From Bacillota bacterium (GTDB lineage Bacteria; Bacillota_I; Bacilli_A; Acholeplasmatales; Acholeplasmataceae), in the NCBI GenBank assembly GCA_018818645.1, contig JAHIRQ010000039.1, forward strand, positions 1 to 42,958: a stretch of DNA of 42,958 nucleotides, given 5' to 3'. The notes below the pieces were generated by a model. The model was not told where the DNA came from. It saw only the letters and a list, made by a program, of their open reading frames with translations, and did no database searches. A program made the position numbers and the translations under genes. Below, in pieces: positions 1 through 42,958 of this stretch. Each line of letters opens with the position of its first letter. Within the stretch, counting starts at the first letter, position 1.

Positions 1-1167
1 AATTTCTTCACCAATTGTCATCCATATGGTTGTAGACAAAACGTATTCAACCAAATTCAACAAGCTAAAACCTTTGATTCATTCAAAGGACCTAAAAATG
101 TATTAATTATCGGTGGTTCCTCAGGGTATGGACTGGCATCACGAATTGCATTAGCATTCGGTGCTGGATCAAACACGCTCAATGTATCTTATGAATCTGC
201 ACCTAAAGCTAAAAAGACTGGTACTTCAGGCTGGTGGAATAATATTTATTTCCAAGAATTTGCTAAAGAAACAGGTAACATTCATAAAGACTTTATTGGA
301 GATGCTTTCTCCAAAGAAATGAAAGAGAATGTAGTTGACTTCGCTAAGAAGCATATGGGGAAATTCGATTTAGTCATTTATTCTCTAGCCTCTGGTGGAA
401 GACTGAATTATGAAACCAATGAAATTATCAAATCTCACATAAAAACAATTGGTGAGGAAGCTCAAGGTAAAACAATTGATATACTCGATTTAGAAGTCAA
501 GGAATTAACTGTCACTTCAGCAACAGAGCAGGAAGTTAAAGATACAGTTTATGTCATGGGTGGTTCTGATTGGCATGATTGGATATGGATGCTTAATCAA
601 CATGATTTACTAAACCCTCAAGCAAAGACTATTTCTTATACCTATGTAGGTGGACCTACTACAGAAAAAATATATCGTGGTGGAACTGTTGGTAAAGCAA
701 AAGAAGATCTAGAACATCACGCAGTGTTGATGAATGAACTTATGCAAAAAAAATACCAAGGGGAAGCACTCATCTCATCTAGTAAAGCAGTAGCAACTAA
801 AGCAAGCGTGTATATTCCTTCAATGACAAATTATATATCATGTTTATATGATGTGATGGTACGAAAAGGAGTACATGAGTCTATTCTTGAACATAAATAT
901 AGATTATTTAGAGACATGATTTATGGAAATAAACGTATTGTTGATAGTCAAAATCGTATTCGTGTGGATCATCTTGAAATGGAAGAGAATATTCAAAAAG
1001 AAACTGTGCATATGATGGAAACTATTTCTAATGAAGACTTACTAAAATTAAAGGGAACTAAACTATTCTTAAAGGATATCTATCAAATCAATGGGTTTGA
1101 ATTTGATAATATTGACTATGATGAAGATGTCGATATAGATGCATTGGCTGAACTTCAGCCTGAATAA
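1..1167 (+). CDS. fabV: trans-2-enoyl-CoA/ACP reductase FabV, 5'-truncated by window edge
   Basis: Frame 1 is open from base 1: NFFTNCHPYGCRQNVF...VLIIGGSSGYGLASRIALAFGAG...YTYVGGPTTEKIYRGGTVGKAKEDLE...; FabV-type Rossmann and catalytic Y-x8-K region. ORF-track start at 319 is internal. Confidence 0.93.
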   Translation, partial: NFFTNCHPYGCRQNVFNQIQQAKTFDSFKGPKNVLIIGGSSGYGLASRIALAFGAGSNTLNVSYESAPKAKKTGTSGWWNNIYFQEFAKETGNIHKDFIGDAFSKEMKENVVDFAKKHMGKFDLVIYSLASGGRLNYETNEIIKSHIKTIGEEAQGKTIDILDLEVKELTVTSATEQEVKDTVYVMGGSDWHDWIWMLNQHDLLNPQAKTISYTYVGGPTTEKIYRGGTVGKAKEDLEHHAVLMNELMQKKYQGEALISSSKAVATKASVYIPSMTNYISCLYDVMVRKGVHESILEHKYRLFRDMIYGNKRIVDSQNRIRVDHLEMEENIQKETVHMMETISNEDLLKLKGTKLFLKDIYQINGFEFDNIDYDEDVDIDALAELQPE

Positions 1168-1176
1168 AAACAATTA

Positions 1177-1210
1177 GGCAAAACCATTTTATTTGGTCTT
1201 GTCTTTTTTA
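1177..1210 (+). terminator. Rho-independent terminator after fabV
   Basis: GGCAAAACCA-loop-TGGTCTTGTC followed by T-run. Confidence 0.7.
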
Positions 1211-1301
1211 TTATGTTTATAGATAGTTTATGAAATTGTTTACTTATTAAACGAATTGAAATAAATCATGAAAAGGAATGAAAGAATATATGCAAAAAGA
1301 G

Positions 1302-1330
1302 TTGAACATCAAAGTAATTGTAGTAAGATA
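1302..1330 (+). promoter_or_regulatory. Candidate promoter for sORF/NMO transcript
   Basis: TTGAAC (1302-1307), about 16-17 nt, then TAAGAT/AAGATA. Confidence 0.4.
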
Positions 1331-1471
1331 ATAGTAATTACTTTTTTAAAGTAAGGAAATAACCCTATCTTTATCATATTTTATGAAAACAAAAATGCAC
1401 TGTTACATACTTACAGTGGGAAAAATATAAAGTGTAGTTGATGAATACTACAAAAATAAAAAAGGAGAATT

Positions 1472-1573
1472 ATGATGATCAAAGAAAGAAAAAGCACTAA
1501 AGTTTTGAAAGCTTTAAACCATAATGTTTCAAAAGCATACCATTCTAATCTTTATATAAGTACAAACTCATGA
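1472..1573 (+). CDS. Small ORF, 33 aa (MMIKERKSTKVLKALNHNVSKAYHSNLYISTNS), overlapping the downstream start
   Basis: AAAGGAG at 1461-1467 with proper spacing to ATG 1472; stop TGA 1571-1573 overlaps ATG 1570 (ATGA). Absent from ORF track because of length. Confidence 0.55.
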   Translation: MMIKERKSTKVLKALNHNVSKAYHSNLYISTNS

Positions 1574-3021
1574 GCAAGAAAAGTTTCCCTAGAATTATCC
1601 AAGGTGGCATGGGTGTAGGTATCTCAAGTTGGAAGTTAGCAAGAACTGTTTCTATGGAAGGTGAACTTGGAGTCATTTCAGGCACAGCAGTTGCTTTAAC
1701 GCTAGCGAGAAGAATTATGGAAAAAGTGGATGAAGACGATGTGAATCGCGCACTAGATGCCTTTCCATTTCCAAAAATGATAGAACGTATTCGTACAAAA
1801 TATGCGCCATCTCCAGATGAAAAACTAAATAAAGACCGATTTAAAGCAGTATCAATGCCTACTATTGAGTATTCAAAGGATTTGCTTGAACTTACTGTGG
1901 TGGCATGTTTCGTTGAAGTTTATATGGCTAAATATGGACACGATGGAGTTGTAGGAATGAATTTATTAGAAAAGATTCAAACACCAACACTACCTTCCAT
2001 ATACGGTGCACTATTAGCAAATGTTGACTATATTCTTATGGGTGCAGGTATACCAATTCGGATACCAAAAGTAATTGATGAGCTCTCCAATCATCAGAAT
2101 TCAAGTCTTCCAATCAAAGTACTAGAAGATGATGGAAATGAGACAGTTTATTCTAAATTCTCACCAGTGGAGTTTGCTGAAGGTGAAGCATTACCTCAAT
2201 TAAAGAGACCTAGATTTTTAGCGATTGTAAGTTCTGCACCTCTTGCTCTTCATTTATCACGTTCACAATATGGTAGTCCAGATGGTTTCATTGTAGAAAT
2301 GCCTATTGCAGGTGGACATAATGCTCCTCCTCGTGGGAAGCTTCAACTAAGTGAACTTGGAGAACCTATTTATGGAGTAAGGGATGAAGTTGACTTCAAA
2401 GCTATCCAAGATATTGGACTTCCATTCTACCTTGCTGGTGGATATGGTTCACATGAGCAATACATCATGGCAACCAATCTTGGAGCTTCAGGCATTCAAG
2501 TTGGTACTGCATTCGCATTCTGTGAAGAATCAGGTATGGAAAAATCATTGAAGAGACGTATTATAGAAGCTGTTAAAAAAGGGTTAGGAAGAGTTAGAAC
2601 AGATCCCTTAGCATCTCCAACCGGATTTCCATTTAAAGTTGTTGAAATTGAAGATACGAATGGAATTCATGAGACTGCTGAAAAGCGTCAAAGAATTTGT
2701 GACTTAGGATATTTAAGAGAAGCGTATCGTAAAGAAAATGGAAACATAGGGTATCGTTGTCCTTCTGAACCTGTAGATGATTATGTTAAAAAAGGTGGAA
2801 AACTAGAAGATACCGTAGGTAGAAGATGCTTATGTAATGGATTAGTTTCTACGATGGGATTGGGTCAAAAGAGAAGAAATGGAACAGAAGAAATTCCTTT
2901 GGTAACTGCAGGTGATGATCTAAAGTATGTACTTCGCTTTTTAAAGCCAGGACAATTGAGCTATACAGCTAAAGATGTTCTCGAAATTCTTTTAGGGAAA
3001 AATTTGAATAAAGCGAGTTAA
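1570..3021 (+). CDS. Nitronate monooxygenase / FabK-PfaD-like FMN enoyl reductase family protein
   Basis: PRIIQGGMGVGISSWKLARTVS, IPIAGGHNAPPRGK-type and LAGGYGSHEQYIMATNLGASGIQVGTAFAFCEESG motifs of the NMO/FabK TIM-barrel family. Confidence 0.85.
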   Translation: MSKKSFPRIIQGGMGVGISSWKLARTVSMEGELGVISGTAVALTLARRIMEKVDEDDVNRALDAFPFPKMIERIRTKYAPSPDEKLNKDRFKAVSMPTIEYSKDLLELTVVACFVEVYMAKYGHDGVVGMNLLEKIQTPTLPSIYGALLANVDYILMGAGIPIRIPKVIDELSNHQNSSLPIKVLEDDGNETVYSKFSPVEFAEGEALPQLKRPRFLAIVSSAPLALHLSRSQYGSPDGFIVEMPIAGGHNAPPRGKLQLSELGEPIYGVRDEVDFKAIQDIGLPFYLAGGYGSHEQYIMATNLGASGIQVGTAFAFCEESGMEKSLKRRIIEAVKKGLGRVRTDPLASPTGFPFKVVEIEDTNGIHETAEKRQRICDLGYLREAYRKENGNIGYRCPSEPVDDYVKKGGKLEDTVGRRCLCNGLVSTMGLGQKRRNGTEEIPLVTAGDDLKYVLRFLKPGQLSYTAKDVLEILLGKNLNKAS

Positions 3022-3047
3022 AAAAGTATAGTCATAGGTATATATAG

Positions 3048-3074
3048 AAAAAGCAATGCCAACGCATTGCTTTT
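3048..3074. terminator. Bidirectional terminator between convergent genes
   Basis: AAAAAGCAATGC-CAAC-GCATTGCTTTT. Confidence 0.8.
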
Positions 3075-3077
3075 GTT

Positions 3078-3299
3078 CTATAATTCTTTAGATTTAACTG
3101 CTTTATAACCTAATCTCGCAACTTGATTGACAATCAGTTTATCATCCACTGCATTCTCATCATAGGTAATGAAGACTTTGCTATTTCCAAGTTCGACATT
3201 GACTTCGGATACACCTTTTGTTTTTTTGAGAATATTTGAAATTCCCATTGAACAACTTACACAGTGCATACCTAAAACATCGTATTCTGCTTTTTTCAT
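3078..3299 (-). CDS. Heavy-metal-associated (HMA) domain protein, copper-chaperone-like, 73 aa
   Basis: MKKAEYDVLGMHCVSCSMGISNILKKTKGVSEVNVEL...; GMxCxxC motif. Start re-called from 3404 to 3299 because AAGGAGGAG lies just upstream of this ATG. Confidence 0.85.
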   Translation of the reverse strand: MKKAEYDVLGMHCVSCSMGISNILKKTKGVSEVNVELGNSKVFITYDENAVDDKLIVNQVARLGYKAVKSKEL

Positions 3300-3465
3300 T
3301 TTTTTACTCCTCCTTGATAGTCTATTCATATAATCTACTTCTATAACACAACTTTTTTGATGATAAGTCAAATTATACGCCTCCATTTGACTTTTATTTT
3401 TCACATTATAATGTAGAAATCAAACAAGTCATATATAATAATAGTAAGGCATTTTGGAGGAAAAC

Positions 3466-4692
3466 ATGAAACGAGCAATTTACTTATTTATTATATTTTT
3501 CTTTATCCAAGGTATAGTTCATAATTTAGGGCATCCTGTAACTCCGGCATTCGTTAGAGGACTAGAAATACCTGATTTTATGTTTGGTGTTTTTTTTGCA
3601 GCAATGAGTCTTGGATTAATGATAGGATCTCCAATATGGGGCATATTAGGGGATCAGGGAAGAAGAAAATTATATATTGCTCTTGGTCTATCCATATATA
3701 GTATTGGCCAGTTCTTTTTTGCCTATGCAGGAAATGCGACACTGATGGTCATTTTTAGATTTATTGCAGGTTTTGGAGTTGGTAGTGCATTAACGATTAT
3801 GACATCTCAAATTATTTTATTATCTGAGCTAAAAGACCGTGCTAAGCATTTAGCATTTGCTGCTGCATCCTCTACACTAGGTGCTTCCTTAGGATATTGG
3901 ATTGGAGGATTCTTATCGACCAATCCAACCATGGTTAATTTTCTAGGAACATCAGATTTAAGAATTATATTTGTCATTCAAGTCATTCTAAATATTTTAT
4001 ATACTATTTCAACAGTTATTTTGATTCAAGGACAGGAAAAAATGGTTTCATCGATGAAGAAGCCCTCGATGATTGCAGGATTAAAGGAAATCACTAAAAT
4101 TGATAAATCCTTACTCATCTTTTTGATATCACTCACTTTTATGACGATAGGCAGTATCAATGTATCTAAATATCTGGATGTCTATTTTGATCAATTACTT
4201 TATAACCCACAACAATTAGGGACATTTGTAATGGTTACAGGCATTGTTTCGTTAATTTCGAGTATTTTCTTAGTTCCATACTTCGCAAGGTTTAAAAAAC
4301 AATTACTTTTGATCGGTGTGATTCATTTAATAAGTGCAGGGATTATTTTCTATTCATTTAGAGCAAGCAACTTTCTACTGATTATGTATACAGTCTTTAT
4401 GATCTATGTCGTGCTAAAAACAATCTATCAACCACTTGAACAAAGCTATATTGCAAAACACGCGACAAATAATAAATACGGTAGTATTATGGGTCTTAGA
4501 CAATCCTTTGTATCTTTTGGGATGGTACTTGGCCCACTTTTAGGTGGATACCTTTACAGCTTAAAACCACTTGTATTATTTGATTTCAGTGGAATATCAT
4601 TTATCATAGGTGTCTTATTATTGATTTGGGTATTTGCTTTAGAACAAAAAAAGAAGATAGAAAAAGATGTTAATCAAGGGGTTTTAGTTTAA
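3466..4692 (+). CDS. MFS transporter
   Basis: About 12 hydrophobic segments, GILGDQGRRKLYI loop motif; ATG 3466 with GGAGG upstream. Confidence 0.85.
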   Translation: MKRAIYLFIIFFFIQGIVHNLGHPVTPAFVRGLEIPDFMFGVFFAAMSLGLMIGSPIWGILGDQGRRKLYIALGLSIYSIGQFFFAYAGNATLMVIFRFIAGFGVGSALTIMTSQIILLSELKDRAKHLAFAAASSTLGASLGYWIGGFLSTNPTMVNFLGTSDLRIIFVIQVILNILYTISTVILIQGQEKMVSSMKKPSMIAGLKEITKIDKSLLIFLISLTFMTIGSINVSKYLDVYFDQLLYNPQQLGTFVMVTGIVSLISSIFLVPYFARFKKQLLLIGVIHLISAGIIFYSFRASNFLLIMYTVFMIYVVLKTIYQPLEQSYIAKHATNNKYGSIMGLRQSFVSFGMVLGPLLGGYLYSLKPLVLFDFSGISFIIGVLLLIWVFALEQKKKIEKDVNQGVLV

Positions 4693-4715
4693 AAAACAAT
4701 TTAAGGGTGAATTAC

Positions 4716-5750
4716 ATGAAAAAAATCGGACTAGTTAAAAAGATATTTATTGCTTTATTATTAATCTATGTTGTATTGGTTTTATTACCAAAGCCAGATA
4801 ATGCAAATGGAGATAATCCGTTAAAGATTGAATCAGGAGAAAGACCTTATTTAATTGCTCATGGTGGTGGTAATCACGAGTTTCCAGATAATACTTTGGA
4901 AGCTTTTTATCATGCATATTCAATAGATTCAAATGTGATGATGGAAACCGATGTGAGCTTAACAAAAGATGGAGTCATTATTTTGTCTCACGATACCACA
5001 CTTGATCGAAAAACAACATTAACCAATGCTTTAATTATTGAAACCAACTATAGTGATTTAGTCAATCAAGAAATAGATTTTAGTTATCATAATGATGTTT
5101 CTCCCAATTCAAATGGTTTTAATGTTTCAGGAATATTAAAGCCATATAAAAATTATATAGGTGAAAGTGTGACTCCTTTAGATATAACTTATCCGGATGG
5201 AGTTACACCGAGACATGATTCCAAATTCTTAGTCACAACATTAGAAGAATTGATAACATCATTTCCTAATAACTTCATCAATGTTGAAATTAAACAATAT
5301 GATGAAATTGGAATTGATGCATTATTAAAAGTTGTTGAGCTGATGGACCTACTTGATGATGACTATAACACTTTTGGAAGAATTGTATTAGCATCATTTC
5401 ATGAAGAGATTTTTCAAAAAATGTTGGAAATCAAGGAAAATGAATACAAAGAACTCATGGTTTCTCCAGAAACCAAATCAGTGATTGAGTATTATGCGCT
5501 CTATTTAACTGGACTTAGTTTTTTCTATAGGGATCAAGTACATGTCTTACAATTACCAGTTGAACAATATGGCCTTAGTCTTTCTACAAAAAGGCTCATA
5601 AAAAACGCACATCGACATAATATTGCAGTTCATTACTGGACCATTGATGATCCGGATGAAATGAGACGATTAATCCATAATGGTGCAGATGGCATCATGA
5701 CCAATCGACCAACTTTGTTAAAAGAAGTACTAGATGATTTATATCCATAA
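4716..5750 (+). CDS. Membrane-anchored glycerophosphodiester phosphodiesterase family protein
   Basis: N-terminal TM; LIAHGGGNHEFPDNTLEAFYHAY...METDVSLTKDGVIILSHDTTLDRKT; C-terminal HYWTIDDPDEMRRLIHNGADGIMTNRP. Confidence 0.9.
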   Translation: MKKIGLVKKIFIALLLIYVVLVLLPKPDNANGDNPLKIESGERPYLIAHGGGNHEFPDNTLEAFYHAYSIDSNVMMETDVSLTKDGVIILSHDTTLDRKTTLTNALIIETNYSDLVNQEIDFSYHNDVSPNSNGFNVSGILKPYKNYIGESVTPLDITYPDGVTPRHDSKFLVTTLEELITSFPNNFINVEIKQYDEIGIDALLKVVELMDLLDDDYNTFGRIVLASFHEEIFQKMLEIKENEYKELMVSPETKSVIEYYALYLTGLSFFYRDQVHVLQLPVEQYGLSLSTKRLIKNAHRHNIAVHYWTIDDPDEMRRLIHNGADGIMTNRPTLLKEVLDDLYP

Positions 5751-5752
5751 TC

Positions 5753-5777
5753 AAAGTGAGAAATTCTCACTTTTTTT
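5753..5777 (+). terminator. Rho-independent terminator
   Basis: AAGTGAGAA/TTCTCACTT plus T-run. Confidence 0.8.
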
Positions 5778-5848
5778 GTTAACTTTAGATAAAAATGTAA
5801 TTTTTTATAAAAATTATGATAAGATTATTGCAATAAAGGGGTGGAACG

Positions 5849-6556
5849 ATGAAAAAATCTTTATGGATAATTTTTTTATTACTAGGAGTTATATTCATTT
5901 CTGGATGTCAGTCAGAAACGAGTTTTGTTTCGCATCCTGTTGGCTATGGATTGGTGGATGAAGATCATGTTGCTCAAGGTTCATTTGATTACTTAAGCTC
6001 TTCACCAAACAATCCTAACTCATTTTTCCTAACAGTTTATGCCTTGCCAAGCATATGGGCAGAGGTCAATGTTTATGATGAGTTTGATGAAGATAATCCA
6101 AATATTGAAAAGCTAGTGGATGGTGAATGGGTTAGATATTATGCTAAATATATTCTAATAGGAAACGAGTTTTTTACTTTAGTTGTTGATGAAACAACGA
6201 ATCCAAAAGAAGTTAGCTATCAAAATATAGAGGGTACAGACATTATAGTTTTACTAGAATCTGAGGAACAATCGAAATGGTATATTGAGCAAGTCAATTT
6301 AAATAGTATTTATATTACTGATCATGAGCGAATTCCTTATGAGGCATACAAAAGCATTCTATATGACGTGAATAAAATCCATTTTATATCAACTCAAAGT
6401 ACTGGAATCTTTATTTCTTATGTTGGAGAAAATGAAACGATGCCTGACTTCAGCGAAAATTTTCAATATTATGACCATGATTTAATCAATCAACTATTCA
6501 ATAGAGCTTTAAATAAAGCATTTGATCCAGAATTTAAGGTATCACAGTCCAATTAA
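5849..6556 (+). CDS. Putative lipoprotein of unknown function
   Basis: MKKSLWIIFLLLGVIFISGCQ lipobox. Confidence 0.75.
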   Translation: MKKSLWIIFLLLGVIFISGCQSETSFVSHPVGYGLVDEDHVAQGSFDYLSSSPNNPNSFFLTVYALPSIWAEVNVYDEFDEDNPNIEKLVDGEWVRYYAKYILIGNEFFTLVVDETTNPKEVSYQNIEGTDIIVLLESEEQSKWYIEQVNLNSIYITDHERIPYEAYKSILYDVNKIHFISTQSTGIFISYVGENETMPDFSENFQYYDHDLINQLFNRALNKAFDPEFKVSQSN

Positions 6557-6583
6557 ACAATCATTAATTTCAATTCTACTTCT

Positions 6584-6613
6584 AAAAAACATGAGAAAAT
6601 TCATGTTTTTTTT
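6584..6613 (+). terminator. Rho-independent terminator
   Basis: AAAAACATGA-GAAAAT-TCATGTTTTTTTT. Confidence 0.8.
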
Positions 6614-6625
6614 GATTTCTTTAAC

Positions 6626-6654
6626 TTGCTATAAAAGCGCTTTCATGTTACAAT
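6626..6654 (+). promoter_or_regulatory. Promoter of DUF1015-serC-serA operon with cre-like operator in the spacer
   Basis: TTGCTA-17-TACAAT; spacer holds TAAAAGCGCTTTCA (6632-6645), one mismatch from TGAAAGCGCTTTCA. Confidence 0.65.
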
Positions 6655-6841
6655 GAAAATAGTCAAGCATTACTCGTTTCTTATCTGTTTTTTAGTATGT
6701 CATACTACCTTATCAATGGTATAAAATCACCAAAATGGGGAAAACAAATTCGATGATGTTTCAATTCGAGAATAAATTATTACCAATTGAATCAACGAAA
6801 ATCTACATAAAGCTCTAGGAAAGGAAAAGGGAGTTATTTTT

Positions 6842-8098
6842 ATGCCTCTAAACGAGAAACAAAAGCCAATTCATTTACCAGAAATGCTACTTCCAAAAAG
6901 GTCTATTGATCTTTCAAAGTGGGCAGTCGTTGCTTGTGACCAGTTCACAAGTCAACCATCATATTGGAAGGAACTGAAGCGCTATATTGACGATGCGCCA
7001 TCGACTTACAATATGATTTTACCTGAAGTCTATCTTGAACAAATGGACGATCAGATGATTGAAACGATCAATTACACAATGAATCACTATTTATCTAGTG
7101 ATGTGTTGGAATCGATTGGAAAGTCGATGATGCTAATTGAAAGATCTATCGATTTAAAAAACAGAAGGTTGGGTTTAATTTTAGCAATTGATTTAGAAAA
7201 TTATGATTATAAAGAAGGTTCCAAACCACTGATTCGTACAACAGAAAAAACGATTATTGAGCGTATTCCACCTCGCGTGAGAATAAGAAAAAATGCACCA
7301 CTTGAGCTTTCTCATGTGATGTTACTCATGAATGATGATAAGCATCATATCATCGAAAGATTATTTGAAAAGAAAGATTCTTTTGTAAAAAAATATGATT
7401 TTGTATTGAATATGATGGGGGGACATCTAAGAGGCTACCAAATCAAAGATTGTGATGAAATCATTGAAGAATTTTATAAGTTAATCGAAGATACAAACGA
7501 TCCTATGCTTTTTATCGTTGGAGATGGTAATCATAGTCTTGCAACTGCAAAAGCGCATTGGCAAGAATTAAAAGTTAATCTTTCAATCGCTGATCAAGAC
7601 AATCATCCTGCACGTTATGCAATGGTTGAAGTTGTTAACATTTATGATCCAGGTTTACAATTTGAAGGAATCCATCGTGTTCTATTCAATTCTGATAAGA
7701 GTTTTTTAATAGATTTGTTTCATGCAGTCGATAAAGAAAAAGATACTTGGGTATACACAAGTGAGATTGGTGAGCAGCAGTTTTTTATTCCAAAAAATAC
7801 AGCTGATGCATATGAGCAAATTCAATCATTTATCGATGATTATTTATCAAAGCATAAAAAAACGACAATCGATTACATTCATGGTGAGGAAGAATTGATT
7901 CAAGTTTGCAATAGCAATCCAGGAAGCATAGGAATCAAAATGCCTACAATTGAAAAGAAGGATTTATTTCCATTTGTGCAATCTGGCAAAGTACTACCTA
8001 GAAAATCATTTTCGATGGGATGTGCTACTGCGAAACGATATTATTTAGAATCAAGATTTATAACAATTCAAAAACCGAAAGGAGATTTAAAAATATGA
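6842..8098 (+). CDS. DUF1015 family protein
   Basis: PKRSIDLSKWAVVACDQFTSQPSYWKEL...VGDGNHSLATAKAHW; located before serC/serA as often seen in Firmicutes. Confidence 0.85.
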   Translation: MPLNEKQKPIHLPEMLLPKRSIDLSKWAVVACDQFTSQPSYWKELKRYIDDAPSTYNMILPEVYLEQMDDQMIETINYTMNHYLSSDVLESIGKSMMLIERSIDLKNRRLGLILAIDLENYDYKEGSKPLIRTTEKTIIERIPPRVRIRKNAPLELSHVMLLMNDDKHHIIERLFEKKDSFVKKYDFVLNMMGGHLRGYQIKDCDEIIEEFYKLIEDTNDPMLFIVGDGNHSLATAKAHWQELKVNLSIADQDNHPARYAMVEVVNIYDPGLQFEGIHRVLFNSDKSFLIDLFHAVDKEKDTWVYTSEIGEQQFFIPKNTADAYEQIQSFIDDYLSKHKKTTIDYIHGEEELIQVCNSNPGSIGIKMPTIEKKDLFPFVQSGKVLPRKSFSMGCATAKRYYLESRFITIQKPKGDLKI

Positions 8099-9180
8099 AA
8101 AGAGTATATAATTTCTCAGCAGGACCAGCGATATTACCTGAGGATGTCTTAAAAGAGGCGGCAGCAGAAATGCTTGATTACCAAAATAGTGGTATGTCAG
8201 TGATGGAAATGAGTCATCGATCAAAAACATATCAAACCATTATTGATGATGCAGAAAGTGATTTAAGAAAGCTATTAAACATCCCAGAAAACTACAAGGT
8301 ATTATTTCTACAAGGTGGTGCAACTACCCAATTTTCAATGATTCCCATGAACTTAATGAAAAATAAAACTGCAGATTACATTATCTCAGGACATTGGGCT
8401 AAAAAGGCAGCAGAGGAAGCAGAAAAATATGGTAAGGTGAATCGAATTGCTTCATCTGAAGATAAGATGTTTTCCTATATTCCTGATGTTTCTAATCTTA
8501 AGATTACACCTGAAGCAGACTATGTGTTCATGTGTGACAACAATACCATTTATGGAACTAAGTTTTATGATTTACCAAATACTAAAGGTAAGGTTTTAGT
8601 TTCTGATGCATCCTCATGCTTTCTTTCTGAACCAATTGATGTCACTCAGTATGGAATCATTTTTGCTGGTGCTCAAAAAAATGTTGGACCAGCTGGAACT
8701 GTTATTGTTATTATTCGTGAAGATTTAATAACAAAAGATTTAGAAAATTATGTGCCAATTATGCTAAGATATGACATTCATGCTGAAAATCAATCCATGT
8801 ATAACACTCCTCCTACCTATGGAATATATCTATGTGGTAAGGTCTTTAAATGGTTGTTAAATTTAGGAGGATTAGAAGCTATTCATAAAATCAATATTCA
8901 TAAAGCGAACCTAATCTATGACTATTTAGATCAAAGTCAAATGTTTTTTGGTACAGTTGAAAAGAAATCTAGATCACTGATGAACGTTTGTTTCAAATCA
9001 ACATCTCCTGAATTAGATGAGAAATTTATCAAAGAAGCAAAAGCTTTAGGTTTTGATAATCTAAAGGGTCACCGTTCTGTAGGTGGGATGAGAGCATCCA
9101 TTTATAATGCAATGCCTACTGAAGGTATAGCAGCATTGGTTCATTTCATGAAGGATTTTGAAGAGAGAAATAGGGTTTAA
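8095..9180 (+). CDS. serC: Phosphoserine aminotransferase
   Basis: MKRVYNFSAGPAILPEDVLKEAAAEMLDYQNSGMSVMEMSHRS; PLP Lys region FAGAQKNVGPAG. Start 8095 with AAAGGAG. Confidence 0.95.
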   Translation: MKRVYNFSAGPAILPEDVLKEAAAEMLDYQNSGMSVMEMSHRSKTYQTIIDDAESDLRKLLNIPENYKVLFLQGGATTQFSMIPMNLMKNKTADYIISGHWAKKAAEEAEKYGKVNRIASSEDKMFSYIPDVSNLKITPEADYVFMCDNNTIYGTKFYDLPNTKGKVLVSDASSCFLSEPIDVTQYGIIFAGAQKNVGPAGTVIVIIREDLITKDLENYVPIMLRYDIHAENQSMYNTPPTYGIYLCGKVFKWLLNLGGLEAIHKINIHKANLIYDYLDQSQMFFGTVEKKSRSLMNVCFKSTSPELDEKFIKEAKALGFDNLKGHRSVGGMRASIYNAMPTEGIAALVHFMKDFEERNRV

Positions 9181-9182
9181 TC

Positions 9183-10337
9183 ATGAGAAAAATACATTGC
9201 CTAAATCCTATATCAAAAGCTGGTCTAAATGTACTACCCACTCATTATGAACTATGCGCAGATATCAGTCAAGCAGATGCGGTATTAGTTAGAAGTGCTT
9301 CAATGCATGAAATAGAACTCAGTGATTCAGTTTTAGCTGTTGCAAGAGCAGGTGCAGGAGTCAATAACATACCTTTAGATGATTATGCAAAAAAGGGTGT
9401 TGTCTGCTTTAATACACCAGGGGCAAATGCAAATGCAGTTAAAGAATTATCGATTGCTGGCATGCTTCTAGCATCTAGAGATATAAAGGGTGGTATGAGC
9501 TGGATCGATGCTAATCAAGATACACCTGAGATTGCAAAAACCGTTGAAAAGGTTAAAGCACAATTTGGTGGTACTGAAATATTCAATAAAACCATAGGTA
9601 TTATCGGTCTTGGAGCGATTGGTATTATGCTTGCGAAAGCATGTCATGCACTTGGAATGAAGGTTTATGGAACCAAAAGAAATTTAGAATCTTTAAAAGA
9701 TGAAAATCTTCCAAAAGACATGATTTTAGTTCAAACAAAAGAAGAATTATATCCACATTGTGATTTTATTAGCTTAAACTTACCACTATCTCCTGACACA
9801 AAGCAGATGATCAATAAAGAAGCTTTCAATCAAATGAAAGATGGAGTTATTATCATCAACTTTGCAAGAGATGCTTTAGTAAATGACAACGATTTAAAAG
9901 ATGCAATTGCATCCAAAAAAGTAAGGAAATATGTAACTGATTTTCCAAATGATGTTACAGCGAAGATGGATGGAGTTATCGCTATTCCTCATCTTGGTGC
10001 GTCGACTGAAGAAGCTGAAGAAAATTGTGCCTTCATGGCAGCTAACCAAATCGTTGATTTTATTGAAAATGGAAATATCGTAAATTCCGTTAACTTTCCA
10101 GATTTAAGTGTCGGAAGTAAAAAGGGTAGTCAAAGAGTAACCATTTTATATGATGCAAAAATAGATTTGCATGATAAACTTCATCCCTATTTTGCCAAAA
10201 AAGATGTAATGCAATGTATGGATCGAAAAAACTTAAAATATGGATATACCATTGTCGACCTACGTGATGAACTCACTAAAGAAATGATGGAATCCATTCA
10301 AAATATGGATGGTATTATTCGAATTCGTGTTATATAA
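9183..10337 (+). CDS. serA: D-3-phosphoglycerate dehydrogenase
   Basis: VRSASMHEIELSDSVLAVARAGAGVNNIPLDDYAKKGVVCFNTPGANANAVKEL; GLGAIG NAD motif; adjacent to serC. Confidence 0.93.
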   Translation: MRKIHCLNPISKAGLNVLPTHYELCADISQADAVLVRSASMHEIELSDSVLAVARAGAGVNNIPLDDYAKKGVVCFNTPGANANAVKELSIAGMLLASRDIKGGMSWIDANQDTPEIAKTVEKVKAQFGGTEIFNKTIGIIGLGAIGIMLAKACHALGMKVYGTKRNLESLKDENLPKDMILVQTKEELYPHCDFISLNLPLSPDTKQMINKEAFNQMKDGVIIINFARDALVNDNDLKDAIASKKVRKYVTDFPNDVTAKMDGVIAIPHLGASTEEAEENCAFMAANQIVDFIENGNIVNSVNFPDLSVGSKKGSQRVTILYDAKIDLHDKLHPYFAKKDVMQCMDRKNLKYGYTIVDLRDELTKEMMESIQNMDGIIRIRVI

Positions 10338-10383
10338 AAAATGGTTTCACGATTTTGCTTTTGTAAAATCGTGACCATTTTCT
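10337..10383 (+). terminator. Rho-independent terminator after serA
   Basis: AAAATGGTTTCACGATTTT ... AAAATCGTGACCATTTT. Confidence 0.85.
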
Positions 10384-10440
10384 TTAATGAAAATCAAAAT
10401 CATTGTATAATAAACATAAGTTATGTATTTTGGAGGTATT

Positions 10441-10767
10441 ATGAACTCGAATTTCCTCCCTAAAACAAAATATAGCATATTATCAACGATGCTGATTGGA
10501 GTCTGCATACTTTATTTAATGCTTATTGCTTTTCTAGATGAGATTTACGTGAATCTTGACTTTCTTGTGCGGTGGTTTTATATATCGCTTTCAATTATGA
10601 TTGGTGTAGGATGGATATCATCATTTATCGGGACAATAATTGGGTTATATACAATCATTTGGAAAAGAGAGTTCACACTGATTCATCTGATGTGTATGTT
10701 CATTGGTATCACATTTACGATTACTGGAATTAAAGAGTTGTTCTTTAACTTTGACATGTACTTTTAA
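10441..10767 (+). CDS. Small hypothetical membrane protein
   Basis: Three hydrophobic segments; GGAGG upstream of ATG 10441. Confidence 0.6.
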   Translation: MNSNFLPKTKYSILSTMLIGVCILYLMLIAFLDEIYVNLDFLVRWFYISLSIMIGVGWISSFIGTIIGLYTIIWKREFTLIHLMCMFIGITFTITGIKELFFNFDMYF

Positions 10768-10789
10768 TCAAAAAAACGGAGGGTATATT

Positions 10790-11653
10790 ATGATTTTTGT
10801 CACAGATTCTTGTTCAGATTTACCAAATGATTTTGTTTTAGCAATGGATTTAAAAATTGTACCACTATCAGTAGAAATTGAAGGTAAATCTTACCTACAT
10901 TACCCAGATGAAAGAGAATTAAAAATTAAAGATTTTTATCAAATGCTAAGAAACAAAAAAATCGCGAAAACATCCTTAGTCAATGTAGGAACTTTTCTAG
11001 AGTTTTTTGAGCCTTATGCCAAATCTGGGGAAGAAGTTCTTTATATCGCATTTTCATCCGCACTCAGTGGAACCTATCAATCGTCTTTGGTTGCCTCAGA
11101 GGAATTGAAGGAACAATATCCAAATTCAAACATTCATGTCGTTGATACACTTGCTGCATCGATGGGACAAGGTCTTTTGATTTGGTATGCAGATCAAATG
11201 AGAAAAAAAGGTTCAACGATAGAAGAGATTAAAAAATGGTTAAATGATAATAAACTAAAGCTTTGTCACCTATTTACTGTGGATGATCTAGGCACTTTAA
11301 AGCGTGGTGGACGCTTAAGTGATACACAAGCATTCCTTGGTTCACTCTTGAAGATTAAACCAATCCTTCATGTATCAGATGAAGGTAAGTTAGTACCTCT
11401 CAAAAAAGCTCGTGGAAGAGAATTTTCGTTAGAATCTATGGTTGAATTAGTGAAAGAAAAAATCACTGAACCAGAAAAACAGACACTATTTATTTCACAT
11501 GGTGATTGTTTAGAGGAAGCTAAAAAAGTTGGGACACTGATTCAAGAAAAATATAAGGTTAAAGAAATTATATACAATACCATTGGACCAGTTATTGGTG
11601 CACATTCAGGACCAGGAACGATTGCAGTTTTCTTTATGGGAAACAAAAGATAA
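10790..11653 (+). CDS. DegV family fatty-acid-binding protein
   Basis: MIFVTDSCSDLPNDF...YIAFSSALSGTYQSS...VDDLGTLKRGGRLS. Start 10790 with GGAGG, not 10703. Confidence 0.92.
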   Translation: MIFVTDSCSDLPNDFVLAMDLKIVPLSVEIEGKSYLHYPDERELKIKDFYQMLRNKKIAKTSLVNVGTFLEFFEPYAKSGEEVLYIAFSSALSGTYQSSLVASEELKEQYPNSNIHVVDTLAASMGQGLLIWYADQMRKKGSTIEEIKKWLNDNKLKLCHLFTVDDLGTLKRGGRLSDTQAFLGSLLKIKPILHVSDEGKLVPLKKARGREFSLESMVELVKEKITEPEKQTLFISHGDCLEEAKKVGTLIQEKYKVKEIIYNTIGPVIGAHSGPGTIAVFFMGNKR

Positions 11654-11676
11654 AAAAAGGACTCAGTCCTTTTTTC
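11653..11676. terminator. Bidirectional terminator
   Basis: AAAAAAGGAC-TCA-GTCCTTTTTT between convergent genes. Confidence 0.8.
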
Positions 11677-11688
11677 TTTAGTATCATA

Positions 11689-12825
11689 TTATTTTTTACT
11701 TGTCTTTATGACTTCTGTGTAAGCCATAATGAGAGGTCCTACCCCTTTTGCATCGTTTTCTACGATAGGTTCTGATATATAATACTCGAATGTTCCATCG
11801 CGTCTTAGATTATGCTCTGGTCCAAGACCTGCAACTAGACAAATGCCACCAAGATTTAAATCACCATTTTTTTCAGTTAGATATTTTTTTGTTATTCCAT
11901 CAAATATTTCTAGTCCAATACGCTCATAGGAAGAGTCAAGTAAACCGAGTCTAGTTCCTTTAAGAATTGCGTAACTAACAAGTGCACTACCAGATGCTTC
12001 TAGATAGTTTTCTGATCTATTTCCTAAATCGACGACTTGATAGAAAAGCTTGGATTCTTGATCTTGATATTGGAGAAGTCCATTTATAATCTCTTGAAGC
12101 AGTGGGGAGAAGAATTCTTTTTTAGCTGCGTCATCTTTCATATAGCTTGCTACATCTACGATTGCTACAACAAACCATCCAATTGCTCTTAACCAAAAGT
12201 TTTTAGATAAACCTGTTTCTTTATTTGCCCAAAATATTGTTCTTTTAGAATCATATCCATGATAATAAAGTTTTTTATCTTCGTTAAACATGAATTTTCT
12301 AACATTGTTGAATTGGTTGATGATATCGTCGTAATTCTTTTTGTGATTGAGTTCTGTTTCATATCTTGTGTAAAAGGGCTGTGCCATAAAGAGTCCATCT
12401 AACCAAACCTGGTTTGGATAGATTTTTTTATGCCAAAAATTACCATCATCAGTTCTTGGTTGTGTTTGGATATGGGTATAGGTAAATTCAATAGCTTTTA
12501 AATATTTCTCATCCTTTGTTATATTGTACAAATCAAATAGAACTCTACTTTCGCATATATCATCGACATTATAATTGTTGATATCATATCCTCGAATTGT
12601 ACCATCTTCAAAAACATAATAATCTAGAAATTGATGGACAAAATCGATATATTTTGAATCATTAGTTTCTTTATAAAGTTCAATTAATGAGGTCATCATA
12701 CACCCATCTATATAGTTCCAATGGGGTTCCTTTCCTGCTTTAATGGATTCAATATTCCAAATGGGTTCTTGAGGAGTAGAAAAAGTAATCAGTTTATGGA
12801 TAAAGCGGTCAATAAGTATATTCAA
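11689..12825 (-). CDS. Glycoside hydrolase family 88/105-like (unsaturated rhamnogalacturonyl hydrolase-like)
   Basis: HWNYIDGCMMTSLIELYKET...IYPNQVWLDGLFMAQPFYTRYE...FWLRAIGWFVVAIVDV. Re-called to TTG start at 12825: AGGAGG lies upstream, and the longer ATG overlaps the -10 box. Confidence 0.82.
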   Translation of the reverse strand: MNILIDRFIHKLITFSTPQEPIWNIESIKAGKEPHWNYIDGCMMTSLIELYKETNDSKYIDFVHQFLDYYVFEDGTIRGYDINNYNVDDICESRVLFDLYNITKDEKYLKAIEFTYTHIQTQPRTDDGNFWHKKIYPNQVWLDGLFMAQPFYTRYETELNHKKNYDDIINQFNNVRKFMFNEDKKLYYHGYDSKRTIFWANKETGLSKNFWLRAIGWFVVAIVDVASYMKDDAAKKEFFSPLLQEIINGLLQYQDQESKLFYQVVDLGNRSENYLEASGSALVSYAILKGTRLGLLDSSYERIGLEIFDGITKKYLTEKNGDLNLGGICLVAGLGPEHNLRRDGTFEYYISEPIVENDAKGVGPLIMAYTEVIKTSKK

Positions 12826-12849
12826 GGATAAAACCTCCTGTCCAAAATG

Positions 12850-12878
12850 ATTATACATGAAATAATTATGATATTCAA
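12850..12878 (-). promoter_or_regulatory. Promoter of GH88/105 gene
   Basis: Minus strand TTGAAT-17-TATAAT. Confidence 0.65.
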
Positions 12879-13049
12879 TTCAATTCTTGCGAGACTACTG
12901 TTTGCTGATGATGAATTCAATTTGAAACGATTGGTTCACTATTTGTTATATCTAAACAATGCGTACGTTTTCAAGCTAAAATCCACTTTAAAGAGAAGCA
13001 TGCTAGGAAGCTAAAACAAGTCTACATGCTAAACTATATGTGAGGTGTA

Positions 13050-13646
13050 ATGATGAATAAATATGAAAAAAGAAAATATAATGTGTTCGAACACATTCCA
13101 ATAGTCTATCGAGCTGCTTTAGGCTTTCTAACACTGAAGAGTTTAAAAAAGAAGAAAGCAATGAACTTCAAACTCAAAGAAAGAATCATGCTTGCTGTTA
13201 CCGAAGTCAATGGTTGTGTGCTCTGTTCTTATGTACATACAAAATTAGCTTTGAATGGTGGAATGACAGATATTGAAATCAAAGAATTACTTGCAGGAGA
13301 TTTAGAAAATGTTCCAGCTGAGGAAAGTATAGCAGTCCTTTTTGCTAAAGATTATGCATTTAATAAAGAGAAAATAGATCCGGAGTTTTACAATAAGCTA
13401 ATTGAGAAGTATGGAAAGTATAAAGCAAAGGCTATTTTATCTGCTTGTGAAGTCATCACAATGACCAATTCGATGGGAATATCCTTAGGCTTGCTTAAAG
13501 AGACTTTAACGTTTAAACACGTTAAAAAGAGTAATATCTTAAATGAGATTTTAATTCCTCTTTTGACAATGATACTCTACCCAATCTTTTTATTACTAGG
13601 ATTATTCATCCTACCATTTAGATTGCATAAACTTAAAAAAAGCTAA
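13050..13646 (+). CDS. Carboxymuconolactone decarboxylase/AhpD-like protein with C-terminal hydrophobic tail
   Basis: VNGCVLCSYVHTKLALNGGM (CxxCxxxH) plus C-terminal LIPLLTMILYPIFLLLGLFIL. Confidence 0.8.
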   Translation: MMNKYEKRKYNVFEHIPIVYRAALGFLTLKSLKKKKAMNFKLKERIMLAVTEVNGCVLCSYVHTKLALNGGMTDIEIKELLAGDLENVPAEESIAVLFAKDYAFNKEKIDPEFYNKLIEKYGKYKAKAILSACEVITMTNSMGISLGLLKETLTFKHVKKSNILNEILIPLLTMILYPIFLLLGLFILPFRLHKLKKS

Positions 13647-13650
13647 CAAA

Positions 13651-13679
13651 AAGACTTCCGCAGAAGTCTTATTTTTTTT
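13651..13679 (+). terminator. Rho-independent terminator
   Basis: AAGACTTC-CGCA-GAAGTCTT-ATTTTTTTT. Confidence 0.8.
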
Positions 13680-15276
13680 AGTAGGATGCGATTGTACCAT
13701 CAGCTCTTTTTTCTGTACCACCAGTATAAACTCCAGTTATAGGATTTCTTAAAATGATTTGTCCTCTACCGAAGGTTCCTCTATTTGGCTCAACAACGAT
13801 TTCATGACCTTTCTTGATTAAGCCTTGAACTATCTTATGAGGTATTTCGGGTTCGACTAAAACTTTTTTGCCCTCAATCCATTGCCATCTTGGTGCATCT
13901 AATGCTTCTTGAGGATCTAATCCGAAATCAAGCATATTCATAATGACCTGCAAGTGACCTTGTGGCTGCATAAAACCACCCATTACACCAAATGGTCCAA
14001 TGGCTTCTCTACCTTTAGTTAAAAAGCCTGGAATGATGGTGTGAAATGGTTTTTTATTGGGTGCGAGTGCATTGACTGAAGTAGAATCTAGTGAAAAATT
14101 ATGTCCTCGATTGTGTAATGCTATTCCTGTATGAGGAACGACAAGTCCGGATCCAAATCCCATGTAGTTACTTTGAATCATTGAGACCATATTACCATCT
14201 TCATCAGCGGTTGCTAAATAAACAGTGCCACTACCAATCGGTTTTCCACATTTAGGATCCATTGCATCCTTAGTGATTTCTTTAGATCGTTTCCAAGCAT
14301 AGGTTTTAGAGAGTAAAGATTGAGTCGATGTTTTCATATTTTTGATATCACCAACATATTGAAAACCATCTGCAAATGCAAGCTTTAATGCTTCAATTTG
14401 TGTATGATAAGTAGAAATCAATTCTTTATCCTTGAAAGAAAAGTTCTCAGCAATATTTAAAGCCATTAAGGCAACGATACCCTGCCCATTGGGTGGAATT
14501 TCCCATACGTTATATCCTCTATAGCTACTAGAAATAGGTTCGACCCATTCAGGCTTAAAGGATTCTAAATCGGATTTTCTAATAAAGCCATCATATTTTT
14601 TCGAATATGCATCAATTTCATCAGCGATTCGACCTCTATAAAATGATTGGCCAATAGTTTCACCAATTTCTTCAAGTGTATAAGCGTGGTCTTTGAAAGT
14701 CCAAATATCACCTGCTTTTGGTATGGATAAATCTTTAGTAAACGTATCGAACCAATATTGAAACATCTCATGTTTAAATTGTTTTTGATAGATTTGATTT
14801 GCAGCTTTCCAATAATATGCAACGGTTTTTGAAACTGCAAATCCATTTCTTGCATAATCGATTGCTGGCTTTAAGCAATCCTTTAAGGATAGTTTTCCAA
14901 ATCTTCTAGACATTTCAGCCCAACCTGCAACTGCACCTGGAACAGTAATTGGAATAAATCCATATTTAGGTATTTCCTTAACTCCTCTTTTCTTGAGTTC
15001 AGAAAGTGAGAGTAGATTTGGTGCATGACCACTTGAGTTTAATCCATGAAGCTTATGGTTATGCCAGATCAATGCAAAATTATCGCCACCAATTCCATTT
15101 GATGTCGGTTCAGTTACTGTTAAGCAAGCAGCAACAGCAATTGCAGCATCAATGGCATTACCACCCTTTTTTAGGATATCTAGTCCTGCTTGCGCTGCTT
15201 GAGGTTCAGAGGTAGCTATCATTCCATGTTTGGCGTAGATTACATTTCGAATTGATGTATAATTTTGTTTTTCCAT
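13678..15276 (-). CDS. Gamma-glutamyltransferase family protein (no signal peptide seen)
   Basis: MIATSEPQAAQAGLDILKKGGNAIDAAIAVAACLTVTEPTSNGIGGDNFALI; GSGTVYLATADEDGNMVSMIQSNYMGFGSG around the autoprocessing Thr. Confidence 0.9.
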   Translation of the reverse strand: MEKQNYTSIRNVIYAKHGMIATSEPQAAQAGLDILKKGGNAIDAAIAVAACLTVTEPTSNGIGGDNFALIWHNHKLHGLNSSGHAPNLLSLSELKKRGVKEIPKYGFIPITVPGAVAGWAEMSRRFGKLSLKDCLKPAIDYARNGFAVSKTVAYYWKAANQIYQKQFKHEMFQYWFDTFTKDLSIPKAGDIWTFKDHAYTLEEIGETIGQSFYRGRIADEIDAYSKKYDGFIRKSDLESFKPEWVEPISSSYRGYNVWEIPPNGQGIVALMALNIAENFSFKDKELISTYHTQIEALKLAFADGFQYVGDIKNMKTSTQSLLSKTYAWKRSKEITKDAMDPKCGKPIGSGTVYLATADEDGNMVSMIQSNYMGFGSGLVVPHTGIALHNRGHNFSLDSTSVNALAPNKKPFHTIIPGFLTKGREAIGPFGVMGGFMQPQGHLQVIMNMLDFGLDPQEALDAPRWQWIEGKKVLVEPEIPHKIVQGLIKKGHEIVVEPNRGTFGRGQIILRNPITGVYTGGTEKRADGTIASY

Positions 15277-15345
15277 ATCGACACATCCTTTAAAGTATTA
15301 CCTATATTTTACCATTTAGAATGTAAAAAATATAATAAGCTTACA

Positions 15346-15621
15346 TTATTTCTTATTTCTTTGACTAGCTCGAACTGCTAAAATGATTATTCCAGCAATG
15401 ATACCAGTAAAAATAGAAAGTATTCCAAAGAGCATATAGATGACATCAAGAAAGCCACCACCAGTATCTACACTTTGTGAAAGTAGAATCATTAATAAAC
15501 CGAATAAAACAAAAACTAAAGTTGGTAATAAGTATTTTTTGTTTGACTTTATCAAATAGTAAAATAAAAATACTGAAAGTAAAGAACCGAAAATAAGTAA
15601 TAGAATCATTAAAGTGTCCAT
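15346..15621 (-). CDS. Small hypothetical membrane protein
   Basis: 91 aa, three hydrophobic segments; strong minus-strand promoter upstream. Confidence 0.6.
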   Translation of the reverse strand: MDTLMILLLIFGSLLSVFLFYYLIKSNKKYLLPTLVFVLFGLLMILLSQSVDTGGGFLDVIYMLFGILSIFTGIIAGIIILAVRASQRNKK

Positions 15622-15644
15622 AAGAAATAACCTCCATTTAAATA

Positions 15645-15675
15645 TGATTATAGTTCTTTTACTTTGAAAGTCAAA
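15645..15675 (-). promoter_or_regulatory. Promoter of 15346-15621 gene with overlapping FabT-like box
   Basis: Minus strand TTGACT-16-TATAAT; TTTGAAAGTCAAA at 15663-15675. Confidence 0.6.
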
Positions 15676-15773
15676 TAAAATAGAGTAAAATAGTTTTAAG
15701 TCATTATTAAGATTGAATCATTCAACTTTTCTTATTTGTACATGATATAATTATCATGATGAAAGAGGTTTAT

Positions 15774-16391
15774 ATGAAAGTCATCAAATATCATCAAAAT
15801 TCAGATGCTGTTCGCTATCTAATCAAAAAGGATCCGATACTAGAAAAACTATTTGCTAGAAAAGAAGAGATCAGCGTTCCAATTGAGGAGAACTATTTTC
15901 AGTCCCTTGCTGGTGTAATTATCGCTCAGCAGTTGTCATCTAAGGTAGCAGCTGTTATTTATAAGAGACTATTAATACTTTTCTTGGATGAAATCACACC
16001 AGAAAAAATTAAAAGTGCAGATGAGGTTGAGCTGAGAGGGATTGGACTTTCCTATCCAAAAATAAAGTACCTAAAGTCTTTAGCTGAATGTGTGATATCA
16101 AAGACTGTTGACCTTTCGGATTTAGATCATCTATCCAATGAAAAGATTATTGAGATGCTCGTTCAAATTAAAGGAATTGGCGTTTGGAGCGCGCAAATGT
16201 TTTTAATGTTTTCATTAGGTAGAGAAGATGTATTTTCAGTTCTAGATTTAGGATTAAGGAATGCAGTCAAAAAAGTATATGAATTACCAGATTTAACCAA
16301 TCAAGAGATTGAGGAAATTAGTTTAAATTGGAGTCCTTATCGCTCCATTGTTGCTCATTTTTTATGGCATGCTTGGGATAATCAATCTTAA
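15774..16391 (+). CDS. DNA-3-methyladenine glycosylase II (AlkA-like, HhH-GPD)
   Basis: LAGVIIAQQLSSKVAAVIYKRL...IKGIGVWSAQMFLMFSLGREDVFSVLDLGLRNAV. Start 15774 favoured by AAAGAGG. Confidence 0.9.
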   Translation: MKVIKYHQNSDAVRYLIKKDPILEKLFARKEEISVPIEENYFQSLAGVIIAQQLSSKVAAVIYKRLLILFLDEITPEKIKSADEVELRGIGLSYPKIKYLKSLAECVISKTVDLSDLDHLSNEKIIEMLVQIKGIGVWSAQMFLMFSLGREDVFSVLDLGLRNAVKKVYELPDLTNQEIEEISLNWSPYRSIVAHFLWHAWDNQS

Positions 16392-16413
16392 ATATTTAAA
16401 GGAGAAAAAAACA

Positions 16414-17310
16414 ATGAAAATTAAACTTATAGGTCTTGGCAAAATGGGTACGAACATCGCGTTAAATTTGACTGATCATGGTCATGAAGTATTAGGATAC
16501 GATGTGAGCGAAAAAGCAAGATTAGAATTTGAATCGAATGGATTGAAGTCAATTGATAATTTGTCTGATTTTTTGAAGCGTGATGGCAATGAAAGATTAG
16601 TCGTTTTATTATTTATTCCAAACCAAGTTGTGGATTCTGTGATTGAGCAAGTCTTACCACATTTGATTCCTACGGATATCATTGTTGATGCAGGAAACTC
16701 AAATTTCAATATATCCATCAAAAGATTTCATTTACTCAAGGGTAAAGGAATTGATTTTATTGATTTAGGAACTAGCGGTGGTACCTATGGTGCTAGACAT
16801 GGAGCATGCTTAATGGCTGGTGGAGATAAGGATGTTGTTCGTTATCTTGAACCATTATTTTTAGACTTATCAGTTAAAGATGGCTATTCTTATGTAGGTA
16901 AACCTGGTTCTGGTCATTTTGTTAAAATGGTTCATAATGGCATTGAATATGGAATGATGCAAGCGATTGGAGAAGGATTTGATTTATTAGAAGCATCTCC
17001 ATTTGAACTCGATTACGAGAAGATTGCGAAAATGTGGAACCACGGTTCTATCATTGAATCTGCATTAATAGGCTATATTCATCACGCATTCTCAAATGAT
17101 CCTAAGCTTTCTACAATTCAAGGAAGAGTCGATGATTCAGGTGAAGGAATGTGGATGATTGAAGAAGCGCTCAAATACAAAGTCTCACTACCAGTCATCA
17201 CACAAGCTTTATATGCTAGATACAAATCTAAAGATGAGCATTTGTTTGGTGAAAAGGTTGTTGCAGCGATGAGAAAGGAATTCGGTGGTCACGCCGTTTA
17301 TAAAAAATAA
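16414..17310 (+). CDS. gnd: 6-phosphogluconate dehydrogenase, short (YqeC-like) type
   Basis: MKIKLIGLGKMGTNIALNLTDHGHEVLGYD...DLGTSGGTYGARHGACLMAGG...GSGHFVKMVHNGIEYGMMQAIGEGF. Confidence 0.92.
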   Translation: MKIKLIGLGKMGTNIALNLTDHGHEVLGYDVSEKARLEFESNGLKSIDNLSDFLKRDGNERLVVLLFIPNQVVDSVIEQVLPHLIPTDIIVDAGNSNFNISIKRFHLLKGKGIDFIDLGTSGGTYGARHGACLMAGGDKDVVRYLEPLFLDLSVKDGYSYVGKPGSGHFVKMVHNGIEYGMMQAIGEGFDLLEASPFELDYEKIAKMWNHGSIIESALIGYIHHAFSNDPKLSTIQGRVDDSGEGMWMIEEALKYKVSLPVITQALYARYKSKDEHLFGEKVVAAMRKEFGGHAVYKK

Positions 17311-18674
17311 TGAAGGATCTAATAATAACCATCTTTGGGGCTACTGGTGATTTGACTTCTAGAAAATTACTACCAGCGCTAGCAAAGCTATATAAAAGAA
17401 AAAAAATCACAGATCAGATGATGATTGTAGCGCTTGGAAGAAGAGACTATGATACCAATTCTTATCTTGAATATATGAAGGAAACATCATCAGCAAAACT
17501 GGATGTAAAGACTTTAGAAAAGATTGTTGAATATCATCAAATAGAAATCACAAATTTAAGTGATTATAAAGAGTTGGTTGAGAAAATAAAATGTCATAAG
17601 CATGAAAATACTAGGGAACTTTTTTATCTTGCTATCGGACCCGAATTGTTTCCTATCGTTTCTAAAAATATCAATGAATCCAAGCTTGTAACGATTGGAA
17701 ATATCAATCAATCGATTATCTTTGAAAAACCATTTGGGCATGACTTAGAAAGTGCTAAAAATATTAGTGAAATGCTTTGGAACTACTTTGATGAAAAGCA
17801 AATTTATCGAATCGATCATTATCTTGGAAAAGAAATGATTCAAAATATCATGATGGTTAGATTTGCAAATCGTATTTTTGAAGAAATCTGGCATAATCGC
17901 TCGATTAAAAGTGTCAAAATTATTGCTAAGGAAACAGACGGTATTTTAGGTCGCGCAGGTTATTATGATACATCAGGTGCCTTAAAGGATATGGTTCAAT
18001 CTCATTTACTTCAAATGCTATCCATGATCGCCATGGAAGTGCCTTTAAGCTATCATTCAGATGATGTGAAAGACGAAAAGATTAAGGTATTAAAGCATTT
18101 GTCTTTTGATAGAGATTCACTCATATTTGCACAATATGATGGATATCTAGAAGAAAAAAATATCTCGAAAGATTCTAAAACTGAAACTTTCGTTTTCTTA
18201 AAAGCTTTCGTGAACACACCTAGATTTAAAGGCGTTCCATTCTATTTAATGACTGGGAAAAAACTGGATCAAAAGGAATCGATCATTATCATTGAATTTG
18301 AGGAAACCAGTGAACAACGAAAATGGAATCTTCCATTATCAACAAATAAACTCTATATTAAGATTGCACCTCTTGATGGTGTTGGTCTAGTTCTGAATAG
18401 TAAAGTACCTGGATTAAGAGATGATGTTGAAACTGTTGAACTAGAATACTGTATTGCATGTCATGCTGTTGGAAATATGTCTGAAGCATATGAAAAACTT
18501 CTACTTGAAGTCACTGAACATCATAAATCACTATTTACAAGATGGGATGAAATTGAGTTATCATGGCATTTTATTGATCAAATCAAAAAGTACCAAAAAG
18601 ACCCAATTCAATATAAGGATTATGAAGATATAAAACCAATCATCTTTGAGATGACGAAAGAGGAAATGAAATGA
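17310..18674 (+). CDS. zwf: Glucose-6-phosphate 1-dehydrogenase
   Basis: IFGATGDLTSRKLLPALAKLY...FEKPFGHDLESAKNI...IYRIDHYLGKEMIQNIMMVRFANRIFEEIW. Confidence 0.95.
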   Translation: MKDLIITIFGATGDLTSRKLLPALAKLYKRKKITDQMMIVALGRRDYDTNSYLEYMKETSSAKLDVKTLEKIVEYHQIEITNLSDYKELVEKIKCHKHENTRELFYLAIGPELFPIVSKNINESKLVTIGNINQSIIFEKPFGHDLESAKNISEMLWNYFDEKQIYRIDHYLGKEMIQNIMMVRFANRIFEEIWHNRSIKSVKIIAKETDGILGRAGYYDTSGALKDMVQSHLLQMLSMIAMEVPLSYHSDDVKDEKIKVLKHLSFDRDSLIFAQYDGYLEEKNISKDSKTETFVFLKAFVNTPRFKGVPFYLMTGKKLDQKESIIIIEFEETSEQRKWNLPLSTNKLYIKIAPLDGVGLVLNSKVPGLRDDVETVELEYCIACHAVGNMSEAYEKLLLEVTEHHKSLFTRWDEIELSWHFIDQIKKYQKDPIQYKDYEDIKPIIFEMTKEEMK

Positions 18675-19318
18675 AATTTTACGATGTATCGATGACAATT
18701 TCTAAAGATATTCAAGTTTATAAAAACAAACCAGAAAAAAAACCAACTTTTGAAATTGTTTCAGACTTTGATTATGCATCTGCTAGAGAAACGAATATGA
18801 CTTTTAACCTTCATACAGGCACGCACATGGATTTTCCATTACATATGCTACCCAACGGAGATAATTCAGATTCACTGGATCTAGAAAAGCTGATTACGAG
18901 AGTTAAAGTCTATGATATGACACATCTAAAGACATATATCGAAGAAGATGATTTAAGAAGCCTTGATATTAAGAAAGGTGATTTTGTATTGTTTAAGACA
19001 AGAAACTCATTTGATGAAGAGTTCAATTTTGAATTTGTTTTTATCAATGCGTCAGCAAGTCTTTATTTAGCTGAACTTAAAGTAACTGGTGTTGGTGTTG
19101 ATGGATTGGGTGTAGAAAGAGACCAAGAAGGTCACCCCACACATAAAAATTTATTTAAAGCAGGTATTACAATTATTGAAGGTCTAAGATTAAAAGAAAT
19201 CAATGAAGGACAGTACATGATGTATGCACTGCCTATAAAAATCAAAGGAATGGATGCACTTCCATTATCAGTTATTTTAGTTGAGGATGAATATGATACG
19301 CAAAGCAACACTAATTGA
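18671..19318 (+). CDS. Cyclase family protein (kynurenine formamidase-like)
   Basis: MKFYDVSMTISKDIQVYKNKP...NLHTGTHMDFPLHML; overlaps zwf stop. Confidence 0.85.
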   Translation: MKFYDVSMTISKDIQVYKNKPEKKPTFEIVSDFDYASARETNMTFNLHTGTHMDFPLHMLPNGDNSDSLDLEKLITRVKVYDMTHLKTYIEEDDLRSLDIKKGDFVLFKTRNSFDEEFNFEFVFINASASLYLAELKVTGVGVDGLGVERDQEGHPTHKNLFKAGITIIEGLRLKEINEGQYMMYALPIKIKGMDALPLSVILVEDEYDTQSNTN

Positions 19319-19802
19319 TTTAGATCAAATTTGGCAGTTAAGAGAAGAAACTAGAATTTTATTAAAAGAACGTGGGATTGACCAATGGCAACATACCAAT
19401 CCTTCTTTGGAGACCTTTAAAAATGATATTCACTTAGGTGAATTTTATGTCTATGAAAAAGAAAAAACAATCGTAGGAATGATTGCTATAAAAGGCGGAA
19501 TAGAAAGAACATATAATATCATTTATGATGGAAAATGGGGTTATGATTTACCTTATTTGACAATACACCGATTGGCAGTTAAAAAGAATTATTTAGGAAG
19601 TCATATCGCAAAAGAGTTGTTAAAGTTTGCAGATCAGCTAGCTATACAAATGGGACTCAATTACATTCGAATTGATACCTATTACACCAATAAATACGCA
19701 ATAAGACTTTTCGAAGAGTTTGGCTATATTTTACGTGGTTGGATATGGCTTGAGCCTGGTGAGGGAGATTTGAAACGTTTGGCTTTTGATAAATTGATAT
19801 AG
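19293..19802 (+). CDS. GNAT family N-acetyltransferase
   Basis: LTIHRLAVKKNYLGSHIAKELLKFADQLA...IRIDTYYTNKYAIRLFEEFGY. Confidence 0.88.
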   Translation: MIRKATLIDLDQIWQLREETRILLKERGIDQWQHTNPSLETFKNDIHLGEFYVYEKEKTIVGMIAIKGGIERTYNIIYDGKWGYDLPYLTIHRLAVKKNYLGSHIAKELLKFADQLAIQMGLNYIRIDTYYTNKYAIRLFEEFGYILRGWIWLEPGEGDLKRLAFDKLI

Positions 19803-19815
19803 GAGGATTCATCAT

Positions 19816-20739
19816 ATGAAGATTTGGTTAGATACATGGACACTCAAGGAAAAGTACTATAAAGAGTTGTTTGAACGGTTTCCTGAGCATCAATTTTCGA
19901 CTATTTTAGAAGAATCCTATGACGCAGATATTATTATATCCATGCCTGGATTTATTACCAAAGAAAATTTAGATTTATTTCCAAAATTGAAATGGGTTCA
20001 ACTACTCACTGCAGGATACAACTCGATTGATTTGGAATACCTTAAAAACAGAAATATTTTATTGACTTACGCTAAGGATGTTTTTAGTATTCAAATTGCA
20101 GAAGATGTTTTCTCAAAAATTCTTTATTTCAATCGAAATTTAGGTGTTTATCATGAGCAAATTAAAACTAAAGAATGGAAACATACACCAGTTTTATATG
20201 AAATATGCCACTCAACGGTAGGTATCATCGGTGCAGGTTCAATCGGAACTGAGATTGCGAAAAGAATGAGAGCATTTGGAGCTAAAGTCATTGGTTTTCG
20301 CAGAACCAAATTCATGAGTGAAAATTATGATGTGATGTATCATAATCGTCAAGGGTTAGAAAAATTACTTAAAACAAGTGACTATGTCATCGTCTCTATT
20401 CCTCTGAATCCGGAAACACATCATTTAATAAGCAAAAATGAGTTCAAACTTATGAAGCCAACTGCAGTTTTAATCAATGTTGCAAGAGGTGAAATTGTTG
20501 ATCAAGACGCACTGATTGAGGCATTAAAACAAAAAGTGATTCGTGGTGCCGGACTGGATGTTACCACTCCAGAACCACTCCCCTCCTCTAATCTCTTATG
20601 GAATGCTCCTAATCTTTTCATCACTCCACACAATGCATCAGCAAGTCCATATGTTCATCAAAGATTAATAGATGAAGTTAGTAGTACACTCGATCATTAT
20701 TTTAATCATTTAGAATTGGATAATAAAGTTAGACTATAA
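19816..20739 (+). CDS. D-2-hydroxyacid dehydrogenase
   Basis: TVGIIGAGSIGTEIAKRMRAFGAKVIGFRRT...LINVARGEIVDQDALIEALKQKVIRGAGLDVTTPEPLP. Confidence 0.9.
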   Translation: MKIWLDTWTLKEKYYKELFERFPEHQFSTILEESYDADIIISMPGFITKENLDLFPKLKWVQLLTAGYNSIDLEYLKNRNILLTYAKDVFSIQIAEDVFSKILYFNRNLGVYHEQIKTKEWKHTPVLYEICHSTVGIIGAGSIGTEIAKRMRAFGAKVIGFRRTKFMSENYDVMYHNRQGLEKLLKTSDYVIVSIPLNPETHHLISKNEFKLMKPTAVLINVARGEIVDQDALIEALKQKVIRGAGLDVTTPEPLPSSNLLWNAPNLFITPHNASASPYVHQRLIDEVSSTLDHYFNHLELDNKVRL

Positions 20740-20740
20740 G

Positions 20741-20767
20741 ACCTATGAGATACTCATAGGTTTTTTA
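20741..20767 (+). terminator. Rho-independent terminator
   Basis: ACCTATGAG-ATAC-TCATAGGT-TTTTT. Confidence 0.8.
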
Positions 20768-20803
20768 TTTGTCATGAGTAAACCGCTTACATTCTTAAAT
20801 TTG

Positions 20804-20831
20804 TTGACTTCATGTAAATATGTGATAGAAT
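20804..20831 (+). promoter_or_regulatory. Promoter of acc/fab operon
   Basis: TTGACT-16-TAGAAT with extended -10 TG. Confidence 0.75.
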
Positions 20832-20846
20832 AAACTCAAGGTATTC

Positions 20847-20875
20847 TTTGAATTTCAAAACATTTGAGGTTCAAT
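20847..20875 (+). promoter_or_regulatory. Tandem FabT-like operator (TTTGAATTTCAAA, then TTTGAGGTTCAAT)
   Basis: First copy matches TTTGANNNTCAAA exactly; second differs at one base; 16-bp register just downstream of the -10. Confidence 0.65.
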
Positions 20876-20902
20876 CGAAGGGAGTGTTGCTCTGACCAAA
20901 GG

Positions 20903-21027
20903 GATAGGTATTCGAATCATTGAAAAATTAAATGCATTTTGAAACACATTTCAATGACGAATGGTTATCTGAATCAAACATCTTAAGGATTATCTTGCAT
21001 GACAAAAAGTACATGCAGCAAAAGATA
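20903..21027 (+). ncRNA. Structured 5' leader of accB (two imperfect hairpins)
   Basis: Arms GATA/ATTCG/TCATTGAAA pair with TTTCAATGA/CGAAT/TATC (20903-20969); TATCTTGCATG pairs with CATGCA/AGATA (20991-21027). Confidence 0.5.
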
Positions 21028-21087
21028 GACTTTCGGTGCCGACAAATAGTTTTAAAAAATACAAATGAAAAGTGAAACGGTAAATAT

Positions 21088-21537
21088 ATGACAATTAAAG
21101 AAATACAAAGTATCATCAAGGATTTTGAGAGTTCATCCTTGATGTCTCTTGAACTTGAAATGGATACGTTCAAATTAAGACTTTCCAAGAATAAGACCAA
21201 TGAAGTTATTGTAAAGGAAGACCATAAAGAAGAAACTAAACCACAGCAAACACATGCTACAACTGCTCAAAAAGCAGATACAAATAATCATACAATGATC
21301 AAATCACCACTCGTGGGAACTTTTTACGCTGCATCAACACCGACTGGAAAACCATTTGTTGAAGTCGGATCGCACGTTAAAAAAGGACAAGTCGTGTGCA
21401 TTATTGAAGCAATGAAAATCATGAACGAAATTACCTCTCCTTATGAAGGAACTGTAAAAGAGGTTTTTGTGCGTAATGGTGACGTTGTTGGCTTCAATCA
21501 TGGACTGATACGAATTGGTGATGCCAATGAAAAATAA
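21088..21537 (+). CDS. accB: Acetyl-CoA carboxylase biotin carboxyl carrier protein
   Basis: Biotinyl motif IIEAMKIMNEITSPYEGTV. Confidence 0.95.
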   Translation: MTIKEIQSIIKDFESSSLMSLELEMDTFKLRLSKNKTNEVIVKEDHKEETKPQQTHATTAQKADTNNHTMIKSPLVGTFYAASTPTGKPFVEVGSHVKKGQVVCIIEAMKIMNEITSPYEGTVKEVFVRNGDVVGFNHGLIRIGDANEK

Positions 21538-22891
21538 AATCTTAGTTGCTAACCGTGGTGAGATCGCGGTTCGTGTGATTCGCGCTGCAAAAGAACTCGG
21601 CATCGAAACCGTTGCTGTTTACTCACTTGCAGATGAAAGTAGTTTACATGTGAAGCTTGCGGATGAAGCAATTTGCATTGGTGGAAATCAGAGTAAAGAA
21701 AGCTATTTAAACATGAATAGCGTTTTATCTGCTGCAATTTCAACCGGATGTAATGCAATTCATCCTGGTTATGGTTTTTTATCTGAAAACAGTGAATTTG
21801 TTGAGATGGTTGAACGTTGTAACATTCAATTTATTGGACCAAGTTCAAAAACGATTGCGATGATTGGCGATAAATCATCAGCTAGAGAAATTGCTAAAAA
21901 TAATGGAGTACCTATTGTTGAAGGCAGTGATGGAATTATTGAAAATGCCCAAGAAGGCTTAAAGATAGCTAAAAAGATCGGTTATCCTGTCATGATTAAA
22001 GCGTCAAGTGGTGGTGGTGGTCGTGGAATCAGTATTGTTCGCTCAGATGAAGAATTCCTGAGTGCTTTTGAGCGTACATCAATGGAAGCTGAAATCAGTT
22101 TTGGTGACAAGTCTCTTTATATTGAAAAATTTATTGAATCACCAAGACATATTGAGATTCAAATCATCGCAGATACAAAAGGAAATGTTGTTCATCTTTT
22201 TGAAAGAGACTGCTCCATGCAGCGAAGAAATCAAAAAATGATTGAAGAGACACCCTCTCCAGTTCTAAATGATATATTAAGACGAAAGATAGGAGCTGCT
22301 GCGATTAAGTTAGCGAAAGCGATTCAATATGTCAATGCAGGTACGATAGAATTTCTAGTTGATCCAAAAGGAAATTTTTATTTTATTGAAATGAATACTA
22401 GAATTCAAGTTGAACATCCAATTACAGAAGCAATCACAGGTATTGATCTTGTTAAGGAACAAATCAAGATTGCCTATGGTAAGGAGTTATCATTTAAACA
22501 AAGAGATGTCAAAATCAATGGTCACGCGATTGAATGTAGAATCAATGCAGAAAACGCAATGAAGGGATTCATCCCGACTCCAGGTAAGATTACGAATATT
22601 TTATTTCCAGGAGGAATTGGTATTCGAATTGATACCCATATTTACCCTGGGTATGAAGTTCCACCATTTTATGATTCAATGCTTGCCAAACTCATCGTCC
22701 ATGCACCAACAAGAAGAGAAGCAATTAAGAAAATGCGCGTTGCTTTAGAACAATTTGTTGTTGAAGGGATATCCACAAATATTGAGTACCAATATTTGAT
22801 TATGCATAATCCAGATTTCATTAAAGGCGTATACGATACAGGATTTATTGCTCGCTTCAACACGCTTGTGGAGGCACAAAATCGTGAATGA
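21527..22891 (+). CDS. accC: Biotin carboxylase
   Basis: MKNKILVANRGEIAVRVIRAAKELGIETVAVYS...SGGGGRGI...HIEIQIIADTKGNVVHLFERDCSMQRRNQK. Confidence 0.97.
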   Translation: MKNKILVANRGEIAVRVIRAAKELGIETVAVYSLADESSLHVKLADEAICIGGNQSKESYLNMNSVLSAAISTGCNAIHPGYGFLSENSEFVEMVERCNIQFIGPSSKTIAMIGDKSSAREIAKNNGVPIVEGSDGIIENAQEGLKIAKKIGYPVMIKASSGGGGRGISIVRSDEEFLSAFERTSMEAEISFGDKSLYIEKFIESPRHIEIQIIADTKGNVVHLFERDCSMQRRNQKMIEETPSPVLNDILRRKIGAAAIKLAKAIQYVNAGTIEFLVDPKGNFYFIEMNTRIQVEHPITEAITGIDLVKEQIKIAYGKELSFKQRDVKINGHAIECRINAENAMKGFIPTPGKITNILFPGGIGIRIDTHIYPGYEVPPFYDSMLAKLIVHAPTRREAIKKMRVALEQFVVEGISTNIEYQYLIMHNPDFIKGVYDTGFIARFNTLVEAQNRE

Positions 22892-23759
22892 TTTCTTAAA
22901 TGAGAGAAAAATAAAACTAGAAGACTTCAAGAAAAATGTTCGCAAGAAAACAACAACCTATGAACCAATCGATATTCCGGATGGTCTTTTCATCAAGTGT
23001 GATCAATGCGGTGCAGCCATTTATGAAAAAAATCTTGAACTCAATCATTTAATCTGCCCTTACTGTGAATTTCATTTTAGAATGGGTGCGCATAAAAGAT
23101 TAGATGTAACCATCGATCATGGAAGTTTTATAGAACTCAATGAAAAAATAACATCAACAAACCCATTGGGGATGCCTGATTACTCAGAAAAGATGAAGAT
23201 TGGGAAGAAACTTTCCAAAATGAATGAAGCTTTTTTGAGTGGTACAGCAACAATTGTTGGTATAAAGGTAGCAATAGGCGTATTAGATAGTAATTTTATG
23301 ATGGGATCTATGGGGAGTGCAGTCGGTGAAAAAGTAACAAGACTTATTGAACACGCGACTCAACATAAGCTACCACTCATCATTTTTTCAGCATCAGGTG
23401 GAGCACGTATGCAAGAGGGGATCCTATCCTTAATGCAAATGGCGAAAACCAGTGCAGCACTTCATTATTTCGATCAAGAAGGATTACTTTACATTAGCGT
23501 GATGACAAACCCAACAACTGGTGGGGTTGCAGCAAGCTTTGCATCGTTAGGCGATATCAATATCGCCGAAAAGTCCTCACTTATAGGCTTTGCCGGCGCA
23601 AGAGTCATTAAACAGACCATTCGCCAGGACTTGCCAGAAGGCTTTCAAACCGACCAATTTCAATTAGAACATGGTCAGGTTGATTTAGTCATCCACCGCA
23701 AGGACATGAGAAAAACGTTATATAAATTATTACAACTGCATACAGGAAGAAGGGATTAG
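22884..23759 (+). CDS. accD: Acetyl-CoA carboxylase carboxyltransferase subunit beta (GTG start)
   Basis: CDQCGAAIYEKNLELNHLICPYC zinc ribbon; SASGGARMQEGILSLMQMAKTSAAL. GTG 22884 with GGAGG upstream; ORF-track start 22848 is too long. Confidence 0.95.
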   Translation: MNDFLNERKIKLEDFKKNVRKKTTTYEPIDIPDGLFIKCDQCGAAIYEKNLELNHLICPYCEFHFRMGAHKRLDVTIDHGSFIELNEKITSTNPLGMPDYSEKMKIGKKLSKMNEAFLSGTATIVGIKVAIGVLDSNFMMGSMGSAVGEKVTRLIEHATQHKLPLIIFSASGGARMQEGILSLMQMAKTSAALHYFDQEGLLYISVMTNPTTGGVAASFASLGDINIAEKSSLIGFAGARVIKQTIRQDLPEGFQTDQFQLEHGQVDLVIHRKDMRKTLYKLLQLHTGRRD

Positions 23760-23760
23760 C

Positions 23761-24597
23761 ATGAGCGATAATCAAGCATGGGATAAAGTCAGACTCGCTC
23801 GTCACCCAAAAAGACCAACGAGCAGTTATCTGATCAAAGAATTATTCCCAGATTTTATTGAATTACACGGAGATAGAGGTTTTGCTGATGATCAGTCAAT
23901 CATCGGAGGCATCGGAACGCTAAATGGTATTCCAATGACTGTGATTGCTGAAGAAAAAGGCGTAACCACGGAAGAAAAAATCAAACATAATTTTGGAATG
24001 CCTCATCCTGAGGGATATCGTAAAGCAATTCGCTTAATGAAACAAGCAGAAAAATTTAAGCGTCCAATTTTATGTATCATTGATACCCCAGGTGCATACC
24101 CAGGTATTGGTGCTGAAGAACGTGGTCAAGCCCAAGCCATCGCCTTTAATTTGAAGACGATGATGGGTTTAAAAACTCAAGTTATTATTTTAGTGTTAAG
24201 TGAGGGTGGCTCTGGTGGAGCACTCGCTATTGGTGTTGGTGATTATGTTATGATGTTTGAAAACAGTATTTATGCAATACTTTCACCAGAAGGATTCGCA
24301 TCGATCATTTATAAAGATTCAACGAAGGCAGATCATGCTGCAAGCTTAATGAAATTGACTGCAGAAGATCTCCTACATTTTAATGTGATAGATACTATCA
24401 TCAAAGAAGGTGAAGGATTGCATGTCAATCCTGACTTTGGTTTGAGTGAACTCAAAAAAGAATTATCAAAAACAATGAAGAAACTTACCTCTCTTTCAAC
24501 AACTAAACTTTTAAGTAACCGCTATAATAAATTTAGAAAGATGGGTGTGTTTGTCGAACAAGGAGAAAACAATGAAAATGAATCAACCAATGATTAA
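23761..24597 (+). CDS. accA: Acetyl-CoA carboxylase carboxyltransferase subunit alpha
   Basis: ELHGDRGFADDQSIIGGIGTL...IIDTPGAYPGIGAEERGQAQAIA...SEGGSGGALAI. Confidence 0.96.
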   Translation: MSDNQAWDKVRLARHPKRPTSSYLIKELFPDFIELHGDRGFADDQSIIGGIGTLNGIPMTVIAEEKGVTTEEKIKHNFGMPHPEGYRKAIRLMKQAEKFKRPILCIIDTPGAYPGIGAEERGQAQAIAFNLKTMMGLKTQVIILVLSEGGSGGALAIGVGDYVMMFENSIYAILSPEGFASIIYKDSTKADHAASLMKLTAEDLLHFNVIDTIIKEGEGLHVNPDFGLSELKKELSKTMKKLTSLSTTKLLSNRYNKFRKMGVFVEQGENNENESTND

Positions 24598-25510
24598 GGT
24601 TGTATCCAGTGGAAAATACGTACCCAATACATTAATAACAAATGAGGATTTAGAAAAACTAGTTGAAACATCTGATGAATGGATTATGACCCGTACGGGC
24701 ATAAAAACTAGACATAAGGCTGTTGATGAACTCACAAGTGATATGGCAGTCAAAGCAGCACAAAATGCAATTGAACGTGTGAATTACGATGTATCTAAAA
24801 TTGATTTGATTATTATGGCAACGATAACTGGTGATCAGATGACACCTTCAACAGCTAACTTTGTTCAAGCAAAACTTGGTATTAACCATGAAGCAATGAG
24901 CTTTGATATCAATGCAGCTTGTACCGGTTTTGTTTATGGATTAGAAGTTGCAGCATCACTTTTGCAAACAGGTAGATTTAAAGCAGCACTTGTTATCGGT
25001 GGTGAAACACTCACAAAGATTGTGGATTATACAGATCGAAATACTTGTGTACTTTTCGGCGATGGAGCTGGAGCGATGATTATTGAACCAGCATCATTAG
25101 AAAGAAATAAAGCCTATTTTTTTAATGCTGCAAGAGGTGACTTAAACAATACATTAACAGTTGTAAGTAAGATTAAAATGGATGGTAAAAAAGTTTATCA
25201 ATTTGCAGTAGATGCAATGGAACAAGCAATCCAAAAGGTTTTAGATGATGCAGGATTATTAATCGAAGATATTGATGTCATTATTCCTCATCAGGCAAAT
25301 GAAAGAATTATTCAATCGGTTTCCAAATCTATGGGTATTCCTATGGAAAAATTTATGTTAAACTTAAGTGAGTATGGTAATACTTCAGCAGCAAGTATCC
25401 CAATTACGATTTCCGAATATTATGACCAAAATGAAACCAAAAACAAGAAAATTCTTCTAGTAGGTTTTGGTGGTGGTTTTACATGGGGTAGTGCTATTCT
25501 GCAGTTATAA
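24572..25510 (+). CDS. fabH: 3-oxoacyl-ACP synthase III
   Basis: DINAACTGFVYGL catalytic Cys, IIPHQANERII His, GNTSAASIP Asn. Start 24572 with AAGGAG. Confidence 0.96.
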   Translation: MKMNQPMIKVVSSGKYVPNTLITNEDLEKLVETSDEWIMTRTGIKTRHKAVDELTSDMAVKAAQNAIERVNYDVSKIDLIIMATITGDQMTPSTANFVQAKLGINHEAMSFDINAACTGFVYGLEVAASLLQTGRFKAALVIGGETLTKIVDYTDRNTCVLFGDGAGAMIIEPASLERNKAYFFNAARGDLNNTLTVVSKIKMDGKKVYQFAVDAMEQAIQKVLDDAGLLIEDIDVIIPHQANERIIQSVSKSMGIPMEKFMLNLSEYGNTSAASIPITISEYYDQNETKNKKILLVGFGGGFTWGSAILQL

Positions 25511-25541
25511 TCATCAAATATTAAGAAATGGAAGTTATTTT

Positions 25542-26486
25542 ATGCATAAATTAGCATTAGTATTTGCAGGACAAGGTAGCCAGTATCAAAGGATGGGTCT
25601 GGATTATATAGAAAATAACCCAATGTTTAAAGAAAAAGAGTTGACTGCATCCCAAATTTTGGGATTTGATATGAAAGAGATTTTAGAATCAGCTGATGCT
25701 AGATTCAATGAAACTCAATATGCTCAACCATTAATTTTGTTTTCGTCGATTCTTGGATATGAAACGTTTAAAACGCTAGGTGTTAAACCAGATGCTGTTT
25801 TAGGGTTTAGCTTAGGTGAATACACTGCACTTTATGCTGCAAATGTTTTTTCTTATGAGAACACGATGAAAATCATCTCAAAAAGATCTTTATTGATGCA
25901 GGAATGTGCATCCAAGAATCCTGGTAAAATGGCAGCTATTTTAGGATTGTCAAAAGAAGTAGTCGATAATCTATGTAAAGTGGCATCTCGTGATGGTGTT
26001 GTCGTTGCTGCCAATTATAATTCACCCATACAAGTCGTGATTAGTGGTGAAAGTATTGCACTATATCAAGCAATGGAGCTTGCTAAAGAACTAGGTGCTA
26101 AAAGAGTCGTTGAGCTCAATGTGAGTGGTGCATTTCATTCACCATTGATGAGCGAAGCCGCTAATAATTTATATGAATATGTGAAAACAATTCCATATAA
26201 TGAACCTAAGTACCCTATTTACATGAATACAACAGCACTTCCATTGGTAGCTAATAATCTCTACCTTGAAATGAAGAAACAAGTAGAGTCTTCAGTCTAT
26301 TTCGAACAATCCATCCAACAGATGGTTCAAGATGGGATTACCCATTTTATAGAAATAGGACCTGGCAAGGTTTTGTCAGGACTCATTAAAAAAATAGATA
26401 TCAATTGTGAGGTCACAAACTTAGATAAGTATAGTGATCTTGATAATTTGAAGGGATGGTTAATTGAACATGGATTTACAAAATAA
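25542..26486 (+). CDS. fabD: Malonyl-CoA:ACP transacylase
   Basis: LALVFAGQGSQYQRMG...VLGFSLGEYTAL. Confidence 0.95.
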   Translation: MHKLALVFAGQGSQYQRMGLDYIENNPMFKEKELTASQILGFDMKEILESADARFNETQYAQPLILFSSILGYETFKTLGVKPDAVLGFSLGEYTALYAANVFSYENTMKIISKRSLLMQECASKNPGKMAAILGLSKEVVDNLCKVASRDGVVVAANYNSPIQVVISGESIALYQAMELAKELGAKRVVELNVSGAFHSPLMSEAANNLYEYVKTIPYNEPKYPIYMNTTALPLVANNLYLEMKKQVESSVYFEQSIQQMVQDGITHFIEIGPGKVLSGLIKKIDINCEVTNLDKYSDLDNLKGWLIEHGFTK

Positions 26487-27213
26487 AGTAGCAATCGTTA
26501 CAGGTGGTGCAGCAGGTATTGGTAGATATATTTCTCTAGAACTTGCAAAAAGAGGCGCAAAAGTTGTCTTAAATTACAATAGAAGTGCTGAGGCTGCAGA
26601 AAGTCTGGTTAAAGAAATAGAAAGCTTTGGAGGTGTTGCTTTTGCAGTGCAAGCAGATATATCTAAATTTGCTGATGCAGAGCGTTTGGTCCAAGAAACA
26701 GTTTCAAAATTTGGTACACTCAATATCTTAGTCAACAATGCAGGGATTACAGATGATGCACTAATTCTTAGAATGAGTGAAGATCAATTTGACCGTGTAA
26801 TCAATACCAATTTAAAGGGTGTATGGAATGTAACGAAGCATGCTGCTAAAACTTTACTGAAATCAGGCTACGGTAGAATCATTAATATTTCAAGTGTCTC
26901 TGGAGTCATGGGTAATGCTGGTCAAACCAATTACAGTGCTGCGAAGGCAGGAGTTATTGGCTTAACAAAAGCACTTGCTCGCGAGTTTGCAGGTCGTGGA
27001 GTTACAGTAAATGCAGTTGCACCAGGCTTTATTGAAACAGAGATGACTAAAAAATTGTCTCCAGAAATTACAGAAGCATGGAGTCAACAAATTCCACTGA
27101 AAAGATTTGGTCAGTCGACCGAAGTTGCTTATGCAGTTGCATTTTTAGCAAGTGAACAAGCAAGTTATATAACTGGCCATACCCTTGAGGTTGATGGCGG
27201 ATTGGTAATGTAG
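26470..27213 (+). CDS. fabG: 3-oxoacyl-ACP reductase
   Basis: VAIVTGGAAGIGRYISLELAKRGA...NISSVSGVMGNAGQTNYSAAKAGVIG. Confidence 0.96.
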   Translation: MDLQNKVAIVTGGAAGIGRYISLELAKRGAKVVLNYNRSAEAAESLVKEIESFGGVAFAVQADISKFADAERLVQETVSKFGTLNILVNNAGITDDALILRMSEDQFDRVINTNLKGVWNVTKHAAKTLLKSGYGRIINISSVSGVMGNAGQTNYSAAKAGVIGLTKALAREFAGRGVTVNAVAPGFIETEMTKKLSPEITEAWSQQIPLKRFGQSTEVAYAVAFLASEQASYITGHTLEVDGGLVM

Positions 27214-27221
27214 GTGAAGAA

Positions 27222-28457
27222 ATGAAAAGAAGAGTTGTAGTTACTGGAATGGGTTTACTATCTCCAGTTGGAAATACTGTAGAAGAATCATTTAATAATT
27301 TAGTAGCTGGTAAAAACGGTGTCGATTTTATCACGCTTCACGATGCTACTGACTGGAAAGTTAAAATTGCTGGTGAAATCAAAAATTTGAATCTTGAAGA
27401 TTATTTAGATAAAAAAGAAATCAAGAGAGCTGACCGCGTAACCAATATTGCAATGGTCGCAGCTCAAGAAGCGGTTGCTCAGTCTAATTTCTTAAATCAT
27501 ACCTATAATCCATTTCGTGTAGGAACCTTTGTTGGTAGTGGAATTGGTGGTTTAAATACCATTTTTGATGAAACCAAGGTATCTGTTTTACGTGGACAAG
27601 ATAGAATATCTCCATTTTTCATTCCAAATTCGATTATCAATCTAATTGGAGCAAGAATTGGTATTAAATATCAAGCTAAAGGTGCAAATATGCCTCAGGT
27701 TACTGCATGTTCTGCAGCAACAAACTCAATAGGCGAAGCATTTAGAAATATTAGAGATGGTTATTTGGATGCAGCAATTACTGGGGGTTCAGAAGCTCCG
27801 ATTAATGAATTAGGAGTTGGTGGATTTTCTAGCTTAAAAGCACTCAATTTTACAAATGATCCTGAAATTGCATCTGTTCCTTTTGATACAAGAAGAACAG
27901 GATTTGTGATTGCAGAAGCAGCAGGGATTTTAATATTGGAAGAATATGAAGCAGCAGTTAAAAGAAATGCTCCAATTCTTGCAGAAATGGTTGGTTATGG
28001 AACGACATCTGATGCGTTTCACATGACAGCTCCAGATGATGAAGCTAGCGGGATAACTGAATGTATTCGACTTGCATTAGAGGATGCACATATCAAGCCA
28101 GAGCAATTGGGATATATCAATGCACACGGAACATCAACAGTCTTAAATGATAAGCTCGAAACCTTAGGTATTAAAAAAGCTTTAGGTGATGCGGCATATT
28201 TAGTAAATATCAGTTCAACGAAGTCAATGACAGGTCATGCTTTAGGTGCTGCAGGAGCTATTGAAACAATTGCAGTCATTAAAGCATTGGAAACTGGAAA
28301 AATACCTCCTACCATACACTTAAATTCACCAGACCCTGAATGTGATCTCAATTACACACCAAATGTGATGGTGGAACGTGATATAGAATATGCAATGAAC
28401 ATCAACATTGGATTTGGTGGACAAAATGCAGCAATTATATTTAAGAAGGTGAAGTAA
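27222..28457 (+). CDS. fabF: 3-oxoacyl-ACP synthase II
   Basis: MKRRVVVTGMGLLSPVGNTVEESF...TACSAATNSIGEAF...NAHGTST...STKSMTGHALGAAGAIE. Confidence 0.97.
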   Translation: MKRRVVVTGMGLLSPVGNTVEESFNNLVAGKNGVDFITLHDATDWKVKIAGEIKNLNLEDYLDKKEIKRADRVTNIAMVAAQEAVAQSNFLNHTYNPFRVGTFVGSGIGGLNTIFDETKVSVLRGQDRISPFFIPNSIINLIGARIGIKYQAKGANMPQVTACSAATNSIGEAFRNIRDGYLDAAITGGSEAPINELGVGGFSSLKALNFTNDPEIASVPFDTRRTGFVIAEAAGILILEEYEAAVKRNAPILAEMVGYGTTSDAFHMTAPDDEASGITECIRLALEDAHIKPEQLGYINAHGTSTVLNDKLETLGIKKALGDAAYLVNISSTKSMTGHALGAAGAIETIAVIKALETGKIPPTIHLNSPDPECDLNYTPNVMVERDIEYAMNINIGFGGQNAAIIFKKVK

Positions 28458-28885
28458 TGGAACTTACTAGAGAGCAAATCAAAGGAATTATTCCCCATCG
28501 CGATCCCTTTTTATTCCTAGATGAAATCAAGGGTCTTGAAGTCTTAAAAAAAGCGATTGGTATCAAATATGTCAAAGAAGATGATTATTTTTTCAAAGGT
28601 CATTTTCCAGGAAAGCCTGTTATGCCAGGTGTACTCATTATTGAATCTCTTGCACAAGTTGGTGCTGTGATTTTACTTTCACATCCCGACTATGAAGGAA
28701 GAATTGTTTATTTTACTGGTATTTCAAATGCGAAATTTAGAAGAAGTGTATTACCAGGTGATACGCTAGAACTACATTGTGAACTCACGAAAATAAGAAG
28801 AGGATTTGGCTTTGGTTTAGCAAAGGCATATGTAGGCGGAGAACTTGCATGTGAAGCTGAAATTTCATTCGCTATTGGTCAATAA
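28457..28885 (+). CDS. fabZ: 3-hydroxyacyl-ACP dehydratase
   Basis: IIPHRDPFLFLDEI...GHFPGKPVMPGVLIIESLAQ. Confidence 0.97.
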   Translation: MELTREQIKGIIPHRDPFLFLDEIKGLEVLKKAIGIKYVKEDDYFFKGHFPGKPVMPGVLIIESLAQVGAVILLSHPDYEGRIVYFTGISNAKFRRSVLPGDTLELHCELTKIRRGFGFGLAKAYVGGELACEAEISFAIGQ

Positions 28886-29413
28886 ATGATTCCATATACA
28901 TTGCTTGAATTTGATACGTTAAACTCAACGAGTGATTTCTTGAAAGAGAATCACTCATATTTTCCGCATATGACCATGATTCGTACCAATTATCAAACAA
29001 AAGGAAGAGGTCAGTTTGACCGTTTATGGCTATCCAATAAAAATGAAAATATCATGTTTTCAATATTACTTAAGGATGTAGATATTAATCGAGTAGGAAA
29101 TGTAAAACTTTGGATTTTAGAATCCATAATTACATTCATCAATTTATATCAAATTAATTGCTATTTCAAAGAACCAAACGATATCTATGTTGATGATAAA
29201 AAGATTTGTGGCATTTTAATTGAGACTCAAACATTAGAGACTATCTACGATTATGTTGTTGTAGGTATTGGACTCAATATCAATCAAGAAAGTTTTGACG
29301 GTTTACCTGCAACGTCATTTAGAACTATTTTAAAGACCAAACAGGATATAAAAAAACTTTTTTCTAAGCTAGTCAATATCTTAATTAAAGATTATGAGAA
29401 GTATCAAATATGA
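28886..29413 (+). CDS. birA: Biotin--[acetyl-CoA-carboxylase] ligase, short form without N-terminal HTH
   Basis: FDTLNSTSDFLKENH...TKGRGQFDRLWLSNKNENIMFSILL...NDIYVDDKKICGILIE...VVGIGLNIN. Confidence 0.9.
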   Translation: MIPYTLLEFDTLNSTSDFLKENHSYFPHMTMIRTNYQTKGRGQFDRLWLSNKNENIMFSILLKDVDINRVGNVKLWILESIITFINLYQINCYFKEPNDIYVDDKKICGILIETQTLETIYDYVVVGIGLNINQESFDGLPATSFRTILKTKQDIKKLFSKLVNILIKDYEKYQI

Positions 29414-29940
29414 AACTTAAACAGGTAACAAGAATTTCATTATTTGCTGCAATGATTGCAGTAAGTGTGTATCTGATACCACCTATTTCTGTTCCGTTAA
29501 TCAATGTATCATTTACACTTCAAACTTTATTCATTATACTTATAGGATTTATACTCTCACCGCTAGAAGCCTTTCTATCGGTTTTTGTCTATGTCTTTGT
29601 TGGTGCTTTAGGATTTCCAGTATTTAGTGGCTATCGTGGAGGATTATCAGCTTTATTTGGCCCAACTGGTGGATTTATCATAATGTTTCCAGTAATGAGT
29701 CTTTTGATTTCTATTTTTAAATCAAAGGAAAAGAAACATATATACAATTTACTCGTAGGGTTTTTAGTTGGAGTCGTTTTACTCTATTTAGTCGCAAACC
29801 TTTGGTTATCCTACTCATTATCTATAAACTATTTTCAATCATTAGCAGGATTGTTAATTTTTATTCCATTCGATATATTGAAGTTAATATTGGCTTATTT
29901 TATTTATTTGAGATTACCAAAAGAGATTTTTAATTCATGA
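29410..29940 (+). CDS. bioY: Biotin transporter BioY
   Basis: VSFTLQTLFIILIGFILSPLEAFLSVFVYVFVGALGFPVFSGYRGGLSALFGPTGGF. Confidence 0.92.
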   Translation: MKLKQVTRISLFAAMIAVSVYLIPPISVPLINVSFTLQTLFIILIGFILSPLEAFLSVFVYVFVGALGFPVFSGYRGGLSALFGPTGGFIIMFPVMSLLISIFKSKEKKHIYNLLVGFLVGVVLLYLVANLWLSYSLSINYFQSLAGLLIFIPFDILKLILAYFIYLRLPKEIFNS

Positions 29941-30000
29941 CATCATAATCAATTTCACATGATATAATGAATTGAACAAGTCGTGAAATGGGGAATGTAT

Positions 30001-30897
30001 ATGTCGAAAAAATATCAAAGTATGCTTATTTTATTGGTTTTGTATTTGATAGCAATTATTGTAGGTATCATTCTTTTTCTGAATCTAGAGTCATTAACGC
30101 TCATCCCTAGGTTACTCATCGCTGATATTGCAGCAACTCTAGTTATTTGGATATTCTCACTCATCATTAAAAATGCAAGTGCGTATGATCCATATTGGAG
30201 TGTTATCCCTCCTATAATCTTGATCCTTGTATTTTTTCATCTTGAATTATCCTCATCATTTCCTATCTATCTAATGATTGCAGGATTATCGATTTGGAGC
30301 TTAAGATTAACATACAATTGGGCTGCAAATTGGGAAGGTTTTCATGAGCAGGACTGGAGATATACCATCATGTATCAAAAGTCTCCTAAACTTTTCTTTT
30401 TATCTAATTTATTTGGTATTCAATTATTTCCAACATTGATTGTATTCATTCAATTGATTGGTGCAGTAACCTTCATGAGTGTAGATCCATCTTTATCTAT
30501 GTTCACATGGTTAGGATTCGGTATTATGGTTATTTCAGCATTGATTCAGTTTATAGCTGATGGTCAAATGAGATCCTTTAAACAAAGAACGAAAGGACAA
30601 AAACTGTGTATCGAAGAAGGCTTGTGGAAGTATTCAAGACATCCTAATTATTTCGGTGAAGTGATGGTATGGTGGGGACTTTATGTTATATATTTTGGTT
30701 CTGTCATGAGACTTGATTTATTGATACTTGCTCCAATTGCAATGACATCACTCTTTCTTTTTATCAGTATTCCTTGGATGGAAAAAAAGATTATCAAAAC
30801 TAGACCTGAATATGTTGGTTATCAAAAAAGGGTATCCATGCTCATTCCATTCTTTAGAAAAGAAGAAGAAAACCATAAGATACAAGAAAATGCTTGA
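30001..30897 (+). CDS. DUF1295 / steroid 5-alpha-reductase C-terminal-like membrane protein
   Basis: YDPYWSVIPP...LRLTYNWAANWEGFHEQDWRY...GLWKYSRHPNYFGEVMVWWGLY. Confidence 0.85.
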   Translation: MSKKYQSMLILLVLYLIAIIVGIILFLNLESLTLIPRLLIADIAATLVIWIFSLIIKNASAYDPYWSVIPPIILILVFFHLELSSSFPIYLMIAGLSIWSLRLTYNWAANWEGFHEQDWRYTIMYQKSPKLFFLSNLFGIQLFPTLIVFIQLIGAVTFMSVDPSLSMFTWLGFGIMVISALIQFIADGQMRSFKQRTKGQKLCIEEGLWKYSRHPNYFGEVMVWWGLYVIYFGSVMRLDLLILAPIAMTSLFLFISIPWMEKKIIKTRPEYVGYQKRVSMLIPFFRKEEENHKIQENA

Positions 30898-30921
30898 CAA
30901 TTTATTGAATCTCCTTATAAT
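30894..30921 (+). promoter_or_regulatory. Promoter TTGACA-16-TATAAT of antiporter leader
   Basis: Consensus hexamers; -35 overlaps the DUF1295 stop codon. Confidence 0.8.
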
Positions 30922-30928
30922 CAAACAT

Positions 30929-30986
30929 GGGAATGAACGTCTCCCAAAGTCAATGACTTAAACCGCAAACAGCTGATGACTTCTAC
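30929..30986 (+). ncRNA. Fluoride riboswitch (crcB motif)-like aptamer
   Basis: GGGA-ATGAACGTC-TCCC ... AAACCGC ... GCTGATGACTTCTAC matches crcB architecture (helix GGGA/TCCC, loop pairing GAAcGUC with GACUUC, GCUGAUG..CUAC). Confidence 0.82.
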
Positions 30987-31012
30987 AACATTTTTGTTGT
31001 AGAAGTCTTTTT
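30978..31012 (+). terminator. Intrinsic terminator overlapping aptamer 3' end (expression platform)
   Basis: GACTTCTACAAC-ATTTTT-GTTGTAGAAGTC-TTTTT; 5' arm is the 3' part of the aptamer. Confidence 0.9.
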
Positions 31013-31025
31013 CATAGGAGGAAAT

Positions 31026-32207
31026 ATGTTACTTTCAGCAGCTCTAATTATACTAACTAGTTTAATACTTTCACAAATCTTTATAAAATTAAAACTTCCT
31101 GGATTGATTGGAATGCTATTAACCGGGATAATATTAGGACCATTCGTTCTGAATCTCATTGACGATAGTATTTTGAATTTGTCAACAGATTTAAGACAGA
31201 TTTCATTAATTGTAATCCTTGTTCGAGCAGGATTATCTTTAGATCTTGAGGACTTAAAAAAGGTTGGTAGACCTGCTATTCTAATGGCTTTCATTCCCGC
31301 AACTGTAGAACTTTTAGCAATCTCACTGCTTGCTCCTATATTTTTTGATATTACATATCTTGAGGCATTAATATTAGGTGCTATCGTTGCTGCAGTATCT
31401 CCTGCAGTGGTTGTACCTAGAATGATAAAGCTCATGGAATCTAAATATGGTACAGAAAAAAAGGTACCACATCTCATTTTAGCTGGAGCATCGATTGATG
31501 ATGTTTATGTCATTGTTTTGTTTGCATCTTTTATACAAGCATATCAAACACAATCATTTCATGTTGCAAGCATTCTACTTATTCCCATTTCTATTTTATT
31601 AGGGGGGGTAATAGGAGTTTTATCTGGTATATTTTTAGTTTGGTTGTTTAAGGTTCTACATATCAGAGATACCCTTAAGGTTTTAATTATTTTCTCAGTT
31701 TCATTTTTATTTATTGTTTTGGAGCAATCCATTGCTCCTTATGTTCCAATTTCAGGATTAGTGGGAGTGATTATTCTAGGTGGAACCATCTTGAAGAAGT
31801 ATGATTTACTCGCTAAAAGATTAGTCAGTAAATTTGAAAAAATTTGGGTAATTGCTGAGATCATGCTATTTGTTTTAGTCGGTGCTGCAGTTGATATTAG
31901 AGTTCTTGTCAATGTAGGTCTTTTATCGATAATCCTTATATTTCTTGCATTAATATTTAGAATGATTGGGGTTTGGATTGCTTTAATACATACCAATTTC
32001 AATAAAAAGGAAAAGTTATTTATCAGTATATCTTATACTCCAAAAGCTACCGTTCAAGCTGCAATTGGAGCAATTCCATTATCACTAGGAATTGCAAGTG
32101 GTAATTTGATCTTAACAATAGCTGTCCTTGCAATCGTCATTACTGCACCATTTGGGGCTATCCTTATGGATAAAACTTATAAAAAACTACTTGTTCTAGA
32201 GAAATGA
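31026..32207 (+). CDS. Cation:proton antiporter (CPA/NhaP-like)
   Basis: Multi-TM; GLIGMLLTGIILGPF, LRQISLIVILVRAGLSLDLEDLKK, LGAIVAAVSPAVVVP. Confidence 0.88.
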   Translation: MLLSAALIILTSLILSQIFIKLKLPGLIGMLLTGIILGPFVLNLIDDSILNLSTDLRQISLIVILVRAGLSLDLEDLKKVGRPAILMAFIPATVELLAISLLAPIFFDITYLEALILGAIVAAVSPAVVVPRMIKLMESKYGTEKKVPHLILAGASIDDVYVIVLFASFIQAYQTQSFHVASILLIPISILLGGVIGVLSGIFLVWLFKVLHIRDTLKVLIIFSVSFLFIVLEQSIAPYVPISGLVGVIILGGTILKKYDLLAKRLVSKFEKIWVIAEIMLFVLVGAAVDIRVLVNVGLLSIILIFLALIFRMIGVWIALIHTNFNKKEKLFISISYTPKATVQAAIGAIPLSLGIASGNLILTIAVLAIVITAPFGAILMDKTYKKLLVLEK

Positions 32208-32346
32208 CTTCAAATTATCGATAAAAAAGTGTACAATATGAATATGGTATTCTTTTTTTTGAATACATAATCACATTTTGGTGATAGAATATTTAAGGTG
32301 TTTTCATTCTTTTACAATCAAAGATATAGACACAAGGAGAATTACT

Positions 32347-32763
32347 ATGAAAAGAAATAAGTTTGTTGTGATTGGTTCAGGACGATTAGGAGCGAACATC
32401 GCAACTAAAATGTCAGAACTTGGCGAAGATGTAATTATTATAGATGCTACTGAAGATTCATTTAGGAAGCTTCAAGAAACTTTTTCAGGCTATCAAGTCG
32501 TTGGTGATGCAACTGACTTATCCGTGCTTGAAAATTCCTATATCAAGCACGCAAAAGCAGTAGTTATAACAACCGACAGCGATAATGTTAATATTTTCTT
32601 ATCTCATATTTGCTATTATGTTTATAATGTACCTAAAATATTCGTCCGTTTGGCTGATACAGATAAAGGTCGTCTTTTAGAAGGCACTTATATAAAAGCT
32701 ATCTATCCATTCACTTTATCTTTAAATGAATTTATGAATTTAAGCGAAGTGGAGGAAGAATAA
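32347..32763 (+). CDS. TrkA-N (RCK_N) domain potassium uptake protein, no C domain
   Basis: KFVVIGSGRLGANIATKMSELGEDVIIID...GDATDLSVL; 138 aa. Confidence 0.88.
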   Translation: MKRNKFVVIGSGRLGANIATKMSELGEDVIIIDATEDSFRKLQETFSGYQVVGDATDLSVLENSYIKHAKAVVITTDSDNVNIFLSHICYYVYNVPKIFVRLADTDKGRLLEGTYIKAIYPFTLSLNEFMNLSEVEEE

Positions 32764-32764
32764 G

Positions 32765-33427
32765 ATGAAAATAGTCATTACTGGCGGAAAGCATGAAGCA
32801 GACTTTATTGTAAAAATGCTTCAAGAAGAGCATCATCAATTAATCATCATCAATCAAGATCGTGAATTCGCTGAATATATTAGTTCACATAATGATATAG
32901 CAGTATTTCCTGGTGACCCTACGAAAGCTTATACTTTATCAGATGCAGAAGCTCATAATGCTGATGTACTTTTAGCATTATCTGATAGTGACACAGATAA
33001 CTATATTACTTGCATCACAGGAAAAAGATTATTCAATATCAAAAAAACTGTTTCTAAGGTTAGAAACCCTAAAAACGTAGAATTATTCAAAAAATTAGGG
33101 GTTGACTCAGTCATTTCATCAACTTATTTACTAGCACAGACAATCCTAAATGAGTCATCAATTGAAAATATGATCAAGACACTTTCGATTGAAGACGAAA
33201 AGATTGTAATGATAGAACTTGGTGTTGAAAGTGATTTTGCTTTAGTCAATAAACGAATCATGGATATTCACTTTCCAAAAAATATTAATATTAGCTGTAT
33301 TTTTAGAGATCCACACGTCATTATTCCAAACGGGAATACAGTTATTAAAGCTATGGACAAACTTATCATCATCTCAACTCCAAATGAGAAAGATGAAATA
33401 ATCGAATTCATTCAAAAGAAAAGATAA
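32765..33427 (+). CDS. TrkA family potassium uptake protein (RCK_N + RCK_C)
   Basis: MKIVITGGKHEADFIVKMLQEEHHQLIIINQD...; C-terminal VMIELGVESDFALVNKRIMDIHFP. Confidence 0.88.
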   Translation: MKIVITGGKHEADFIVKMLQEEHHQLIIINQDREFAEYISSHNDIAVFPGDPTKAYTLSDAEAHNADVLLALSDSDTDNYITCITGKRLFNIKKTVSKVRNPKNVELFKKLGVDSVISSTYLLAQTILNESSIENMIKTLSIEDEKIVMIELGVESDFALVNKRIMDIHFPKNINISCIFRDPHVIIPNGNTVIKAMDKLIIISTPNEKDEIIEFIQKKR

Positions 33428-33429
33428 CT

Positions 33430-34923
33430 ATGAACAAGAAAATTATTTCAGGATATCCATTAATCATCAATTACTTAGGGATTTTTGCAATCCTTATTGG
33501 GTTGATCAATTTAATGCCACTGATTTTAATCCCATTTCGAATGGAAGATATTAGTGATGCATACCTTTTTCTATATCCTGGTGGCATCAGTATTTTCATC
33601 GGGTTTCTTATTGTTATGTACTTTAGGGGACGAGAAAAAGGGAAGCTTGAAAGAAACCAAGATGCTATTTTAGTTGTTAATATATGGATTATGGCGATTT
33701 TTGTTTCATCAATGCCATTCATTTTAACTGGGGATTATAATTTCACACAAGCAATATTTGAAGCAACAAGTGGTTATTCAACAACTGGATTAACAGTAGT
33801 CAATGTGACTTCGGCACCAAAAGCATTACTATTATTTAGAAGTCTCTTACAATTTTTTGGTGGAATTGGTCTTGTTTTAGTTTTAACATCAGCCATTTCT
33901 GATAAATTTGGAATGAGATTATATAGTGCTGAAGGTCATAGCGATAAACTAATGCCTAATCTAATTCGTTCAGGAAGAACAATATTATCCATATATGTTG
34001 GCTATATAACAATTGGGGTCATCTTTTATGTAATATTTGGAATGCCTATATTTGATGCAATCAATCATGCCATTTGTGCAGTTGCAACTGGTGGATTCTC
34101 TACACAACCCATGAGTATAGGTTATTATAACAGTGTACCCATTGAAATTGTGACCATAGTATTAATGATTTTAGGTGGTACAAACTTCTTTGTTCATTTA
34201 ATGCTATTACGTGGAAAAATGAAAAATGTATTTGGGCACGTGGAAATAAAACTACTTGGAATTCTACTTTTAATTGGTATTCCATTATTTACCTTGAACT
34301 TAATGACTGTATATGATGGAAACATTTTGCAATCACTACGTGTTGGAACATTTCAATTTTTTTCAGCTGTTACAGGTACAGGTTACCAAACTGTTGAATC
34401 CTTTATTGGAGTACTCACACCAAGCTTTTTCTTCTTTGGACTGATTATCTTAATGGTGTTAGGTGCTGGGATGGGTTCTACAGCAGGTGGTATGAAGCAA
34501 TATCGTGTCGCACTTGCTTTTAAGAGTATGTATTGGAATATTAAAGAGCAACTTTCACATAAAAAAACAATTCGCACTCACTTTATCAATAAGATAGGTA
34601 CGAAGACAATAGTAGATCGAGAAGATATTATATTCAATCATTCTTTCTTAATGATATATCTTGTTGTTTTAGTTTCAGGAACTTTAATTATTGCAAGTTT
34701 TGGATATTCACTAGAAAATTCACTATTTGAATTTGCATCAGCTTTAGGTACAGTTGGATTATCTGTTGGGATAACCGGTTATTCAGCTCACCCGGTGATT
34801 TTGTGGACATCAACAATTGGTATGTTTTTAGGAAGACTAGAATTCTATGTCATCTTTGTAGCAATTGCTAAAATCTATATGGATATCACTAAAAAGAGAA
34901 ATAATGAGAAAAAGACAAGCTAA
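33430..34923 (+). CDS. TrkH family potassium uptake protein
   Basis: EATSGYSTTGLTVV, CAVATGGFSTQP, SAVTGTGYQTV, GMGSTAGGMKQYR pore-loop motifs. Confidence 0.93.
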   Translation: MNKKIISGYPLIINYLGIFAILIGLINLMPLILIPFRMEDISDAYLFLYPGGISIFIGFLIVMYFRGREKGKLERNQDAILVVNIWIMAIFVSSMPFILTGDYNFTQAIFEATSGYSTTGLTVVNVTSAPKALLLFRSLLQFFGGIGLVLVLTSAISDKFGMRLYSAEGHSDKLMPNLIRSGRTILSIYVGYITIGVIFYVIFGMPIFDAINHAICAVATGGFSTQPMSIGYYNSVPIEIVTIVLMILGGTNFFVHLMLLRGKMKNVFGHVEIKLLGILLLIGIPLFTLNLMTVYDGNILQSLRVGTFQFFSAVTGTGYQTVESFIGVLTPSFFFFGLIILMVLGAGMGSTAGGMKQYRVALAFKSMYWNIKEQLSHKKTIRTHFINKIGTKTIVDREDIIFNHSFLMIYLVVLVSGTLIIASFGYSLENSLFEFASALGTVGLSVGITGYSAHPVILWTSTIGMFLGRLEFYVIFVAIAKIYMDITKKRNNEKKTS

Positions 34924-34950
34924 AATCGATGATTTTGGCTTTTTCTTTTT
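34918..34950 (+). terminator. Rho-independent terminator after trkH
   Basis: AGCTAAAATC-GAT-GATTTTGGCT-TTTTC. Confidence 0.75.
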
Positions 34951-35082
34951 CAGATGTAAACGCATTTTAATGTGATAAAATAGAGGTAATCATGCAAGAC
35001 ATCGTCGATATTTGCATCTTATCCTTAAACCCTTTTTTTATGAAAGATGAAGTACTATACTGTAGATGGGAGGAACTCCTGG

Positions 35083-35607
35083 ATGTTAAAAATCATTTGG
35101 AATAAAGATGATTTCAAAAGACTAGAATCGAAATTGTCTACTGAATATCATCTAGTCATTACCGATGATCCAAATGAAGTACCGGAAAATAAAGTTGGAA
35201 TAATTGTTGATGAAAGTAACATGGATCAAGTTAGACCCATCCTAGAATTGATGGCAAGACAAAAATCACAAATTATGTTGCAAACAGTTTCAGGATGGAT
35301 TCAGGTACATACAGAAGAGATTACCTATCTTGAAGCATTTGGAGATGAGATTTATATGCATCGGAATCATGACTCATCTCAAATCATCAAACAACCACTT
35401 TATCAATTAGAAGAATTGCTCAAAACACATCATTTTGTTAGAATTGGAAAATCTTATATAGTCAATATTACTAAAATTCGCTATATTAGAACAACATTCA
35501 ATGCAAAACTAGATTTAGAGCTTACTAACGGTACTCACCTTGAGGTTTCACGTTCCTTCGTCAAAGATTTCAAGAATGCTCTAGGCATTCAAAAAAAGGA
35601 GGATTAG
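35083..35607 (+). CDS. LytTR-domain DNA-binding regulator (no canonical receiver domain)
   Basis: WIQVHTEEITYLEAFGDEIYMHRN...LEELLKTHHFVRIGKSYIVNITKIRYIRTTFNAKLDLELTNGTHLEVSRSFVKDFK. ATG 35083 with GGGAGG. Confidence 0.88.
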   Translation: MLKIIWNKDDFKRLESKLSTEYHLVITDDPNEVPENKVGIIVDESNMDQVRPILELMARQKSQIMLQTVSGWIQVHTEEITYLEAFGDEIYMHRNHDSSQIIKQPLYQLEELLKTHHFVRIGKSYIVNITKIRYIRTTFNAKLDLELTNGTHLEVSRSFVKDFKNALGIQKKED

Positions 35608-35608
35608 T

Positions 35609-37651
35609 ATGACCTTAATCGGATGGTTAATCGTATCAGTATTATCAGCATTAGGTGTTTTCTTTGGTATCCAATTAATCAGGGATATCCTATGGAATAA
35701 AAAACTAGGCACATATAACAAATCAAGTGGTATTATTATACCCAAAATACCGAAAATCTATTGGTTGAAACGATCATATGGGTTTATTTTGACGTCTATG
35801 TTTGTAGCAACTACAGTTTTTTCAGGTGTATTTAGTGTTCCAATTATGCTTGGTGAGAAAGTGTTACTTAACGCAACCCCTGTTGGAAGTGCTGACACAA
35901 TTCGAAGTTTGATGGAGAGTCAACAAGGAAATTCATTTTGGGATTTCTTTATAGGTGGCGATCGTGTTATGGACGATATGGTTCCTGAAGCGAATCAAGC
36001 ACCAGTAGCAGGAACAAAGAAAGATTTCATTGATACCAATGTACAAGTTGAAGGTGTCGATGAAGCAGATATTGTTAAAACAGATGGAGATACCATATAT
36101 TATGCTGCAAGATATCAAAACATAGTTCGTGTGCTAACTGTAAATGACAATGGATTGGTAACCCAAGAAGGCAATTTAGATTTAGGCTTACTTTATACAG
36201 ATGCACTTTACTTAACAGAAACGCAATTGATTGTAATCGGTTATATTTATGACTATAGACCTTATCAGTATATTGATGGTTCAGGTGTTTATGACTATAT
36301 GTATACTGCATTTACAGGTGCGATTCGTATTTATGATAAAGAAACACTAGAACTTGAATATACTTTAGAAACAGATTCAAATTTTTATGAACATCGATTG
36401 ATTGGTAATGCACTTTTCTTAATTTCAAATAAATCACTATACAATGATGAATTAAGACCAATGTTTAAAGAGACAGTAGATGGAGATACAGTAACTAGCT
36501 ATCTGGGCTATGATGATATTTACTATTTTGATGGTGTTCCTGTTTATGGAATGACCGTCTTAACTGGCATCAACTTGGAAACCTTTGAAGTTAGCTCACA
36601 AGCATTTTTAGGTTATGTATCTGATATATACGCTTCAACAACTTCTTTATATACTGTTCAAAACTATTCTACCTATACGCTTGGTCAATACCAAAGTAAG
36701 GTTCAAGTCATTAAGTATAGTCTAGATACAGAAAATGCGAAAGTTACTTATGTTGGACAAAAAGAATTGTCCGGATATGTTAGCGATCAATACTGGATGG
36801 ATGAATATGATGAACATTTTAGAATTGTAACAAGTTCATGGAGTCCAATTCATAATGAACTACATATTCTAAAAGAAAATCCAGAAACTGATGAACTTGA
36901 TTTAGTTGGATCCATAACTCAAGGCTTAGGTCTAGAAAATGAAACAGTTAAGTCTGTAAGATTTAGTGGGGATAGAGGCTTTGTTGTAACATTTGAACAA
37001 ACAGACCCACTTTATACAATCGATTTATCAGATCCTAAAAATCCAGAAATCATATCGATTGAAAAAGAACCAGGATTTTCAACTTATCTACATGTTTGGA
37101 ATGATGAAAAGACAAACCTTATTGGATTTGGATTTAATGCAGATGAAAATGGTTGGGTCAATGGTTTAAGACTATCAGCGTTTATGATTAGTGGAACAAC
37201 AGAAGTTAAGAGTGATTCAGATGCAGTAGATTCCTATATACTAAGTTCAGAGGACGAAGATGGAATTTATTCATACTCATATTCTGAGGCATCCTATAAC
37301 CCGAAAGCAATGATTGTCTCTCCAGATCATAACATCATCGCATTTCCAGTCATGAGCTGGAAATATGATAGCTCTTGGAATTACACTTATGTCAGTCAAT
37401 TCTTAGTTTTCTATATTGATTTTGATGCAGAAGATCCAAGTGATATTATCAGTGATCCAATTGTTATCAGTCATGATGAATATGATTACTATTCTGGAAT
37501 TGATCGTGGTGTTTATATTGATGTATTTGGTAATTCAAAAGGCGTAATCTACACGCTTTCATTTAGTCAAATGGTTAGCTATGACCTAGCAACCAACGAA
37601 GTCATCGAAAGCATCTTGTTTGAAACGAATTTTGATGATGATGATAAATAG
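35609..37651 (+). CDS. Membrane-anchored secreted beta-propeller domain protein (PF09826-like)
   Basis: Two N-terminal TM segments, then NVQVEGVDEADIVKTDGDTIYYAARYQNIVRVLTV signature. Confidence 0.88.
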   Translation: MTLIGWLIVSVLSALGVFFGIQLIRDILWNKKLGTYNKSSGIIIPKIPKIYWLKRSYGFILTSMFVATTVFSGVFSVPIMLGEKVLLNATPVGSADTIRSLMESQQGNSFWDFFIGGDRVMDDMVPEANQAPVAGTKKDFIDTNVQVEGVDEADIVKTDGDTIYYAARYQNIVRVLTVNDNGLVTQEGNLDLGLLYTDALYLTETQLIVIGYIYDYRPYQYIDGSGVYDYMYTAFTGAIRIYDKETLELEYTLETDSNFYEHRLIGNALFLISNKSLYNDELRPMFKETVDGDTVTSYLGYDDIYYFDGVPVYGMTVLTGINLETFEVSSQAFLGYVSDIYASTTSLYTVQNYSTYTLGQYQSKVQVIKYSLDTENAKVTYVGQKELSGYVSDQYWMDEYDEHFRIVTSSWSPIHNELHILKENPETDELDLVGSITQGLGLENETVKSVRFSGDRGFVVTFEQTDPLYTIDLSDPKNPEIISIEKEPGFSTYLHVWNDEKTNLIGFGFNADENGWVNGLRLSAFMISGTTEVKSDSDAVDSYILSSEDEDGIYSYSYSEASYNPKAMIVSPDHNIIAFPVMSWKYDSSWNYTYVSQFLVFYIDFDAEDPSDIISDPIVISHDEYDYYSGIDRGVYIDVFGNSKGVIYTLSFSQMVSYDLATNEVIESILFETNFDDDDK

Positions 37652-37662
37652 ATAATCTGACT

Positions 37663-37690
37663 GAAAAAGCCGTCAAGGCTTTTTCTTTTA
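37663..37690 (+). terminator. Rho-independent terminator
   Basis: GAAAAAGCC-GTCAA-GGCTTTTTC. Confidence 0.8.
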
Positions 37691-37777
37691 CAGTCTCATC
37701 TATGATATAATCATATATGGATTCTTTCAGTTAATTCTGTTATCCGTTTCGTATCAATCCATAGAAAAGAGAATAAG

Positions 37778-39208
37778 ATGAAAAAAATAAGCTACATCGT
37801 CATATCAATCCTAATCTTAATTATACTTGCTGCATGTGATTATGTAGTGATCCCAAAAGATCCTGTCCCATTACCAGAAGCAGAAGTAATAGATTTTGAA
37901 AGATTATTTAATGATGATATTGAAAAGTCAATCACGATTGTGATTTCACAAAATGAGTGGGATAACCTAGATGATGTCATGAAAGCATATAACAGTCAGT
38001 TTGGAAATTATAGAACTGATTTTTATGCGCAAGCTGATTTCATATATAAGGATTTAGAAGGAGAATTTAGGATTCCTGATGTGGGATTTCGGACACGAGG
38101 GAATTTATCTAGAACTCGCATTCAAAATGATGATGATTCCTTAAATCTTTCACACTTTAAAGTTAAATTTAATAAAGATTTTAATCCACTCAATGACAAA
38201 AGAAAGGTGTTTGAAGTTGAAGAACTGGACATGAAATTTAACCGTAACGGTGATGATACCTATTTAACAGAGAAATTTTCAATGGATCTTTTTAATAAGA
38301 TGGGAGTTTTCGCAGCAAAAACAACTCTTGCAAAATTCTATATTCAAATCGGTACTACGACTCACTTTTATGGTATTTACACAATTTTCGAACCGATTGA
38401 TCAAGAGTTTATAGAGCGTCGATTAGAAAAAGTAGAATCTGATGGTAATTTGTATAAGTCGCTCTGGCAACAATTTGGACCAGCAAATTTAGGATTAAAC
38501 TATTCTGAAAATGCAATCGGAATCAAGGATGAATCGATCAATTATAGACCGGCATATGATTTAAAAACCAATAAAAAGATCAATGATCATACTGATTTAA
38601 TACTTTTTATACAAGAAATCAATCAAAGAACAGGTTCTAATTTCAAGCAATATATAGAGGATCATTTTGATGTCTCAATGTTTTTGAAATACCTTGCAGT
38701 AGGTGTATTATTAGGAAACCCTGATGATTACCGTGCAATGGGGAATAATTATTATCTCTATCACAATAACGTTGCAAACATCTGGACGATGATACCTTAT
38801 GATTACGATCATGGACTCGCTCAAGGTTGGGATGGTTCACCTGTATTCACCAATTGGACAATCAGTGCTGACATTTATCATTGGGGGAATTTAAACGAAT
38901 CCATTCTTAATATCCAAGATTACCCGCATCCTTTAGTAGATAAAATTCTTCAATTCTCAGAATATCAAGAAGAATATGAAGGATATTTAAAGGAACTTAT
39001 TGATCCAGCTAACGAATTGTTTTCATTTGAGTCGTTTAACGACCTCTATGAAAAACAAAAGGCTCTCTATAATGATGATGTTAACGATGCAATGATGGAT
39101 AAACCTTTTGGTTTAAGAAATGTAGAATGGTATTTTAATCAAAAGATTTTAGATATTCAAAGTCAACTGGATTACTATGAATCTAATCCTAGCTTACGAG
39201 GAACTTAA
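37778..39208 (+). CDS. CotH-kinase family lipoprotein
   Basis: Lipobox ILAAC; VGFRTRGNLSRTR...HFYGIYTIFEPIDQEFIERRL...GNLYKSLW...WTMIPYDYDHGLAQGW. Confidence 0.87.
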   Translation: MKKISYIVISILILIILAACDYVVIPKDPVPLPEAEVIDFERLFNDDIEKSITIVISQNEWDNLDDVMKAYNSQFGNYRTDFYAQADFIYKDLEGEFRIPDVGFRTRGNLSRTRIQNDDDSLNLSHFKVKFNKDFNPLNDKRKVFEVEELDMKFNRNGDDTYLTEKFSMDLFNKMGVFAAKTTLAKFYIQIGTTTHFYGIYTIFEPIDQEFIERRLEKVESDGNLYKSLWQQFGPANLGLNYSENAIGIKDESINYRPAYDLKTNKKINDHTDLILFIQEINQRTGSNFKQYIEDHFDVSMFLKYLAVGVLLGNPDDYRAMGNNYYLYHNNVANIWTMIPYDYDHGLAQGWDGSPVFTNWTISADIYHWGNLNESILNIQDYPHPLVDKILQFSEYQEEYEGYLKELIDPANELFSFESFNDLYEKQKALYNDDVNDAMMDKPFGLRNVEWYFNQKILDIQSQLDYYESNPSLRGT

Positions 39209-39229
39209 AGACCAAATGGTCTTTTTTTC
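39206..39229 (+). terminator. Rho-independent terminator
   Basis: AAAGACCAAATGGTCTTTTTTT. Confidence 0.75.
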
Positions 39230-39293
39230 TATATTGATTAGAAAAAATGTAGTTTATTAATCGAAATAAAAAATGAAAACACTTTCTTTATTT

Positions 39294-39306
39294 TTTGAAC
39301 TTCAAA
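39294..39306 (+). promoter_or_regulatory. FabT-like box TTTGAACTTCAAA
   Basis: Exact TTTGANNNTCAAA in the region upstream of the NAD(P)H-flavoprotein gene. Confidence 0.5.
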
Positions 39307-39374
39307 GTATCTCGACATTGAGATTAAATTATGGTAAACTTTTATCATTACAAAAGAAAGTATAGGTGTTTATA

Positions 39375-40325
39375 ATGATCTATGATCTAGTCATCATTGG
39401 TGCAGGTCCTGCTGGTTTATATGCAGCAACATGTGCAGCAATGAATAAAATAAAAAGTGTTATTATTGAGTCCTCATCAGAATATGGTGGACAGCTGACT
39501 TTGTACCGTGAAAAAACAATTTATGATATGCCAGGGTTTGCTAGAATTAACGCAAATGATTTGGCTAACAATCTATATTTGCAGTACAAAGAATATGAAG
39601 ATGAAGTACCCTTGCATATGAATACACAAGCAACTGGTTTAGAAGAACATGACGATCACTATGTGCTTCATACAAACCAAGGTTTATTTATTACAAAAAC
39701 GATATTGCTAGCAAACGGTGGAGGCATGTTTCAACCAAAAAAACTTGAAATTCCTAAAGCGGATTTCATGGATAATATTCATTACTTTATTAAGGATACA
39801 ACTCAGTTTAAAGGAAAGGATGTTGTTGTCTTAGGTGGAGGGGATTCTGCTGTTGACTGGGCACTTACGTTGATCGATATCGCAAAATCAGTGACTTTAG
39901 TACACAGAAGAAATGATTTTAGAGCACATCAACACAATGTGGATGATGCACGAAAAAGATTGAATGTATTGACACCCTATGTTGCAAAAGATGTAGATGG
40001 TGAAGAAAGTGCTTCAGGATTGATTTTAGAAAATACTGAGACTAAAGAAGTTGTAACTTTACAAACTGATGCGATCCTTGTTTTTTATGGTGTAACTCCT
40101 GTAAAATCTAAAATGGATCAATGGTTAGTTGATATTAAGGATAATTCAATACTTGTAACACCAAATATGCAAACCTCAAGACATGGTATCTATGCAGTTG
40201 GAAATAGTGTTTTTTATGAGGGTAAATTGAGAATGATTGTAACAGCCCTAGGGGAAGCAGCAACTGCCATCGGAGCGATTACTAAGTTCTTTTATCCTGA
40301 GAAAACACTAACTTATAAGCATTAG
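39375..40325 (+). CDS. Ferredoxin/flavodoxin--NADP reductase, TrxB-like fold (YumC-type)
   Basis: DLVIIGAGPAGLYAATCAAMNKIK...EYGGQLTLY...VVVLGGGDSAVDWAL; no redox CxxC, which argues against thioredoxin reductase. Confidence 0.87.
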   Translation: MIYDLVIIGAGPAGLYAATCAAMNKIKSVIIESSSEYGGQLTLYREKTIYDMPGFARINANDLANNLYLQYKEYEDEVPLHMNTQATGLEEHDDHYVLHTNQGLFITKTILLANGGGMFQPKKLEIPKADFMDNIHYFIKDTTQFKGKDVVVLGGGDSAVDWALTLIDIAKSVTLVHRRNDFRAHQHNVDDARKRLNVLTPYVAKDVDGEESASGLILENTETKEVVTLQTDAILVFYGVTPVKSKMDQWLVDIKDNSILVTPNMQTSRHGIYAVGNSVFYEGKLRMIVTALGEAATAIGAITKFFYPEKTLTYKH

Positions 40326-40388
40326 ATTCTATATGGTAATTATCAACTCAAATTTCATGTTAAAATGAAGTAGGAGGAGGTGTTTTAC

Positions 40389-40766
40389 ATGGATGCTTCA
40401 GTTTTTGGCAAAATGCGCGTAAAACCAGGAACTCCTGGTGTCTTTCTATATGCTCCATTCGCCTATCAAGAAATGGCTAAAAAACAAGATATTGTAGATT
40501 TTGATAGTCAAGAAAAGCCCAAATTCATACATTTGTTCGTAGAATCTATTCAAGATTATGAGAATAGGATTAAAGATGTCTTATCCATGATGGATACGGG
40601 CACAAGACTATGGATCTCTTATAAAAAATCAAACCATCAAAATAAATATGATATCAATAGAGATTCATTTTTCATCTTAGGGAAAAGAGATGGATTGACT
40701 CCAAACGCAAATATTGCTTTAGATGAAGAATGGTCATGTGTCGGATTTAAAAAATCGTTATCATAA
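40389..40766 (+). CDS. DUF3052-like hypothetical protein
   Basis: PKFIHLFVESIQDYENRIKDVLSMMDTGTRLWISYKKS...ALDEEWSCVGFKK; AGGAGGAGG upstream. Confidence 0.6.
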   Translation: MDASVFGKMRVKPGTPGVFLYAPFAYQEMAKKQDIVDFDSQEKPKFIHLFVESIQDYENRIKDVLSMMDTGTRLWISYKKSNHQNKYDINRDSFFILGKRDGLTPNANIALDEEWSCVGFKKSLS

Positions 40767-40814
40767 GCCTTGTATTCTTGTTTCTTAATGTTATAATATA
40801 TGAGGTGATGAATC

Positions 40815-41378
40815 ATGTTTGAATCTATATGGAATTTTTTAACTTCAGTACCTATTTGGGAACTAGCCTTAATCTTTTTTTCTAAGATTATCGAAGTTGC
40901 TATTGGTACAATGCGTATCATTTTAATCAGTAAAGGATATAAGAAGCCAGGAAGCATTTTAGCTTTCTTTGAGGTTCTTTTATGGATTTTTGTAGCCTCT
41001 ACAGTCATTATGGGAATGACAGATGCACCACTCAAGGGTATCATCTACGCACTTGGTTTCGCAATAGGTGTTTATATTGGTTCAATTATTGAAAATAAGG
41101 TTGCAGTCGGAAAGATTTTAATTCATGTCATTTCAAGTAAAGAAACATCAGTAGATATTATTTCAGTACTGCGTCAATCAGGTCATGGTGTAACCAGCCT
41201 AGATGCACATGGTAAGGATTCAGATCGTGTTGTTTTAATGATTTTCGCCAATCGAAAGAATAAACAAACCATTATTGATTTAATTGAAAGTATTAATAGT
41301 AAGGCAGTTATTGTAGCAAATGAAGTTTCTATTGTTTCTGGTGGATATGTAAGTCCATGGAGAAAAATAGCAAAGTGA
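40815..41378 (+). CDS. UPF0316/DUF2179 membrane protein
   Basis: VAIGTMRIILISKGYKKPGSILAFFEVLLWIFVAS...C-terminal DUF2179-like region. Confidence 0.85.
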   Translation: MFESIWNFLTSVPIWELALIFFSKIIEVAIGTMRIILISKGYKKPGSILAFFEVLLWIFVASTVIMGMTDAPLKGIIYALGFAIGVYIGSIIENKVAVGKILIHVISSKETSVDIISVLRQSGHGVTSLDAHGKDSDRVVLMIFANRKNKQTIIDLIESINSKAVIVANEVSIVSGGYVSPWRKIAK

Positions 41379-41386
41379 TATAATCA

Positions 41387-41415
41387 TTGATTATATGAAT
41401 AAAAGTATGTATAAT
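41387..41415 (+). promoter_or_regulatory. Promoter of tRNA-Val
   Basis: TTGATT-17-TATAAT, 11 nt upstream of tRNA. Confidence 0.75.
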
Positions 41416-41426
41416 AGAAATTGGTC

Positions 41427-41501
41427 GGAGTTATAGCTCAGCGGGAGAGCACTTCCTTGACGTGGAAGGGGTCGTAGGTTCAATCCCTACTAACTTCACC
41501 A
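41427..41501 (+). tRNA. tRNA-Val (anticodon GAC), CCA encoded
   Basis: GGAGTTA...TAGCTCAGCGGGAGAGC...CTTCC-TTGACGT-GGAAG...GTAGGTTCAATCCCTAC-TAACTTC-ACCA; cloverleaf folds by eye. Confidence 0.93.
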
Positions 41502-41513
41502 TCTATGAAAATA

Positions 41514-41542
41514 AATTCAATACATCGCGTATTGAATTTTTT
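41514..41542 (+). terminator. Rho-independent terminator after tRNA-Val
   Basis: AATTCAATAC-ATCGC-GTATTGAATT-TTTT. Confidence 0.85.
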
Positions 41543-41567
41543 GATAAAAGCCTTAAAAAGTAAGGAG

Positions 41568-41921
41568 ATGAACTACCAAATGGATCAAAAAAAACAACAA
41601 CCACCACATGATAGATACGTCTTGAGTGCATTGGATGGTAAGAAAATAATGGATCAAGAAGAAGGCACTATTTTACTGGATGTAAGAACAGAAATGGAAT
41701 ATCAATCAATACGTATACCAAATGCTTTTTTACTTCCTGTGGATGACGTCATCGATTTGGTAGAAGATTTATATCCCAATAAGGATTTGATCTATATTAT
41801 TTATTGTCGAAGTGGTGTAAGAAGTGCATATGCAAGAAGAGTTATGAAGCATCTAGGCTATCATCATGTCTATGACATGGGAGGTATTATCGATTGGCCT
41901 TATGAAAAAATATCTGGTTGA
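41568..41921 (+). CDS. Rhodanese-like domain protein
   Basis: TILLDVRTEMEYQSIRIPNAFLLP...YIIYCRSGVRSAYARRVMKHLGYHHVYDMGGIIDWP. Start uncertain (41568 or 41580); 41505 start would run through the tRNA terminator. Confidence 0.85.
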   Translation: MNYQMDQKKQQPPHDRYVLSALDGKKIMDQEEGTILLDVRTEMEYQSIRIPNAFLLPVDDVIDLVEDLYPNKDLIYIIYCRSGVRSAYARRVMKHLGYHHVYDMGGIIDWPYEKISG

Positions 41922-41929
41922 ACTCAAAC

Positions 41930-41950
41930 AAAGGTCAAATTGACCTTTTT
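41930..41950 (+). terminator. Rho-independent terminator
   Basis: AAAGGTCAAATTGACCTTTTT. Confidence 0.75.
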
Positions 41951-42017
41951 CTTTTAAATGTTTTCAGGTTATAGAAAAAATTGTATAATAGAACTATGAA
42001 TTAAGGTAGGTGAAACC

Positions 42018-42626
42018 ATGAGTGAAAAGGAAAAAATGCTGGATGGAAAGCTTTATATTGCAGATGATATTGAACTCAGACAAATGTCGATTGAAGCAAA
42101 GCGAGTGATGTATGAGTATAATCGAACAGGTGAATATGATGATCTATACCGAAAAAAATTAATCAAAACTATTTTCAAATCTACTGGAGAGAATTTTAAA
42201 ATTCAACCACCGATTTATATCGACTATGGAAAGCATATTTCGATAGGAGAAAACTTTTATGCGAATCATGATTGTATATTTTTAGATGTCAATGAAATCG
42301 AGATTAAAGATAATGTCATGTTTGGTCCAAGAGTATCCATTTTTACAGCAGGACATCCAATAGATGCAGCAGTTCGAAGAGAACAACTTGAATTTGGACT
42401 CAAGGTCACTATTGGTCATGATAGTTGGATAGGTGGAAATGTTGTTATCAATCCTGGTGTTACGATTGGTGATCGAACTGTGATTGGTTCTGGATCGGTA
42501 GTTACAAAAGATATACCAAGTGATGTAATAGCATTTGGCAATCCATGTAAAGTTATTCGAAAAATTACTGCTGAAGATCAAAAGATTTGGGAAGACAAAA
42601 AAAAGGAATATCATTTATCAAAATAG
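42018..42626 (+). CDS. Sugar O-acetyltransferase (Maa/LacA-like left-handed beta helix)
   Basis: MSEKEKMLDGKLYIADDIELRQMSIEAKRVMYEYNRT...IGHDSWIGGNVVINPGVTIGDRTVIGSGSVVTKDIPSDVIAFGNPCKVIR. Confidence 0.92.
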   Translation: MSEKEKMLDGKLYIADDIELRQMSIEAKRVMYEYNRTGEYDDLYRKKLIKTIFKSTGENFKIQPPIYIDYGKHISIGENFYANHDCIFLDVNEIEIKDNVMFGPRVSIFTAGHPIDAAVRREQLEFGLKVTIGHDSWIGGNVVINPGVTIGDRTVIGSGSVVTKDIPSDVIAFGNPCKVIRKITAEDQKIWEDKKKEYHLSK

Positions 42627-42635
42627 GGGTAATCC

Positions 42636-42958
42636 ATGCTAGAGACAGAATTATTTCAACCCATTAAAGAATTTTTAGAAAACCAAGGATATCAAGTCAA
42701 AGGTGAAATCGGTGCAATCGATTGTTTTGCGATGAAAAATAATGAATCGATAGCGGTAGAACTAAAGACTTCAATCACTTTAAAACTCATTTATCAGGCT
42801 GTAGAAAGACAAAAAATAGCGGATTCTGTATATGTTGCAATACCAAAGAGTGCAATTGCTAGTCATAGAAGTCAATACAAGTCATTTCTATTACTTTTAA
42901 GAAGACTTTCAGTAGGACTCTTAATTGTCTCTAGTTCAGGAGTTGAAGTGCTTCTAGA
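42636..42958 (+). CDS. DUF2161-like putative nuclease-fold protein, 3'-truncated by window edge
   Basis: MLETELFQPIKEFLENQGYQVKGEIGAIDCFAMKNNESIAVELKTSITLKLIYQAVERQKIADSVYVAIPK...; not in ORF track because it runs off the edge. Confidence 0.75.
   Translation, partial: MLETELFQPIKEFLENQGYQVKGEIGAIDCFAMKNNESIAVELKTSITLKLIYQAVERQKIADSVYVAIPKSAIASHRSQYKSFLLLLRRLSVGLLIVSSSGVEVLL

Follow-up and report, generated by a model that had tools for sequence, protein, structure and literature searches.

The window analyzed here is a stretch of 42,958 nucleotides, positions 1 to 42,958 of contig JAHIRQ010000039.1, from a bacterium of the Acholeplasmataceae (assembly GCA_018818645.1). The source genome, 2.23 Mb in 194 contigs, holds a single PF09826 gene and two LytTR genes. 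The PF09826 gene and one of the LytTR genes are adjacent in the window, and the features found in and before them are the following:

34917..34941, + strand: intrinsic terminator belonging to the upstream TrkH gene, which it sets apart from the LytTR operon (11 pairs and a T tail; 0.1 expected in shuffles)
34993..35003, + strand: distal half-site TGCAAGACATC of a predicted LytTR site (repeat search)
35013..35023, + strand: proximal half-site TGCATCTTATC of the predicted LytTR site, 20 bp from the distal one, with 9 bp between the halves (repeat search; geometry as in PMC6193735)
35033..35038, + strand: putative weak -35 box TTTTTT, 17 bp from the -10 box (read from the sequence)
35056..35061, + strand: -10 box TATACT of the LytTR operon, 32 nt past the repeat, its position kept in relatives
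35068-35074: Shine-Dalgarno sequence GGGAGGA of the LytTR gene
35083..35607, + strand: LytTR regulator gene, 174 aa, TAG stop codon (ORF call and Pfam)
35609..37651, + strand: membrane beta-propeller gene, 680 aa (ORF, Pfam and AlphaFold2)
35615..35671, + strand: transmembrane helix 1, about residues 3-21 (hydropathy; AlphaFold2 helix 3-40)
35672..35782, + strand: basic cytoplasmic loop, residues 22-58, with a conserved N30..L33 motif; predicted contact with LytTR
35783..35839, + strand: transmembrane helix 2, about residues 59-77 (hydropathy; AlphaFold2)
36032..37594, + strand: extracytoplasmic PF09826 propeller, residues 142-662; predicted sensor (Pfam and AlphaFold2)

The LytTR protein matches PF04397 at residues 72-167 (E 4e-23), which is its DNA-binding domain, and neither Pfam nor the structure model revealed a receiver domain, the mark of the response regulator of a two-component system. 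Its N-terminal part (about residues 1-61) has a beta-alpha-beta-beta-alpha order; a PDB search with the model returned LytTR domains only and nothing for this N-terminal part. One nucleotide separates the LytTR stop codon from the ATG of the propeller gene at 35609. The propeller protein gave a full-length profile match to Beta_propel, PF09826 (E 2.3e-96; 324 bits vs a curated cut-off of 22.4), and bears the signature VEGVDEADIVKTDG at residues 147-160. The loop between its transmembrane helices has 37 residues and a net charge of +7. Its AlphaFold2 model (pLDDT 90, pTM 0.87) shows helices at residues 3-40 and 49-71 with a short turn between them, followed by an all-beta domain; as modeled, the long helix 3-40 would extend out of the membrane. 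The nearest named relatives come from metagenome-assembled genomes of Acholeplasmataceae, the propeller protein of HGW-Tenericutes-2 being 83% identical. No solved structure of a PF09826 propeller was found by sequence search, and when the propeller model was compared with the PDB, all matches were generic propellers of low TM-score that did not reveal a function. In Pfam searches the two proteins showed no domains other than PF04397 and PF09826; DUF3021 and DUF2154, which characterize known subtypes of LytTR regulatory systems (LRS), were absent from the propeller protein. A preliminary description, made from the letters of the sequence, had reported a receiver-less LytTR protein ending 1 nt before a protein with two N-terminal transmembrane helices, a positively charged loop and a large beta-propeller with this signature, and it proved correct in every descriptive detail that could be checked.

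LRS share a design for autoregulation in which direct repeats 11-13 bp apart lie about 10 bp upstream of the -35 box of the operon (PMC6193735). The preliminary description had suggested a search for LytTR repeats in the upstream region, where such a repeat was indeed present and showed the LRS geometry: in the 9-mer convention of Zou et al. the region reads GCAAGACAT-11 bp-GCATCTTAT-10 bp-(-35 TTTTTT)-17 bp-TATACT. Allowing up to 4 mismatches of 22, the repeat was found in 26 of the 27 upstream regions of family f1, the corresponding rates being 1.3% for dinucleotide shuffles and 4.8% for random stretches from the same loci, some of which may include the site itself. Most f1 regions also kept the -10 box at +32 nt from the repeat. 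The proximal half-site of family f16 is TGTANGATACC, again 32 nt from the -10 box in most loci where this half-site was clear, and the distal half has diverged; no clear repeat was seen upstream of some f16 and f5 operons. Among 20 genomes of the genus, 10 had a match without mismatches to the pattern of 20-bp period at the operon promoter; only one further such match lay elsewhere. Since sites without mismatches stand almost only at this promoter, the operon itself appears to be the main target. When a wider regulon was sought with patterns of 9 and 10 bp spacers, matches outside the operon were few, and their number mostly did not exceed that of the reversed-pattern control. The genus also conserves another -10-like box, TAAAAT, located about 17 bp before the distal repeat; in f16 this box falls between the two half-sites. 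It may serve as a basal promoter, one that LytTR bound at the repeat could shut off and at the same time activate the promoter downstream. In two genomes a repeat at almost the expected distance from a -10 box was also observed before a 168-aa gene with two transmembrane helices located between rpsD and tpiA (L231 in G017, L249 in G013); this gene is a plausible second target, and no repeat was seen before its homologues in other genomes.

Upstream of the LytTR operon, positions 31026-34923 encode a Na+/H+-exchanger-family protein, two TrkA proteins and TrkH; this gene block is conserved in front of the pair in several f1 genera. At 30920-30992, directly before the exchanger gene, lies a fluoride riboswitch (RF01734, 38.2 bits), and the whole could possibly be a fluoride-controlled operon for an antiporter and K+ uptake. 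Downstream of the pair, a gene for a lipoprotein-like member of the CotH-kinase family (37778-39208) occupies the same place in several relatives.

The conservation of the pair was surveyed in Bacilli only, in 101 genomes (the source genome and its relatives) and 395 more drawn from the class. LytTR genes were searched in the genomes of the relatives and in those with PF09826 matches, and the two sets were joined by coordinates. PF09826 lay directly downstream of a same-strand LytTR gene at 64 of 163 places, in 24 genera and six families (34 in f1, 23 in f16, three in f5, two in f7 and one each in f19 and f24), so the pairing noticed in the preliminary description is conserved. This count includes related species and leaves out one case in which the two genes are 1451 bp apart. 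Nearly all pairs had gaps of -4 to +16 nt, and some propellers scored as unpaired reflect assembly breaks, as in G005, where the pair is split across two contigs. The pair is thus found in wall-less Acholeplasma-type bacteria and in several related families. Because it recurs in 24 genera, and the source genome has only one PF09826 and two LytTR genes, the adjacency is far beyond chance. The genes around the pair vary between families whereas the pair, its gap and the hairpin described below persist, and the pair is therefore the conserved unit. In a tree of 131 propeller domains the LytTR label was clustered in several clades, with 6 changes vs a mean of 42 after shuffling; the tree is a quick build with long f16 branches and does not fix the number of origins.

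We fetched 119 loci, read the starts of their propeller proteins and classed the N-termini by hydropathy, the transmembrane and start calls being simple heuristics. Two transmembrane helices joined by a long basic loop (mean length 33 aa, mean net charge +6.7) were present in 55 of 57 LytTR-linked propellers, and the remaining two are start-calling cases. This hairpin occurred without an adjacent LytTR gene in two proteins only: one is truncated by the end of its contig, and in the other case, from G102, two inserted ORFs separate the propeller gene from a LytTR gene that belongs to the same subfamily and lies about 4 kb upstream. The association between hairpin and LytTR gave a Fisher p of about 5e-33, a value that ignores relatedness. 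Propellers not linked to LytTR were mostly lipoproteins. Thirteen others (L135-L141, L150, L170, L171, L173, L177 and L198) combine a single transmembrane helix with a cytoplasmic tail. Each of the 13 abuts or overlaps an ECF-type sigma gene, these neighbors being recognized by a regular expression, with 2 of the 13 recovered by Pfam. Pfam run on eight of these neighboring sigma genes found sigma-70 region 2 in all of them and region 4 in seven. The single-helix proteins are likely anti-sigma factors that bear the same outer sensor; they had escaped the preliminary description, and they strengthen the reading of the propeller as a sensor. At four loci of family f12 (L151, L154, L155 and L157) a sigma gene, a gene for a small protein with one transmembrane helix and a propeller lipoprotein gene stand in a row, often beside a second propeller with two transmembrane helices and a short loop. 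The one outer domain is thus combined with three kinds of membrane end, and each kind goes with its own output.

The hairpin itself carries further marks of its association with LytTR. The motif N..[LI] at the end of the first transmembrane helix was present in 54 of 55 hairpins vs 13 of 50 lipoprotein starts. Over all pairs, LytTR distances correlated with those of the hairpin with a rho of 0.70, vs 0.43 for the propeller, and within f16 the values were 0.60 and 0.36. Within f1, however, they were 0.80 and 0.82, so that there the hairpin does not co-vary with LytTR better than the propeller does. A two-helix hairpin exclusive to LytTR-linked loci fits a part that would face LytTR, and the basic loop would be the point of contact.

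The systems nearest to the pair are the LRS of Streptococcus mutans, HdrRM, BrsRM and the SMU_433/434 type (PMC6193735). Like them, the pair in the window has a receiver-less LytTR protein, a downstream membrane protein in a putative operon and a repeat with 11 and 10 bp spacings. Its partner differs: the membrane proteins of S. mutans are small, four of five having DUF3021 or DUF2154 (PMC6193735), whereas here a two-helix hairpin bears an outer PF09826 propeller of 520 residues. As far as sequence can tell, the pair is thus an LRS in regulator type, operon layout and repeat geometry but does not belong to the DUF3021 or DUF2154 subtypes. In Listeria monocytogenes, lmo0984/0985 has been listed as a putative novel LRS with GCATCTTAG-12-GCATGTTAC and a 10 bp spacing (PMC6193735, Table 3). 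Its half-sites are nearly the same as those of the window and its 10 bp spacing agrees, a likeness that concerns the repeat; a propeller partner such as that of the window is not described for it in PMC6193735. The second LytTR operon of the source genome (L032:1200-2195, G000:C46) resembles the window in that its LytTR gene is coupled, at -4, to a membrane protein gene, but the partner there is a four-helix DUF3021-like protein (E 2.6e-4, below the Pfam cut-off). A repeat GCATCTTAA-12-GCAAGATAG lies upstream of it, about 33 nt before TATAAT, with half-sites like those of the window, and cross-regulation between the two operons would therefore be possible. ECF sigma/anti-sigma pairs also combine a cytoplasmic regulator with a tightly coupled membrane partner, which in the 13 loci above carries the same propeller. 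In the window the output is LytTR, and a hairpin takes the place of the single membrane helix with an N-terminal tail; no sigma factor gene adjoins the propeller gene, the neighbor being LytTR, and the anti-sigma arrangement is found in the single-helix class only. In a literature search that covered few subscription journals, one paper named PF09826; no regulatory role was found for the family, nor any report of this propeller with LytTR or an anti-sigma factor, and the novelty of the PF09826-LytTR pairing is not proven.

The LytTR and propeller proteins most likely form a so far undescribed system of signaling from the outside to the gene. Quite probably it is a new type of LRS, in which the hairpin holds LytTR inactive, the propeller senses the outside and LytTR activates its own operon. 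The reading of the propeller protein as the membrane partner of LytTR, put forward in the preliminary description, is supported by the results above, and inhibition and sensing would be its functions. The direction of control, the LytTR-hairpin contact and the signal are our inferences from characterized LRS and from the sigma-linked relatives; the sensor role is supported because the same propeller is found on the anti-sigma-like proteins. In the resting state the basic loop of the hairpin, with its N..L motif, would bind LytTR and keep it inactive at the membrane. A ligand, a protein contact or a change in the envelope or membrane would act on the outer propeller and LytTR would be released; it would then bind the direct repeat and activate its own operon in a positive loop. 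By analogy with LRS, the position of the repeat fits such positive autoregulation. The predicted output is a small regulon, made up of the operon itself and perhaps a few other genes.

The same repeat would also sit at the operon promoter if the propeller were merely a target, with a stand-alone LytTR protein controlling the operon and the propeller working outside as an adhesin, scaffold or binding protein without acting on LytTR. The many PF09826 lipoproteins that have no adjoining regulator agree with this. A plain surface protein, however, needs no conserved basic hairpin exclusive to LytTR loci, and the sigma-linked versions carry a different cytoplasmic tail; we therefore hold this alternative to be unlikely. 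It is very unlikely that the membrane protein activates LytTR on receipt of the signal, so that LytTR would need engagement by the hairpin to become active. The anatomy fits both signs of control equally well, and inhibition is drawn only by analogy with HdrM, BrsM and anti-sigma factors, but the membrane proteins of characterized LRS are inhibitors (PMC6193735) and the sigma-linked relatives resemble anti-sigma factors.

Two further alternatives concern the neighborhood. The pair could belong functionally to the upstream NhaP-TrkA-TrkA-TrkH block and report K+, Na+ or fluoride status. This block precedes the pair in f1 genera g1, g4, g10 and g15 and is headed in the window by the fluoride riboswitch, yet a terminator stands between TrkH and the LytTR operon, and the pair occurs without NhaP-Trk genes in other f1 genera and in f5, f7, f16, f19 and f24. 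The link to ion transport or fluoride was dropped because the block is found only in some f1 genera and is separated by the terminator, and we judge it highly improbable. That the adjacency is passive synteny of unrelated genes has next to no probability: synteny is strong within the genus, but between families the neighbors change while pair, gap and hairpin stay.

Beyond this locus, we lean somewhat towards the view that PF09826 serves Bacilli as a general-purpose outer sensor, connected to one transcription output or another by a change of the membrane end alone: a basic hairpin for LytTR, a single helix with a tail for an ECF-type sigma factor (or a sigma factor, a small transmembrane protein and then a propeller lipoprotein), or a plain lipoprotein. 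On this view sensor and logic would be common to LRS and ECF systems, and the hairpin would be an 'anti-LytTR'. Anti-sigma factors with DUF3021 or DUF2154 were not found by Zou et al. 2018, who considered that this might set LRS apart from ECF systems (PMC6193735); one sensor domain in both links the two classes, which is a new point. LRS have received little study, their membrane parts are small and most of their signals are unknown; the large outer domain found here makes signal and transmission separable and each of them testable. The pair points, too, to a role for PF09826, which is a common family but little studied.

Layouts similar to that of the window were observed at L224 and L052 (G002), where other LytTR genes of the genus are followed by genes for proteins with two transmembrane helices, a basic loop and a different outer domain without an assigned family. 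A search with the hairpin profile did not detect these two-helix proteins, and they are therefore counted as similar in layout only. Upstream of L224 lies the repeat TGCAACTTATG-10-TGTAACATATG.
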